This document shows, piece by piece, positions 1-61,262 of a stretch of DNA of 61,262 nucleotides. The stretch covers positions 1 through 61,262 of the forward strand of contig JAUVYR010000002.1 in the NCBI GenBank assembly GCA_030602985.1, given 5' to 3'. Below the pieces are notes generated by a model. The model worked only from the letters and a program-made list of their open reading frames with translations, searched no databases and was not told the origin of the DNA. Origin of the DNA: Burkholderiales bacterium (GTDB taxonomy: Bacteria; Pseudomonadota; Gammaproteobacteria; Burkholderiales; Burkholderiaceae_C). The translations under genes and the position numbers were made by a program. Each line of letters begins with the position of its first letter. The stretch's first letter is position 1.

Positions 1-672
1 CTTGTCGCGGACCACTTCCATCTCGTACTCTTTCCAGCCCACGAGCGACTCTTCGATCAGCAGCTCGTTGGTGGGCGAGGCTTCCAGGCCGCGCTTGCAG
101 ATGGTCTCGAACTCTTCCGGGTTGTAGGCAATGCCGCCGCCCGTGCCGCCCAGCGTGAAGCTGGGGCGGATCACCGTGGGGAAGCCCACGGCCTTCTGCA
201 CCGCCCACGCTTCTTCCATGCTGTGGGCAATGCCGGAGCGCGCCGAGCCCAGGCCGATGCGGGTCATCGCGTCCTTGAACTTCAGGCGGTCTTCGGCCTT
301 GTCGATGGCCTCGGGCGTGGCGCCGATCAGCTCGCACTTGTACTTGTGCAGCACGCCATTGCGCCACAGGTCCAGGGCGCAGTTCAGCGCGGTCTGGCCT
401 CCCATGGTGGGCAGGATGGCGTCGGGGCGCTCCTTGGCGATGATCTTTTCGACCGTCTGCCAAGTGATGGGCTCAATGTAGGTGACGTCGGCCGTGGCCG
501 GGTCGGTCATGATCGTGGCGGGGTTGCTGTTGATCAGGATGACCTTGTAGCCCTCTTCGCGCAGCGCCTTGCAGGCCTGCACGCCGGAGTAATCGAACTC
601 GCAGGCCTGGCCAATGACGATCGGGCCGGCGCCGATGATGAGGATGCTCTTGATGTCGGTGCGCTTAGGCAT
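1..672 (-). CDS. carB: Carbamoyl-phosphate synthase large subunit (partial, N-terminal 224 residues)
   Basis: CarB makes carbamoyl phosphate from bicarbonate, ATP and the ammonia delivered by CarA; the product feeds pyrimidine and arginine synthesis. Only the first 224 codons lie in the window; the rest runs off the left edge. The translation opens [21 protein letters not shown], the usual CarB start, then shows the pre-ATP-grasp fold with EFDYSG and [10 protein letters not shown], and the beginning of the first ATP-grasp domain (TLGGTGGG near residue 190). Its ATG overlaps the carA stop by 8 bases (665-672), so the two are translationally coupled in one transcript. Confidence 0.98.
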
Positions 673-1852
673 TTTTGTGTTGCTCCATCAGTGCCGTGAA
701 GCGATCGAACAGGTAGGCGATGTCGTGCGGGCCGGGCGAAGCCTCGGGGTGGCCCTGGAAACAGAAGGCCGGTTTGTCGGTACGCTCCAGGCCTTGCAGC
801 GTGCCATCGAAAAGGCTCACATGGGTGGCGCGCAGGTTGGCGGGCAGCGAGGCCATGTCCACCGCAAAACCGTGGTTCTGGCTGGTGATGCTGACGCGGC
901 CCGTGTCCAGGTCTTTCACCGGGTGGTTGGCGCCGTGGTGGCCGTGGGGCATCTTGAAGGTCCTGGCACCGCTGGCCAGGGCCATGATCTGGTGGCCCAG
1001 GCAGATGCCGAACACCGGCTTGCCGGTCTCGATCAGTGCCTTCGTGGCCGCGATGGCGTAGTCACACGGCTCCGGGTCGCCCGGGCCGTTGGACAGAAAA
1101 ATGCCCTCCGGGTTGTACGTGAGTACTTCGGCTGCCGGCGTCTGTGCCGGTACCACGGTGACCTTGCAGCCCCGCTCGGCCAGCATGCGCAGGATGTTCT
1201 TCTTCACGCCGAAGTCGTATGCCACCACATGAAAACGAGGAGCCGTCAGCTCGCCATAGCCAGGGGTGCCGTCTTCGCGGGCCAGTTGCCATTCGGTCTG
1301 AGTCCAGGTGTAGGGTTGCTTCGTGCTCACCACCTTGGCCAGGTCCTGCCCGGCCATGCTGGGGGCCTGCTGCGCGGCCGCCACGGCCTGCGCTTTCAGG
1401 GCGTCGCTCACTTCCTGGCCTTCGGCCAGACCGACGATGGCGCCGTTCTGCGAGCCCTTTTCACGCAGGATGCGGGTGAGCTTGCGGGTGTCGATCCCGG
1501 CGATGGCCACCGTGCCCTCACGCTTGAGGTAATCGCTCAGGGTGAGCTGCGAACGGAAGTTGGAAGCGAGCAGGGGCAGGTCTTTGATGATCAGGCCGGC
1601 GGCGTGGATGGCATCGGCCTCCACGTCTTCCTCGTTGATGCCGTAGTTGCCGATGTGCGGATACGTGAGCGTCACGATCTGCTGGCGGTAGCTCGGGTCG
1701 GTGAGGATTTCCTGATAACCGGTGATGGCGGTGTTGAACACCACTTCGCCCACGGTCTGACCCGTGGCGCCGATCGAAACACCGGTAAAGACCGTGCCGT
1801 CTGCGAGAGCGAGAATGGCTTTTGCTGGGACGGAAAACACGGAACACTCCAT
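665..1852 (-). CDS. carA: Carbamoyl-phosphate synthase small subunit (glutamine amidotransferase)
   Basis: CarA hydrolyses glutamine and channels ammonia to CarB. At 395 residues it has normal length. The N-terminal CPSase domain carries [17 protein letters not shown]; the C-terminal class I amidotransferase carries the nucleophile elbow GICLGHQ and the HPEASPGP segment holding the catalytic His and Glu. The start is uncertain. I chose the ATG at 1852, which has AGGTG 8 bases upstream. A GTG at 1840 (GGAG 6 bases upstream) and a TTG at 1873 are also open. It is the first gene of carAB, with a promoter-like TATAAT and a palindromic leader upstream. Confidence 0.96.
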
Positions 1853-1900
1853 TTTGGACGCACCTGACCCCAAGCGAAAATGACAGGACTTTCAGGGGGA

Positions 1901-1919
1901 GGCTGGAACGGTTCCAGCC
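1901..1919. repeat. 19-bp perfect inverted repeat in the carA leader
   Basis: GGCTGGAAC-G-GTTCCAGCC is a perfect palindrome lying between the candidate carA -10 box (1951-1956) and the carA start. In RNA it would form an 8-9 bp hairpin. No U-run follows on the minus strand, so it is not a standard terminator. It could be an operator or a leader hairpin controlling carAB; that role is inferred. Confidence 0.55.
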
Positions 1920-1950
1920 GCAGGCGCGTAAGTTTAGGGTAAACCTTTTG

Positions 1951-1956
1951 ATTATA
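1951..1956 (-). promoter_or_regulatory. Candidate carAB promoter -10 (TATAAT)
   Basis: On the minus strand a consensus TATAAT lies about 100 bases upstream of the carA start in the short gap after the rRNA methyltransferase gene. The matching -35 position (CCGGTT at a 17-base spacing) is poor, so an activator or a weak -35 is implied. Transcription would begin near 1944 and include the inverted repeat at 1901-1919. Confidence 0.5.
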
Positions 1957-1965
1957 GCCGAGCCG

Positions 1966-2742
1966 TCAGCAAGAACCGGGCCGCGCCAGGGAGCTGGCAT
2001 GCAGGCAAATGGCCGCCGCTGCCGCGACATTGAGCGACTCTTCCCCACCGGGTTGGGCAATGCGTATGCGGTGCTCCGCCAGAGCCAACAAGGGTTCGGC
2101 CACCCCCTGCCCTTCATGGCCCATCAACCATGCACAAGGCCAAGGCAGCCGTGCTTCATGCAACCACTGCCCCTGGTGCGAACTCGTGGCCACCAGCGGA
2201 ATCGATAAAGCCTGCAGCGCTTCAAGGGGTGCCCCTTCGGACAGGTGCAGGCCAAAATGCGCGCCCATGCCGGCGCGGATCACCTTGGGCGACCACAGGG
2301 CGACCGTTCCTTTCAGAGCCACGACTTGCCGAAAACCGAAGGCCGCAGCGCTGCGAAGAATCGAGCCCACGTTCCCTGGGTCCTGCAAGCGGTCCAGCAC
2401 AATCGTCGGCAGACCAGCGACCACGCCGGCAGGGGCAGATACGGGGACACGGAATGCCACCTTCGGGGGCGAATCGAGGCCGCTGATCCATGCCATCAGC
2501 CGGTCGGCCACGACCACACGGCGTACGGTATCGGGCAAGTGCCAGGCATCGGCCATCTCCGGATGCGATGCCGTCACCACCACCGCCGACGGCAGACGAC
2601 CCCGCGTGAGCAAGGCGCGGCACAGATGATCTCCCTCGAGCCAGATTTCGCCCACTTGCCGATAGGCGGCGCTGTCCTGCGCCAGCGACCGGCATTGCTT
2701 GACCCAGGGGTTGTCTTTCGAGGTGATGATTTCAGCGGGCAT
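1966..2742 (-). CDS. SpoU/TrmH-family RNA 2'-O-methyltransferase
   Basis: A 258-residue SPOUT methyltransferase that should add a 2'-O-methyl group from S-adenosylmethionine to rRNA or tRNA. The N-terminal part (about 1-95) looks like the SpoU substrate-binding domain (ITSKDNPWVKQ, WLEGDHL). The C-terminal knot domain has the three SpoU motifs: LDRLQDPGNVGSILRSAAA near 117-135, LMGHEGQG near 205, and EESLNVAAAAAICL near 235. The target nucleotide cannot be read from sequence. The gene lies 14 bases downstream of rnhB on the same strand, which is common in Burkholderiales. Confidence 0.92.
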   Translation of the reverse strand: MPAEIITSKDNPWVKQCRSLAQDSAAYRQVGEIWLEGDHLCRALLTRGRLPSAVVVTASHPEMADAWHLPDTVRRVVVADRLMAWISGLDSPPKVAFRVPVSAPAGVVAGLPTIVLDRLQDPGNVGSILRSAAAFGFRQVVALKGTVALWSPKVIRAGMGAHFGLHLSEGAPLEALQALSIPLVATSSHQGQWLHEARLPWPCAWLMGHEGQGVAEPLLALAEHRIRIAQPGGEESLNVAAAAAICLHASSLARPGSC

Positions 2743-2756
2743 GACAGCTTGTATTT

Positions 2757-3380
2757 TCAGGCCTCGAAAGGTCGCGCAGTCTGGGCCATGGCATCGGCAA
2801 CCGGCGCGAAGCTGCGACGATGCGCGACACAGGGGCCGTGCTGCTTCAATGCCGCCAGATGCTGCGCGGTCCCGTATCCTTTGTGCTGGTCAAAACCGTA
2901 GCAGGGAAATTCGACATGCAGCTCATCCAGCCATCGATCCCGGGTCACCTTGGCCAGAATGGAAGCAGCGGAGATGGCAGGCACCCTTGCGTCACCCTGG
3001 ACGATGGCTTCGGCCCGGACAGGCAGGACCGGGAGCCGATTGCCATCCACCAGCACCAGTTGGGGCTTGAGGCGCAATCCTTCCACGGCTCGGCGCATGG
3101 CCAGTAACGTAGCCTGCAAAATATTCAGACGGTCGATTTCCTCGACACTCGCCATGGCCACTGAACAACAAAGCGCGTGGGCGCGTATCTCGTCGTAGAG
3201 GCTATCGCGACGCGCCGCGCTGAGCTTCTTGGAATCGGCCAGACCATGGATGGGTCGGGTCTCATCCAGCATCACCGCGGCGGCCACCACCGGCCCTGCC
3301 AGCGGACCACGACCTGCCTCGTCGACGCCCGCCACCAGTCGGGCATCGTCCCAAGTGAAGGATTGCTGCTGGGTGGCCAT
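2757..3380 (-). CDS. rnhB: Ribonuclease HII
   Basis: RNase HII nicks the RNA strand of RNA-DNA hybrids and removes misincorporated ribonucleotides. At 207 residues it has typical length. The signature [14 protein letters not shown] near residue 17 supplies the first Asp-Glu pair; LVDGNRLP and the [11 protein letters not shown] segment supply the other carboxylates and conserved residues. I start at ATG 3380 (MATQQQSF) rather than 51 bases upstream, because the longer form runs into lpxB with no conserved sequence. The lpxB stop and this ATG are separated by one base, so the genes are coupled. Confidence 0.96.
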
Positions 3381-3381
3381 G

Positions 3382-4542
3382 TCAGCCGAGGACTTGCGCG
3401 ATCGCATGGGTGGCCAGTTCTGCGGTGTCACGGGTCAGGTCATGGTGCATCGAGGTGAATCGGGCCTGCAGCTGTTGCACGCGTTCCCGGTTGGCATGAT
3501 CTTCCGACAGCCAGGCCAGGGTGGCATTGGCCAGGGCCTCCGGCGTAGCGGCTTCCTGGAGCAACTCAGGCACCAGAAACTCGCCTGCCAGAATGTTGGG
3601 CAAACCCACCCAGGGCTGCAGGCGCTTGCGCTGATGCAGCTTCCAGGACAGCCAGTTCATGTGATAGGCGATCACCATGGGCCGTTTGAAGAGCGCGGCC
3701 TCCAGGGTGGCTGTGCCGCTGGCAATCAGGGTCGTATCGCAAGCCGCCAGAGCCGCATACGAGCCGCCCCGCGTGACGCGAACACGATCAGCCAGCCCGG
3801 CCGCCTCCACCCGTTGCATGACACGATCCAGCCATGCGGGCACCGCTGGCAAGACAAATTGCAGCGATGGCCTCTGAAGCAGCATCTGTTTTGCAGCCTG
3901 CAGAAAGCGCGGCAGGAGATGATCGATCTCGGTACGCCGACTGCCTGGCAACAACGCCACCACGGGGGCATCGTCCGCCAAAGACAACGATTGCCGCGCG
4001 GCCGCTCGATCCGGCTCCATGGGAATGAGCGGTGCCAGTGGGTGCCCGATGTAGGTGGCAGGCACACCCTGCGCATGAAAGAGGGCCGGCTCGAATGGAA
4101 AAATGCAGAGCAGATGGTCGACGTTGCGACGGATCACCGCCATCCGCTCCGGGCGCCAGGCCCACACAGCCGGGGCAACCAGATGGATGGTTTTGACGCC
4201 GCGGGCGCGAAGATTGCCTTCGAGTGCCAAGTTGAAATCCGGGGCATCCACTCCCACAAACACCTTCGGGGGTGCTTCCAGCAATCGATCGCGCAACTGC
4301 CGACGGATGCCGACAATTTCGTGGTAGTGACGCAACACCTCCACATAGCCCCGAACGGCCAGCTTGTCGCTGGACCACCAGGCGTCAAAACCTTGCGCCT
4401 GCATGGCCGGGCCACCGATGCCTGCGGCCCGCCAATCGGGCCAGCGCGGCTTCATGCCCGCCAGCAATTGCGCCGCCAGCAGGTCGCCCGAGGCTTCCCC
4501 GGCCACCATCGCCAGGTCACATGCCAGCGCTGTTGAGTTCAA
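3382..4542 (-). CDS. lpxB: Lipid-A-disaccharide synthase
   Basis: LpxB joins lipid X and UDP-diacylglucosamine to form the lipid A disaccharide at the inner face of the cytoplasmic membrane. The 386-residue product shows the family N-terminus [22 protein letters not shown] near 100, the VWAWRPERM segment near 127, YIGHPL, and [10 protein letters not shown] near 200. The start is a TTG overlapping the lpxA stop as TTGA; a downstream ATG (MVAGEASGD) would cut 11 residues. It follows lpxA in the lpxD-fabZ-lpxA-lpxB-rnhB order that is widespread in proteobacteria. Confidence 0.97.
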
Positions 4543-5333
4543 CGCACAATGCCCCGTTCGGTGGACATGCGTTGCAAAAACCCGGTCATCAGGTCCACAT
4601 CGGCAGCGGCTTCAGGAAAACGATCCACCAGGTCCTTGATGCGACTTTGCGCCTGCTCCAGCGTCAGGTTATCCCGGTAAAGCGCCTTGTGCATGGCCTT
4701 GACCGCTGAAATGCGCTCGGCGCTGAATCCACGGCGGCGCAAACCTTCCACATTGATGGAGCGGGCACCCGCCGGCTGGCCCTGCGCCATGATGAAGGGG
4801 GGGACATCCGCAAAAAGCAGTGACGACATGGCGGTCATGGCATGGGCGCCAATGCGCACAAACTGGTGCACCACGGTGTAGCCGCCCAGAATGACCCAGT
4901 CGCCCACCTCCACATGCCCGGCCAGTTGGGCATTGTTGGCAAAGATGGTGTGATTGCCGACCACGCAGTCATGCGCCAGGTGGGTGTAGGCCATCATCCA
5001 GTTGTGATGGCCCAGACGGGTCACGCCCCCCCCCTGCACAGTGCCGATATGGTAGGTGCTGTACTCGCGAATGGTGTTGTGGTTGCCAATGACCAACTCG
5101 CAAGGCTCGCCGGCATACTTCTTGTCCTGACTGGGCAAGCCGAGCGAAACAAAGGGATAAATGCGGTTGCCTTCACCGAGCGTGGTGTGGCCGTCCAGCA
5201 CGCAATGGGGGCCGATGGAGGTACCGGCCGCGATCTTCACATGCGGGCCAACCAGGGTATAGGCCCCCACAGTGACCGAGCTATCCAGCTCGGCCTTGGG
5301 GTCCACCAGCGCGGTGGGGTGTATGTGAGCCAT
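4539..5333 (-). CDS. lpxA: UDP-N-acetylglucosamine acyltransferase
   Basis: LpxA adds the first 3-hydroxyacyl chain to UDP-GlcNAc, the committed start of lipid A synthesis. The 264-residue protein begins with left-handed beta-helix hexapeptide repeats (IHPTALVDPKAELDSSVTVG) and continues to about residue 185, followed by a helical C-terminal domain. The catalytic His segment AYTHLAHDCVVGNH is present near residue 125. The coding strand carries an unbroken run of nine G (5026-5034) encoding a Gly triplet, a potential slippage site. Downstream it overlaps lpxB; upstream it is 10 bases from fabZ. Confidence 0.98.
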   Translation of the reverse strand: MAHIHPTALVDPKAELDSSVTVGAYTLVGPHVKIAAGTSIGPHCVLDGHTTLGEGNRIYPFVSLGLPSQDKKYAGEPCELVIGNHNTIREYSTYHIGTVQGGGVTRLGHHNWMMAYTHLAHDCVVGNHTIFANNAQLAGHVEVGDWVILGGYTVVHQFVRIGAHAMTAMSSLLFADVPPFIMAQGQPAGARSINVEGLRRRGFSAERISAVKAMHKALYRDNLTLEQAQSRIKDLVDRFPEAAADVDLMTGFLQRMSTERGIVR

Positions 5334-5343
5334 GACGCCAACC

Positions 5344-5784
5344 TCAGGCGATCGTCCGCATGGTGCACATCAGTTCGGCTTCACAGGCCACTTCGTCGCC
5401 CACGCGGGCCGTGCCTTTGAATTTGAAGATGCCAGCCTTCATGCGCTCCAGCGTCACGTCCATCACCAGCTGGTCACCCGGCTCCACCGGACGTTTGAAA
5501 CGAGCACCGTCAATACCAGCAAAGTAGTAAACCGTTTTTTCATCGGGTGTCACGCCCAGGGTGTCAAACGCCAGCAGGGCGGCCGATTGCGCCATGGCCT
5601 CAAGCATGTACACCCCCGGAAACACCGGCCGGTGCGGGAAGTGACCATTGAACTGGGGCTCGTTGATCGTGACATTTTTGAGGGTCTGGATGGACTTGCC
5701 CTTGTCGACTGAAAGCACCCGATCCACCAGCAAAATCGGGTAGCGGTGGGGCAATTGTTTGAGGATTTGGTGGATGTCCATCAT
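5344..5784 (-). CDS. fabZ: 3-hydroxyacyl-ACP dehydratase
   Basis: FabZ removes water from 3-hydroxyacyl-ACP in fatty acid elongation and competes with LpxA and LpxD for their shared substrate, which explains its place between them. The 146-residue hot-dog protein opens [21 protein letters not shown] and carries the active-site sequence [20 protein letters not shown], with the catalytic His and Glu. I begin at the ATG at 5784, which overlaps the lpxD stop as ATGA; the next codon, also ATG, is equally possible. A longer in-frame extension into lpxD has no family similarity. Confidence 0.97.
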
Positions 5785-6812
5785 GATCGGTTTTCCAAAA
5801 CTTTGATGCGCTCGCGCAAGCGATGCAATTGTCGTAACGTGGCAGCGTTCTTTTCCCAACTCTTATTGTCGTCGATCGGAAACACGCCGCTGTACTGACC
5901 GGGCTGCAGGATCGAACGCATCACCACCGACGCCGCCGAGATATGTACATGATCGGCCAGCGTCAGATGCCCCAGCACCACGGCGCCCCCACCTATGGTG
6001 CAATGGGCACCGATCTTGGCACTACCCGCCACACCCACACAGCCCGCCAGAGCCGTGTGCGGCCCGATATGCACGTTGTGTCCGATTTGGATCAGGTTGT
6101 CGAGCTTGACGCCGTCTTCAATCACCGTGTCTTCCAGCGCACCCCGGTCAACGCAGCTATTGGCACCGATTTCGACGTCATGACCGATGCGGACCGCGCC
6201 CAGTTGCTCGATCTTCACCCATTCACCCTGGTGTGGCGCAAAGCCAAAGCCGTCGGCACCGATGACCACCCCGGCGTGAAACACACAGCGATCTCCGATC
6301 TGGCAATCGCGGCCAATCACCACCCGAGGCGCCAACCGGCTGGCCGCTCCCACTTGCGCACACCGCTCAATCACGCTGTGAGCCCCAATCCGGGCCCTGG
6401 CCTGAATCACCGCCCCAGCCTCAATCACCGCAAATGGGCCGATCCAGGCATCAGACGCCACGGAAGCCGTCGGGTGGATAGAGGCCGTGTGATGCACCCG
6501 GGGCTCACCATCCGCATCAAGCGCCTCTTCACGTGCTCGCCACCACTGGGTCAACCGGGCAAAAGTGACATAAGGGTCATCCACCTCAAGACAGGCGCCC
6601 CGCTGTTTGGCTTTATCAACCAGATGCGGCGGCACAATCAGCGTACCGGCCAGGGTGGCATCGATCTGAGCGGCATAACGCGCATGCGCGATAAAAGAAA
6701 TATCGTCAGGACCTGCTGCTTCGAGAGAGGCCACTCGACAGACACGCGTTTGCGGGTCGCCATGTAAAACGCCGCCCAAGGCGGCGTGGAGTTGTGTCAG
6801 TGTGACGGTCAC
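5781..6812 (-). CDS. lpxD: UDP-3-O-(3-hydroxyacyl)glucosamine N-acyltransferase
   Basis: LpxD adds the second (N-linked) hydroxyacyl chain in lipid A synthesis. The 343-residue product has the LpxD N-terminal uridine-binding domain (1-105, with [12 protein letters not shown]), a long hexapeptide-repeat beta-helix (about 108-310) and a C-terminal helix ([15 protein letters not shown]). The segment [12 protein letters not shown] holds the expected catalytic His. The start is GTG at 6812. It sits 14 bases after skp and overlaps fabZ by 4 bases, in the conserved bamA-skp-lpxD-fabZ order. Confidence 0.97.
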
Positions 6813-6826
6813 AAGAATGGCTGCCG

Positions 6827-7345
6827 TCAGCGAGCGCTGTTGAGCCCTGCGATCACTTTATCGGTGATGTCGTGGCGGGGGTTGATGTAGACCGCCTCCT
6901 GGATGATCAGATCGAAGCGTTCGGCTTCAGCAATCTGGCGAATCACGCGGTTGGCGCGCTCAAGTACTTGCTGCAACTCTTCGTTTTTGCGCAGGTTCAG
7001 ATCCTCCTGGAACTCACGGCTCCGTCGTTGAAAGTCGCGATCCAGATCAACAAGCTGACGCTGGCGAGTGACACGTTGGGTTTCAGATAAGGTGGGTGCC
7101 TCGCGCTCAAACGTTTCGGAAGCTGTCCTCAACTGGTTTCTCAGGTTTTCGATTTCGCGCTCGCGGCGAGAAAACTCCTGCTCCAGCTTGGTCTGAGCAG
7201 CACGAGCCGGCGCCGAATCACGGAATATACGGTCGATATTGACAAACCCAATTTTGAAGTCTTGCGCAGTGGCCGTCGCCGCTGCGAAACCCAGCACCAG
7301 AACCGTCAGAATGCGGCGAATCATGTCAAGAGAGAGAGGTTTCAT
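6827..7345 (-). CDS. skp: Periplasmic chaperone Skp/OmpH
   Basis: Skp is a trimeric periplasmic holdase that carries unfolded outer-membrane proteins to BamA, its upstream neighbour. The product has a signal peptide ([20 protein letters not shown], cleaved before QDFK), the typical mature start [13 protein letters not shown], a long charged coiled coil (about residues 45-140), and a C-terminal strand region ([18 protein letters not shown]). The ATG at 7345 overlaps the bamA stop as TGATG; an internal ATG at 7324 gives a more usual signal peptide length and may be the real start. Confidence 0.94.
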
Positions 7346-9663
7346 CAAAAAGAGGTTCCGATCTGGAATTGAACACTTTGGGGTTTGTCGTTGGGAAATT
7401 TGCGCACTGGGCGAGCGTAGGCAATTCTAAGCGGGCCGACTGGCGATATCCAGCTGATCCCGACGCCTGCAGAAGCCCGCAGGTCGGAGAGCTTGGTCGA
7501 CTGGCGGAAGTCATCGGACACATTACCGATATCAAAGAATCCGAACATACGCAGCGTCCGATCATTGCCTGCACCTGGGAAAGGGGCAATGATCTCTGTG
7601 TTGAGCAGGACCATGCGCGATCCGCCGATGTAGGACAAGTTGCTCAAATTACCGTCGATTCCGCTGGTGCCACCCAGGGTTCCCTGTTCAAAGCCACGCA
7701 CAGAACCGAGACCACCACCAAAGAAGTTCTTGAACAAGGGGAAGGGACGCCCACCCAGGCCCTTACCCCAACCGGCTTCAGCGTTGAAGGCCAAGGTGTA
7801 CTGACGATTCAAAGGAATGTACTGCTGGTACTGGCCGTTGAATCGGGTGTAGCGCGTATCCCCGCCAATGCCGAACTCGGCATTGAAACGGATCAGTCGA
7901 CCTTCAGTGGGCACGAGGGCGCTGTCTCGGCTGTCACGCGCCCAGCCAACAGTCAAAGGAACCGAAGATGCTGATGTGCCGAAATCATCAATGAACCGTT
8001 GATAAGCATCTGGCAGACCCGTTCCGGCTTCAATCCGGGTTTGCTCAAGACCAAGACCAAAAAACACGGTGTCGGTTTCGGTGAACGGCACGCCAAAACG
8101 CACACGAACGCCTGGCGTCACCAACCGGTAATCCCCCTCTTGCGAGGTGAGCGGACGAGTGGTGCGGTAGAAGAGATCGAAAGAGCGGGAAATCCCGTCC
8201 TCAGTAAAGTAAGGGTTGACGGTTGTCAGAGAAAACTGGCGATTGAAATCACTGGTATTCAGATTCAATCCCAGGTAGTTACCACTGCCAAACACGTTCT
8301 CCTGCTGGATACCAGCCACCAAAGAGAGTCTTTCAGCTTGCGAAAAACCTGCACCTAGCGTCAGGTTGCCAGTCGGCCGCTCCTCCACCGTCATCACCAG
8401 GTCGACCTGGTCCGGTGCATCCGGTACTTCACGCGTGTCGATCGACACTTGAGTGAAAAAACCCAGGCGGTCCACACGATCACGAGACAGGCGAATGCGG
8501 TCGCTGTCAAACCAGGCCGCTTCCAGCTGGCGGAACTCTCGGCGAATGACTTCATCACGCGTGCGGTTGTTGCCCTGGATGTCTATGCGTCGCACGTAGG
8601 CTCTGCGCGAAGGTTGCGCCTGAATCACGATGGCCACGCTGGCGTTGTCACGGTCGATGTCTGGCACGCCCTCAACGCGCGCAAAAGCAAAACCAAACCT
8701 GCCAAAGTAGTCAGAAAACGCACGGATGGTTTCGGCCACATCCTCGGCGTTGTAGGCCTGACCGGGTCGAATCCGGATCAGCGATTTGAAATCATCTTCT
8801 CGGCCCAGAAAGTCCCCTTCCAGCCGTACACCCGACACCACAAAACGCTTGCCCTCGGTGATGTTCACCGTGATGGACATGTCCTCCTTGCCAGGGGTGA
8901 TCGCCACCTGGGTAGAGTCGATGGAAAACTCCAGAAAACCACGCGTCAGATAGAAGGAACGGAGGGTTTCCAGGTCGGCATTGAGCCGAGCACGGGAGTA
9001 ACGATCGGACCGGGTATACCAGCTCAGCCAGTTGCCGGTGTTCAGGTTGAAAAGGCCACGCAAAGTCGAGTCGCTGAAGGCCTCGTTGCCCACCACCCGG
9101 ATTTCGCGGATACGGGTGACATCGCCTTCAGCCACACTGAAATTGATATTGACCCGGTTGCGCTCGATCGGTGTCACCGTGGTGGTGACATCCACCGCAT
9201 ACATGCTGCGATTAAGGTATTGGCGCTTGAGTTCTTGCTCAGCCCGATCCGCCAGGGCGCGATCAAAGGGACGACCCTCCGTCAACCCCACATCACGCAA
9301 GGCACGACGCAAAACGTCATTGTCGAATTCGCGTATGCCCGAAAACGTGATGTCAGCCACAGTGGGTCGTTCTTCCACGATCACGACCAGCACCTCACCG
9401 TCGACCTGCAGGCGCACGTCCGAAAACAGGCCCAACCCGAAAAGGGAGCGAATCGCCGCAGAACCCAGATCGTCAGAAAACGTGTCGCCCACGCGGAACG
9501 GCAGCGAGGCAAAAATGGTACCGGGCTCCACTCGCTGGAGACCTTCAACCCGGATGTCGCGCACGGTGAAAGGATCCACAGCCCAGGCGGGCAGCGCAGC
9601 AACCAATGTGGACAACAGAGCGCCCCAGGCAATTCCCCGCATGCGGCTTGGCTTGTTTTTCAT
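7345..9663 (-). CDS. bamA: Outer membrane assembly factor BamA
   Basis: BamA is the central barrel of the machine that folds proteins into the outer membrane. The 772-residue precursor has a signal peptide ending AWA before VDPFTVRDIRVEG, five POTRA domains (about 25-425), and a 16-stranded barrel whose conserved loop motif is GSVRGFEQGTLG near residue 660. It ends in F (QIGTSF), as outer-membrane barrels usually do. The ATG at 9663 is chosen because the longer frame only overlaps rseP. BamB (37287-38435) and BamD (48117-48938) are elsewhere in this window. Confidence 0.97.
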   Translation of the reverse strand: MKNKPSRMRGIAWGALLSTLVAALPAWAVDPFTVRDIRVEGLQRVEPGTIFASLPFRVGDTFSDDLGSAAIRSLFGLGLFSDVRLQVDGEVLVVIVEERPTVADITFSGIREFDNDVLRRALRDVGLTEGRPFDRALADRAEQELKRQYLNRSMYAVDVTTTVTPIERNRVNINFSVAEGDVTRIREIRVVGNEAFSDSTLRGLFNLNTGNWLSWYTRSDRYSRARLNADLETLRSFYLTRGFLEFSIDSTQVAITPGKEDMSITVNITEGKRFVVSGVRLEGDFLGREDDFKSLIRIRPGQAYNAEDVAETIRAFSDYFGRFGFAFARVEGVPDIDRDNASVAIVIQAQPSRRAYVRRIDIQGNNRTRDEVIRREFRQLEAAWFDSDRIRLSRDRVDRLGFFTQVSIDTREVPDAPDQVDLVMTVEERPTGNLTLGAGFSQAERLSLVAGIQQENVFGSGNYLGLNLNTSDFNRQFSLTTVNPYFTEDGISRSFDLFYRTTRPLTSQEGDYRLVTPGVRVRFGVPFTETDTVFFGLGLEQTRIEAGTGLPDAYQRFIDDFGTSASSVPLTVGWARDSRDSALVPTEGRLIRFNAEFGIGGDTRYTRFNGQYQQYIPLNRQYTLAFNAEAGWGKGLGGRPFPLFKNFFGGGLGSVRGFEQGTLGGTSGIDGNLSNLSYIGGSRMVLLNTEIIAPFPGAGNDRTLRMFGFFDIGNVSDDFRQSTKLSDLRASAGVGISWISPVGPLRIAYARPVRKFPNDKPQSVQFQIGTSF

Positions 9664-9673
9664 GAATACAGTT

Positions 9674-11035
9674 TCAGCCCAGCAAGCGGGCAACATCGTT
9701 GAATATGGCAAGAGACATGAGCCCCAGCAGAAGCACCATGCCCCCCCGCTGCAGCCGATCCATCCACAGATCTGAGACGGGTCGACCGGTCACAGCCTCC
9801 CATAGATAATACATCAGGTGACCCCCATCCAGAACCGGCAACGGCAGCAGATTGAGCACGCCCAGACTGACGCTGATCAATGCCAGAAACAGCAGATAGG
9901 ACGTCAACCCCAGGCTGGCCGACTGTCCGGCGTAATCCGCGATGGTGATGGGCCCGCTCAGATTCTTCAAGGAGGCTTCACCGGTGAGCATACGAAACAG
10001 CATGCGAACCGTGAGGGCAGACACTTCCCAGGTCCGGACCATGCCATGCCATATCCCTTCCAGGGGACCGAAGGTCACCGTCACCATGTCCGGCGCCGCG
10101 CCGATGTAGGCGCCGATGCGACCAACCCAGGCGTCACCGACCCGTTCGGGGCTGGGCAACACATCGATACTCACGATCTGGCCCTCACGCTCCAGCAACC
10201 AGCGTTGCGCAATAGCCTGACCAGATTCACTGACTCCCGCACGAATCAGCGTCCGCAGCTGCTGACCATCGGCCACCGCAACGTCATTCACGGACAAGAC
10301 CTTGTCGCCCGGCCGCAAACCCGCCGCTTCGGCCACGCCACCGGGCAAGAGATTCCCCACTTCCGGCGCCGTCCAGGGAGACACCAGACCAATCCGCTCG
10401 AAAAGCTGCGAATCGGCCTCACGAATCGGCAGAACAGACAGCGGTAGCACGACTTGACGGGTCACCTGACCAGATGCATCCCCCACATGCAGGATGAGAT
10501 CCTGACCATCCAGCGTGGATCGCGTCAATCGCCAGCGCAGATCGTCAAAAGAGGCCAGCGATCGCGAACCACCACCCATTGACTGGGTCGCCAGTATCCA
10601 GTCACCCCCTCGCAACCCGGCCTGATCGGCCAGAGAACCCGCTGTGGGTTGCGAGATGATGGGCTTGGGCGCCTGCACCCCGGTCCAGGCCACGAGGGCA
10701 TACAACAGAATGGCCAACAAGAGGTTGGCCGCAGGACCAGCCGCCACGATGGCCGTCCGTTTTCCCAAGGACTGATTGTTGAACGCCCGATGGCGCTCGT
10801 CGACGGGCACAGGGCCCTCACGCTCATCCAGCATCCGGACGTAGCCGCCAAAAGGCAAAGCCGCCACGACAAATTCTGTGCCACTGACCGACTGCCGACG
10901 CCAGATGGGCTTGCCAAAGCCAATGGAAAAGCGCAAGACTTTGACACCACAGGCCACAGCCACTCTGTAGTGACCGTACTCGTGTACCGCAATCAGCAAC
11001 GCCAGCGCCGCAATGAAGGCGATCAAGGTCAGCAT
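9674..11035 (-). CDS. rseP: Site-2 zinc metalloprotease RseP
   Basis: RseP is an inner-membrane protease that cuts anti-sigma-E (RseA) and signal-peptide remnants, linking envelope damage to transcription. The 453-residue protein has the zinc motif HEYGH at residues 18-22 inside the first membrane helix, two PDZ-like regions (about 125-205 and 215-300, with LRPGDKVLSVND), and the third zinc ligand motif LPVLDGGH near residue 400. Its position between dxr and bamA is conserved and fits a role in outer-membrane protein stress. Confidence 0.97.
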   Translation of the reverse strand: MLTLIAFIAALALLIAVHEYGHYRVAVACGVKVLRFSIGFGKPIWRRQSVSGTEFVVAALPFGGYVRMLDEREGPVPVDERHRAFNNQSLGKRTAIVAAGPAANLLLAILLYALVAWTGVQAPKPIISQPTAGSLADQAGLRGGDWILATQSMGGGSRSLASFDDLRWRLTRSTLDGQDLILHVGDASGQVTRQVVLPLSVLPIREADSQLFERIGLVSPWTAPEVGNLLPGGVAEAAGLRPGDKVLSVNDVAVADGQQLRTLIRAGVSESGQAIAQRWLLEREGQIVSIDVLPSPERVGDAWVGRIGAYIGAAPDMVTVTFGPLEGIWHGMVRTWEVSALTVRMLFRMLTGEASLKNLSGPITIADYAGQSASLGLTSYLLFLALISVSLGVLNLLPLPVLDGGHLMYYLWEAVTGRPVSDLWMDRLQRGGMVLLLGLMSLAIFNDVARLLG

Positions 11036-11038
11036 GGC

Positions 11039-12217
11039 TCAGTGACCTCTGGAACGAAAGGCTGTCTGCTCGCGCGCCACCCGTCGTGCGGTCGCATCCA
11101 GCTCAAGCAAGGCGTGCAGATCATGGCTATTGGAGGGCACCACGACCGACAAAGTTGCATGATTGACCGCATGAATCTGGTCAAAAGCCAGTCGCCCTGC
11201 CAGAAAGTTCTCCACAGCGATTTCGTTGGCAGCGTTGAGTACAGCCGTGGTACCCGCTGGTGCTCTCAGTGCATCCCAAGCAAGGAACAGGCCTGGGAAT
11301 CGATCGCGAGAGGGCGGCTCGAACGTCAAGGCCCCCAGCGTCGAGAAATTCAAGGGCTCCGCTCCCGACTGGATGCGGTCAGGCCAGCTGAGGCCGTAGG
11401 CGATCGGCACGCGCATGTCAGGCGTGCCCAGTTGAGCGACAACCGAGCCGTCCCGGTACTGCACCATCGAGTGAACCACGCTTTGGGGATGAATCACCAC
11501 CTCGATCTGCTCGGGCGACAAGCCAAACAGGTAATGGGCTTCGATGACTTCCAGTGCCTTGTTCATCATGGTCGCCGAATCCACCGAAATCTTGCGGCCC
11601 ATGACCCAATTGGGATGCGCACAGGCTTCTTCGGGCGTCACGCCCGACAGGGTGGACGGATCGCGCTGGCGAAACGGCCCGCCCGAAGCGGTCAGGATGA
11701 TTTTTTCCACCCGGCTGGACCAGGTAGAGGAAGCCTCGGGCAAAGACTGGAAAACCGCCGAATGCTCGCTGTCGATAGGAATCAGCGTTGCCCCGCCGGC
11801 TTGCACCGTGTCCATGAACCAGCGTCCACCGACGACCAAAGCCTCCTTGTTGGCGAGCAGCAGCTTTTTGCCTGTCCGGGCAGCCGCCAGACAGGGCGGC
11901 AAACCCGCCGCTCCCACAATGGCGGCCATGACCATATCCACCTCGGCCGCCGAAGACACCTCACACAAGGCCTCCGGCCCCGCCAGAACCTCCGTGCGGG
12001 CACCCAGCGTCTGTAATGCAGACCGCAGTTCGGAGGCATGGGCTTCGGCAATCACGGCATAGCGGGCGTCGAATTCGTGGCACTGCCGCGCCAGCAGATC
12101 GGCTTGGCGCGATGCAGTCAGGGCAAACACCTGAAAACGGTCTCGATGGCGGCGCACCACATCCAGTGTGCTGGTGCCTATAGAGCCGGTCGCCCCCAGC
12201 ACAGTCAGTTGCTGCAT
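11039..12217 (-). CDS. dxr: 1-deoxy-D-xylulose 5-phosphate reductoisomerase
   Basis: Dxr converts DXP to 2-C-methylerythritol 4-phosphate using NADPH, the committed step of the non-mevalonate isoprenoid pathway; IspG of the same pathway is at 40446. The 392-residue product starts MQQLTVLGATGSIGTSTLDV, the NADPH-binding loop, and has LLANKEALV, IPIDSEHSA (metal and substrate residues) and the ASGGPF loop. ATG 12217 is preceded by AGGAG at a 7-base spacing, which decides the start; the frame is open 93 bases further but overlaps cdsA. Confidence 0.97.
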   Translation of the reverse strand: MQQLTVLGATGSIGTSTLDVVRRHRDRFQVFALTASRQADLLARQCHEFDARYAVIAEAHASELRSALQTLGARTEVLAGPEALCEVSSAAEVDMVMAAIVGAAGLPPCLAAARTGKKLLLANKEALVVGGRWFMDTVQAGGATLIPIDSEHSAVFQSLPEASSTWSSRVEKIILTASGGPFRQRDPSTLSGVTPEEACAHPNWVMGRKISVDSATMMNKALEVIEAHYLFGLSPEQIEVVIHPQSVVHSMVQYRDGSVVAQLGTPDMRVPIAYGLSWPDRIQSGAEPLNFSTLGALTFEPPSRDRFPGLFLAWDALRAPAGTTAVLNAANEIAVENFLAGRLAFDQIHAVNHATLSVVVPSNSHDLHALLELDATARRVAREQTAFRSRGH

Positions 12218-12236
12218 GGAAAAACTCCTGACACCA

Positions 12237-13067
12237 TCACCACGATACCAACCACATGGCCAGAGGCAAGACCGGCAACAAGGCATCGACGCGGTCGAGC
12301 ACCCCTCCATGGCCTGGCAACAACTGGCTGGAGTCCTTCATGCCCGCACTGCGCTTGACCAGGGACTCCACCAGATCACCAGACACACTCATCGCCACCA
12401 GCAACCACAGCGCAGCCACTGCCAGCCAAGGCTGGGGCCATGCCCACAGCGCACTGTACAGCTGCGGCCCGGTCCAGTCGGACAAACCCCAGACCCAGAC
12501 GATAGAGAGCAGGGTGACCCCCAGCCACCCGCTGATGGCGCCTTCCCAGCTTTTGCCCGGGCTGATCTGCGGGGCCAACTTGCGACGACCCAACGCCTTC
12601 CCGCCGAAATACGCAGCGATGTCCGCCACCCAGACGAGCAACAAGATGCTGAGCAACATGCCAACGCCCATCACACGGGCCTGAACCAGCGCCCACCAAG
12701 CCACCCCAATCAAGAACCAGCCCAAGGCCAAGCGCAGTACGCGAGGAATGGCGGGCCATCCTTGTACACCCCGGTAGAGCAGCCAGGGGGTGACCGCCAG
12801 CCAGATGAGGCTGGCCAGCAACCAGAGGGCACGACTGTTCACGTCCAGTCCGATGATCCACCAGACCGTCGCGAGGCACAAACCCAGCCCCACACCGGCC
12901 ATTCGGGCCACCCCTTCAGCGCAACCATTGAGCCGGGCCCACTCCCACCCAGCGGCCACGATGAGGAGCAGCGTCACCAGAACAAATGGCTCCGGTGAAG
13001 GATAGAAAAGGGCGGGCAGAAGAATGGCCAGCAGGACGATGGCCGTGATCACACGTTGCTTGAGCAT
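12237..13067 (-). CDS. cdsA: Phosphatidate cytidylyltransferase
   Basis: CdsA makes CDP-diacylglycerol, the precursor of all major phospholipids, in the inner membrane. The 276-residue protein has about eight hydrophobic segments and the CDP-DAG synthase signature in its last 60 residues: SVSGDLVESLVKR followed by KDSSQLLPGHGGVLDRVDAL. The ISPGKSWEGAISG segment near 170 is also typical. It lies 8 bases after uppS and 19 before dxr, in the standard uppS-cdsA-dxr order. Confidence 0.96.
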   Translation of the reverse strand: MLKQRVITAIVLLAILLPALFYPSPEPFVLVTLLLIVAAGWEWARLNGCAEGVARMAGVGLGLCLATVWWIIGLDVNSRALWLLASLIWLAVTPWLLYRGVQGWPAIPRVLRLALGWFLIGVAWWALVQARVMGVGMLLSILLLVWVADIAAYFGGKALGRRKLAPQISPGKSWEGAISGWLGVTLLSIVWVWGLSDWTGPQLYSALWAWPQPWLAVAALWLLVAMSVSGDLVESLVKRSAGMKDSSQLLPGHGGVLDRVDALLPVLPLAMWLVSW

Positions 13068-13075
13068 GCAGGGCT

Positions 13076-13807
13076 TCAGACTGCGGCAACGGCCGTGGGC
13101 GACAACTGCTCGGAAATCTGTCCAAACCGCCGTTCACGGGCTGCATACGCCTGCAGGGCCGTCAGGAAAGTGCTTTTATCCAGGGCGGGCCAGAGGGCAT
13201 CGGTGAAGTACAGCTCGGTGTAGGCCATTTGCCAGATCAGGAAGTTGCTGATGCGTTGCTCCCCGCCCGTGCGGATCAGGAGATCCGGGTCAGGGACATG
13301 GCTCAAGGCCAAGGTATGCGACAGGGAGGATTCAGTGATCTCGATGCCCTGCTCTGCCAATCGGCGAGCCGCCTGCACCAGATCCCAGCGGCCGCCGTAG
13401 TTGAAACAGACATTCAGCACCAGAGACTGGTTCTGGACTGTCTGGGCTTCCGCGGCCGCCAGGCTGACTTGCAAAGAATCAGACAAAGCCGATCGATCCC
13501 CGGGAAAATGCAACTGAACGCCCGCCTCGTGCAAGGCGGACACTTCACGGTCCAGGGCCTTGGCCAACAAACCCATCAGACCATTGACTTCATCGGTGGG
13601 ACGGCGCCAGTTTTCAGAAGAAAAAGCAAAAACGGTCAGGACCTTGACGCCTGCCTCGATGGACCAGCGCACGACTTCACGCAACTTTTCCAGCCCTTGA
13701 CGATGCCCCGCCAGGCGGGGCATCAGTCGCTGCTTGGCCCAACGACCATTGCCATCCATCACAATGGCCACATGGTGCGGCGCGGAAGCCGTGAGCGCGC
13801 TATTCAT
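13076..13807 (-). CDS. uppS: Isoprenyl transferase (undecaprenyl diphosphate synthase)
   Basis: UppS condenses isopentenyl units onto farnesyl diphosphate to make the C55 lipid carrier for peptidoglycan and LPS. The 243-residue protein shows the cis-prenyltransferase motifs: VMDGNGRWA with catalytic Asp18, GHRQGLEKLR, AFSSENWRRP, and the C-terminal DLLIRTGGEQRISNFLIWQ. It lies between frr and cdsA, the usual order, and connects the isoprenoid enzyme Dxr to envelope synthesis. Confidence 0.98.
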   Translation of the reverse strand: MNSALTASAPHHVAIVMDGNGRWAKQRLMPRLAGHRQGLEKLREVVRWSIEAGVKVLTVFAFSSENWRRPTDEVNGLMGLLAKALDREVSALHEAGVQLHFPGDRSALSDSLQVSLAAAEAQTVQNQSLVLNVCFNYGGRWDLVQAARRLAEQGIEITESSLSHTLALSHVPDPDLLIRTGGEQRISNFLIWQMAYTELYFTDALWPALDKSTFLTALQAYAARERRFGQISEQLSPTAVAAV

Positions 13808-13831
13808 GAATGAAAACCTCTGACCTGGCGG

Positions 13832-14392
13832 TCAGATGGCCATGATGTCCTGCTCTTTGGCCGCCACGATCTTGTCGACTTCGGCAATCATGCGGTCAGT
13901 CAGCTTCTGGATCTCATCCTGACTGCGACGTTCATCGTCCTCGGATGCCAGTTTATCTTTCACCAGTTTCTTGATTTGCTCGTTGGCGTCACGACGCAGA
14001 TTGCGAATCGCGATTTTGCTCTGCTCACCTTCACCCTTGACCAGCTTGGTGAGTTCCTTTCGACGCTCTTCTGTCATGGCGGGAATCGGCACGCGAATGA
14101 GGTCACCCTGCGAGGCCGGGTTCAAGCCCAGGTCGGATTCACGAATGGCCTTCTCGATTTTGGCGCCCATGCCCTTTTCCCAGGGGGCGACACCGATGGT
14201 ACGACCGTCGAGCAAGGACAGATTGGCGACTTGAGAAATCGGGAGCATGGAACCGTAGTACTCGACCTGCACGGTATCCAGCAAGGCCGGATTCGCTCGG
14301 CCGGTGCGCACCTTGGCCAGATTGGCCTTCAACGCCTCCAGCGAAGCATTCATTTTCTGTTCAGCGGTTTTCTTGATGTCGGGGATAAGCAT
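13832..14392 (-). CDS. frr: Ribosome recycling factor
   Basis: RRF splits the post-termination ribosome together with EF-G. At 186 residues it matches the family length. Three-helix-bundle sequences are clear: [18 protein letters not shown] near 19-36, the hinge with [16 protein letters not shown], and [16 protein letters not shown]. The ATG at 14392 has GAGGTGA a few bases upstream. The gene follows pyrH by 10 bases in the rpsB-tsf-pyrH-frr order. Confidence 0.98.
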
Positions 14393-14402
14393 GATTCACC
14401 TC

Positions 14403-15119
14403 TTATACATGCACGAGCGTGCCCTCGTCTTCACCCATGACCACACGGCGCAGGGCACCGGGAATGAAAATGCTGAAGACTTTCAGGGGCAGATTCTGGT
14501 CTCTGCACAGGGCAAACGCCGTGGCGTCCATCACCTGCAGCTGTCTGGCCATGGCCTCATCGAAGCTGATGGACTGATAGCGTGTGGCCGCAGGGTCCTT
14601 TTTAGGGTCGGCGGTATAGACGCCGTCAACCTTGGTCGCCTTGAGAACGATTTCGGCACCGATCTCGGCACCACGCAAAGCAGCTGCCGTGTCGGTCGTA
14701 AAGAAAGGATTGCCCGTACCAGCGGCAAAGATGACCACCTTACCCTCTTCGAGGTACTGGAGTGCCTTGGGCCGCACATACGGCTCCACCACCTGCTCAA
14801 TGGCAATCGCCGACATCACGCGAGCGGTCACGCCCGCTTTTTCCATGGCATCACCCAGGGCCAGTGAATTCATCACGGTGGCCAGCATCCCCATGTAATC
14901 CGCCGTGGCCCGGTCCATGCCGACGGAGCCACCCGCAACACCGCGGAAAATGTTGCCACCGCCAATCACGATCGCCACCTGAACGCCGAGTCGGGTGACT
15001 TCAGCGACTTCTTCGACGATCCGGACGATCGTGGCACGGTTGATGCCGAACGCGTCATCCCCCATCAGGGCTTCGCCGGACAATTTCAGAAGAATACGCT
15101 TGTGGGCAGGCATAGGCAT
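14403..15119 (-). CDS. pyrH: UMP kinase
   Basis: PyrH phosphorylates UMP to UDP and is feedback-controlled by UTP; CarAB at the left end serves the same pathway. The 238-residue amino-acid-kinase-fold protein has [24 protein letters not shown] (phosphate loop), the [14 protein letters not shown] segment and [11 protein letters not shown]. Starts at ATG 15119 (MPMPAHKR) or 15113 (MPAHKR) are both plausible; neither has a strong ribosome binding site. A 111-base gap with two inverted repeats separates it from tsf. Confidence 0.97.
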
Positions 15120-15159
15120 CCAGAAGAAATAAGACGTGATTTTAGAGGCTGGTTGTGAC

Positions 15160-15191
15160 AACGGCCGACTTCGTGAAGAAGATCGGCCGTT
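15160..15191. repeat. Inverted repeat between tsf and pyrH (hairpin 1)
   Basis: AACGGCCGA and TCGGCCGTT form a 9-bp perfect stem; inside it CTTC and GAAG extend the helix around a short loop, with one bulged A. No U-run follows on the minus strand, so it is not a canonical intrinsic terminator. It may set the relative expression or mRNA stability of tsf and pyrH. Confidence 0.55.
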
Positions 15192-15196
15192 CCAGG

Positions 15197-15214
15197 CGGT
15201 ACTCGAGAGTACCG
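15197..15214. repeat. 18-bp perfect palindrome after tsf (hairpin 2)
   Basis: CGGTACTC-GA-GAGTACCG starts 16 bases after the tsf stop codon, immediately before hairpin 1 in the direction of transcription. As RNA it makes an 8-bp stem with no U-run. Together with hairpin 1 it fills most of the tsf-pyrH gap, suggesting a processing or mRNA 3'-end-protecting structure. Confidence 0.55.
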
Positions 15215-15230
15215 TAGGGACCCGGTGGAA

Positions 15231-16127
15231 TCAGGCCCCTTTGGCAGCAGCGACCTGCGCGGCCACCTCAGCGGCAAAGTCGTCTTGCTTTTTCTCAATG
15301 CCCTCGCCCACCACGTACAGGCTGAAACCCTTGACGTTGGTGTTGGCCGATTTCAGGTATGCGCCCACAGTCTGCTTGCCGTCTGCGGCCTTCACGAACA
15401 CCTGATCGAGCAAGGAAACTTCCTTCAGGTACTTCTGCACCGAGCCTTCGACCATCTTGGCAACGATGTCGGCCGGCTTGCCGGACTCGGCAGCCTTCTG
15501 CTCGGCCACCGAACGCTCCTTGGCAATCAGGTCGGCAGGTACATCGGCCCCGGAGAGCGCGACCGGCTTCATGGCGGCGATGTGCATGGCGGCGTCCTTG
15601 GCGGCCACGGCGTCACCGTCAAACTCCACCATCACGCCAATGCGCACACCGTGCAGGTAGGCAGCCAGCTGGCCACCGCCGCTGTAGCGCTTGAAGCGAC
15701 GGATCGACATGTTTTCACCGATCTTGCCGATCAGCCCTTTGCGGACTTCCTCGACGGTCGGGCCAAAGCCTTCCATGGACAGCGGCAACTCGCCCAGGGC
15801 AGCCACATCGGCCGGGTTGCTCTTGACGACGAGTTCTGCCACGTGGTTGCAGAACGCCAGGAACAGATCGTTCTTGGACACAAAGTCGGTTTCGCAGTTG
15901 ATCTCGACCAGAGCACCGGTGGTGCCGTCGATGAAGGAAGCCACCACGCCTTCCGCGGTGATGCGGCTGGCGGCCTTGCCGGCCTTGTTGCCCAGCTTGA
16001 CGCGGAGAATCTCTTCAGCCTTCTCCATGTTGCCTTCGGCCTCGGTCAGGGCCTTTTTGCATTCCATCATGGGGGCATCGGTTTTGGCGCGCAGTTCGGC
16101 GACCATGCTTGCGGTGATTGCAGCCAT
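15231..16127 (-). CDS. tsf: Translation elongation factor Ts
   Basis: EF-Ts exchanges GDP for GTP on EF-Tu. The 298-residue product has the N-terminal UBA-like domain starting [20 protein letters not shown], with MMECKKAL, then the two core subdomains with [12 protein letters not shown] near residue 80. ATG 16127 is preceded by TGGAG and fits the family start; the extra 39 bases upstream do not encode conserved residues. It is cotranscribed with rpsB, from which it is separated by a terminator-like hairpin. Confidence 0.98.
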
Positions 16128-16191
16128 TGTGTACTCCAGTGTCGGGCGCTTGGCCCAGGATGTCATTGACTATGAAAGGGGCCGGTCATGT

Positions 16192-16214
16192 AAAAAAGGG
16201 GCTCAGCGCCCCTT
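16192..16214 (-). terminator. Intrinsic terminator/attenuator between rpsB and tsf
   Basis: On the minus strand, just after the rpsB stop, AAGGGGC-loop-GCCCCTT is followed by a run of six T (16192-16197). It is a canonical intrinsic terminator shape inside an operon, so it probably ends part of the transcripts and lowers tsf relative to rpsB. Confidence 0.75.
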
Positions 16215-16234
16215 CCCTAGCCGGCCAGCGAAGA

Positions 16235-16984
16235 TCAGGCAGCGTCCTTGACCTCGACGAACTCGTCAGCGGTGGCGGACTGAGCCGCCTGGACCACGTT
16301 GTTCACGGCATTGGCACGGCCTTCCAGGATCGCGTCGGCAATGCCACGGGCATACAAGGCCACGGCCTTGGCCGAGTCGTCGTTGCCGGGGATGATGTAG
16401 TCGATGCCTTCAGGGTTGTGGTTGGTGTCCACCACGCCGATCAGCGGGATACCCAGCTTCTTGGCTTCGGACACGGCAATCTTGTGGTAACCCACGTCGA
16501 TCACGAAAATGGCATCAGGCAAGGCGGTCATGTTCTGAATGCCGCCGATGTCCTTTTCAAGCTTTTCCATTTCGCGAGCGAACATCAGCTGTTCCTTCTT
16601 GGACATGCTGTCCAGGCCCGCCTCTTTCTGGGCCTGCATGTCTTTCAGACGCTTGATGGAAGTCTTGACCGTCTTGAAGTTGGTCAGCATGCCGCCGAGC
16701 CAACGCTGCTCCACGTAGGGCACGCCAGCCCGCTGGGCTTCCTGCGCCACGATGTCACGGGACTGGCGCTTGGTGCCCACCATCAGCACGGTGCCGCCGT
16801 TGGATGTGAGCTGGCGGATGAACTTGGCCGCGTCTTCGAACATCGGCAACGTCTTTTCGAGGTTGACGATGTGAATCTTGTTGCGATGGCCGAAGATGTA
16901 GGGGGCCATCTTGGGGTTCCAGAAGCGGGTCTGGTGACCAAAGTGGACACCGGCTTCCAGCATTTCGCGCATGGAAATGGACAT
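16235..16984 (-). CDS. rpsB: 30S ribosomal protein S2
   Basis: S2 binds the head-body junction of the 30S subunit. The 249-residue product starts [20 protein letters not shown] and has the family segments [22 protein letters not shown] and [22 protein letters not shown] 16984 is chosen because S2 proteins begin here and GGAAAG lies upstream. It heads the minus-strand operon running on to tsf; the 141-base region to the divergent nnr gene holds the presumed promoter and leader. Confidence 0.98.
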
Positions 16985-17112
16985 ATGATTACTTTCCAAA
17001 GGTTAGGACTGAAATCAGACTCCGATTGAAGCCAACGGTACATGTGTGGCGACAACACCCGGGTGAGTCTGTTTGCGATTGATTCACTGGCCTGAACCAG
17101 CAAAACTCAGAG

Positions 17113-17118
17113 AGTATA
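17113..17118 (-). promoter_or_regulatory. Possible rpsB promoter -10 (TATACT)
   Basis: TATACT on the minus strand lies about 130 bases before rpsB, leaving a leader of roughly 120 bases. The -35 region would fall inside the first codons of nnr and is not recognisable. The leader also contains a 10-bp palindrome, CACCCGGGTG, at 17056-17065. S2 represses its own mRNA in other bacteria; that site is not identified here. Confidence 0.3.
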
Positions 17119-17125
17119 GCACCCC

Positions 17126-18664
17126 ATGCCCATCCGCCCGCTCACACTGAGCACGCTCGACGCCCCGTGGCCGTTGTACGACAGCCAGTCCAGCCGTGCA
17201 ATCGAAGCAAACGGGATGGCGCAGCTGCCCACGCATGCCTTGATGAACCGGGCTGGTGAGGCGGTCTATCGCCTGTCGGCTGCACTGGCCCCGCATGCCA
17301 GACAGGTGTGGATCGCTTGCGGCGGCGGCAACAACGGGGGCGACGGACTGATTGCCGCCATCCACTGGTGGCGTCGATTGCAAGCGACGGGCGGGCAACT
17401 CACCGTCACCTGGCTGGGGCAGGCTGACCGCTTGCCGGCGGACGCCGCTTATGCGCTGCAGGCCGCACGCGACGCCGGAGTCCCTTTTTCTGCAAATCCA
17501 CCCACCTCCTTTGACCTGGCCATCGATGCTATTCTGGGCATCGGACTGAACAACGATGTCCGCGGCCCGGCCAGCAACTGGATTGAACGGCTGCAGTCAA
17601 CCGACGCCACGGTGCTCACGGTTGACGTGCCCAGCGGCCTGGATGCCGACACCGGCCAGTGGCGCAGCACCACCACCTGTCGTCCGTCAGCCCAGCGTCA
17701 TACCTTGCAACTGTTGACACTGAAACCCGGCCCCTTCACCGCCATGGGCCGAACTGCCAGCGGCCTGATCTGGTTTGACGATCTGGGCATCACCCCCCCG
17801 CCCTCCGCTCCCTCCCCAACCGCCTGGCTCAACGGACGAACAGCGCAACCCACCGGGGAGCGCCGTTTGGGCCACCACCAGCACAAGGGCAGCCATGGCG
17901 ATGTGTGGATAGCAGGCGGCAGCACCGACCTGACCGGGCTCAGCATGGCAGGCGCTGCCCTGCTCGCTGGCCGGGCCAGTCTCAAAGCTGGGGCGGGGCG
18001 TGTGTATGTGAGTCTGCTGGCCCCCGAAGACCAGCCCACCCGCCTGTCTGTGGACCCTTGGATGCCCGAGCTCATGTTTCGATCCATGCAGGAGGCCTTG
18101 CAGGCGCCTTGGTTGTCGGACGTCGTGGCCGTGTGTGGCTGTGGGGGCGGCAACCTGATCGGCTCCCTGTTGCCGCCTATTCTGGCCCGATGCCCTCGCC
18201 TGGTGCTGGATGCCGACGCGCTGAATGCCATCGCTGCAGACCCAATGCTGCAGGATGCTGTTCGCCAACGAGCGACACGTGGCTGGACCACCGTACTCAC
18301 ACCACACCCCAAAGAGGCCGCGCGGTTGCTGGGGCAAACCGCCGAGGCCATACAGGCCAACCGACTGGGGTGTGCCCAGTCGCTGTCCGAACAACTGGCC
18401 AGCATCGTGGTGCTCAAAGGCTCAGGCACCGTGTTGACGGCCCCAGGTGAGCCACCCCTCATCAACCCCACCGGCAACGGCCTGCTGGCCACCGCCGGGA
18501 CGGGTGACATCCTGGCCGGGATGATCGGTGCATCGCTGGCCAGTCACAAGCGCTCTGCTTTTGAAGCGGTTGCTCGAGCGGTTTATCGGCATGGCCAGCT
18601 GGCCGATGCATGGCCAAACTTGCGCGATCGCATGACCGCCAGCGACCTGCTGGCCAGTCTGTGA
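17126..18664 (+). CDS. nnr: Bifunctional NAD(P)H-hydrate epimerase / ADP-dependent dehydratase
   Basis: This 512-residue enzyme repairs hydrated NADH and NADPH. The N-terminal epimerase domain (NnrE, about 15-225) has CGGGNNGGDGL near residue 65 and the DVPSGLDADTG segment. The C-terminal dehydratase domain (NnrD, about 240-510) is a ribokinase-like fold with HKGSHGDVWIAGGS, LTPHPKEAARLL and NGLLATAGTGDILAGMIG, the last containing the catalytic Asp. It is divergent from rpsB and convergent with the yggT gene, leaving only 4 bases between stops. Confidence 0.95.
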   Translation: MPIRPLTLSTLDAPWPLYDSQSSRAIEANGMAQLPTHALMNRAGEAVYRLSAALAPHARQVWIACGGGNNGGDGLIAAIHWWRRLQATGGQLTVTWLGQADRLPADAAYALQAARDAGVPFSANPPTSFDLAIDAILGIGLNNDVRGPASNWIERLQSTDATVLTVDVPSGLDADTGQWRSTTTCRPSAQRHTLQLLTLKPGPFTAMGRTASGLIWFDDLGITPPPSAPSPTAWLNGRTAQPTGERRLGHHQHKGSHGDVWIAGGSTDLTGLSMAGAALLAGRASLKAGAGRVYVSLLAPEDQPTRLSVDPWMPELMFRSMQEALQAPWLSDVVAVCGCGGGNLIGSLLPPILARCPRLVLDADALNAIAADPMLQDAVRQRATRGWTTVLTPHPKEAARLLGQTAEAIQANRLGCAQSLSEQLASIVVLKGSGTVLTAPGEPPLINPTGNGLLATAGTGDILAGMIGASLASHKRSAFEAVARAVYRHGQLADAWPNLRDRMTASDLLASL

Positions 18665-18668
18665 TCGG

Positions 18669-19217
18669 TTAGCCGATGAGTATCAGTCCCACCTGCAGCA
18701 GAATGATCAGGATCAGGACGGAGAGGTCTACACCGCCAATCTGCGGAATGACACGACGAATCGGTGCCAGCACCGGCTCAATCAGCCGGGACAGGACCGC
18801 CTGCACCGGCGAATGGGGCTGCACCCACGACAGAATGGCATAGACCAAGGCCAGCAGCATCAGCCCCATGAGCACCGTCCGCAGCATGAACATCACGGCG
18901 ATGAAGGGGATGGTGACCGTGAAACCCAGGTTGTAGACACCGGCAATCTGCCCGCCGCGCAAGATGTGCCACAGGGCCGAGTAAGCCAGGGCCAGGATGA
19001 GCGCCGCAAAAAAACTGCCCCAGTCGGCGTTGGCTTGCGCCCAGGCCCGCGGCAGCGTGCGGCGCAGCGGCTGGACTATCCAGTCGGTGACGGCCATCAC
19101 GAAGACGCCCGGCTGCTGGGTCATGCGCATGCGGCGGGTATTCATCCAGGCACGCAACAGGGCCGCGCCGATCAGGAAAAAAAAGAAGGTATCCAGCAGA
19201 AACAGCAGAATGCGCAT
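18669..19217 (-). CDS. YggT family inner-membrane protein
   Basis: A 182-residue membrane protein with two YggT repeats, each a pair of hydrophobic helices: the first around 1-90 with DWIVQPLRRTLP, the second around 105-182 with LSWVQPHSPV and LIEPVLAPIRRVIP. The conserved P-hRR motif before the last helix of each repeat is visible. Its exact function is unknown; homologues are linked to membrane or osmotic processes and to FtsZ-ring or photosystem assembly in some bacteria. It lies one base after rnr on the same strand. Confidence 0.85.
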   Translation of the reverse strand: MRILLFLLDTFFFFLIGAALLRAWMNTRRMRMTQQPGVFVMAVTDWIVQPLRRTLPRAWAQANADWGSFFAALILALAYSALWHILRGGQIAGVYNLGFTVTIPFIAVMFMLRTVLMGLMLLALVYAILSWVQPHSPVQAVLSRLIEPVLAPIRRVIPQIGGVDLSVLILIILLQVGLILIG

Positions 19218-19218
19218 C

Positions 19219-21516
19219 TCAACGTTTGCCTTTTTTCGATTTGTTCATGTCCCGGCTGGATTTTGCCGCAACCCCTAGGCCACGAGCACCCGGTTCACGA
19301 TTTTTTGTGCGTCTGGGCGTGGAGTACGCAGACACATCCGAGGCCGATCGGTTTTTCCTGGGAGAGCGGCCCGTCCCAGCGTCAGACGACACTTCCCCAT
19401 GCTTGTCGCGCATGGCGCGCAGCATCAGCTCATCCTCGCCGCGGACCAGCCGGAAGTCCACCCGTCGACCATCCAGGTCCACGCGGCTGACCTGCACATG
19501 CACTTTGGAGCCCAGGGCATAGCGGATACCCGTGCGTTCACCACGCAACTCCTGCCGGGCTTCGTCAAACCGGAAGTACTCCCCCCCCAGTTCGGTGATA
19601 TGCACCAGCCCTTCCACGTAGAGGCTGTCCAGAGTGACAAAAAGGCCAAAACTCGTGACCGCGCTGACCACGCCCGTGAATTCTTCACCCAGGCGTTCGC
19701 GCATGTATTTGCATTTCAACCAGGCTTCCACATCGCGGCTGGCTTCGTCGGCCCGGCGCTCGTTGGCACTGCAGTGCAAGCCCGCCGCCTGCCATCCCAT
19801 CATTTCGGCGCTGGTGCGGTGCGCATGGGCTTTTTCAACCGCTGATGGCCCCCTGGACGCCAAGCGCTTGGACAGCTTGGCCTGGGCTTCGCCGGGTGTG
19901 GGCAAAGCGGGCAAGTGGTACTTGCGCTCATGGAGCAAGGCCTTGATCACCCGATGCACCAGCAGATCCGGATACCGACGAATGGGACTGGTGAAATGGG
20001 TATAGGCCTCAAAAGCCAGACCAAAGTGGCCGCTGTTGTAGGGGGTATAGATCGCCTGCTGCATCGAGCGCAACAACATCTGGTGAATCTGCGCCGCATC
20101 GGGCCGATCCTGAGTCATGTGGGCCAGTTGCTGAAAATCCCTGGGGTGCGGGTCGTCGCCGACCGTCTGCTGGACTCCCAGCGCCTTGAGGTACTGGCGC
20201 AGGGTTTCCAGCTTTTCCGGCGTCGGGCCTTCATGCACGCGGAACAGCCCATAGTGCTTGCTTTGTGCAATGAATTCGGCCGAGCACACATTCGCCGCCA
20301 GCATGGCCTCTTCAATCAGTTTGTGCGCGTCGTTGCGGGTCCGCGGCACGATGCGCTCGATTCGCCCCGATTCGTCGCAGACGATCTGGGTTTCGACGGT
20401 CTCGAAGTCCACCGCTCCCCGCTTCTCGCGGCCGGCCAACAAGGCCCGATACACATCGTGCAGGTTCAGCAGATGCGGCACCAACGTCTGGCGCTGCTGG
20501 GCTTCAGGACCCCGTGTGTTTTGCAAAATCGCCGCGACTTCGGTGTAGGTCAGGCGGCCATGACTGAACATCACGGCAGGGTAGAACTGATACGCGTGAA
20601 TTTCGCCTTTCCCCGTGATCAGCATGTCACAGACCATGCACAGCCGCTCGACCTCCGGATTCAGCGAGCACAGGCCGTTGGACAGCTTTTCGGGCAGCAT
20701 GGGAATGACCCGACGCGGGAAATAGACGCTGGTGGCGCGATCGTAGGCATCCACGTCGATGGCATTGCCCGTTTCCACATAATGGCTGACATCGGCAATG
20801 GCCACCAGCAGACGCCAGCCTTTGGCTCGCCCGACTTTGGCGGGCTCGCAATAGACGGCATCGTCAAAATCCCGCGCATCCTCGCCATCGATGGTGACCA
20901 GCGGCACATCGGTCAGGTCGATCCGACCACGCTTGTCTGCCGGACGCACTTTGTCGGGCAAGGCGCGCGCCAGGGCCAGCGCCGCTTCTGAAAACTCATG
21001 TGGCACGCCGTACTTGCGCACCGCGATCTCGATTTCCATGCCTGGGTCATCGATATCGCCAAGCACCTCCTTGACCCGACCCACCGGCTGCCCAAACAAG
21101 GCAGGGGGCTCTGTCAGTTGCACCACCACCACTTGGCCGGGCTTGGCCGACCCGGTGGCGCCCTTGGGAATCAGGACATCCTGACCGTAGCGCTTGTCCT
21201 CGGGCGCCACGAGCCAGACGCCGCTTTCCTGGAGCAGACGGCCAATGATGGGCGCATCGGAGCGCTGGATGATTTCGGTGACGCGACCTTCTGGGCGCCC
21301 ACGTCGGTCGTAACGCACAACCCGAGCCTTCACACGGTCTTTGTGCAGGACGGCACGCATTTCATTCGGGGGCAGGTACAGGTCGGGCTGACCATCGTCG
21401 CGGACGACAAAACCGTGTCCGTCACGGTGGCCGTTGACCACCCCTTCAAACTCGGACAACAGGCTGTTCTGGATTTTTTCTTTCACTCGGACTTCTTGCT
21501 CGCTGCAGGCACTCAC
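19219..21516 (-). CDS. rnr: Ribonuclease R
   Basis: RNase R degrades structured RNA 3' to 5' and acts in rRNA and tmRNA-linked quality control. The 765-residue product has N-terminal cold-shock domains (about 20-170), the catalytic RNB domain with TIDGEDARDFDDAVYC near residue 210 carrying the metal-binding Asp cluster, a C-terminal S1 domain (EEFTGVVSAVTSFGLFVTL, about 610-690) and a basic disordered tail. The start is non-ATG: GTG at 21516, or GTG at 21486 (VKEKIQNSLL). It diverges from tRNA-Leu with 28 bases between. Confidence 0.95.
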   Translation of the reverse strand: MSACSEQEVRVKEKIQNSLLSEFEGVVNGHRDGHGFVVRDDGQPDLYLPPNEMRAVLHKDRVKARVVRYDRRGRPEGRVTEIIQRSDAPIIGRLLQESGVWLVAPEDKRYGQDVLIPKGATGSAKPGQVVVVQLTEPPALFGQPVGRVKEVLGDIDDPGMEIEIAVRKYGVPHEFSEAALALARALPDKVRPADKRGRIDLTDVPLVTIDGEDARDFDDAVYCEPAKVGRAKGWRLLVAIADVSHYVETGNAIDVDAYDRATSVYFPRRVIPMLPEKLSNGLCSLNPEVERLCMVCDMLITGKGEIHAYQFYPAVMFSHGRLTYTEVAAILQNTRGPEAQQRQTLVPHLLNLHDVYRALLAGREKRGAVDFETVETQIVCDESGRIERIVPRTRNDAHKLIEEAMLAANVCSAEFIAQSKHYGLFRVHEGPTPEKLETLRQYLKALGVQQTVGDDPHPRDFQQLAHMTQDRPDAAQIHQMLLRSMQQAIYTPYNSGHFGLAFEAYTHFTSPIRRYPDLLVHRVIKALLHERKYHLPALPTPGEAQAKLSKRLASRGPSAVEKAHAHRTSAEMMGWQAAGLHCSANERRADEASRDVEAWLKCKYMRERLGEEFTGVVSAVTSFGLFVTLDSLYVEGLVHITELGGEYFRFDEARQELRGERTGIRYALGSKVHVQVSRVDLDGRRVDFRLVRGEDELMLRAMRDKHGEVSSDAGTGRSPRKNRSASDVSAYSTPRRTKNREPGARGLGVAAKSSRDMNKSKKGKR

Positions 21517-21522
21517 CCGTGC

Positions 21523-21528
21523 TATAAT
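21523..21528 (+). promoter_or_regulatory. tRNA-Leu promoter -10 (TATAAT)
   Basis: A consensus TATAAT precedes the tRNA-Leu 5' end by 16 bases, so transcription would start about ten bases upstream of the mature tRNA. The -35 is weak: a TTGCTC at 21496-21501 is 21 bases away. The whole element lies in or next to the rnr 5' end on the other strand. Confidence 0.65.
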
Positions 21529-21544
21529 TTCAGCTTATCTGAAA

Positions 21545-21629
<85 letters not shown>

Positions 21630-21640
21630 CCTACATTCAA

Positions 21641-21666
21641 GCCTGCGACGACTCGCAGGCTTTTTT
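21641..21666 (+). terminator. Intrinsic terminator of tRNA-Leu
   Basis: GCCTGCGA-CGAC-TCGCAGGC forms an 8-bp stem followed by TTTTTT on the plus strand, 11 bases after the tRNA CCA end. On the opposite strand it follows the rimO stop but lacks a good U-run. Confidence 0.88.
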
Positions 21667-21670
21667 GTTG

Positions 21671-23053
21671 TCAGACCGGCATGCCGATCAAGTCATGCCC
21701 CTGCGCCGAGACGATGCGCGCCTTGACGAAGTCTCCGACTCTATAGGTTTTGCTGGCCTTTTCAGGTGGCAACAAGCGAACCAGGCCATCAATTTCAGGC
21801 GCATCGGCATAGCTGCGCCCAATGCCGCCCTTCTTACCCAGACCAGACGCCTGATCCACCAGCACCTGCATGGTGGCGCCCACCCGCCGGCTCAACCGTT
21901 GGGTTGACATCTCTTCTGCCACTGCCATGAACCGCGCACGGCGCTCCTCCCGCACAGGATCAGGCACCGGGCCCTCGATCGCATTGGCCGCCGCGCCTTC
22001 AACGGGCGAATAGGCAAAACACCCTGCCCGATCGATCTGCGCTTCACGCACAAAATCCAGCAGGTGCTGGAATTCGGCTTCGGTTTCACCAGGGAAACCG
22101 GCAATGAAGGTGCTTCGCACCACGATTTCCGGACAGATCTCGCGCCAGCGCTGGATGCGCTCCAGGTTGCGCTCCCCACTGGCTGGACGCTTCATGCGGC
22201 GCAGCACATCGGGGTGGCTGTGTTGCAGGGGGACATCCAGGTAAGGCAGGATCAGTCCCTGTGCCATCAGCGGCACGACTTCATCCACATGCGGGTAGGG
22301 ATAGACGTAGTGCAAACGAACCCAGGCCCCATAGCCACGCGCCAGTTCACCCAGAGCGGCCACCAGGTCCAGCATCCGGGTCTTCACGGGTTTGCCATCC
22401 CAGAAACCGGTCCGGTATTTCACGTCCACCCCATAAGCGGACGTGTCCTGGCTGACCACCAGCAACTCTTTCACCCCTGCCTCGAACAGCTTGCGCGCCT
22501 CGGTCAGCACATCGCCGACCGGACGGCTGACCAGGTCGCCGCGCATCGAAGGAATGATGCAGAAAGTACAACGGTGGTTGCACCCCTCGCTGATCTTGAG
22601 GTAGGCGTAATGCTTCGGGGTGAGCTTGATGCCCTGAGGCGGCACCAGATCGACAAAGGGGTCGTGCGGTTTGGGCAGATGCTTGTGAACCGCCTCCATG
22701 ACCTCATGCGTGGCATGAGGCCCGGTCACGGCCAGCACGGACGGATGGACTTCCTGCACCAGATTGCCACCGCCTTCGCTGGCACGCGCCCCCAGACATC
22801 CGGTCACGATCACCTTGCCGTTTTCGGCCAGGGCTTCACCGATGGTGTCCAGACTTTCCTTCACCGCATCGTCAATGAAGCCGCAGGTGTTGACGATGAC
22901 GAGATCCGCGCCTTCAAAGGTCTTGCTGGTCTGGTAACCCTCTGCGCTGAGCTGTGTGAGGATGAGTTCGGAATCCGTGAGTGCCTTGGGACAACCCAGG
23001 CTCACAAAGCCGACTTTAGGAATGGTTGGGGATGGGGAGACGAGTTCGGTCAT
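21671..23053 (-). CDS. rimO: Ribosomal protein S12 methylthiotransferase
   Basis: RimO is a radical-SAM enzyme that methylthiolates an Asp of ribosomal protein S12. The 460-residue protein has the N-terminal MTTase domain ([38 protein letters not shown], giving three Cys for the auxiliary cluster), the radical SAM motif CNHRCTFC near residue 160, and a C-terminal TRAM domain (about 390-460). The [10 protein letters not shown] segment favours RimO over MiaB. It lies 19 bases after phaR on the same strand. Confidence 0.96.
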
Positions 23054-23072
23054 GGGTACCGATTGTCTCAGG

Positions 23073-23573
23073 TCAGCGCTTCACCCCCATGGCCTCCAGC
23101 ATTTTTTCCTGCATCTGGGTGAATGCACTCATGCCTGCCATGCCAGGCATCACAGGGGTTTGCATACCCATGAATTGTTGCCAGAGTTCGGGGGAAAAGC
23201 CTTTGGATGGGTCAGCAACGGATTTTTGCAGGTCCATGAAGAGCTGCAGATTCTTCTCCAGATAGGTACCCATGTATCCCTGCATGGCATGCCCATAAAA
23301 CCGAATGAGATTGGCCAGCATGCTTTCGGAAAACAGCGGGACACCGGCCGTTTCCTCTTCCAGAATGATCTGCAAAAGAATGCTTCGAGTCAGGTCATCG
23401 CCACTTTTGGCATCACGGACCACAAACGACTCGCCTCGCATGACAATTGCCTTGACTTCTGCCAAGGTGATGTAGGAGGACGAGTTGGTATCGTACAGGC
23501 GACGGTTCGGATATTTTTTGATGATACGCACTGTTGGGCCGGACGCGGCCGTATCGGCCTCTTGTTTCTGCAC
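23073..23573 (-). CDS. phaR: Polyhydroxyalkanoate synthesis repressor PhaR
   Basis: PhaR senses PHB granules and represses phasin and other PHA genes. The 166-residue protein has the conserved N-terminal DNA-binding domain [20 protein letters not shown] near 16-35, the PHB-accumulation regulatory domain (about 65-125) and a Met/Gln-rich C-terminus. The start is a GTG at 23573 with GAGGAG 8 bases upstream. A good promoter and a palindromic site precede it. No phaC, phaA or phasin gene is in this window. Confidence 0.93.
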
Positions 23574-23600
23574 GGATCTGACTCCTCTGATGGGATAAGC

Positions 23601-23618
23601 CGTTCAGTTAACTGAACG
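23601..23618. promoter_or_regulatory. 18-bp perfect palindrome upstream of phaR (candidate operator)
   Basis: CGTTCAGTTAACTGAACG is self-complementary over all 18 bases. It lies just downstream of the predicted phaR transcription start and about 28 bases before the GTG. Size and symmetry resemble operators of TetR-type or other dimeric repressors. Autoregulation by PhaR is possible, but I cannot match it to a known PhaR site. Confidence 0.6.
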
Positions 23619-23639
23619 TTAGCGACACAAAACGGACTC

Positions 23640-23669
23640 ATTGTAGGCATGACCGGCCAGGATCGCCAA
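23640..23669 (-). promoter_or_regulatory. Predicted sigma-70 promoter of phaR
   Basis: On the minus strand TTGGCG (23664-23669), an 18-base spacer and TACAAT (23640-23645) make a good sigma-70 promoter. The start of transcription would be near 23633, placing the palindrome at roughly +15 to +32, suited to repression. Confidence 0.6.
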
Positions 23670-23731
23670 CACGACAGCTTTGGAAGTAGGCTGCAGCTAA
23701 TATGATCAACTTTCATCGACAAGGATTGAGG

Positions 23732-24475
23732 ATGAAGCGACTCGAGGGAAAAGTAGCCCTGATCACTGGCGCAGGACAAGGCATCGGCCGCGCCACGGCC
23801 ATCAAGTTTGCAAGCGAAGGTGCGGTGGTGGTGGCCTGTGATGTTCGAGAAGAACACATTCATGACACCGTTGACCTGTGCAGGTCTTCAGGTGCAAAAG
23901 CCCTTGGACTGGTGATGGATGTCACCGATCGCTCGCAGGTGGACACGACCGTCAAGACCCTACTGGAGCGGTTTCAGCGGCTGGACATCCTGGTCAACAA
24001 TGCCGGCATCACACAGGACGCCCGTTTGCAGAAGATGACGCTCGAACAGTTTGACCGCGTGGTGGATGTCAACCTACGAGGGGTTTTTCACTGCAGCCAG
24101 GCCGCGGCCGATGTCATGGTGTTGCAAGGCAGCGGCGTCATTCTCAATGCCTCATCGGTGGTGGGCATCTACGGCAATTTTGGACAGACCAACTACGCCG
24201 CGACCAAATTCGGCGTGATTGGATTCACCAAGACGTGGAGTCGGGAGCTCGGCCCCAAGGGCATCCGCGTGAACGCAGTGGCTCCAGGATTTGTGGACAC
24301 CCCCATTCTGCGGACCATTCCCGAAAAAGTACTCAAAGAGATGGAAAACAAAGTACCGTTGAAGCGGCTGGGTACCCCAGAGGAAATCGCCAACGTCTAC
24401 GCTTTCCTGGCCAGTGACGAGGCCAGTTACATCAATGGGGCAGTCATTGAAGTGTGTGGCGGAATGACCGTTTAA
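23732..24475 (+). CDS. SDR-family 3-oxoacyl-ACP / acetoacetyl-CoA reductase-like
   Basis: A 247-residue short-chain dehydrogenase. It shows the Rossmann motif TGAGQGIG near residue 12, NNAGIT, the catalytic Ser in LNASSVVG, and YAATK with catalytic Tyr and Lys. DFabG-like features include NVNLRGVF-type residues and the C-terminal GGMTV. It should reduce a 3-ketoacyl thioester with NADPH; nearness to phaR hints at PHA or fatty-acid use but does not prove it. ATG 23732 has AAGGA six bases upstream. Its stop overlaps the convergent rlmB stop by four bases. Confidence 0.9.
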
Positions 24476-25227
24476 GCACTCACCGTGCGCTGGCGCATGG
24501 CTTCATAGAGGCAGACGGCACTGGCCACCGACACATTCAGGCTTTCGACGGCGCCTTGCATCGGAATGCGGATGAGTTCATCGCAAGTCTTGCGGGTGAG
24601 TTGGCGCATGCCTGGCCCTTCTGCCCCGAGCACCAGTGCCACCGGGCCTTTGAGATCCACCTGATAGAGCGTTTTGGGGGCATCGTCGCTGGTGCCGATG
24701 ATCCAGATGTTGCGCTCCTTCAGCTCGTTGAGCGTGCGCGCCAGATTCGTGACCATGAAATAAGGCACCGTCTCGGCCGCCCCACTGGCGACCTTGGCCA
24801 CCGTGGCATTGATGCCCGCCGCGTGGTCCTTGGGTGCAATGACCGCCTGCGCACCCGCGCCGTCGGCCACCCGGAGGCAAGCCCCCAGGTTGTGCGGGTC
24901 GGTCACGCCATCCAGCACCAGCAGCAGAGGGGGCTGGCCGCTGCCCTGCTCCAGTTGGTCCAGCAGGTCATCCAGTGAACGGGCCTGCGCCACAGGCTGG
25001 ACACGAGCAGCCACCCCCTGATGCCCATGGCTGCCCGCCAGTTTGGCGATGCGCAGGCTGTCAGCTTCGATCAGGCGTGCGCCAGCCTCTTTGGCACGCT
25101 CCAGAAACTGCTTCATCCGCGCATCTCGGCGCGTCGGGTCTACGTAAATCTCGATGATGGAGGCGGGCGAGGTCTTCAGACGCACGCCCACGGCATGAAA
25201 GCCGAACAGCACTTTGGGGGATGACAT
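24472..25227 (-). CDS. rlmB: 23S rRNA (guanosine-2251 2'-O)-methyltransferase
   Basis: RlmB methylates G2251 in the 23S rRNA P loop. The 251-residue SPOUT enzyme has the small N-terminal substrate-binding domain ([13 protein letters not shown], 1-85) and the catalytic domain with [31 protein letters not shown] and [19 protein letters not shown] 25227 gives the usual start [13 protein letters not shown]. It is 10 bases downstream of the ABC ATPase gene and converges on the SDR gene with overlapping stops. Confidence 0.95.
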
Positions 25228-25237
25228 CCCGGGATTA

Positions 25238-25927
25238 TCAGGCCTCGGCGGGCTGGGCTTCGCTCGCTCGCCCCGCTTCGATGGTGATGCGCCGTTCGCA
25301 GCGCTGGGCAATGCTGCGGTCGTGCGTCACCAGCACCAGCGTGGTACCGAGTTCGCGGTTGAGATCGAACATCAGTTCCATGACTTTTTCACCGGTGGCG
25401 AAGTCGAGACTGCCGGTGGGTTCATCGGCCAGCAGGACCGCAGGATGCACCACAAAGGCGCGCGCCAGCGCCACCCGTTGCTGTTCGCCACCGGACAGCA
25501 CCCGGGGGTAGCGCGAGAGTCGCTCACCCAGCCCCACGCGTTGCAGCATCTGGGTGGCGGCCTCCCGGGCGTCCTTGCGGCCGGCCAGTTCCAGAGGCAG
25601 CATCACGTTTTCCAGAGCCGTCAGGTTCGCGAGCAATTGAAAGCTCTGGAAGACGAAACCGACCTTCTGGGCACGGACCGCCGCGCGCTGATCTTCGTCC
25701 AGTGCGAAAATATCAATGCCGTCGATGTGAACCGTTCCACGGCTGGGCGTATCCAACCCCGCAACAATGGACAGCAAGGTGCTCTTGCCCGAGCCTGATG
25801 CCCCGACGATCGCCACCGTCTGGCCGCGACGCAATTCCACATTGATGTCGCGCAAGATGTCCAACGTGCCCGTCGCGTCAGTCACGGACTTGAACACATT
25901 GCGAACAGCAATCATCACATCTGACAT
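25238..25927 (-). CDS. ABC transporter ATP-binding protein (LolD/YbbA type)
   Basis: A 229-residue ATPase of the LolD/MacB class. It has Walker [10 protein letters not shown] near 47, a Q-loop VFQSFQL, signature [14 protein letters not shown], Walker [11 protein letters not shown] and H-loop VTHDRS. In enterobacteria the similar ybbA is divergent from tesA and followed by permease ybbP; here tesA is present but no permease gene follows. The ATG at 25927 overlaps the tesA ATG as CATG. A second Met four residues later is an alternative start. Confidence 0.9.
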
Positions 25928-26591
25928 GAAGACTTTCGAAAAATTGAACAGACGACACTTTAACGCGATCGCCCTCGGCGCCTGCGCCACGGGGTTTTGG
26001 CCGGCGTCGGCCCAGGCACAGGCTCGGGAACCCGTGGTACTGATCGTGGGCGATTCCCTGAGTGCCGAGTATGGGCTGCGGCGCGGTGCAGGATGGGTGG
26101 CATTGCTGGAAGCGCGGCTGGTGGCCGAACGCAAGCCCGCAAGGGTGGTGAACGCCAGCATCAGTGGCGACACGACGGCCGGCGGACGCTCCCGTCTGCC
26201 TGCCTTGTTGCGAGCACATCAGCCCGACGTGGTGGTGATCGAGTTGGGAGGCAATGACGCACTCCGCGGTCTGCCCATGCAGATGACCCGTGAGAACCTG
26301 CGCACCATGGTGCAAGCCAGCCAGCAGGCGGGTGCGCGCGTCTTGCTGGTCGGGATGGAAATGCCGCCGAACTACGGGGCTCGATTTGCCGAAGAATTCA
26401 GGCAGGTCTTCGTGGACGTGGCCCGAAGTGAAAACGTGCCCCTGGTGCCGTTCTTCCTGAAGGGCGTGGCCGACGGACCCGATCCCCTTGCCCTCTTCCA
26501 GTCGGACCGCATTCACCCCAACGAAGCGGCCCAGCCCATCATGCTGGACAACGTCTGGCCGAGCCTGCGTCAGCTCCTGGCGCGCGGTTAA
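25926..26591 (+). CDS. tesA: Arylesterase / lysophospholipase TesA-like (SGNH hydrolase)
   Basis: A 221-residue exported SGNH hydrolase able to act on acyl esters or thioesters. SGNH blocks are visible: GDSLSAEYG with nucleophile Ser44, the Gly of SGDTTAGG, GGND, and DRIHPNE with the Asp-His pair near the end. Residues 8-33 look like a Tat-type signal (NRRHFNA, hydrophobic stretch, AQAQA cleavage). It is divergent from the ABC ATPase with start codons sharing two bases. I see no ribosome binding site before the ATG. Confidence 0.9.
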   Translation: MKTFEKLNRRHFNAIALGACATGFWPASAQAQAREPVVLIVGDSLSAEYGLRRGAGWVALLEARLVAERKPARVVNASISGDTTAGGRSRLPALLRAHQPDVVVIELGGNDALRGLPMQMTRENLRTMVQASQQAGARVLLVGMEMPPNYGARFAEEFRQVFVDVARSENVPLVPFFLKGVADGPDPLALFQSDRIHPNEAAQPIMLDNVWPSLRQLLARG

Positions 26592-26600
26592 ACTGGCTGC

Positions 26601-27677
26601 ATGCCTGTCACCTTTTTACCTGCCCATGCGGTGGCCGACCGCCTGGGCAGTTTCGACACTGTCATCGACGCGCGCACGGAAGCCGAATTTGCCGAAGACC
26701 ACCTGCCGGGCGCCGTCAACTGGCCCACGCTGAACAACGAAGAGCGCATCCAGATCGGCACGCTCTACAAGCAGGTCAACCCGTTCGAGGCCAAAAAGCG
26801 GGGGGCTGCGCTGTCCGCCCGCAATATTGCCGCACACATCGAACGTGAGGTGATCGACAAACCCAAGGGCTGGAAGCCATTGGTCTACTGCTGGCGGGGC
26901 GGCAACCGCAGCGGTGCGCTGGCCACGATTCTGGGCGCCATCGGTTTTCAGGTGACCCTGATCGAAGGCGGCTACAAGGCCTGGCGCAACGCACTGCTCG
27001 CAGAGCTGCCCACCCTCGCCCAGCGGCTGCCATATCGGGTGGTGTGCGGCCCCACAGGCTCAGGCAAGACACGGCTGCTGCAGGCGCTGCGCAGTCAGGG
27101 GGCGCAAGTGCTCGACCTGGAAGCCCTGGCTTGCCACCGCAGCTCGGTGCTGGGGCTGATTCCGGGTCAAAGGCAACCCAGCCAGAAACACTTTGATACG
27201 CTGGTCTGGAACGCCTTGCGCCAATTTGACCCTGATCGACCGGTCTATGTGGAAAGCGAGAGCAAAAAGGTGGGCAATCTTCGGGTCCCGGATGGCCTGA
27301 TGGAGGCCATGCGCGCCAGCCCATGCCTGGATCTGCAACTCAGTGATGCAGAACGCGTGGCTCTGCTGATGGAAGATTACGACCACTTTCTGAAGGACAG
27401 CCACTTTTTCTGTGAGCGGCTGGAAACCCTCGTGATGCTGCGGGGCCGGGAAACGATAGACGCCTGGAAGGCCGACGTTCAGCAAGGTCGATCGGCCCAG
27501 GTGGTGCAGGCCTTGCTGCATGTTCACTACGACCCGGTCTACGCCGCTTCGATACGCCGCAATTTTGTGCAGTATCCACAAGCCCTGCCATGTGTCCTGG
27601 CCGACCGGTCAGAGGCCTCGCTGCGGGCACTGGCGGCAACAATCCTGACGGGTCAGTTGAACATCGCCAAGGCCTGA
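26601..27677 (+). CDS. mnmH: tRNA 2-selenouridine synthase
   Basis: MnmH (SelU/YbbB) replaces sulfur by selenium in 2-thiouridine of some tRNA wobble positions, through a geranylated intermediate. The 358-residue protein has an N-terminal rhodanese domain (1-125) with the active-site Cys in YCWRGGNRS near 97 and a C-terminal P-loop domain with GPTGSGKT near 150 and YVESESKKVGNLRVP. It lies nine bases after tesA on the same strand and overlaps the convergent lyase gene by 25 bases. Confidence 0.94.
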   Translation: MPVTFLPAHAVADRLGSFDTVIDARTEAEFAEDHLPGAVNWPTLNNEERIQIGTLYKQVNPFEAKKRGAALSARNIAAHIEREVIDKPKGWKPLVYCWRGGNRSGALATILGAIGFQVTLIEGGYKAWRNALLAELPTLAQRLPYRVVCGPTGSGKTRLLQALRSQGAQVLDLEALACHRSSVLGLIPGQRQPSQKHFDTLVWNALRQFDPDRPVYVESESKKVGNLRVPDGLMEAMRASPCLDLQLSDAERVALLMEDYDHFLKDSHFFCERLETLVMLRGRETIDAWKADVQQGRSAQVVQALLHVHYDPVYAASIRRNFVQYPQALPCVLADRSEASLRALAATILTGQLNIAKA

Positions 27678-28846
27678 GCCAGATCGGCTTGCAGGTCTTC
27701 GACCGCCTCGAGGCCGACGGCAAAACGCACCAGGTGTGGCGCATGTGGCCATGATCGGGTCCGCATGGACGGGATGTGGTAGGGCACGCAGAGGCTGATC
27801 GGGCCCGCCCAGCTATAACCCAGCCGGAAAAGCCGCAGTCGGTCACAGAACGCGTCGACACGGTCGCCACCGATCTCGGGCCGGAAAACCACGCTGAAGA
27901 GGCAGGCGGCGGCCTGGGCATGTTGTTGCCAGTGGTCGTGGCCCGGCGATCCCGGTAAAGCAGGATGAAAAACCTGCGCCACCGCTGCATGATTCGCCAT
28001 CCATTGGGCCAGTTCACGGGTGGCAGCATCCTGGGCGTGGTATCGCAAAGCGATGCTGGGCAAGCCACGCAGAACCGCCTCTGCGTCATTGGCTCCCACC
28101 CCCAGGCCCAGCCGCATATGGGTCAGCAGCAGGCGACGATGCAAGGATTCGTCACGCGTGACGACCGAACCCATCAAGACATCAGCCCCCCCGCTCGGGT
28201 ACTTTGTGAGGGCCTGCATGGACACGTCCACGCCAGACTCAAACGCAGAAAAAGCAATGCCAGCACCCCAGGTGTTGTCCAGTGCGGTCACGATGCGCCG
28301 GGGGTCATCGCCATGGCCGAATCGATCATTGGCCTGCTGAACCACCGCCACCAGGGCAGGCAGGTCCGGATACTCCAGCGTCACCGAGCCGGGCACCTCC
28401 AGCCAGACCAGCCGCGTCGACTCACTGAGCTGGGCCGCCAGATCGGCAGGATTCATGGGGTCGTAAAAACGGTGTCGAATGCCCCAGGCAGCCAACTCCC
28501 CTTCGGCCAGCGTTTTGCCGGGTCCATAGGCGTTATCGGGCAACAGCACCTCGTCACCCGTGCGCAGCAAGGCCATGTCCACCAGCGCAATGGCGGACAA
28601 GCCGCTCGGCGTCAGGAGCGCAAAGCGACCGCCTTCGAGCGTGGCGATGCGCTCTTCCAGCGTGAATGTGGTCGGTGTGCCGTGCAGACCGTAGGTATAG
28701 GCCGACTTGTCCTTCCAGTCGCGCTCGCGCATGGCGGCCACGCTGGGGAAGATGACCGTGGACGCCTTGTGCACCCCGGGCGCCAGGGCCTCGAATTCGG
28801 CGGGCGGCCGATAAGGGTGGTGGATCAGCTCGGTGGAGAGGGACAT
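27653..28846 (-). CDS. metC: Cystathionine beta-lyase-like PLP enzyme
   Basis: A 397-residue Cys/Met-metabolism PLP enzyme, probably splitting cystathionine to homocysteine, pyruvate and ammonia. It has TYGLHGTPTTFTLEERIATLEGG in pieces near 50-75, PDNAYGPGK, TALDNTWGAG with the PLP-binding Asp, and LTKYPSGGADVLMG with the Schiff-base Lys. The start at ATG 28846 (MSLSTELIHHPY) matches the family; the longer frame crosses into the phosphoribosyltransferase gene. The precise substrate is uncertain. Its 3' end overlaps mnmH. Confidence 0.88.
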   Translation of the reverse strand: MSLSTELIHHPYRPPAEFEALAPGVHKASTVIFPSVAAMRERDWKDKSAYTYGLHGTPTTFTLEERIATLEGGRFALLTPSGLSAIALVDMALLRTGDEVLLPDNAYGPGKTLAEGELAAWGIRHRFYDPMNPADLAAQLSESTRLVWLEVPGSVTLEYPDLPALVAVVQQANDRFGHGDDPRRIVTALDNTWGAGIAFSAFESGVDVSMQALTKYPSGGADVLMGSVVTRDESLHRRLLLTHMRLGLGVGANDAEAVLRGLPSIALRYHAQDAATRELAQWMANHAAVAQVFHPALPGSPGHDHWQQHAQAAACLFSVVFRPEIGGDRVDAFCDRLRLFRLGYSWAGPISLCVPYHIPSMRTRSWPHAPHLVRFAVGLEAVEDLQADLAQALAMFN

Positions 28847-28866
28847 GCAGCTGGAGCCGGCAGAGA

Positions 28867-29391
28867 TCAGACTTTCCACTTGGCCAGCAGTTGCTCTGGC
28901 CGCATGTTGTCGTACCCCTCGAAGGGCTGATGAATCCACGGGTTCGTCGGCAGAAACTCCACCGAATAGTCCGGTGTGAACACAGAGACGCCCTTGGTCC
29001 AGATCACGGCACTGCGCAGTTCGGTGATCGGTGCGTAGTTGTTCTTCAGCATGTCGATCACGGCGCGCAGGGTGTGTCCCGAATCGGCCAGATCGTCGAC
29101 CAGCAGCACCTTGCCGGCAATCTCGCCCTTGGGGGTGGTGATGTAGCGGGCAATGTCCAGCTTGCCCTGCACGGTACCGGCTTCGGCCCGGTAGGAACTG
29201 GTGGACATGATCGCCAGGGGTTTGTCGAAAATCCGGCTCAGGATGTCACCCGGACGCATGCCCCCGCGGGCCAGACAGAGAATGGTGTCGAATGTCCAAC
29301 CGGACTGGTGCACCTTGATCGCCAGCTTCTCGATCAGGTTGTGGTATTCGTCATATGAGACATAGAGGTGTTTGCCGTCTTCGGTGAGCAT
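28867..29391 (-). CDS. Purine (hypoxanthine/xanthine) phosphoribosyltransferase
   Basis: A 174-residue type I phosphoribosyltransferase that salvages a purine base with PRPP. The PRPP loop is VLLVDDLADSGHTLRA near 94-109, and CLARGGMRPGDILSR near 40 resembles Gpt-type enzymes. Exact base preference cannot be read. It follows purA on the same strand, fitting purine metabolism. AGGAG sits seven bases before the ATG. Confidence 0.9.
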   Translation of the reverse strand: MLTEDGKHLYVSYDEYHNLIEKLAIKVHQSGWTFDTILCLARGGMRPGDILSRIFDKPLAIMSTSSYRAEAGTVQGKLDIARYITTPKGEIAGKVLLVDDLADSGHTLRAVIDMLKNNYAPITELRSAVIWTKGVSVFTPDYSVEFLPTNPWIHQPFEGYDNMRPEQLLAKWKV

Positions 29392-29437
29392 CGAGGGTCT
29401 CCTGGGTCAGGGGCGATTCAGTGAAGGCACGCAGTGA

Positions 29438-30868
<1,431 letters not shown>

Positions 30869-32035
30869 TCAGACAGCCAGCGACTGCAACACCCATTGAC
30901 CATCGCGCTGCACCAGCACGCGGTCACACTCGAATTCATCCACCTCGTGTTCGTGACCAGGCAAGACACAGACCACGGTCTCGCCTTGCTCACGCAGGGC
31001 TGCGATGGCTGCACGCAAACCCGAGTCACTGCCCCAAGGGGCTCGGATCGCGGTTTGCAAAGGCGGGGGTGGGAGCATCGCGACCAGTTCTTTCAGGTCC
31101 AGACTGAACCCTGCTGCAGGACGTCGACGGCCGAACACCGCACCCACTTCGTCATAACGACCACCGCGGACCAACTCCACAGGGGTTCCGCCCTCCCCAA
31201 CAGCGCCAAAGAGCGAGAAGCGCAGGCCCGTGTAGTAGGCATAACCACGGAGGTCAGCCAGATCGAAGGACACGTCCACATCGACCAGATGCTGAGCCAC
31301 CCAGCGCAAATCGGCAAGAGACTGCTGCAAGCCCTGGCTGGATGGGAGTATCTTGACAGCCTCATCCAGGACGGATGCGCTGCCATAAAGGCGGGTGAGA
31401 GCCTGCAGGCCCTCATTGACGCGCGTGGGCAGAGACTGACCTTCTTGCCGCAATGTCGCCACATCCTTGGCGGCGAGGGCTGTGTGCAGGCGCGTGACGC
31501 GATCCGAGGGAATGGAAACACCCGCCAGCAAGGCATCCACTACACGCACGTCACCCAGATCAATCACGATCCGGTCGATGCCAGCGGCCCGCAAAGTGGC
31601 GATGGCCAACTCGATGATTTCAAGGTCTGCTTCCAGCCCTGCGTGGCCGTAAATTTCCGCACCCAGCTGCAAGGGCTCACGCGTAGCATGAGGGCGATCG
31701 ATACGGGTTCGAACCGCGGGGCCGCAATAACACAGGCGGGTCACACCCGACCGGTTCAGCAGATGGGCATCAATGCGTGCCACCTGAGGGGTGGTGTCAG
31801 CACGCAAGCCCAGGGAGCGGCCCGAAGACTGATCCACGAGCTTGAAAGTCTGGAGGTCCAGCGCCTCACCAGTGCCGGTCAACAGGGAATCCAGATGCTC
31901 CACCAGAGGTGGCATCACCAACTCGTACCCGTGCGAACGAGCGGTGTCGAGCAATGCACGACGCAATTCTTCAATATGCCGAGCCTCGGAAGGCAAAACA
32001 TCGGCGAACTGATCCGGTAGGACCCAGGCAGACAT
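30869..32035 (-). CDS. hisZ: ATP phosphoribosyltransferase regulatory subunit
   Basis: HisZ is a catalytically inactive paralogue of histidyl-tRNA synthetase that activates the short HisG enzyme, the first step of histidine synthesis. The 388-residue protein has the class II fold with [12 protein letters not shown] near 78 and the histidine-loop-like [14 protein letters not shown] near 265, but no anticodon-binding domain; true HisS is at 39169. No purine-rich ribosome binding site is visible before its ATG. It starts just beyond the hflC terminator and so needs its own promoter or read-through. Confidence 0.94.
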
Positions 32036-32076
32036 GGGGGAAGGAGTGCTGTTAAAACCGAGATTCTACCGGCATC

Positions 32077-32106
32077 AAAAAAGCGACCCGCCAACAGGCG
32101 GGTCGC
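32077..32106 (-). terminator. Intrinsic terminator after hflC
   Basis: GCGACCCGCC and GGCGGGTCGC form a perfect 10-bp stem around a 4-base loop (32083-32106), followed on the minus strand by six T (32077-32082). It closes the hfq-hflX-hflK-hflC transcript and separates it from hisZ-purA. Confidence 0.9.
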
Positions 32107-32122
32107 CGGGACTGAAAGGGCA

Positions 32123-33019
32123 TCAGCGAGTGCCTGGTGCGCTGCCTCGCATGCCTCGGAAGAACTCCGAAGACGGATCCACAATCATGATGTCGTTCTG
32201 GCTGTTGAAGCTTGCGCGGTAGGCTTCCAGGCTCCGCCAGAACTGAGCGAATGCTGGATCGCGGCCAAACGCCTCATTGTAGGAGCGCGCGGCTTCCGCG
32301 TCAGCCTCACCCTTGATACGCTGGGCTTCACGGAAAGCTTCAGCAAGGATCACTTCACGCTGACGGTCTGCATCGGCGCGGATGGCTTCACCCTCAGCAA
32401 AACCGGTGGCTCGCAGCTCGTTGGCCACACGCAGACGTTCGGCCTCCATTCGCTGGAAAACAGAACGGGTGATGGTTTCGGCAAAGTCGATGCGGGTGAT
32501 ACGAACGTCGACGACATCAATACCCCAAGGCCTTTCAGCACCTCGGACAGCCAGCAACACCTGGCGCTGCACGTCGGCCATCAGCTCCTCACGCCGGGTG
32601 GACAGCAGTTCCCGTACCGTGCGTTTGTTCACCTCTTCCTGGAAGGCGTTGCGAACCACACGATTGAGCAGCAGAGCACCAGCACGCTCGTCCAGACCCA
32701 CGTTGCGGATGTAGGCAGATGGGTCAGAAATACGCCAGCGGACAAACCAGTCAATCACCACACGCTGACGCTCAGCCGTGAGCATGGGTTCAGTGTCGGT
32801 GGTCTCCAGTGTCAGCAAACGCTTGTCAAGATAGATGATGTTCTGAAAAGGCGGCGGCATCTTGAAGTTCAGACCTGGTTCGGTGACCACGCGCTGGATC
32901 TGACCCAACTGATAGACCACACCAAACTGCCGCTCGTTGACCACAAAGAGCATGGAACTGACGATCGCCACAATCAGCAGCAGACCGGAGAGGACAAAAC
33001 CGATTTTGTTCATTTTCAT
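32123..33019 (-). CDS. hflC: Protease modulator HflC
   Basis: HflC pairs with HflK in a membrane cage around FtsH and controls its proteolysis. The 298-residue protein has one N-terminal membrane anchor (residues 6-26), an SPFH/band-7 domain (about 25-200, with FVVNERQFGVVYQLG and RWRISDP) and a long helical C-terminus rich in Glu, Arg and Ala. It is 14 bases after hflK and ends at a strong terminator. Confidence 0.97.
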   Translation of the reverse strand: MKMNKIGFVLSGLLLIVAIVSSMLFVVNERQFGVVYQLGQIQRVVTEPGLNFKMPPPFQNIIYLDKRLLTLETTDTEPMLTAERQRVVIDWFVRWRISDPSAYIRNVGLDERAGALLLNRVVRNAFQEEVNKRTVRELLSTRREELMADVQRQVLLAVRGAERPWGIDVVDVRITRIDFAETITRSVFQRMEAERLRVANELRATGFAEGEAIRADADRQREVILAEAFREAQRIKGEADAEAARSYNEAFGRDPAFAQFWRSLEAYRASFNSQNDIMIVDPSSEFFRGMRGSAPGTR

Positions 33020-33033
33020 GATGTCTCCCGGTC

Positions 33034-34428
33034 TCAGCGTACGTCGCGTGAACGCGAACGATCATCCCGAGCGCGCGGGTCATTGGGTAACAGAGGCGCT
33101 GGCATGGAACCTGTCGTGTTGCCCGATGTGTTGGGACCTTGAGGTTGAGGTTGAGCGCCTGCGCCTTGCAGAATCTTGTCCAACGGCAGGTAAAGCAGGT
33201 TGGAGTTGTTCCGGTTGTCGATGAAGACCTTCGTGACGTTGCTGAAGATCTCCTGCATGGTTTCCAAGTACAGGCGCTCACGGGTGACCTGAGGCGCCCG
33301 TGCGTGCTCGGCCTGAACCAGACGGAAGCGCTCGGAGTCACCCTGCGCCTGCGCCACGATACGGGCCCGGTAACCTTCGGCCTCTTCCAGCAGTCGAGCG
33401 GCAGTGCCTCGGGCTCTGGGAATCACGTTGTTGGCATAGGCCTGCGCTTCATTTCGGGCCCGCTCACGCTCCTGGCCGGCCATCAACACATCGTCAAAAG
33501 CGGCTTGGACCTGCTCGGGTGGTCTGACACCGCCTTGTTGCAGGTTGATGCCAATCACCTCAATACCAATTGCGTTGCGATCCAGAATGTTCTGCATCAG
33601 GATGCGAACCCGTGGCGCGATTTGGTCCCGCTCATCAACCAGGGCGGCATCCATGGTCATGCTACCGACCACCTCGCGAACCGCTGTTTCAGCTGCACGC
33701 AGAACCGCTGCATCCGGATCTCGGCTGTTGAAGAGGAAGGCGCGGGCGTCGCTCAGACGGTACTGGACCGTGAACTTGATCTCAACGATGTTCTCGTCCA
33801 TGGTCAGCATGGCCGAATCACGCAATCCGGTGGCCCGAATCAACGAGTCGCGGCCAACGTCCACCGAACGGATCTGAGTCACAAACACGGACTCGTGCTG
33901 CTGGATCGGGTACGGCAAGCGCCAATTGAAACCAGCACCCACCGTGCTGTGGTAGCGACCGAACTGGGTCACAACCGCTTGCTGACCTTCTTGCACGATG
34001 AAGAAACCGGTTCCCAGCCAGATGATGGTCGCAACGGCCACGATCAGGCCTGCGCCGATCCCCGTGCTTTTCGGGTCGGGGTTGAAAGTCGGCATGCCAC
34101 CGCCTCCGCCGCCGTTACCCCCCATGCCACTCCGACCACCACGGCCACCACCGCCGCCCATGAGCCCGCCCAGCTTGCGGTTGAAGTCGCGCCACAGTTC
34201 GTCGAGATCCGGCGGCCCCTGATTCGCCCCCTGCGGTCGGTTCGGGAACTGGCGGTTGCCGCGGTCTTCAGGACGGTCGTCGTCCGTATTCGCGTCCCGA
34301 TTCCGATCACGGTTGTCGTCGCGAGGGGAGTTGTCGTCATCTCGGCCCCAGCGAGGGTCATTGAGATTGAACATGCCTTTCACGCGGCTCCACCAAGGCT
34401 GGCGGTTGGGTAAGGAGTGAATATTCAT
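33034..34428 (-). CDS. hflK: FtsH protease activity modulator HflK
   Basis: HflK is the partner of HflC. The 464-residue protein has a cytoplasmic N-terminus rich in Asp, Arg and Asn, a Gly-rich low-complexity stretch (about 87-112) not essential to the fold, a membrane helix (about 123-146), the SPFH domain (about 150-340, with QYRLSDARAFLFN) and a coiled-coil C-terminus. It sits between hflX and hflC, the standard order. Confidence 0.97.
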   Translation of the reverse strand: MNIHSLPNRQPWWSRVKGMFNLNDPRWGRDDDNSPRDDNRDRNRDANTDDDRPEDRGNRQFPNRPQGANQGPPDLDELWRDFNRKLGGLMGGGGGRGGRSGMGGNGGGGGGMPTFNPDPKSTGIGAGLIVAVATIIWLGTGFFIVQEGQQAVVTQFGRYHSTVGAGFNWRLPYPIQQHESVFVTQIRSVDVGRDSLIRATGLRDSAMLTMDENIVEIKFTVQYRLSDARAFLFNSRDPDAAVLRAAETAVREVVGSMTMDAALVDERDQIAPRVRILMQNILDRNAIGIEVIGINLQQGGVRPPEQVQAAFDDVLMAGQERERARNEAQAYANNVIPRARGTAARLLEEAEGYRARIVAQAQGDSERFRLVQAEHARAPQVTRERLYLETMQEIFSNVTKVFIDNRNNSNLLYLPLDKILQGAGAQPQPQGPNTSGNTTGSMPAPLLPNDPRARDDRSRSRDVR

Positions 34429-34466
34429 GTGTCTTTATGTTTAAAACCAGATCGTATTGTGCCGAA

Positions 34467-35642
34467 TCAAATGACTGCTGGATCAGACAATGGTTTTTGA
34501 GTCTCAATCCAGTCGGCCACGTGGGTGGCAAGCAGAGTTCGTAAGGTGTCCAGACCTTCACCCGAAAGCGCGCTGACGAAGATACGAGCCCGTTCCTGCC
34601 CCTCAAGTTCCATGGAACCCAGCGTATGGGCAGGTCGCTTATCCTGGGGCAGTGCATCCAGCTTGTTGAACACCAGAATTTGTGGCACGTCGGCAGCGTC
34701 GATCTCGCGTAACACCTTCATCACATTGTCCATCTGCTCAGGGTAGGCCGGGTTGGAGGCGTCCACCACATGCAGCAGCAGATCGGCATCCCGCGCCTCT
34801 TGCAGGGTCGCTGCAAAGGCATCGACCAGGGTATGAGGCAAATCCCGGATGAAGCCCACGGTATCAGACAGCGAGATACTGCGTCCGACATCCCCGAGAT
34901 ACATCTGGCGAGTGGTCGTGTCGAGCGTGGCAAAGAGCTGATCGGCCGCATACGTTCGCGCTTTGACCAGCGCATTGAACAGGGAGGATTTACCCGCGTT
35001 GGTGTAGCCGACGAGCGAGATATTGAACGTGCCTCGGCGCTCACGCTGGCGACGCTGCGTCTGACGTTGCTTCTTGACCTTGTCCAGGCGCTCGCGGGTC
35101 CGCTTGATGGCGTCCCCGATCATCCGACGGTCAAGCTCGATCTGAGTTTCACCCGGCCCACCGCGCATGCCGATACCCCCACTTTGCCGCTCCAGGTGGG
35201 ACCAGCGGCGCACCAGACGTGTTGAGAGGTAATGAAGACGGGCCAGATCGACCTGCAGCTTGCCTTCATGACTCCGAGCACGTTGCGCAAAGATATCAAG
35301 AATGAGCAGGATACGGTCGTTGACCGGCATGCCCATCTCTCGCTCCAGATTGCGCTGCTGCGCAGGACTCAATGCCTGGTCGAAAAGAATCTCGCTGGCC
35401 CCAGTCGCGTGGGCCAGCGCTTTGATTTCTTCCGCTTTACCACTGCCGACAAAGAGCGCAGCATCGCGTGCACGCCGCTTGCATACCACGCGCTCACACA
35501 CGTGATAGCCAGCGGACTCGGCAAGCTGAGCCAATTCATCCAGATCGGCATCAAAATGGGGGAGCCCCAGGTCGACCCCCACCAGGACAACGCCGGGCGA
35601 GGCGGATACGTGACGGTCTGTCGACACCAAAACGCCGCTCAA
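34467..35642 (-). CDS. hflX: GTPase HflX
   Basis: HflX is a ribosome-splitting GTPase used in stress. The 391-residue protein has the N-terminal HflX domain (about 15-190, with [10 protein letters not shown] and [13 protein letters not shown]) and a G domain (about 200-375) with G1 [10 protein letters not shown]3 DTVGFI and G4 NKLD. The start is a TTG that overlaps the hfq stop as TTGA; no nearby ATG fits, so coupling to hfq translation is likely. Confidence 0.96.
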
Positions 35643-35881
35643 TCCCCGTCGGTGCTGTTGGCCGCAAACTGGACGGGACGACCCGGCACGATAGTGGAAA
35701 TGGCGTGCTTGTAGACCATCTGGGTGACGGTGTTGCGTAACAGCACGACGTACTGGTCAAAAGATTCAATCTGCCCCTGCAGCTTGATGCCGTTGACCAG
35801 ATAGATGGACACCGGTACGTGCTCACGACGGAGCTGATTCAAGAACGGGTCCTGCAAAAGTTGGCCTTTGTTGTTGCTCAC
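35639..35881 (-). CDS. hfq: RNA chaperone Hfq
   Basis: Hfq is the hexameric Sm-like chaperone for small RNAs. The 80-residue protein has Sm1 ([19 protein letters not shown] to [13 protein letters not shown] in pieces) and Sm2 ([12 protein letters not shown]), with the proximal-face residues QDPFLN and YKHA intact. The C-terminus is short, as in betaproteobacteria. The start codon is GTG with GGAAG five bases upstream. It lies 74 bases after der and is coupled to hflX. Confidence 0.98.
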
Positions 35882-35955
35882 GATATCTTCCGTGTTCAGT
35901 GAAGTGAAGGGAGGTTAACCTTACCACAGACGAAACCCGAATGCCCGTCAGTGGG

Positions 35956-37290
35956 TCAATTCTTCTCGTCGTAGGGGTTCGATGACGTTTTGAATTCGAT
36001 GCGCAAAGGCGTTCCGACCAGGTCGAAGGCCTTGCGGAAACGCCCTTCCAGGAATCGCTTGTAAGCGTCCGGCACGGCGTCCAGTGAGTTGCCGTGTATG
36101 ACGATCACAGGGGGATTCAAACCACCTTGATGGGCATACCGCATCTTGGGCCGGTACATCCCGCCCCGTTTGGGGGCCTGGAAAGCCACCGCCTCCTGCA
36201 GCAAACGCGTCAGCATGGGTGTCGGCATTTTTTTGAAAGCCGACGCATAGGCGTGGGCGATCGATTTCCACAAAGGTGCGATGCCCTGGCGTTTGATCGC
36301 CGAAATGGTGTGGATGGGCGCAAACTTCAGAAACGCCAGGCGACTCTCGATCGAACGTTGCAGGAGTTCGCGTTGATAGCTGTCGATGGCATCCCATTTG
36401 TTGATCGCGATCACCACAGCACGACCACTGTCGAGAATGAAGCCAGCGATATGGGCATCCTGATCGGTGATGCCTTGCGTGGCGTCGATCAGTAAGAGGA
36501 CCACATGTGCGCCCTCGATGGCCTGCAAGGTTTTCACCACAGAAAACTTCTCGACAGCCTCAAACACTTTGCCCTTGCGACGCAAACCGGCGGTGTCAAT
36601 CAGCTCGAACTTCTGCCCATTGCGCTCGAAGGGCACTGTGATGGCATCGCGGGTGGTCCCTGGCAGGTCGAATGCGACCAGCCGCTCCTCGCCGAGCCAG
36701 GCATTGATCAGGGTCGACTTGCCCGCGTTGGGTCGACCCGCGACAGCCAGCTTGATCACCGAGTCGTCGGACACGGCCTCTTCCGACTCATCTGGCCAGT
36801 GCAAGCGATCCAGCGCCGCCTCGATCATCCCACGGATGCCCTGACCGTGAGCCGCAGACACCGGGATGACCTCGCCGAGGCCCAGCTCATAGAACTCGGC
36901 GAGCTGACTACCCGCCTTCATGCCTTCGGCCTTGTTGGCGACAAGCAGACAAGGCTTGTCCAGCTTGCGAAGATAGTTGGCGATGTCGTGATCCTGGGCA
37001 CTGAGACCCGCTCTGGCGTCCAGGACGAAAATGACCACGTCCGACTCGGCCACGGCCTGACGAGTCTGCTTGGCCATTTCCTTGTAAATACCCGAGCTGG
37101 CATCGGGCTCGAATCCACCCGTGTCGATCACGATGAATTCACGCGGGCCCAAGCGGGCATTGCCGTAATGACGATCGCGGGTCAGACCTGGAAAATCGGC
37201 GACGATGGCATCGCGCGTCTTGGTCAGCCGGTTGTACAGAGTGGATTTCCCGACGTTGGGTCGCCCCACCAAAGCGATAACGGGTTTCAT
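35956..37290 (-). CDS. der: GTPase Der (EngA)
   Basis: Der is an essential double GTPase for 50S assembly. The 444-residue protein has G domain 1 (GRPNVGKST at 9-17, DTGGFE, NKAEG), G domain 2 (GRPNAGKST near 187, [18 protein letters not shown]) and a C-terminal KH-like domain (about 355-440). It follows bamB with a 4-base overlap, in the hisS-yfgM-bamB-der order. Confidence 0.98.
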
Positions 37291-38435
37291 TCAGGACGCC
37301 AACCGAAAATACCACCGTTGCGGGTGACGACCATCAGGGTGTTACCCGCAAGGATAGGGCCGCTGATGATGGGAGAACCGTCGGTGGAGAGCCGATTCAG
37401 CATGGCGCCATCTTCGCGCGAGACCAGGTGGACAAAGCCTTGGGCATCACCCAGAACGATCGACCGCCCGGCCGCCAGCGGTGCGGTCAAACCCCGATGG
37501 AGAAACGCATCGGTTGACCAGAGGCGCTCGCCCGAGGCACGCGACCAAGCCACGACCCGACCGTTGCGTTCGACCCCGTAGACCCGGTCGGCATCGGCAT
37601 GCACACCGACTGCCCCATCGGCGGGCTGAGTCCATAGCAAGCGACCCCTATCGGCATCCACGCAGCCCACGGCCGCCTGAAAAGCACGTACACAAACCTG
37701 GTCGTCCACACGGCCCACGCGACCCACCAGATCGACCAATCGTTCAATCTCATTGGCGCCACGCGGGGTGGCAATGGCGGCGTCCCAGCGGACTCGGCCA
37801 TTGAGCGGATCAAAGGCCACCAGTCGGCCTGCAATCCCGACCAGCAAAGTGTCGCCCACAGCCGTGATCACCCCCGATTGCTGCAGCACCAGAGGATCCG
37901 TGCCACGGGCAGGCTGCGTCCATAAACGTAACCCGCTGGCGGCATCAAATGCCGTGACGCTTCGGTCACCGGCCAACACGAACACGCGTCCACCGGCAAC
38001 AAACGGTGGCGTGAAGACGCGTGCATTGAGTCGCACACGCCAGAGCTCGCCGTCTGCACGAAGAGCCACCAGATCATTGGAGCGGGTGACCACAGCTGCG
38101 GTCTGACCGTCGGCACCGACGCCAGCAGACAGTGGAGTGCCCAGCTCGACGCGCCAAGCCACCTGGCCACGGCTGGTATCCAGCGCAGAGACAACCCCGG
38201 CCGCGTTGGCCACAAACAGGGTGGACCCCTGCACGACAGGCACACTCAAGGCATCCATGGCCCCGACATTGGTGCTCCAGGACAGTGTGGCGGGAATCAA
38301 CGCCGTGACAGGCACCAGGGGTGCTGGATCTGGCCGCTTGGTACGCGAGCCACAACCCGTCAAAACACCGGCCGCCAGCAGCACAACCACCAGTACACGA
38401 CCGATGGGTGCGGTCATCATCATCAAAGACTTCAC
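37287..38435 (-). CDS. bamB: Outer membrane assembly lipoprotein BamB
   Basis: BamB is a beta-propeller lipoprotein helping BamA. The 382-residue precursor has a signal peptide with lipobox LTGC near residue 28, then eight PQQ-like blades (repeats such as [38 protein letters not shown]). I chose the GTG at 38435 because GGGAG lies eight bases upstream; a GTG at 38453 overlapping the yfgM stop and ATGs at 38423-38417 are alternatives. Confidence 0.95.
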
Positions 38436-38449
38436 CTGGGAATCTCCCT

Positions 38450-39106
38450 TCACGGGTTGAGGCCAGCGGGCTCCACACCCATGGCGTTCAGCTTGGCCTC
38501 GACGATGCGACGATAGTCCAGATCCGGACTCAATGCCGACCAGGCAGCCTGATAGGCCTGCCTGGCCTCATCGTGCTGCCCTTGGGCCAGGAGGATATCG
38601 CCACGACGGTCGGCAAAAAGACCACTGAATTCGACGGGTACCGTCGCATTCAACCACTGCAGGGCTTCGGTGGGATTGCCTGCTTCCAGGGCCAGGGCGG
38701 ACAAGCGCAAGCGAGCTACAGCCACCAGGCCCGGGTCGCGTGAGCGGTTGATGACCACCTGCAAGGCTTCCTTGGCGGGGTCGGACTCGCCTGCCATGTG
38801 CAGGACGCGGGCCGTCAGCAAGCCAGCGTGCTGGGCCTGCATGGACTTGCCGACTTTGCTCTGGATATCCGACCAGACCCGTTTGACACGATCCAGATCG
38901 TTGGCGCTGGCTGCGCGGTCCAGCTCATCGAAAAGCATGGCGGCCTCAACGGCCGTGCGACGCTCCCAGAACTTCCAGCCGTTCCAACCCGCATAAGAGG
39001 CCAGGACGACGATCAATGCCCAGGTGATAAGGTTGCCGTAACGGGACCAGAAATGCTTGATCTGGGCCAGTTGTTCCTGTTCTTGCAGGTCGTAAGGGGA
39101 AGCCAT
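38450..39106 (-). CDS. YfgM family ancillary SecYEG translocon subunit
   Basis: A 218-residue single-pass protein like YfgM, which binds SecYEG and PpiD and helps periplasmic folding. It has a cytoplasmic N-terminus (MASPYDLQEQEQLAQIKHFW), a membrane helix near 27-45, and a periplasmic domain with TPR-like helices (GDILLAQGQHDEARQAYQAAW near 165). It lies between hisS and bamB, its usual place. Confidence 0.92.
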   Translation of the reverse strand: MASPYDLQEQEQLAQIKHFWSRYGNLITWALIVVLASYAGWNGWKFWERRTAVEAAMLFDELDRAASANDLDRVKRVWSDIQSKVGKSMQAQHAGLLTARVLHMAGESDPAKEALQVVINRSRDPGLVAVARLRLSALALEAGNPTEALQWLNATVPVEFSGLFADRRGDILLAQGQHDEARQAYQAAWSALSPDLDYRRIVEAKLNAMGVEPAGLNP

Positions 39107-39168
39107 GGAGTGGATGAGTATCTAGAGGAATGGCTGGATTGTAGGCGGACAGGACCCTGGGCCCGGGG

Positions 39169-40461
39169 TCATCGCAATTGCGTGGCCCAGACAGTGGCCT
39201 CGCCCAAGGGTAACAAGGTCTGCTCGGTGATGGCGCCCAGGCGATCGGTGCGCAGGGGCTTCACAGCCACCTGCCCGCTGGCCAGCTCGCTTTCGCCAAA
39301 GATAAGTGCGTAACGTGCGCCACTGGCATCGGCCTTCTTGAACTGGGACTTCATGCTGCCCTGCCCGTCCGGACCCCCTGCATGCATCTGCACCGAGAGG
39401 CCCGCCTGACGCAGCACTCGCAACGTCTGCATAACGCTGGCTTGTCCCTCTGCTTGCGGGACGACAGCGTAGCAGTCGGGCGCGGGGCTCGCGGGCAGCA
39501 GCCCTTGGGTTTTCAGGAGTTCAAGAATACGCTCCACCCCCAGGGCCCAGCCCACGGCCGGGGCGGGCTTGCCGCCGATCTGGGCGATCAACCCATCGTA
39601 ACGACCCCCAGCGCAGACGGTGCCTTGCGCGCCCAGCGATGTAGTCACGAACTCGAACACGCTGAGGTTGTAGTAGTCCATGCCCCGCACCAGTCGCGGA
39701 TTGATACGGTAGGCAATGCCCTGGGCATCGAGCAGACCACGCAGGGCATTGAAATGCGCCAGCGACTCTGGGCCGAGGTGATCCATCAGCTTGGGCGCCG
39801 CTTCCACCATAGCCTGCATGGCCGGATTTTTGGTGTCGAGGATGCGCAACGGGTTACTGTACAGACGACGCTTGGCGTCTTCATCGAGCTGATCGGCGTG
39901 CTGCTCCAGATAGGCGATCAACGCTTGCCGGTGGGCCAGACGCTCGGCGGGCTGTCCCAAGCTGTTGATTTCGAGCGTCACGTCCGTGAGGCCCAGTTCG
40001 GCCCACAGGTCGGCGGCCATGACGATCAGTTCAGCGTCCACGTCGGGCCCGGCGAAGCCCAGCGCTTCGGCGCCTACCTGATGAAACTGGCGGTAGCGGC
40101 CACGCTGCGGGCGCTCATGGCGGAACATCGGGCCCATGTAGTACAGGCGCTTGGGACCGTCGTAGAGCTGGTTGTGCTCGATCACCGCTCGCACCACGCC
40201 GGCCGTGGCCTCCGGGCGCAGCGTGAGCTGCTCGCCGTTGAGGCGGTCTTCGAAGGAGTACATCTCCTTTTCGACAATGTCGGTCACCTCGCCCAGGCCG
40301 CGAACAAACAGGCCGGTGGGCTCCACGATAGGGGTGCGCACGTTGCGGTAGGCGTAGCGCGCCATCAGATCGCGGACCTTGCCTTCCAGCCATTCCCAGT
40401 GCGCCGACTCCGGCGCAAAAATGTCGTTCATGCCTTTGACGGCACTCAGTTTCTCTGCCAT
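39169..40461 (-). CDS. hisS: Histidyl-tRNA synthetase
   Basis: HisS charges tRNA-His. The 430-residue class II synthetase has motif 1 region ([14 protein letters not shown]), motif 2 with [20 protein letters not shown] near 115-134 in two parts, the histidine A-box [15 protein letters not shown] near 265, motif 3 with [13 protein letters not shown], and the C-terminal anticodon domain (about 335-430). The start overlaps the ispG end by 16 bases. Confidence 0.98.
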
Positions 40462-41768
40462 GTGCTTTGCTTGTCTGTGTTCAACTGCGCCAATGCGGAC
40501 GCGCCGAACTTCTGGTCAATATAGTTTTCAACGATTTGCTGGAACTCGGTGGCGATGGCCTCGCCCCGAAGGGTCAGGCGCTTCTCGCCGTCAATGAACA
40601 CTGGGGCGGCAGGGGCCTCGCCCGTTCCGGGCAGGCTGATGCCAATATCCGCGTGCTTGCTTTCGCCCGGCCCGTTGACGATGCAACCCATCACCGCGAC
40701 TTTGAGGTTTTCGACGCCGGGATAGCGCTCGCGCCACTGCGGCATGGAGGCACGCAGGAAATCGTCGATCTGCTTGGCGAGTTCCTGGAAGGTGGTGCTG
40801 GTGGTGCGTCCACAACCGGGACAGGCCGTGACGCTGGGCACGAAACTGCGCAGACCCAGCGCCTGCAAAATTTCCATGGCCACCACCACTTCCTGGGTGC
40901 GTGATTCACCCGGCTGAGGGGTGAGCGAAACGCGGATGGTGTCCCCGATGCCCTGCTGCAGCAGCACCGACAATGCAGCCGCCGAAGCCACCGTGCCCTT
41001 GGTACCCATGCCTGCCTCGGTCAGGCCGAGATGAAGCGGGTAGTCGCAACGCCGATGCAACTCCTGGTAAACCGCAATCAGATCCTGCACACCACTGACC
41101 TTGCATGACAGCACGATATCACCACGCGCCATGCCCATCTGCTCGGCCTGCGCAGCAGACTGCAGCGCCGAGGTGATCAGGGCCTCGACCATCACCTGCT
41201 TCGCCTCCCAGGGCTGGGAACGGCGTGCGTTCTCGTCCATCATGGAAGCGAGCAAGTCCTGATCCAGGCTGCCCCAGTTCACACCAATGCGAATGTGCTT
41301 GTTCCATCGCAGTGCAGCTTCAACCATCTGGCCAAACTGACGGTCTTTTTTATCGCCGCGCCCCACATTGCCAGGGTTGATCCGGTACTTGGACAGGGCC
41401 TGGGCCATGTCGGGGTATTCGGTGAGCAGCCGGTGGCCGTTGTAGTGGAAATCGCCGATCAACGGGACCGGCACACCCATGCGGTCGAGTTGCTCGCGGA
41501 TGTAGGGCACCGCCTTGGCCGCCTCGTCGTTGTTGACGGTGATGCGCACCAATTCGGAACCTGCCAGCGCCAGCTCCTTGACCTGAATGGCCGTGGCCAC
41601 CGCATCGGCGGTGTCCGTGTTGGTCATGGACTGCACGCGGACCGGCGCGTTGCCCCCCAGGGTGACTTGGTGATCACCCCAGACGACGGTGCCCATGCGG
41701 GACTTGCGAGCGGGAAAGGGACTCGATACCGGCAAACCCGGCTCAGAGGCTGTTGTAGCCGTGGACAT
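40446..41768 (-). CDS. ispG: 4-hydroxy-3-methylbut-2-enyl-diphosphate synthase
   Basis: IspG is a 4Fe-4S enzyme late in the non-mevalonate pathway, downstream of Dxr. The 440-residue protein has the TIM-barrel part with [17 protein letters not shown] and [11 protein letters not shown], and the Fe-S part with ACPGCGRTT and [12 protein letters not shown] supplying the Cys ligands. ATG 41768 is used; the frame also contains a GTG one codon before it. It follows rodZ by 3 bases and overlaps hisS. Confidence 0.97.
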
Positions 41769-41771
41769 CAC

Positions 41772-42686
41772 TTACCTGACCTCGAAACGTGCAACATTGT
41801 TACGGGTGTGAGGCGCCATGTTGAAAGCAGTTCCACGCAGGCTGACCACCACCTCATCCGCACGCCCGACCACCACGGACAAGGGGAAATCCGTGGACAA
41901 CACCACGGTCTCACCCGGCTGAAGACTCCGCTGCAAAAGCACTCGACCAGAAGCACCCGTCACCTGAACCCAGGACGTTTCCCGGGCCGTCATGGCGAAA
42001 CCGTTTTGGGCATCGACGGGTGTGGCCGACACAGGCGCTGGAACAGCGGGGCCCGGTGCCTCGATCGCCATCCCAGAGGGGGCAGAGGGCGCCTCCAGCC
42101 GCAATACCTCCTGCGGCACTGCCTCCTCGGATACTGGGTCCAAGGCCGGTTCCGGTATGGAAACAGGTTCTGCAGTCATGACCGGACTCAACAAGGACAC
42201 GGTCGCTGGTTCTTCGCGCGTGGGCAGAAAAAACCAGAGCATCAGGGCGACTACCGCCATGAAAACAGCGGCTGCCATGGGCCAGGACAATTTGCTTGGC
42301 TCCGAAGGTTTGGCCGATGAAGGCATGGCCACCGTCCGCCTGGGCAGGGGCGCATTGAGAGAGCGCTCAATGTCGTTCAGGCGCACCTCATTGGAAGCAG
42401 GAAAGTTGGCCAGAATCGGCTGTGGGTCGACCTTCAGGGCACGACAGACGCTCAGTGCCAGCGCGCGAGCGAAAGTCATATCGGGCAGCTCATCGAAACG
42501 GCCGGCTTCCAGGGCCTCCAGCCGCTTCACAGGGATTTTGAGCATGGCCGCCAGCGCCACGGGGTGCAGGCCAGCACGCTCGCGGGCCTGCTTGAGGGTG
42601 ATGACGGTCGTCGATACAGGCAAAACCGGCGATGCATTCAATGCTTCATCCGGATCCTTGGGCAAGGATGTGTTCACATCATTCAT
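41772..42686 (-). CDS. rodZ: RodZ-like cytoskeletal HTH membrane protein
   Basis: RodZ links MreB filaments to the elongasome and so to rod shape. The 304-residue protein has an N-terminal HTH domain (about 30-100, with LKQARERAGLHPVALAAMLKI in part), one membrane helix (about 137-157), a Pro/Ala-rich periplasmic linker and a C-terminal DUF4115 domain (SWVQVTGASGRVLLQRSL near 240). The ATG at 42686 overlaps the pilF stop by eight bases. It sits in rlmN-pilF-rodZ-ispG. Confidence 0.92.
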   Translation of the reverse strand: MNDVNTSLPKDPDEALNASPVLPVSTTVITLKQARERAGLHPVALAAMLKIPVKRLEALEAGRFDELPDMTFARALALSVCRALKVDPQPILANFPASNEVRLNDIERSLNAPLPRRTVAMPSSAKPSEPSKLSWPMAAAVFMAVVALMLWFFLPTREEPATVSLLSPVMTAEPVSIPEPALDPVSEEAVPQEVLRLEAPSAPSGMAIEAPGPAVPAPVSATPVDAQNGFAMTARETSWVQVTGASGRVLLQRSLQPGETVVLSTDFPLSVVVGRADEVVVSLRGTAFNMAPHTRNNVARFEVR

Positions 42687-43482
42687 CGAAAGCCCCGCGT
42701 TCAAAAGCATTGGCTTCACGAGAATCCGGGAAGCGGCGTACAAGCTGACGGCCGAGTTGCTGAACAGCATCCTGATTGCGCAGTCGATGCTCGATCTTCA
42801 CACCCAGCCAGAGGGATTCTGCATTGGCAAGGTCGGTATTGTTCAAGCGGCGCAGGTAGAAGCGAGCACGCTCGTTGTCATCGCGCTTGTGCAGGAGTAG
42901 CGCGAGGTTGTACAGGGTGATGGGGTTGGACGCATCCAGCTGAAAAGCACGACTCAGGCTGGCCTCCGCCTCATGAAACTGCCCTGCCCTGGCCTGACAG
43001 ATACCCTGGACCATCCATGTGCGAGCCGCCGATGCGTACGCAGGGGACTGAAGGGCGGTGTCGAATGCCTGCGCGGACTGTACGAAACGTTCCTGCTGGC
43101 AGTAGAACCAACCCAGGTTGTGCCAGGTATCCCCGTCGCGAGGTGATATCCGCAGCGCCTGCTGAAAACTCTCTTCGGCCAGGCGAGGCTCATTGAGCCC
43201 CATGAGAATCAGTCCACGCAAATTGTGGGCGGCCGCAAAACGCGGGTCGATCACGAGCGCCCGATTGATCTCGTCCAGCGCCACCATGGTCTGGCCCTGC
43301 TCGAAGTAGCCGGCGGCCAGCTCCAGTCTGACGCGAGCACGACGGCGGGTTTCAGGTTCCTCGGTCTGGGTCAGCCAGGCACGCTCGTCGCTAGGCGCGC
43401 TGGGTAACCCTGAACAGCCGCTCAACAGAGCCACCCCCAGCAGTACCGAGAGCATCCACCCCCAGGAGCGAATGACAGTCAT
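42679..43482 (-). CDS. pilF: Type IV pilus biogenesis/stability lipoprotein PilF/PilW
   Basis: A TPR lipoprotein that helps PilQ secretin localise and pili stay stable. The 267-residue precursor has a signal peptide with lipobox LSGC near 23, then about six TPR units ([60 protein letters not shown]). It overlaps rlmN by four bases and rodZ by eight, in the conserved block. Confidence 0.93.
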
Positions 43483-44627
43483 GCAGCAGTCTCCTTGTTG
43501 CGCTTGGCCCAGACGATAGGCGATTCACTTTGCCGCCGCCGAGCCAGCCGCTCACTCACACGCGTGCGATCCTGGACATCACCGGCCAGTTGGCCACAAG
43601 CGGCGTCGATGTCGTCTCCGCGCGTCTTGCGAACCGTTGTCACGATCCCGGCCCCGTTGAGGTGTTCGGCAAAGGCGCGAACCGTCTCACGACTGGAGCA
43701 GGTCAGCCCTGAGCCAGGAAAGGGATTGAAGGGAATGAGATTGATCTTGCACGGCACACCGGTGCCCGCATGTTGGCGCAAGACCTGAACCAGCTGGCGG
43801 GCATGCTCGGGCTGATCGTTCACACCGTCCAGCATGCAGTATTCGAAGGTGATGAAGTCTCGTGGGGCGGCAGGCAGGTAGCGCAGGCAGGCATCCAGCA
43901 GTTCAGCAATCGGATATTTGCGATTCAATGGCACCAGATCGTCACGCAGGGGATCGTTCGGTGCGTGCAGTGACACCGCCAGTGCCACCGGGCAATCCTG
44001 AGCCAGCCGGTCCATCATCGGGACCACGCCAGACGTGGAGACAGTCAGGCGCCGGCGCGACAGCCCATAGCCATGGTCGTCCAGCATGACCCGCAGAGCC
44101 GGCACCAGGGCATGGTAGTTTTGCAACGGTTCACCCATGCCCATCATGACCACGTTGGAAATGACGCGTTCCTGGGTGTTGAATCGACGGCGCAGGAAAT
44201 GCTCGGCAAACCACAACTGCGCCACGATTTCACCCGTGGTGAGGTTGCGGCTGAAGCCCTGGTGGCCGGTGGAGCAGAAACGACATGCAACCGCACAGCC
44301 CGCCTGCGAGGACACACACAGGGTGCCCCGGTCGTCTTCAGGGATGAAGACGGCCTCGACGGCATTGCCGTCGCCCACGTCAAACAGCCATTTGATGGTG
44401 CCGTCTGCGGACTCTTGCTGAGTGAGGATGGAGAGACCACGCACCTCGCACACGCCGGGCAGCTTGTCGCGGAGGCTGCGCGCCAGATCGGTCATGTCCT
44501 CGAAACGGGACACGCCTTTCTGGTGAATCCAGCGAAACAGCTGGGTGGCTCGGAAGCGCTTTTCTCCGAGCCGCTCACAGAAGGCGGCCAACCCGTCGAG
44601 GTCGAAATCGAGCAAATTGGCCGTCAT
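43479..44627 (-). CDS. rlmN: Dual-specificity rRNA/tRNA (adenine-C2)-methyltransferase
   Basis: RlmN is a radical-SAM enzyme that methylates A2503 of 23S rRNA and A37 of some tRNAs. The 382-residue protein has the radical SAM motif [11 protein letters not shown] near 108-118, [10 protein letters not shown], and the C-terminal Cys in a DIDAACGQL segment that forms the mechanistic methyl-Cys pair. It lies seven bases after ndk and overlaps pilF. Confidence 0.97.
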
Positions 44628-44634
44628 CGCATGA

Positions 44635-45060
44635 TCAGCGTGCGTACACGTTCATGCCGGGGAAGAAGAAGGAAACTTCCACAACAGCGGTTTCAGGGGC
44701 GTCGGAGCCGTGCACAGCGTTGGCGTCGATGCTGTCAGCGAAATCGGCGCGGATGGTGCCGGGAGCGGCCTTCTTGGGGTCGGTGGCGCCCATCAGCTCA
44801 CGGTTCTTGGCGATGGCGTTCTCGCCTTCCAGCACCTGGATCATCACCGGGCCGGACACCATGAAATCCACCAGATCCTTGAAGAAAGGACGCTCTTTGT
44901 GCACAGCATAGAACTGCTCGGCTTCGGCGCGGGACAGGTGGACCAGCTTGGCGGCGGCGATCTTCAGGCCAGCGGCTTCAAAGCGGCTGTAGATCTGACC
45001 GATCACGTTTTTCGCAACGGCGTCGGGTTTGATGATGGAAAGGGTGCGTTCGATGGCCAT
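44635..45060 (-). CDS. ndk: Nucleoside-diphosphate kinase
   Basis: Ndk balances NTP and dNTP pools by phosphate transfer through a His. The 141-residue protein has [15 protein letters not shown] at the start and the active site [12 protein letters not shown] with phospho-His117. All core residues are present. A predicted promoter lies upstream, and rlmN follows by 7 bases. Confidence 0.98.
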
Positions 45061-45105
45061 GAAAGGATCCTGATGAAGGAGAAAGAAAAGTCAACAAAGC
45101 TTTCG

Positions 45106-45135
45106 ATTTTAACCGGGGAAAACCAGCCACGCCAA
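45106..45135 (-). promoter_or_regulatory. Predicted sigma-70 promoter of ndk
   Basis: On the minus strand TTGGCG (45130-45135), an 18-base spacer and TAAAAT (45106-45111) lie in the rluB-ndk gap, giving a leader of about 40 bases that contains an AGGATCC-type site just before the ndk ATG. Confidence 0.5.
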
Positions 45136-45139
45136 GCAT

Positions 45140-46327
45140 TCAGCGAGAACTGCCGCGCGGGCGCTGTCGGCCACCGGGCGGGCCCTTGCGGCGAGCGGGC
45201 TGGGCGTCCTGGCCGATGTAGCCGTAAGACGTTTTCATCGGGTCGGGCGCCTGGGCGCCGGGTGCATTGGCGTCGGTACGGCGTCCGCCCGGGCGTCGGG
45301 CGCCTGATCGGGGCATGGGCGGGCCATCCACCAGCTTGGGCGCACTGGGGCGGGGGCCCTGCCCTTGCCGGCGTGACGGGTTGCGTGAAGGGCTTCGAGA
45401 AGGTTTGGGCGTCTGAAACTGGCGCGCCTTGGATTCCAGTGAACGATCCATGCCGGTGGCCTCGGTCAGGCGGGCCACATCACGAATGTCCAGTTCCATC
45501 CAGACCCCGCGGCGCAGCCCACGAGGCAGCACCACCGCTCCATAGCGGATGCGAATGAGCCGACTGACTGCATGGCCGACTGCCTCGAACATGCGCCGCA
45601 CCTCCCGGTTACGGCCTTCGGCGATCGTCACCCGATACCAGCAGTTGGCCCCTTCCCCGCCGCCATCTTCGATGGAGAGGAATTGCGCCAGACCGTCATC
45701 GAGCTGGACACCTGCGAGCAGCTGCTCCTTTTCCTCGTTGCTCAAGGCCCCCAGCACCCGTACCGCGTATTCCCGCTGGAGGCCAAATCGGGGGTGCATC
45801 AGCTTGTTGGCCAGCTCGCCGGAGTTGGTGAACAGCAGCAAACCCTCGGTATTGAGGTCCAGACGACCCACCGACTGCCACTTGCCCGTATGCAAGCGCG
45901 GCAGACGCCGGAACACCGTGGGCCGGTTTTGCGGGTCGTCGTGGGTCACCACCTCCCCGGCGGGCTTGTGATAGGCCAACACCCTGGGGGGGGGCGGCGC
46001 GATGCGAACCTTGATGGGTTTGCCATTGATTTTGACGGTATCGCCAAATTGAATACGCTGACCCACGTGGGCCGGCTCGCCATTCACAGAGATGCGCCCC
46101 TCCAGAATCATATGCTCCATTTCCAGACGCGAACCCAGACCGGCCTGGGCAAGCACCTTGTGCAGCTTGGGCGCATCCATCTGAGGGCTGAGCACGCGCT
46201 TGCCCGCCACCGGCGCACTCTCGGCCTGGGCATGGTCGAAGGCGCCTGAGACGACCTCTTCGAGCCGAATGGCGTCGACTTCGGCGTCGGTCTGGGCAGC
46301 AGAATTGGGGGCTGGAGGTCGATTCAT
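45140..46327 (-). CDS. rluB: Ribosomal large subunit pseudouridine synthase B (RsuA family)
   Basis: RluB isomerises U2605 of 23S rRNA. The 395-residue protein has an S4 domain (about 52-110, [21 protein letters not shown]), a catalytic domain with the RsuA-family motif [17 protein letters not shown] near 150 holding the catalytic Asp, and [12 protein letters not shown]. The last 100 residues are a basic Pro/Arg/Gly-rich disordered tail, common in betaproteobacterial RluB. A run of nine G (45986-45994) inside the gene codes for prolines. Confidence 0.94.
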
Positions 46328-46335
46328 GAATGGAT

Positions 46336-46941
46336 TCAGTTAAGCGCAGGGGCTGATGGCTCATCGTGTTCAGCAGCCGGGGCTGCCGATTCGATGCCGG
46401 TGAGTTGGGGGAAGAGCGACTCAGCCGCCGTCGGGTGCTGAAGTGCCGGCAGTTGATCCAGGGACGCCAGACCCAGGTCATTGAGGAACTGCCGCGTCGT
46501 GGCAAAGAGCGCGGGGCGTCCCACGGTTTCTCGATGACCGATCACCTCCACCCAGCCACGGTCTTCCAGCTGCTTGAGAATGCCGGAGTGGATGGTGACG
46601 CCGCGAATGTCTTCCATGTCTCCACGGGTCACCGGCTGGCGGTAGGCAATGATGGCCAGCGTCTCCATGACCGCACGGCTGTAACGGGGGGGTTTCTCCG
46701 GGTGCAGGCGATCCAGAAAAGGACGCAAGGCGGGTCGACTCTGGAAACGCCAGCCGGTGGCCAGGGCAACCAGCTCCAAGCCCTTGTCCGCCCACTCGAG
46801 CTGGATGTCCTGGAGCAACTGCCTGAGTTCGTCAGCACTCAGGGCGCCATCAAACAGAACCGTCATGTCTCGCAGGGACAAGGGCTCTGGTGCGCACAGC
46901 AGCGCCGCTTCCAGGATGCGATGGGCATCCAACGTATTCAT
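46336..46941 (-). CDS. scpB: Segregation and condensation protein B
   Basis: ScpB joins ScpA and SMC in the chromosome condensin. The 201-residue product has two winged-helix domains (1-80 and about 90-170) and the segment [21 protein letters not shown], which is diagnostic of ScpB. It is 8 bases upstream of rluB in transcription order, a frequent pairing. No scpA or smc gene is in this window. Confidence 0.95.
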
Positions 46942-47019
46942 GGACTTCGATGGGTGAAGGGTGTTGGGATCAGGCCCAAGGATACACCCTTCAAGCGCGA
47001 AGGGACCCGCATGGGACCA

Positions 47020-48081
47020 TCAAGAGGAAAGGACGTTGAGTTCGTCGTCAATTTCCCAGAGTTGATCCAGATTGTACTGGAGGCCGACTTCGGCCAATGC
47101 GTGGGTGAGATCAGAAGGCAAGGGGCTTTCGGCACGCACCACCGCACCCGTCACCGGATGGCGAAACACCAAACGATGCGCGTGCAGGGCCTGGCGGGCC
47201 ATGCCAAACAGAGGCCGGCCGCCATACAAGGCGTCACCCACCAGCGGATGCCCGAGCGAAGCCAGGTGAACCCGGATCTGGTGCGTGCGACCCGTGTGCA
47301 GCTTGCACCCTACCCAGGACACCACCGCGCCGCTGTCCAGGCACCGCACCCAGGTGAGGGCATCACGCGCACCGGCAGTCCCCTCGCGAACCGCCGCCAT
47401 GCGCAAGCGATTCCTGGGGTCCCTCGCGATGAAACCCTGCACCGACCGCACGCTGCCCGCGGCCAGCGAGCCGTGCACCAGTGCCACATACAACCGGTGG
47501 ATCTCGCGCGCCGCGATCTGCCTGACCAGCGCCTCACAGGCGATCGGGGTCTTGCCGACGACCATCAATCCGCTGGTGTCTTTATCCAGCCGATGAACAA
47601 TCCCCGCCCTGGGCAGTTGAGCGGCCACCGTGTGATAAGCCAGCAAGCCATTGAGCAAGGTGCCTGTCCAGTTGCCTGCGGCGGGGTGCACCACCAGCCC
47701 GACGGGCTTGTCAATCACCAGTAGATGTTCATCTTCGTGAACGACCTGCAGCTGGAGCGCCTCCGGCAAGAAACAGGTCGTTTGAGCCGGGGGCCGCAGC
47801 GCCACCTGAAGAGAATCCCCCGCCTTCAACCGAGTCGCGGCTTTGGTGCATACACGCCCATTCAGCGTCAGCGCACCCGCTTCTATCAGCTGCTGCAACC
47901 ATGCACGAGAAAATTCGGTCACCAAGCCCGACAAAGCCTTGTCCAAACGCCAGCCATGCCCCTCGGGGCCCACCTGCCAATGACGGACCTCCGCTGAGCC
48001 CCCTGCTTCGTCCGTCAGGTCTTCCAGCTCGATGGCGTCGACATCCGAACACAGAGGGTCCGCCGATATAATGGGTTGCAT
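47020..48081 (-). CDS. rluD: Ribosomal large subunit pseudouridine synthase D (RluA family)
   Basis: RluD makes three pseudouridines in helix 69 of 23S rRNA. The 353-residue protein has an S4 domain (about 43-105, with RLDKALSGLVTEFSRAWLQQ), the catalytic motif GIVHRLDKDTSGLMVVGK near 178 with the catalytic Asp, and GRTHQIRVHLASLGHPLVGD. ATG 48081 is preferred to a TTG at 48123, which would overlap the bamD start. It is divergent from bamD, whose promoter lies in its first codons. Confidence 0.95.
   Translation of the reverse strand: MQPIISADPLCSDVDAIELEDLTDEAGGSAEVRHWQVGPEGHGWRLDKALSGLVTEFSRAWLQQLIEAGALTLNGRVCTKAATRLKAGDSLQVALRPPAQTTCFLPEALQLQVVHEDEHLLVIDKPVGLVVHPAAGNWTGTLLNGLLAYHTVAAQLPRAGIVHRLDKDTSGLMVVGKTPIACEALVRQIAAREIHRLYVALVHGSLAAGSVRSVQGFIARDPRNRLRMAAVREGTAGARDALTWVRCLDSGAVVSWVGCKLHTGRTHQIRVHLASLGHPLVGDALYGGRPLFGMARQALHAHRLVFRHPVTGAVVRAESPLPSDLTHALAEVGLQYNLDQLWEIDDELNVLSS
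48067..48072 (+). promoter_or_regulatory. Candidate bamD promoter -10 (TATAAT)
   Basis: A consensus TATAAT on the plus strand, 45 bases before bamD and inside the first codons of rluD on the other strand. The -35 position (TCCGAA at 17 bases) is weak. No clear sigma-E promoter pattern was found. Confidence 0.5.
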
Positions 48082-48116
48082 CAATGGTTTGCCTTGCTCG
48101 TAAAGATCTGGATCCG

Positions 48117-48938
48117 ATGTCAATGAAACGATTATCTACCGCCATGCCCCATCGCCGCTGGGTTGCCAGCGTGAGTCTGGTGGTGTTGCTGAGCGCCTGC
48201 GCGAGCAAGAACACGGAGGACCCCACCGCCAACTGGAGTCCAAACCGTATTTTTGCTGAAGCCATTGACGAGCGGAACAGCGGCAACTTCGAAAGAGCCA
48301 TCACGCTCTTTGAGAGACTTGAAGGCCGTGCGGCAGGTACCCCGTTGGCTCAGCAGGCTCAGTTGGAAAAGGCCTTTGCCCACTACCGAGCGGGGGAGCA
48401 GGCCCAGGCCATCGCCACGCTCGACCGATTCATGCGTCTGCACCCGGCCAGCCCGGCGATCGATTACGCCCTGTATCTGAAAGGCCTTGTCAACTTCAAC
48501 GACAACCTGGGGCTTTTCGGCTGGCTCTCGCGCCAGGATTTGTCCGAGCGGGATCAACAATCCGCCCGGGTGTCCTTTGAAGCGTTTCGTGAACTGGTGG
48601 AACGGTTCCCCGATTCCCGATATGCGCCGGATGCTCGCCTGCGGATGACTTACATCATCAATTCGCAGGCCCAGTCTGAGGTGCATATTGCACGGCACTA
48701 TCTCAGTCGCGGCGCGTATGTAGCGGCACTGAATCGCGCTCAAAACGCGGTGACTGAGTTCGATGGTGTTCCTGCTGCGGAAGAAGCGCTGTTCATCATG
48801 ATGCGCGCCTATCAGGCGCTGAACATGTCGGATCTCGCCAACGACACACGACGCATTCTGGAAACCAATTTCCCGCAAAGCGCCTTCTTGTCAGAAGGCG
48901 CTCAGCGGCAGCGGGGTGCCTGGTGGCGTCTCTGGTGA
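48117..48938 (+). CDS. bamD: Outer membrane assembly lipoprotein BamD
   Basis: BamD is the essential lipoprotein of the BAM complex and contacts BamA. The 273-residue precursor has a signal peptide with lipobox LSAC (CASKNTEDP mature start), then five TPR-like repeats (FERAITLFERLEGR, YRAGEQAQAIATLDRFMRLHP, RFPDSRYAPDARLRM, RGAYVAALNRAQNAVTEF). Length fits the family. Starts at 48117 (MSMKRL) or 48123 (MKRL) are both possible. It ends at a bidirectional terminator. Confidence 0.96.
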   Translation: MSMKRLSTAMPHRRWVASVSLVVLLSACASKNTEDPTANWSPNRIFAEAIDERNSGNFERAITLFERLEGRAAGTPLAQQAQLEKAFAHYRAGEQAQAIATLDRFMRLHPASPAIDYALYLKGLVNFNDNLGLFGWLSRQDLSERDQQSARVSFEAFRELVERFPDSRYAPDARLRMTYIINSQAQSEVHIARHYLSRGAYVAALNRAQNAVTEFDGVPAAEEALFIMMRAYQALNMSDLANDTRRILETNFPQSAFLSEGAQRQRGAWWRLW

Positions 48939-48954
48939 TCCAGACCCGAACCCG

Positions 48955-48988
48955 CAACAAAAAACCGGCCGAGGCCGGTTTTTTGTTG
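48955..48988. terminator. Bidirectional terminator between bamD and rplI
   Basis: AACCGGCC-GA-GGCCGGTT with A-run before and T-run after is almost perfectly symmetric over 34 bases, so it has a U-run on both strands. It serves bamD from the left and the rpsF-priB-rpsR-rplI operon from the right. Confidence 0.93.
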
Positions 48989-49004
48989 GCAGAACCTGAA
49001 CAGC

Positions 49005-49457
49005 TCAGGCTGTTTCGCCCAGCACGGACACATTGACTTCCACGACCACATCGGTGTGCAGACCCACCTGAACAGTGTAGTCTCCCACGTTCTTCAACAG
49101 ACCGTTGGGCATACGCACCTGGGCTTTCGTCACAGCAAAACCTTGCTTGACGAGTTCGTCGGCAATATCGTGGTTGGTGACAGAACCAAACAGACGGCCA
49201 TCCACCCCAGCTTTCTGGCTGAGCTTGACGGTGAAGCCGTTCAGCTTTTCACCCAACGCCTGCGCTTCGGCGAGTTTGGCAGCAGCCGCTTTTTCCAGAT
49301 CGGCACGGCGAGCTTCGAACTCAGCCACAGCGGACTGGGTGGCACGGCGGGCACGGCCGGTCGGGATCAGGAAGTTGCGAGCGTAACCGTCTTTGACGCG
49401 GACCACATCACCGAGGTTACCGAGGTTGACCACTTTATCGAGCAGAATGATTTGCAT
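49005..49457 (-). CDS. rplI: 50S ribosomal protein L9
   Basis: L9 is a two-domain protein joined by a long helix, sited near the L1 stalk. The 150-residue product starts [21 protein letters not shown] with [16 protein letters not shown], then the connecting helix (about 45-75) and C-terminal domain. It is the last gene of the operon, followed by the terminator. Confidence 0.98.
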
Positions 49458-49474
49458 GATGGAACTCCTTCTGA

Positions 49475-49756
49475 TCAGACGCGGTGTTGGTCGCTGTAGG
49501 GCAGCATGGCCAGGAAACGGGCGCGCTTGATCGCCGTGGTGACCTGGCGCTGATAAATCGCACGAGTGCCGGTCAGGCGCGCGGGGATGATCTTGCCGTT
49601 TTCAGCAATGAAGTCGCGCAGCACGTCGACGTCTTTGTAGTCCACCTCTTCCACACCGGCCACGGTGAAACGGCAGAACTTCTTGCGCTTGAACAGCAGC
49701 GACTGGGTGTTGCGCTTGGGGCGCTTGTCTTTATTGAAACGCTTGGGGGCAGCCAT
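49475..49756 (-). CDS. rpsR: 30S ribosomal protein S18
   Basis: S18 binds S6 on the 30S platform. The 93-residue product has the core [21 protein letters not shown] in part, [27 protein letters not shown]-like residues and a basic N-terminus ([13 protein letters not shown]). It lies between priB and rplI in the standard order. Confidence 0.98.
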
Positions 49757-49768
49757 GGGGATGCTTCC

Positions 49769-50080
49769 TTAAATGGGTTTGAAATCTTGAACGTGGAACA
49801 CAACGCCTTTGCCGTTACGGGTGTTGGTCAGAAAGCCGGTGAAGTGACAAGTAGCGCCCAGACTCTGTCTGGAAAGCGTTTCCGCCACAACACCGAAGGC
49901 AACCGCCTTGACCTTGAGAGCCACTTGCCTGATCTGCCCTGCTTCTGTCTGCTCGGAATCATGTTCCAGAACCATATCAAGAGCAGGTATACCAGCGGGT
50001 GTGTAGCGAGGTCCGGATATTTCTACCAGACACGCCTGCAAAACCAACCGATTCAGGGGCCAATGCTCCACACCCGTCAC
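49769..50080 (-). CDS. priB: Primosomal replication protein PriB
   Basis: PriB is a small OB-fold protein that helps PriA restart stalled replication forks. The 103-residue product has NRLVLQACLVEISGPRYTPAGIPA in part near 10-33, typical of PriB/SSB-like OB folds, and ends KGVVFHVQDFKPI. The start is GTG at 50080; an ATG slightly upstream is in another frame. It lies between rpsF and rpsR, as in most betaproteobacteria. Confidence 0.93.
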   Translation of the reverse strand: MTGVEHWPLNRLVLQACLVEISGPRYTPAGIPALDMVLEHDSEQTEAGQIRQVALKVKAVAFGVVAETLSRQSLGATCHFTGFLTNTRNGKGVVFHVQDFKPI

Positions 50081-50087
50081 CGGGTCA

Positions 50088-50453
50088 TCAGGCAGTGGCT
50101 TCCTGCTGCTGGGCCTTGCGAGCCTCTTCGCGCTCGACCGCCTTCATCATGGAAGAAGGAGCGGTTTCCGCTTTCTTCTTTTGCACAACGAGGTGACGCA
50201 ACACAGCGTCGTTGAAGCGGAATGCATGCTCCAGCTCGCCCATGACAGCCTGATCGGCTTCAATGTTCAGGCAGAGATAGTGAGCCTTGGACAGCTTGTT
50301 GATCTGGTAAGCCAGCTGACGGCGGCCCCAGTCTTCCACACGATGCACAGCGCCGTTGCCAGCGGTGATCATGCCCTTGTAGCGCTCCAGCATGGCTGGA
50401 ACCTGTTCGCTCTGATCCGGATGGATGAGCATCACGATTTCGTAATGACGCAT
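50088..50453 (-). CDS. rpsF: 30S ribosomal protein S6
   Basis: S6 forms a heterodimer with S18. The 121-residue product starts [21 protein letters not shown] and contains [15 protein letters not shown] and [11 protein letters not shown], with the RHLVVQKKK tail region. It heads the ribosomal operon from a strong upstream promoter, with AAGGAGA before the ATG. Confidence 0.98.
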
Positions 50454-50515
50454 GGACTCTCCTTGTGGATGAAAGCCGCCCCGGCGTCAACTGGGTACGG
50501 CAAGGTAAGCCCACC

Positions 50516-50544
50516 ATTATAGACTGTTCGCAGGAACGACTCAA
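50516..50544 (-). promoter_or_regulatory. Sigma-70 promoter of the rpsF-priB-rpsR-rplI operon
   Basis: On the minus strand TTGAGT (50539-50544), a 17-base spacer and TATAAT (50516-50521) form a near-consensus promoter, starting about 55 bases before the S6 ATG. The -35 overlaps the stop codon of the upstream symporter gene. Confidence 0.8.
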
Positions 50545-52652
50545 GTCTGCCTGGGTAACTGCGACGGTTCGGCCCCTGAAGGGGGGATACCTCGAACGCG
50601 ATCAATCAGTGCCGACACCTCAGCAGATGGGGCGGGCGTGATCAGGCTGACCAACATCATCACGGCAAAGCCCACCGGCACACCGAATACGCCGGCTGAA
50701 ATGGGCTGTATGCCCCACCACAACTCGACTGGCCCCTGCAAACCGAAGACAGAACGCAGCCAGGGCTGGGTCGTGGCCATGTAATAAAAAGTCACGGCCA
50801 GACCACTGACCATGCCCACAACAGCGGCCGCCCCTGTGGTGCGGCGCCAGAAGATACCCAGCACCAAGGCAGGAAAAAACGCCGACGCGGCAATCGAAAA
50901 GGCTGACGACACCAGAAAAAGAATATCGGCAGGCTTCTGGGCAGCCACATAAGCCGCCGCCAGCGCAACCACCAGCAGAAGCACCTTGGAAATCGTGACC
51001 CGGCGGGCTGTGGCGGCACGCGGATCAATCATTTTGTAGTAGGTGTCGTGGCTAAGGGCGTTGGCAATTGTGAGCAACAGGCCATCGGCGGTGGACAGCG
51101 CGGCGGCCAACCCACCGGCAGCGACCAGGCCAGCGATGACATAAGGCAGGCCGGCAATCTCTGCCGTGGCCAGCACGATGATGTCGGTGCCGATCGACAT
51201 TTCGTTGAGCTGCAGCAAGCCATCCCGGTTGACGTCCTTGACCGTCAGCAAGCTGGCATCCACCTGGTTCCAGGCAGCAACCCAGGCAGGCAACTCGTCA
51301 AAAGGGGTCCCGACCAGTCCGTTGAACACTTCATACTTCACCATGACAGCCAAGGCGGGCGCGGTGAAATAGAGCAGACTGATGAACAGCAGCGACCAGG
51401 TGACCGAGTGGCGTGCCTGCTTGACGTCAGGCACGGTGTAGTAACGCATCAGGATGTGCGGCAGAGCCGCCGTACCGACCATCAGACAGAAAACCAGCGC
51501 CAGGAAATTGCGCCGCGACTCGTTGAAGAGGCGTTGCTCATCAGGACTGCCCTGCGGATCGCCTGCGAAAGCCTGGGCATGGGGGGGCATGCCATTCAAA
51601 GGCATGGATTTGGCACGTGCTTCAGTCAGCTGTCGACTCCAGAGAGCGACTGCTGACGACTCGTCACGGGGAATTCGGGACAAAGCAATTTCCGCCTCAG
51701 CCACCTCAGATGGAGACCCTTCAAAGGCCCTCAACACCTCCAGCCGGTGCTCGGCATTCAGACGCTCCTCTCTGAGGGCGGCAGCGGGGTCGTGCAGCTT
51801 GGCTTCGAGCAAGGCCACACGGGCCTGGAAGATGGATCGGACCTCGATTTCAGCAGGGTCCTGGATCAACTCCTGCTCACGCTCCGTGATCTGCTGCAGC
51901 TGTTGCCCGTAGACAAGCTGGGGAATCGGAAAGTCGGTCTGTTTGACGGACAGCCAGACCACCGGCAGCATGTAGGCCACGATCATCACGATGTACTGCG
52001 CGACCTGGGTCCAGGTGACGGCGCGCATGCCGCCGAGAAAAGAGCACACCAGGATGCCACCCAAGCCCAGAAAAACACCCACCTCAAACGCGACCCCGGT
52101 CAGCCGCGAGGTGATCAGCCCAACCCCGTAGATCTGGGCCACCAGATAGATAAAAGAACAGGCAATAGCCGCCAGCACACCCAGGACGCGTGGCCAGCGC
52201 TGACCGTAGCGCTCACCTAGAAAATCGGGGATGGTGAATTGACCGAAACGTCGCAGATAGGGCGCCAACAACAAGGCCACCAGACAATAACCCCCTGTCC
52301 ACCCCAGGACAAAGGCGAGTCCGCTGTAGCCATGCACATACAGAGTACCCGCCAGTCCGATGAATGAAGCCGCCGACATCCAGTCCGCGCTGGTGGCCAT
52401 CCCGTTGTAGACGGCCGGCACGCGACGTCCCGCGACGTAGTACTCCACCGGATCGATGGTCCGGCTCATGATGCCGATGGTGGCGTACACCCCGATGGTG
52501 GACAGCATGAATATCATGCCAATCCACGAGCGAGGCAGGCCCATCTGCTCCAGGATGGCCAGTCCAATCACAAAAAGAAAGAACAGTCCCGTGAACCACA
52601 GGTAGACCTTGTCCAGTTGCCGTCGAAACAGAGTCGGGGAGACGGGCTTCAA
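50541..52652 (-). CDS. Na+/solute symporter, VC_2705-like (SLC5 family)
   Basis: A 703-residue inner-membrane symporter of the sodium:solute family, related to acetate permease ActP. About 13 membrane helices surround family segments PVEYYVAGRRVPAVYNGMA, FIGLAGTLYVHGYSGLAFV in part, and IPDFLGERYGQRWPR. Two features stand out: a polar helical insert of about 140 residues (239-380) and an EF-hand-like loop DVNRDGLLQLNE (473-484). The start is TTG 52652 with GAGGAG seven bases upstream, one base after the DUF4212 stop, so the two are coupled. Substrate is unknown; short-chain organic acids are likely by family. Confidence 0.92.
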   Translation of the reverse strand: MKPVSPTLFRRQLDKVYLWFTGLFFLFVIGLAILEQMGLPRSWIGMIFMLSTIGVYATIGIMSRTIDPVEYYVAGRRVPAVYNGMATSADWMSAASFIGLAGTLYVHGYSGLAFVLGWTGGYCLVALLLAPYLRRFGQFTIPDFLGERYGQRWPRVLGVLAAIACSFIYLVAQIYGVGLITSRLTGVAFEVGVFLGLGGILVCSFLGGMRAVTWTQVAQYIVMIVAYMLPVVWLSVKQTDFPIPQLVYGQQLQQITEREQELIQDPAEIEVRSIFQARVALLEAKLHDPAAALREERLNAEHRLEVLRAFEGSPSEVAEAEIALSRIPRDESSAVALWSRQLTEARAKSMPLNGMPPHAQAFAGDPQGSPDEQRLFNESRRNFLALVFCLMVGTAALPHILMRYYTVPDVKQARHSVTWSLLFISLLYFTAPALAVMVKYEVFNGLVGTPFDELPAWVAAWNQVDASLLTVKDVNRDGLLQLNEMSIGTDIIVLATAEIAGLPYVIAGLVAAGGLAAALSTADGLLLTIANALSHDTYYKMIDPRAATARRVTISKVLLLVVALAAAYVAAQKPADILFLVSSAFSIAASAFFPALVLGIFWRRTTGAAAVVGMVSGLAVTFYYMATTQPWLRSVFGLQGPVELWWGIQPISAGVFGVPVGFAVMMLVSLITPAPSAEVSALIDRVRGIPPSGAEPSQLPRQT

Positions 52653-52653
52653 C

Positions 52654-52923
52654 TCAGGACTCCTCGGGCTCGCTGGCGGGTGGCGGATCCTGCAATCCGT
52701 ACAGGCGATCCAGCCGATTGGCGTACCAGGCATAAAACGCGATCAGTGCCAGGTAGACCAGCAAGGCGCCTTGAGCGGCCACCCAGAAACTGAACGGCCA
52801 GCCCATGAATAAAAACGACAACTCGCGAGCAAAAAAGGTCAGGCCGAACGACACAAGAAACCAGATGATCAGCAAGACCCCCGTCATTCGGCGCAGACGC
52901 TGCCAGTAGGTAGCCCCCCTCAC
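52654..52923 (-). CDS. DUF4212 sodium/substrate symporter small subunit
   Basis: An 89-residue protein with two membrane helices, matching DUF4212, which is almost always paired with VC_2705-like symporters. It shows TYWQRLRRMTGVLLIIWFLV and FARELSFLFMGWPFSFWVAAQ, the family hallmarks. The GTG at 52923 overlaps the previous stop as GTGA with GGAG eight bases upstream. Longer starts would overlap the preceding gene. Confidence 0.9.
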   Translation of the reverse strand: MRGATYWQRLRRMTGVLLIIWFLVSFGLTFFARELSFLFMGWPFSFWVAAQGALLVYLALIAFYAWYANRLDRLYGLQDPPPASEPEES

Positions 52924-53228
52924 CGGCAATGCTCCACACCGATACGCAAGCACCATTCGATCTTGAGCCAGGTCAGCGCCAGCCACATGCCAGCCATGAG
53001 CGCCAGGGCCAGGACAGGATGATGCTGTTCCGGCAGATGACGGGGCGTGAGGCGGGCCACGATCCACAAAGGGGGTTTGCAGAGAGCGTCAAGCACCCAC
53101 AGAAAGGGGTTGGATGCCATACCCTGAGGGGCCATGTGCCGCAAAAACAACCGAAGCAGCCCGCGACCCAGCAAGGCCAGCAAAGCCAGCTCGGCAAGCA
53201 TTTTCAGCGCGGTGATGGCCAATAGCAT
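52920..53228 (-). CDS. Hypothetical membrane protein in the symporter operon
   Basis: A 102-residue protein I do not recognise. It has a hydrophobic N-terminal helix (about 1-30), a polar middle with LDALCKPPLWIVARLTPRHLP, and a second hydrophobic helix (about 70-90). It begins with ATG after GGAG and overlaps the DUF4212 gene by four bases, so it belongs to the same transcript and may help assemble or control the symporter. Confidence 0.75.
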   Translation of the reverse strand: MLLAITALKMLAELALLALLGRGLLRLFLRHMAPQGMASNPFLWVLDALCKPPLWIVARLTPRHLPEQHHPVLALALMAGMWLALTWLKIEWCLRIGVEHCR

Positions 53229-53341
53229 CCAGTGGTCTCCAGCCTATAGCTTAACAACGGATCGACCCCGATTTGACGCAGCACAAGTTTTCAGCAACAG
53301 TCGGGCGCTAGCATGGCCTCTCCACGGTTCACAATGCATAC

Positions 53342-54799
53342 ATGATCGACTCTGCTCAACCCCGCCATACGGACAACCCAGTCAACCTGATCACCACACC
53401 GGTGCGTCATCTGGTGAAGCGGCCTGCCGTGACGCTATCGCCGCAGACACCCATCATTGAAGCAGCGCAGATCATGCGTGACCAGCGAGTGTCCTCCGTT
53501 TTGATTGTGCAGGATGACGCCCTGTTTGGCCTGATCACCGATCGAGACCTCCGTAATCGGGTTGTGGCAGCGGGACTGGATACCCAGCGGTCCATCATGG
53601 AGATTGCCACCCTGGCTCCCATGACGATCGATATCCAGCGGCAAGCCTTTGATGCGCTGCTGATGATGGCCCGGCACAACATTCATCATGTGCCGGTGAT
53701 GGACGGACCAACCGTGGTCGGCATGATCACCAGCACCGACCTGACCGAACAGCAAAGCAATTCGGCGGTGTATCTGGCGGGCTCCATTTACAAACAAACG
53801 TCGGTCGAAGGACTGGTGGAGGCCAGCAGCCGGATCAAGCGACTCCAGCAAAGCCTAGCCGCAGCGCAGGCCAGCGCTTTCAGTACAGGGCACATCGTCT
53901 CGGCCATCACGGACGCCCTGACCTCGCGGCTGCTGCAACTGGGTGAGTTGCAACTGGGCCCAGCCCCGGTGGATTACGCCTGGGTGGCTGCGGGCTCACA
54001 GGGACGCAATGAACAGACCGCCAAATCCGACCAGGACAATTGCCTGGTGCTGGACGACGCTTATGACGAGGCGCAGCACGGAGCGTACTTTCGGGATCTG
54101 TCGCGGTTTGTCTGTGACGGGCTGGATGCCTGTGGGTACGTGTACTGCCCCGGCGAGATGATGGCCATGACCGACGCCTGGCGGCAGCCGCTGCGCAAGT
54201 GGAAGCAGTATTTTCATGGCTGGATCGACAAGGCCGAACCCAAGGCGCTGATGCTGACCTGTGTTTTCTTTGACCAGCGTTTTGTGTACGGTCAGCGTGC
54301 CCTGCTGGACGAGTTGCGCCAGGAGGTGCTGCAACGGACCAAGACACAACGGCTGTTTCTGGCTTTCATGGTGGGCAACGCCATCACCCACCAACCGCCC
54401 TTGAACTGGCTGGGCAACCTGTCTTTGATCAAGAGCGGAGAGCACCAGGGCGCGATTGACCTGAAGCACACAGGAATCGTGCCCATCATTGATCTGGCCC
54501 GGGTGTATGCCCTGGCGGGGGGGTCACCGGCGGTCAACACCAAGGAAAGGCTGGAGAATGCCGCCGCCAGCGGTGAAATTTCCGAACAACGTGTTCATGA
54601 CCTCCTCGATGCCCTGGAGTTCTTGAGCACTTTGCGCATCCAGCATCAGGCCCGGCGTATGTCCGATGGCCACGCGGCCGACAACTACCTGCGGCCCGAG
54701 ACGCTGTCCAATCTCGAACGAAGCCATCTGAAAGAGGCGTTCGGCGTGGTCAAAAGCCTCCAACAGGTGCTGGCCAGCCGCTACCCCATGAACCGCTGA
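53342..54799 (+). CDS. CBS-domain / DUF294 nucleotidyltransferase-like signalling protein
   Basis: A 485-residue soluble protein with two CBS domains (about 17-135), a helical linker, a GlnD-like nucleotidyltransferase domain (DUF294, about 150-300) with GSQGRNEQTAKSDQDN at 218-233 keeping the GS and two Asp of the fold, and a DUF294 C-terminal domain (about 330-480). CBS pairs usually bind adenine nucleotides, so it may sense energy state. It is divergent from the symporter operon and its stop is one base from the convergent exonuclease-fusion stop. Confidence 0.9.
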   Translation: MIDSAQPRHTDNPVNLITTPVRHLVKRPAVTLSPQTPIIEAAQIMRDQRVSSVLIVQDDALFGLITDRDLRNRVVAAGLDTQRSIMEIATLAPMTIDIQRQAFDALLMMARHNIHHVPVMDGPTVVGMITSTDLTEQQSNSAVYLAGSIYKQTSVEGLVEASSRIKRLQQSLAAAQASAFSTGHIVSAITDALTSRLLQLGELQLGPAPVDYAWVAAGSQGRNEQTAKSDQDNCLVLDDAYDEAQHGAYFRDLSRFVCDGLDACGYVYCPGEMMAMTDAWRQPLRKWKQYFHGWIDKAEPKALMLTCVFFDQRFVYGQRALLDELRQEVLQRTKTQRLFLAFMVGNAITHQPPLNWLGNLSLIKSGEHQGAIDLKHTGIVPIIDLARVYALAGGSPAVNTKERLENAAASGEISEQRVHDLLDALEFLSTLRIQHQARRMSDGHAADNYLRPETLSNLERSHLKEAFGVVKSLQQVLASRYPMNR

Positions 54800-54800
54800 T

Positions 54801-56996
54801 TCAGTACTTCAGTCGGGCGTAGTAGGTCTGCTGCGCCGCTGTTCGAGCCTGCCCCAGGGTGTGGATGCCCTTCTCGGCGAGCAGGGGAATGAGCTTGAGG
54901 AACACCTCAGCCGTGACCATGGCATCACCCATGGCCGTGTGCCGCCCGATCACAGTGACGTTGAAGCGCTCTGCAATGGCTTCCAGCCGGTGAGAATCCT
55001 GGTTGGGATGGATGACGGCAGACAACAACAAGGTGTCGAGGACAGGCTGGTCAAACACCAGCCCGGTCAGCTTCTCCTTGAGTTGCAGGAAACGCATGTC
55101 GAAGGCGGCGTTGTGCGCGACCAGAACGGTGTCCTGTGCAAACGCGTGAAAGGCGGGTAGCACCTCGGCGATTCGGGGTTGGCCCCTGACCATGTCGGGC
55201 GTGATGCCATGAATGGGAATGGACGCCGCCGGGATGCTGCGCCCGGGGTCAACCAACTGGTCAAAGCATTCCCGCCTGAGCAGACGTCCATTGAAAATTC
55301 GCGCGGCTCCGATCTGGATGATCTCATCACCCTGGGCCGGATTGAGCCCGGTGGTTTCGGTATCGAAAACGGTGTAGGCCAGCTCGGTCAGCGGCATGTC
55401 TTCAAGCGCCTTACTGGCTGGCGTGCTGCGGAACAGGTCGAAGTCGTAATATTCGGGACGGCTTTCGTTTCGGATGAAGGTGGCGGTATCGGCCGTTTCC
55501 TGTGGCGCTGCCGCTGGCAGCAGGAAGCGGAAGCAACCCGTCCCCGCAGCGGTGTCACATTCAAACCAGAACGCGCCGGCATGGCGCTCCACCACATCGT
55601 GAACCGACAGGGCCGAGACTTCCTGCCCCATTTGCATGGCGTCCTGATCCCACCCCTGCAATTGTTCGACGGTCACGTCGGGATGGCGCCAGCCGAGGTC
55701 GAGCTCGACCTTCTGCTGGCCCTGTGATGCCGGTCGCAAAGACAAGATCAGGGTCCGTACGGCAAATGTCGTCTTGAGCCTGGCACTCAGGTAGATCAGG
55801 GCCTGCAGAATGGAGAAGCTCTCGATGCGTAGCCACAATTGTGCATCCACCCCCTCTTCCACCACAGCCAATTCAAGGGCTTCTTCGATGCGCCTGGCGG
55901 CTGCGGCCATCAGATCGGCACCCAGCATGTCCTCCATGGGCCAGCGGGTGGTCAGCGGTGTGGTAGGGTCGTCAAGCAGCGACTTGATGCGGCGAGACAT
56001 GACGTCGACTTCTTCGCGGACCACCCCCAGAAACCGCTCGCGGACGGGCGCCTCCAGATCGGGGTAGTCCAGCATGTCCACGGCAGCCTGGATATTGGCC
56101 AGCGAGGCCCGGCTGCCCTCGGTCAGGCCCAGCAGGACACGCTCACGCTCAGAAGCCTGCTCCTGTTCGCGCGTGATGTTGTCCAGCATCAAGACAAAAC
56201 CGGACAGTCTCCCCTCCACGCTCTCGTCGTCAGTCGCACCCACTGCGCGTACCGGTGCCATCTGCACACGGAGCAGCTGGCCGGCTTTCGTGGTGGTGAC
56301 AAACTGTGCCACTGGCTGCCCTGCACCTCGCTGCATGCGCTGGCGAACGTTCTCCAGTGCATGGGCTACCAGCTTGCGGTCAAAAGCCGTGTAGATCGAA
56401 CGACCAATACCGATCAGCTCAGCCCCGTCAGCCAGCTTTGGCGATGACGACATGGCTCGAAACTGCATGCGCGCCCGATTGTTGTAAAGCAGGATACGGC
56501 CATCCAGATTGCAGACCACCACGCTCTGCGTCAATTCGGACATGAGTGCTGCCAGGCGCAGCTTTTCCTGCTCGATGTTCTGGGCGGCTTCCCGAACTCG
56601 GGCATCCATTTCCTGCCGCAGCGCTTCCCGTTGCACCACAAGCTGGTTGAAGAGGCCCACCAGCTCGCGGGTTTCCTGGTTACCCTTGGGGCGCAACTCA
56701 CGCACCACATCCGTTCGCAGCAACACGCGTGCCTCTTCTGCCAGCTGCACGGAAGGCGTGACCCAGTGGTCGAACCACCGCTTCAGGCTCCAGGCGATGG
56801 CAGCCATCCCCATGGCCCAGGTCAGGCAGATCAGGACCAATCGGTCCCCGAGCAACGACCAGGCGGTAGCCCGGTCAGCGGGCTCCATGGTCGCGCCGAT
56901 CAGCCAGAAAGTGATCAGCAACCAGATAACAGAGACACCTGCAGCCACCCCCAGCAGCCACCACAATCGCTTATCGGTTTTTCGGGCGCGCGCCAT
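54801..56996 (-). CDS. Membrane PAS/pseudo-histidine-kinase protein fused to a DEDDh exonuclease
   Basis: A 731-residue multidomain protein. Two membrane helices (about 11-34 and 52-72) are followed by a HAMP/coiled-coil-like stretch (80-150), a PAS-like domain (about 152-275), a histidine-kinase-like dimerisation helix pair (284-345) without the phosphorylatable His, and a degenerate ATPase-like region (385-495) lacking the N-box Asn and Gly motifs. The C-terminal DnaQ-type exonuclease (542-720) is complete: Asp545, Glu547, Asp633, His686 and Asp691. It is the last gene of the four-gene sensor operon, two bases after the receiver gene. Its nucleic-acid target is unknown. Confidence 0.9.
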   Translation of the reverse strand: MARARKTDKRLWWLLGVAAGVSVIWLLITFWLIGATMEPADRATAWSLLGDRLVLICLTWAMGMAAIAWSLKRWFDHWVTPSVQLAEEARVLLRTDVVRELRPKGNQETRELVGLFNQLVVQREALRQEMDARVREAAQNIEQEKLRLAALMSELTQSVVVCNLDGRILLYNNRARMQFRAMSSSPKLADGAELIGIGRSIYTAFDRKLVAHALENVRQRMQRGAGQPVAQFVTTTKAGQLLRVQMAPVRAVGATDDESVEGRLSGFVLMLDNITREQEQASERERVLLGLTEGSRASLANIQAAVDMLDYPDLEAPVRERFLGVVREEVDVMSRRIKSLLDDPTTPLTTRWPMEDMLGADLMAAAARRIEEALELAVVEEGVDAQLWLRIESFSILQALIYLSARLKTTFAVRTLILSLRPASQGQQKVELDLGWRHPDVTVEQLQGWDQDAMQMGQEVSALSVHDVVERHAGAFWFECDTAAGTGCFRFLLPAAAPQETADTATFIRNESRPEYYDFDLFRSTPASKALEDMPLTELAYTVFDTETTGLNPAQGDEIIQIGAARIFNGRLLRRECFDQLVDPGRSIPAASIPIHGITPDMVRGQPRIAEVLPAFHAFAQDTVLVAHNAAFDMRFLQLKEKLTGLVFDQPVLDTLLLSAVIHPNQDSHRLEAIAERFNVTVIGRHTAMGDAMVTAEVFLKLIPLLAEKGIHTLGQARTAAQQTYYARLKY

Positions 56997-56997
56997 G

Positions 56998-57366
56998 TCA
57001 ACCTCTCAGCATTTCACGCACCTTGTCGACGAGTTCACGGGTGGAAAAGGGTTTGGTCATGTATGCATTCACCCCCATTGCCAGGCCTTTGGCCACGTCG
57101 GTGTCCCGACCTTTGGCGGTCAGCATCAGGATACGTGTATCCTGAATGACCGGGCTTGCCCTGACTTCCTGACAGACTTCGAAGCCCGTCTTCTGCGGCA
57201 TCATCACATCGAGCAGCACGAGATCCGGGCGGTGCGTGTGGATGGCGTCCAGCGCCTCCTGCCCGTCTCTGGCCAGCAGGACCTGATAACCCTCACGCTT
57301 CATCAAAAATTCCAGTGAAATCAGGATGTTGGGTTCATCATCGGCAATCAGGATGGTGGCCGTCAT
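56998..57366 (-). CDS. Receiver-only response regulator
   Basis: A 122-residue CheY-like protein: acidic pair Asp9/Asp10, phosphoacceptor Asp53 in LVLLDVMMP, the switch Thr in LMLTAKG and Lys in MTKPFS. There is no output domain, so it must act by binding a partner. Its ATG overlaps the sensor-kinase stop as ATGA, so it is its cognate regulator, and the exonuclease fusion follows by two bases. CrbR-type partners elsewhere have DNA-binding domains; this one does not. Confidence 0.93.
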   Translation of the reverse strand: MTATILIADDEPNILISLEFLMKREGYQVLLARDGQEALDAIHTHRPDLVLLDVMMPQKTGFEVCQEVRASPVIQDTRILMLTAKGRDTDVAKGLAMGVNAYMTKPFSTRELVDKVREMLRG

Positions 57367-60092
57367 GTGCTGTCTCCCCGAGGTAACTCAAAACCAAAAG
57401 TGGCGCCTTGGCCAGGCTCGCTCACCAGCCACATGCGCCCGCCGAAATGTTCAACGATCTGCCGGCTGATGGGAAGACCCAAGCCCGTCCCCTGCGGGCG
57501 GATCACCCCCTCGCCCACCTGCCGGAATTTCTCGAACACCAATGCATGCTCATCAGGCGCGACGCCTGGACCATTGTCCTGCACCTCGACCACCACAGAG
57601 CCGGGCCGTGTGCGCAAACGGATGTCGATACGACCGAGGTCTTCAGGCACAAATTTGGCCGCGTTGACAATCAGATTCAGCATGACCTGCGTCAGCCGGT
57701 CGGCATCAGCGAGCACACGCACCGGGGTCTCCGGGAGATCCAGCACCAGCTGTGCACGCTTGTCTCTCAGCAACTCGATTGTGGTGTCGGCCGCATGTCT
57801 GACCAGCTCCACCAGATCGAGCTGGGTGTTGTGCCACTCCGCGTGTCCGGATTCGATCTTGGCCATGTCCAGCACCTGATTGACCAGACGGCTCAGGCGC
57901 TCGGTTTCAGAGACGATAATCCCCAGAAAGCGCTTGCGGTCTTCCAGGTGGATTTTCGGGTCGTCGAGCATCAACTCGGACAGGGTGCGTATGGCGGTCA
58001 AGGGCGTGCGCAGCTCGTGCGTCACGGATGACATGAAGTCGTCCTTCAGGCGGTCCAGACTTTTGAGCTGCTCATTGGCTTCACGCAACTCGGCGGTGGC
58101 CAACTCCAGAGAGCGCGACTTCTCCTCAAGCTCCTGTGAATGCAATCGCAGCCTCGTGGCCTCCTCGAGGATGTCCATCACATCGTCCAGACCCAGTGAC
58201 TCTTCCTTGACGACAGAGGCCACCATGACACGGGCCGAGGCACTGCCAATAGAGCCAGCCAGCAGCGTTTCGACGAACTGAACCAGCGCCGCATCGGCCT
58301 GCAACTGATCCACAGACGCCTTGCCCCTCTGGCGCGCGTATTCCAGAAAGGCGGCGCGGGCCTTGGCAGGCCCCATGAAACGCTCCGCCAGAGGCAGCAG
58401 GTCTGAGACCCGCGCCTGCCCGCGCCAGAAAACGGGTCGGGTCTCCGATGGACGCTCAAAAATATCCACAAACAACACCGCCTGACTGGTTTCACGAGCG
58501 GACGGCACCCGCCACAAAGAAACCAGCACATAGGCGCCGACATTGAGCAGCATGCTCCAGAACAGCGAATGCGTCAGGTTGTCCAGGCCCGTCAAGCCCA
58601 GCAAGGCTTCAGGTCGGAGCCAGGGGTTTCCGAACAGACCTTCCTGGAGAAAATCGTCCGACATCCAGCCCGATTTGGCGAGGGATGGGAGCATGAGGGT
58701 GTAGATCCAGACGGCAAATCCCAGGGTCAGGCCTGCCAGCGCTCCCTGCCGAGTCCCCCCCTTCCAGTACATACCCCCAAACAAGGCGGGAGCGAATTGC
58801 GCCACCGCTGCAAAACTGATCAGGCCGATGCTGACCAGCGCGTAGGCTTCGCCCGCCAGCTGGTAGTAGGCATAGCCGAGCAACAGGATCAACAGGATCA
58901 CCGAGCGGCGAATGTTCAGCAGCAGGCGCGTCAGATCCCGCCCCTGGGCATGCATCCAGCGCTTGGAGCGCAGCAGCAGCGGCATGACCAGATCATTGCA
59001 GACCATGGTGGACACCGCAATCGACTCGACGATCACCATCCCCGTGGCAGCGGACAATCCGCCGATGAAAGCCAGCAAAGCCAGTGCATGCCAGCCCTCG
59101 GCCAGGGGCAGCGAGAGGACAAAGGTTTCCGGATTGATGGTTCCGGAACCAAAGTACAGCAACCCCCCCAGCGCGATGGGCAACACGAAGAGGTTGATCA
59201 GGAACAGGTACAGCGGAAACACCCAGACCGCGCGTTTCAGGTGGCGCTCATCCACGTTCTCGACCACCATGACCTGAAACTGGCGGGGCAAAAGAATGAC
59301 GGAGAACATGGCCAGCACGGTCAGGGTGAACCACTGGGCATAGGCAAAGCTCTGTCCTTCTCCGAGCTTCAACAGATTGGACAGCTCAGGCACGTTGCTG
59401 GCCCGCTGAAAAATATCACCGACGCCATTGAAAAGCACGTAGGTCACAAAGACCCCGACGGCCAGAAAGGCCACCAGCTTCACCAGGGACTCAAAGGCAA
59501 TGGCAGCGACCATGCCCTCGTGCCGCTCCGTGCTGTCCAGGTGCCTGGCGCCGAATACCATGGTGAAACCGGCCAGCAACAAGGCGAGATAGAAGGTGCT
59601 TTCCTGCCACCACGGCAAGGCGGGTGACAAGGGCTCGCCCAGTGGAGTGGTGAGGACCGCGTACCCGACCGAAATACCCTTGAGCTGCAATGCGATGTAA
59701 GGCACGATGCCGAACAGGGTGATCAGCGACACCAGACCCGCGAGGAGCGGACTCTTGCCGTAGCGACTGGAAATGAAGTCAGCAATCGAGGTGATGCGGT
59801 AGGTCTTGGCGATCCGGATCATCTTGCGAACCACGAGCCACGCCAGAATCATGGCCAGCATAGGGCCGAGATAAATCGGCAAAAACCAGACCCCGGAACT
59901 GGCTGCACGGCCAACGCTGCCGAAATAGGTCCAGGCGGTACAGTACACCGCCATGGACAGGGCGTATACCCATGGACTGGCAATCCATGACCGGCCCCTT
60001 TGCGACTCCCGGTCTACCGCAAAGGCCACTCCAAAAAGCAGCAGCAGGTAGGCCAGAGAGGCTGTGATGACCAGCAGGGGTGACATGGGCAT
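57363..60092 (-). CDS. SLC5 symporter-histidine kinase (CrbS/MxtR-like)
   Basis: A 909-residue hybrid sensor: about 13 membrane helices of a Na+/solute symporter (1-530), a STAC-like linker (about 555-640), a coiled coil, then a histidine kinase with the H-box SVTHELRTPL (His692), N-box LNLIVNAAKF, G-boxes DNGPG and GTGLGL. Relatives such as CrbS and MxtR control acetate use through acetyl-CoA synthetase; that role here is inferred. It follows the 65-residue membrane protein by 15 bases and is coupled to the receiver gene. Confidence 0.93.
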   Translation of the reverse strand: MPMSPLLVITASLAYLLLLFGVAFAVDRESQRGRSWIASPWVYALSMAVYCTAWTYFGSVGRAASSGVWFLPIYLGPMLAMILAWLVVRKMIRIAKTYRITSIADFISSRYGKSPLLAGLVSLITLFGIVPYIALQLKGISVGYAVLTTPLGEPLSPALPWWQESTFYLALLLAGFTMVFGARHLDSTERHEGMVAAIAFESLVKLVAFLAVGVFVTYVLFNGVGDIFQRASNVPELSNLLKLGEGQSFAYAQWFTLTVLAMFSVILLPRQFQVMVVENVDERHLKRAVWVFPLYLFLINLFVLPIALGGLLYFGSGTINPETFVLSLPLAEGWHALALLAFIGGLSAATGMVIVESIAVSTMVCNDLVMPLLLRSKRWMHAQGRDLTRLLLNIRRSVILLILLLGYAYYQLAGEAYALVSIGLISFAAVAQFAPALFGGMYWKGGTRQGALAGLTLGFAVWIYTLMLPSLAKSGWMSDDFLQEGLFGNPWLRPEALLGLTGLDNLTHSLFWSMLLNVGAYVLVSLWRVPSARETSQAVLFVDIFERPSETRPVFWRGQARVSDLLPLAERFMGPAKARAAFLEYARQRGKASVDQLQADAALVQFVETLLAGSIGSASARVMVASVVKEESLGLDDVMDILEEATRLRLHSQELEEKSRSLELATAELREANEQLKSLDRLKDDFMSSVTHELRTPLTAIRTLSELMLDDPKIHLEDRKRFLGIIVSETERLSRLVNQVLDMAKIESGHAEWHNTQLDLVELVRHAADTTIELLRDKRAQLVLDLPETPVRVLADADRLTQVMLNLIVNAAKFVPEDLGRIDIRLRTRPGSVVVEVQDNGPGVAPDEHALVFEKFRQVGEGVIRPQGTGLGLPISRQIVEHFGGRMWLVSEPGQGATFGFELPRGDST

Positions 60093-60107
60093 GGCGCTTG
60101 GCCCGGG

Positions 60108-60305
60108 TCAATCGGGCGCCTTCTCCACGATCCAGGCCAGCAGGGCAATCAAGGTACCCCAGAGCAGAAACAGCGCCAGCGGGAAAAGCGGAACCCCTGC
60201 CACCGTGACCGACTGATCCCACAAAGCAATCAGTGGGAAATTGAACACCACGCCGGCAGCAAAAAAGAGCGCCAGCAGTCGCTGGGAAACCAGAGTTTCA
60301 GGCAT
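60108..60305 (-). CDS. Small membrane protein at the head of the sensor operon
   Basis: A 65-residue protein with two predicted membrane helices (about 7-27 and 36-58; ALFFAAGVVFNFPLIALWD, then LFPLALFLLWGTLIALLAWI) and a short cytoplasmic tail. I do not know its function. ATG 60305 has GGAGA five bases upstream. It is the first gene behind the FNR-type box and immediately before the symporter-kinase, so it may be an accessory subunit of that sensor. Confidence 0.8.
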   Translation of the reverse strand: MPETLVSQRLLALFFAAGVVFNFPLIALWDQSVTVAGVPLFPLALFLLWGTLIALLAWIVEKAPD

Positions 60306-60386
60306 GGTCGTCTCCTTGTCTTCAAGACGATTGTGCACCCAAAGCCCTTACCTACCCCTTACCTGGAGGGTTTCGACGCTGACAAG

Positions 60387-60400
60387 TTGATACGGATCAA
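60387..60400. promoter_or_regulatory. FNR/Anr-type binding site
   Basis: TTGAT-ACGG-ATCAA matches the FNR/Anr consensus TTGAT-N4-ATCAA at every fixed base. It lies about 82 bases before the start of the 65-residue membrane protein gene, between that operon and the ppsA terminator. If it is a class II site the transcription start would be near 60352; no clear -10 box is seen there. Confidence 0.65.
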
Positions 60401-60401
60401 C

Positions 60402-60426
60402 AAAAAAAGGCCCGAGGGCCTTTTTT
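60402..60426 (-). terminator. Intrinsic terminator of ppsA
   Basis: GGCCC-GA-GGGCC flanked by A and T runs. On the minus strand it lies about 20 bases after the ppsA stop and is followed by seven T (60402-60408). It is nearly symmetric, but no plus-strand gene ends here. Confidence 0.88.
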
Positions 60427-60446
60427 GTGGGTGAAGGTGCAGGTCG

Positions 60447-61262
60447 TCAGCCGGCCAGTTTCTGCCAGGTGTCCACCACGCTGTCGGGGTTCAGGGAGAT
60501 GGAGCTGATGCCCTCGTCCTTGAGCCACTGGGCGAAGTCGGGATGGTCGCTGGGCCCCTGGCCGCAGATGCCGATGTACTTGCCCTGCGCGCGGCAGGCC
60601 TGGATGGCCTGGCTGATGAGCGCCGTGACGGCCGGATCGCGCTCGTCGAAGTCGTGCGCCAGCAACTCCAGGCCGGAATCGCGGTCTAGGCCCAGGGTCA
60701 GCTGGGTCAGGTCGTTGGAGCCGATGGAGAAGCCGTCGAAGAACTGCAGGTACTGGGTGGCCAGGATGGCGTTGCTGGGGATCTCGCACATCATGATGAG
60801 CTTGAGATCGTTCTCGCCCCGCTTAAGGCCGAACTTGCCCAGCAGATCGACCACGCGCTCGGCCTGCTTGAGGGTGCGCACGAAAGGCACCATCACCTGC
60901 ACGTTGGTCAGGCCCATGTCCTCGCGCACGCGCTTGAGTGCCTCGCACTCCATGGCAAACGCCTCACCGAAATCGTCGCTGATGTAGCGGGCTGCGCCCC
61001 GGAAGCCCAGCATCGGGTTTTCCTCGTCCGGCTCGTAGCGGCTGCCCCCGACCAGCTTGCGGTACTCGTTGCTCTTGAAGTCGGACAGGCGCACGATCAC
61101 GGGCTTGGGCCAGAAGGCGGCCGCGATGGTGGCCACGCCTTCGGCCACCTTGTCCACATAGAAGGCACGCGGGCTGGCGTGACCCCGCGCCACCGACTCG
61201 ACCGCCTTCTTCAGGTCGGGGTCCACCTGGGGGTAGTCCAGGATGGCCTTCGGATGGACACC
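60447..61262 (-). CDS. ppsA: Phosphoenolpyruvate synthase (partial, C-terminal part)
   Basis: PpsA makes PEP from pyruvate and ATP for gluconeogenesis. The window holds the last 271 residues; the gene runs off the right edge. This is the PEP/pyruvate-binding TIM barrel, with [14 protein letters not shown] at the cut end, [39 protein letters not shown] and the catalytic Cys in [16 protein letters not shown]-forming enzyme beside an organic-acid sensor and transporter fits growth on acetate- or lactate-like carbon. Confidence 0.97.

Follow-up and report, generated by a model that had tools for sequence, protein, structure and literature searches.

What is a catalytically dead histidine kinase, fused to an intact exonuclease, doing beside a response regulator that has no output domain? 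The question is raised by a gene, here called EXO, in a stretch of 61,262 nucleotides from a Burkholderiales bacterium (assembly GCA_030602985.1, contig JAUVYR010000002.1), the whole of which was analysed and is referred to as the window. EXO (54801-56996, minus strand) is a single open frame of 731 codons with no internal stops, and its product is laid out as two membrane helices, a coiled coil, a PAS domain, pseudo-DHp helices, a pseudo-CA domain, a linker and a DEDDh exonuclease. The original prediction, made from the DNA sequence alone, had proposed a pseudo-kinase/nuclease fusion working as a signal-gated nuclease coupled to the receiver. The observation held, and the interpretation was supported in part, namely for the fusion and for the coupling.

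The sensor-kinase layout that had been read into the N-terminal part is reproduced by an AlphaFold2 model of EXO (mean pLDDT 77; 86 for the kinase core modelled alone) in the order two helices, coiled coil, PAS, DHp helices and CA fold. The two predicted membrane helices (residues 9-78; 56763-56972), supported by the model and by hydrophobic sequence, are long (9-36 and 53-78) and joined by a short loop; the coiled coil spans residues 107-154. A PAS-like domain (155-273; 56178-56534) is indicated by the model and by weak PAS_4 matches, which were obtained for 25 of 61 EXO homologues (best 3.9e-5). The pseudo-DHp hairpin (274-342; 55971-56177), placed by alignments and the model, consists of helices 274-309 and 316-342 and carries Glu293 in the place of the phospho-histidine. 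The pseudo-CA domain of GHKL fold (350-495; 55512-55949), whose CA fold spans 355-495 in the model, has lost its ATP-binding motifs (W436, R406). A conserved linker motif, SRPEYYDFDLF, lies inside residues 505-522 (55431-55484), and the DEDDh 3'-5' exonuclease domain occupies residues 540-731 (54804-55379), all on the minus strand.

Pfam is nearly blank over the N-terminal 500 residues of EXO. A profile built from 18 EXO homologues matches solved histidine kinases (VicK-like 4i5s, 4.9e-14; HK853), and the core of the sensor kinase encoded nearby aligns to the profile of the pseudo-kinase with 98.7% probability (2e-16). Structure prediction likewise gives a DHp-CA fold, and the top Foldseek matches of the EXO model are the histidine kinases WalK, VicK-like and LOV-HK. 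The core alone matches histidine kinase CA domains with Z 15.3 (PrrB; rmsd 2.5 over 133 residues), and the DHp-CA structures that it matches include DivL (4q20, Z 13.9). The core of EXO is thus genuinely related to histidine kinases, although catalytically dead. It shares the domain layout and the DHp-CA fold with HisKA/HATPase_c sensor kinases (VicK, WalK, HK853); unlike these, it lacks the phospho-acceptor His, the N-box Asn and the glycine boxes, and it has a C-terminal nuclease.

The loss of the phosphorylatable His and of the ATP-binding motifs, anticipated for the window, extends to the family. Among 160 non-redundant EXO homologues the phospho-His column holds Glu in 139, Asp in 9, another residue in 12 and His in none. 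The ATP-binding Asp of the G1 box is replaced by Trp436 in 158 of 159, Arg (Arg406 in EXO) or Lys takes the place of the N-box Asn in 138 of 160, and no GxGxG motif was found in the EXO pseudo-CA domain. Since W436 and R406/Lys are so widely kept, the pocket is conserved and altered rather than randomly decayed. A working kinase masked by misalignment was rejected after the H-box column and the adjacent positions had been inspected in the 160 homologues, which showed no in-register His; a nearby His occurs solely in two sequences (L146, L024), in neither of them in the H-box register.

The exonuclease is the best-conserved part of EXO, with a mean column identity of 80% versus 58% for PAS-DHp-CA. 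Pfam RNase_T (PF00929) matches residues 543-699 with 1.8e-36. All five DEDDh residues named beforehand (D545, E547, D633, H686, D691) are present, and DEDHD is complete in 156 of the 158 homologues readable at those positions. Two full-length homologues of one genus (L054 and L055, in genomes G167 and G306) retain few or none of the five. In both, kinase and exonuclease sites are lost together, and neither genome has a close HK, the best SSS-type kinase match reaching 35-37% identity.

The exonuclease domain matches PolC/DnaQ proofreading domains (PolC exo Z 24.5), with which it shares the fold and the five catalytic residues; the PolC structure has 33% identity and superimposes with an rmsd of 1.8 A over 192 residues. 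These being the closest solved structures, and database labels being generic, EXO could be an ordinary DNA proofreading or repair exonuclease fused by chance to a degenerate sensor. We regard this as highly improbable. Unlike DnaQ and PolC, EXO is a membrane-tethered fusion, with membrane helices and no polymerase context, and its conserved linkage is to organic-acid genes, not to replication or repair genes. Identity as a Pol III epsilon subunit was rejected, as EXO scores far short of the cut-offs of the curated models (TIGR01406, 108.8 bits versus 222.7; NF004316, 108.8 versus 196). A pseudogene is excluded too, the reading frame being open in the window and in almost all homologues. Similar fusions do exist elsewhere under generic labels, as had been guessed, as 'exonuclease domain-containing protein' and once as 'DNA polymerase III subunit epsilon'.

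Which partners does the dead kinase core keep? EXO lies directly after a receiver-only response regulator (RR; 122 aa; 56998-57366, minus strand; PF00072, 1.8e-29) in which D53, T83 and K105 are present, with a single base separating the stop codon of the RR from the start codon of EXO. The RR start codon in turn overlaps by 4 nt the stop of an SSS (symporter)-type sensor histidine kinase (HK; 909 aa; 57363-60092, minus strand) with an intact H-box, THELRTPL. This kinase matches HisKA (6.6e-19) and HATPase_c (4.4e-28), and its SSF-like N-terminus scores 20.8 bits, just below the cut-off of 22.8. All 80 named loci have a receiver-only RR directly upstream of EXO and in the same orientation, and 69 of the 71 loci with enough flank have an SSS-HK upstream of the RR. 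More distant genomes often have the arrangement RR-EXO-HK, so that the pairing of RR with EXO survives rearrangement. Paracoccus denitrificans PD1222 has a run of overlapping genes, namely DUF294, a small gene, HK, RR and EXO, with overlaps of 4-11 nt. All 94 RR orthologues consist of a receiver alone, carry D53 and K105 and have at most 8 residues past the aligned receiver; the RR therefore has no DNA-binding output of its own. On a plasmid of Paracoccus sp. SMMA_5 (L302:4791-6901) the fusion is annotated as separate PAS protein and 3'-5' exonuclease genes; this pair follows DUF294 and RR, with no adjacent SSS-HK.

On the other side of EXO, 1 nt from its stop, a convergent gene encodes a CBS-DUF294 putative nucleotidyltransferase (53342-54799, plus strand; PF03445, PF10335, CBS). 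Beyond it are a sodium/substrate symporter small subunit (DUF4212/TIGR03647; 52654-53067, minus strand) and an ActP-like sodium:solute symporter of the VC_2705 family (50541-52733, minus strand; TIGR03648, 1.2e-233). Among loci with long flanks, CBS-DUF294 is nearby in 43 of 47 and an ActP-type symporter in 41 of 47. Upstream of the HK the window holds the end of a PEP synthase-like gene (60447-61226, minus strand); PEP synthase occurs in 28 of the 80 named EXO loci, as far as the retrieved flanks reach. The DUF294, ActP and PEP synthase neighbours point to acetate/pyruvate metabolism. The ActP-like symporter (730 aa) has an apparent insertion of ~130 residues, roughly at 275-406, around which many of its homologues split into two BLAST pieces, and it contains an EF-hand-like stretch, DVNRDGLLQLNEM. 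A small membrane ORF of 102 aa (52920-53228, minus strand), 78% identical in L032, overlaps the DUF4212 ORF, whose true start is probably later than the listed one.

Genomes that have lost the two-component pair bear directly on the function of the pseudo-kinase. Seven EXO-bearing genomes have neither an SSS-HK nor an RR orthologue in separate genome-wide searches with all candidates scored; six of them are at least 99% complete and one (G041) 74%. They represent four inferred losses on a tree built without the DHp columns. As a measure of erosion, the similarity of each domain to HK-bearing homologues was set against the expectation from PAS and exonuclease similarity. In all seven genomes DHp helix 1 (z -3.3 to -7.7) and helix 2 (z -3.0 to -6.2) fall far below expectation, by z-scores that ignore kinship. 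No such drop is seen in CA, PAS or exonuclease, and the linker shows it in one genome only. Of the sites shared by 80% of the HK-bearing homologues, helix 1 retains 4-8 of 10 in these genomes and helix 2 retains 1-4 of 6, against 96-110 of 112 for the exonuclease. The idea of erosion came from four family-f1 sequences and L065; for G783 (congeneric with G640) and G885 the HK status was settled first and the DHp examined afterwards, and both conform to the idea. Three HK-bearing sequences (L014, L091, L092) also reach a helix-1 z of about -3.

A precedent for a dead core that receives a regulator is Caulobacter DivL, which acts without kinase activity; its DHp binds DivK~P, and the substitution R553A weakens binding (PMC4211667). 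EXO and RR resemble DivL and DivK in the dead kinase, the non-His H-box, the PAS domain and the single-domain response regulator partner. R296 of EXO is the equivalent of DivL R553 and is kept in 156 of 160 homologues, three of the four exceptions being without HK and RR; A305 of the putative regulator-docking face is kept in 152 of 160. A dead H-box and a conserved putative docking face (R296, A305) thus occur together in EXO, as in a protein of the DivL type. DivL differs in lacking a nuclease domain and in having the CckA phosphorelay as its target, and binding of EXO to its regulator is what we infer. Because the DHp helices are eroded where HK and RR are absent, the dead DHp is likely a docking site for the RR, or for its kinase. 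The simplest reading is that the helices are kept for interaction with the HK/RR pair, most likely through docking of the RR as in DivL. Conserved gene pairing and selective DHp erosion together support the predicted coupling of EXO to the receiver.

The erosion data fit docking of the HK as well as docking of the RR, and since both are missing together the two partners cannot be separated by them. Instead of binding the receiver, the DHp-like helices of EXO might pair with the DHp of the SSS-HK as a heterodimer or helper, comparable to RetS acting on GacS; control between EXO and the kinase would in that case be direct, in either direction. SSS-HK and EXO are both membrane proteins with related cores. 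Moreover, one complete genome (L027; G016:C1:704146-705900) has an intact HK, RR and pseudo-kinase and an exonuclease frame that is disrupted downstream of the conserved DFDLL linker, which suggests that the pseudo-kinase may matter on its own. We nevertheless consider pairing with the kinase unlikely, as EXO is linked more tightly to the RR, which adjoins it when the HK moves, and as the putative regulator-docking residue R296 is conserved.

The exonuclease is intact in the genomes without HK and RR and must also work without RR control there. PAS, too, is conserved in these genomes, and a 507-aa TM-PAS-Exo protein without DHp and CA exists (L293), with DUF294, ActP and DUF4212 nearby and no HK or RR found in its 14-kb neighbourhood. 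EXO might accordingly be a PAS-gated exonuclease with a signal of its own, the pseudo-kinase core being a scaffold and the neighbours being clustered through shared use of acetate and pyruvate. This has a small chance of being right; it leaves unexplained why erosion in genomes without HK and RR is confined to the DHp helices.

Other variant architectures direct attention to the CBS-DUF294 protein. A related exonuclease forms the N-terminus of CBS-DUF294 proteins of 721 and 754 aa (L294:6525-8690 and L295:4915-7179), a fusion that is a direct functional link between the two, and a stand-alone exonuclease of 217 aa lies beside DUF294 and a hybrid SSS-HK in L292. With DUF294 near EXO in most long-flank loci, and 21-160 nt from it in three HK-less genomes, the exonuclease could primarily be the antagonist or partner of the nucleotidyltransferase, for example by stripping nucleotides that DUF294 adds to a transport or metabolic protein or RNA, two-component input being secondary. 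Among the alternatives this one deserves the most weight, and we still judge it rather doubtful. With 38-45% identity, the exonucleases of these fused and stand-alone forms are less closely related to EXO, and a partnership with DUF294 is silent on the pseudo-kinase and its dependence on HK and RR. Moreover, in Pseudomonas putida, deletion of the CBS gene PP_0354 has no phenotype, whereas deletion of the exonuclease gene PP_0353 has one (PMC9927547).

PP_0353 encodes an RNase_T-family exonuclease, shares an operon with the CBS gene and is regulated by MxtR/ErdR; its deletion, like those of mxtR and erdR, delays growth on pyruvate, and its authors speculate about a role in mRNA degradation (PMC9927547). 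Like the locus studied here, MxtR/ErdR (CrbS/CrbR) unites a symporter-type kinase, ActP with its small subunit, a CBS protein and an RNase_T-family exonuclease (PMC9927547, PMC8402216). The kinase with a symporter domain is thus common to the CrbS/R type and our locus; a regulator with DNA-binding output is not, since the MxtR/ErdR regulator binds DNA whereas the RR has no output domain. Compared by description, EXO has membrane, PAS and pseudo-kinase domains, and PP_0353 is described simply as RNase_T-family. From this context PP_0353 may be related to the exonuclease domain of EXO. The claim that the role of such proteins is undescribed stands for the fusion itself and is qualified by PP_0353 of the related MxtR/ErdR regulon, with its pyruvate growth phenotype (PMC9927547).

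Full-length EXO homologues occur in several classes of Pseudomonadota, widespread and far beyond chance, the closest named relatives being in Tepidimonas, Tepidicella and Hydrogenophaga-type Burkholderiales. At least 25 of 101 sampled genomes of the family to which the window belongs carry the fusion in whole or in part; top candidates per genome were scored in these tallies, so absences in them are lower bounds. By the same scoring, 19 of 280 sampled genomes have an SSS-HK without EXO. Several of these keep the RR, which must then have other roles. An OmpR-type regulator is found near some SSS-HK loci, but replacement of EXO by a DNA-binding regulator as the output of EXO-less genomes was rejected, as no consistent swap with EXO was seen. 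No description of the fusion was found in the open-access literature searched, and we know of no bacterial two-component precedent for a nuclease output via a dead kinase.

We therefore favour, with reasonable though not strong confidence, the view that EXO forms the output arm of a two-component system for sensing organic acids, in which docking of the RR on the pseudo-kinase switches the exonuclease. The SSS-HK would phosphorylate the receiver-only RR encoded beside it, and phosphorylated RR would dock on the DHp-like helices of EXO. A complex of a histidine kinase with its response regulator is known for HK853. The pseudo-kinase would neither make nor remove phosphate, the kinase scaffold having been retained as a receptor, as DivL is for DivK. 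Docking, together with the PAS domain, would shift the conformation or dimer state and thereby switch the C-terminal DEDDh 3'-5' exonuclease, which presumably sits on the cytoplasmic side of the membrane, close to acetate/pyruvate transporters. Our guess for the substrate is RNA, most likely short RNA or the mRNA 3' ends of carbon-metabolism and transporter genes, and not chromosomal DNA. Against EXO as the output stand the RR in several EXO-less genomes, the G016 pseudo-kinase retained without a working exonuclease, the intact exonuclease of genomes lacking HK and RR, and the loss of both sites in L054 and L055. The fuller proposal, in which RR~P docked on a dead kinase switches a membrane exonuclease so that an organic-acid sensor controls the turnover of RNA or nucleotide tags without transcription, is put forward tentatively, its chances being slightly short of even.

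The EXO model offers a testable explanation for the presence of an exonuclease in the Pseudomonas acetate/pyruvate regulon. If it is true, two-component signalling would act after transcription, through a nuclease gated by a dead kinase, and EXO would be, to our knowledge, the first pseudo-histidine-kinase to carry an enzymatic output of its own other than kinase or phosphatase activity. The idea drawn from DivL, that a regulator can be the input to a pseudo-kinase, would then extend to a widespread family.
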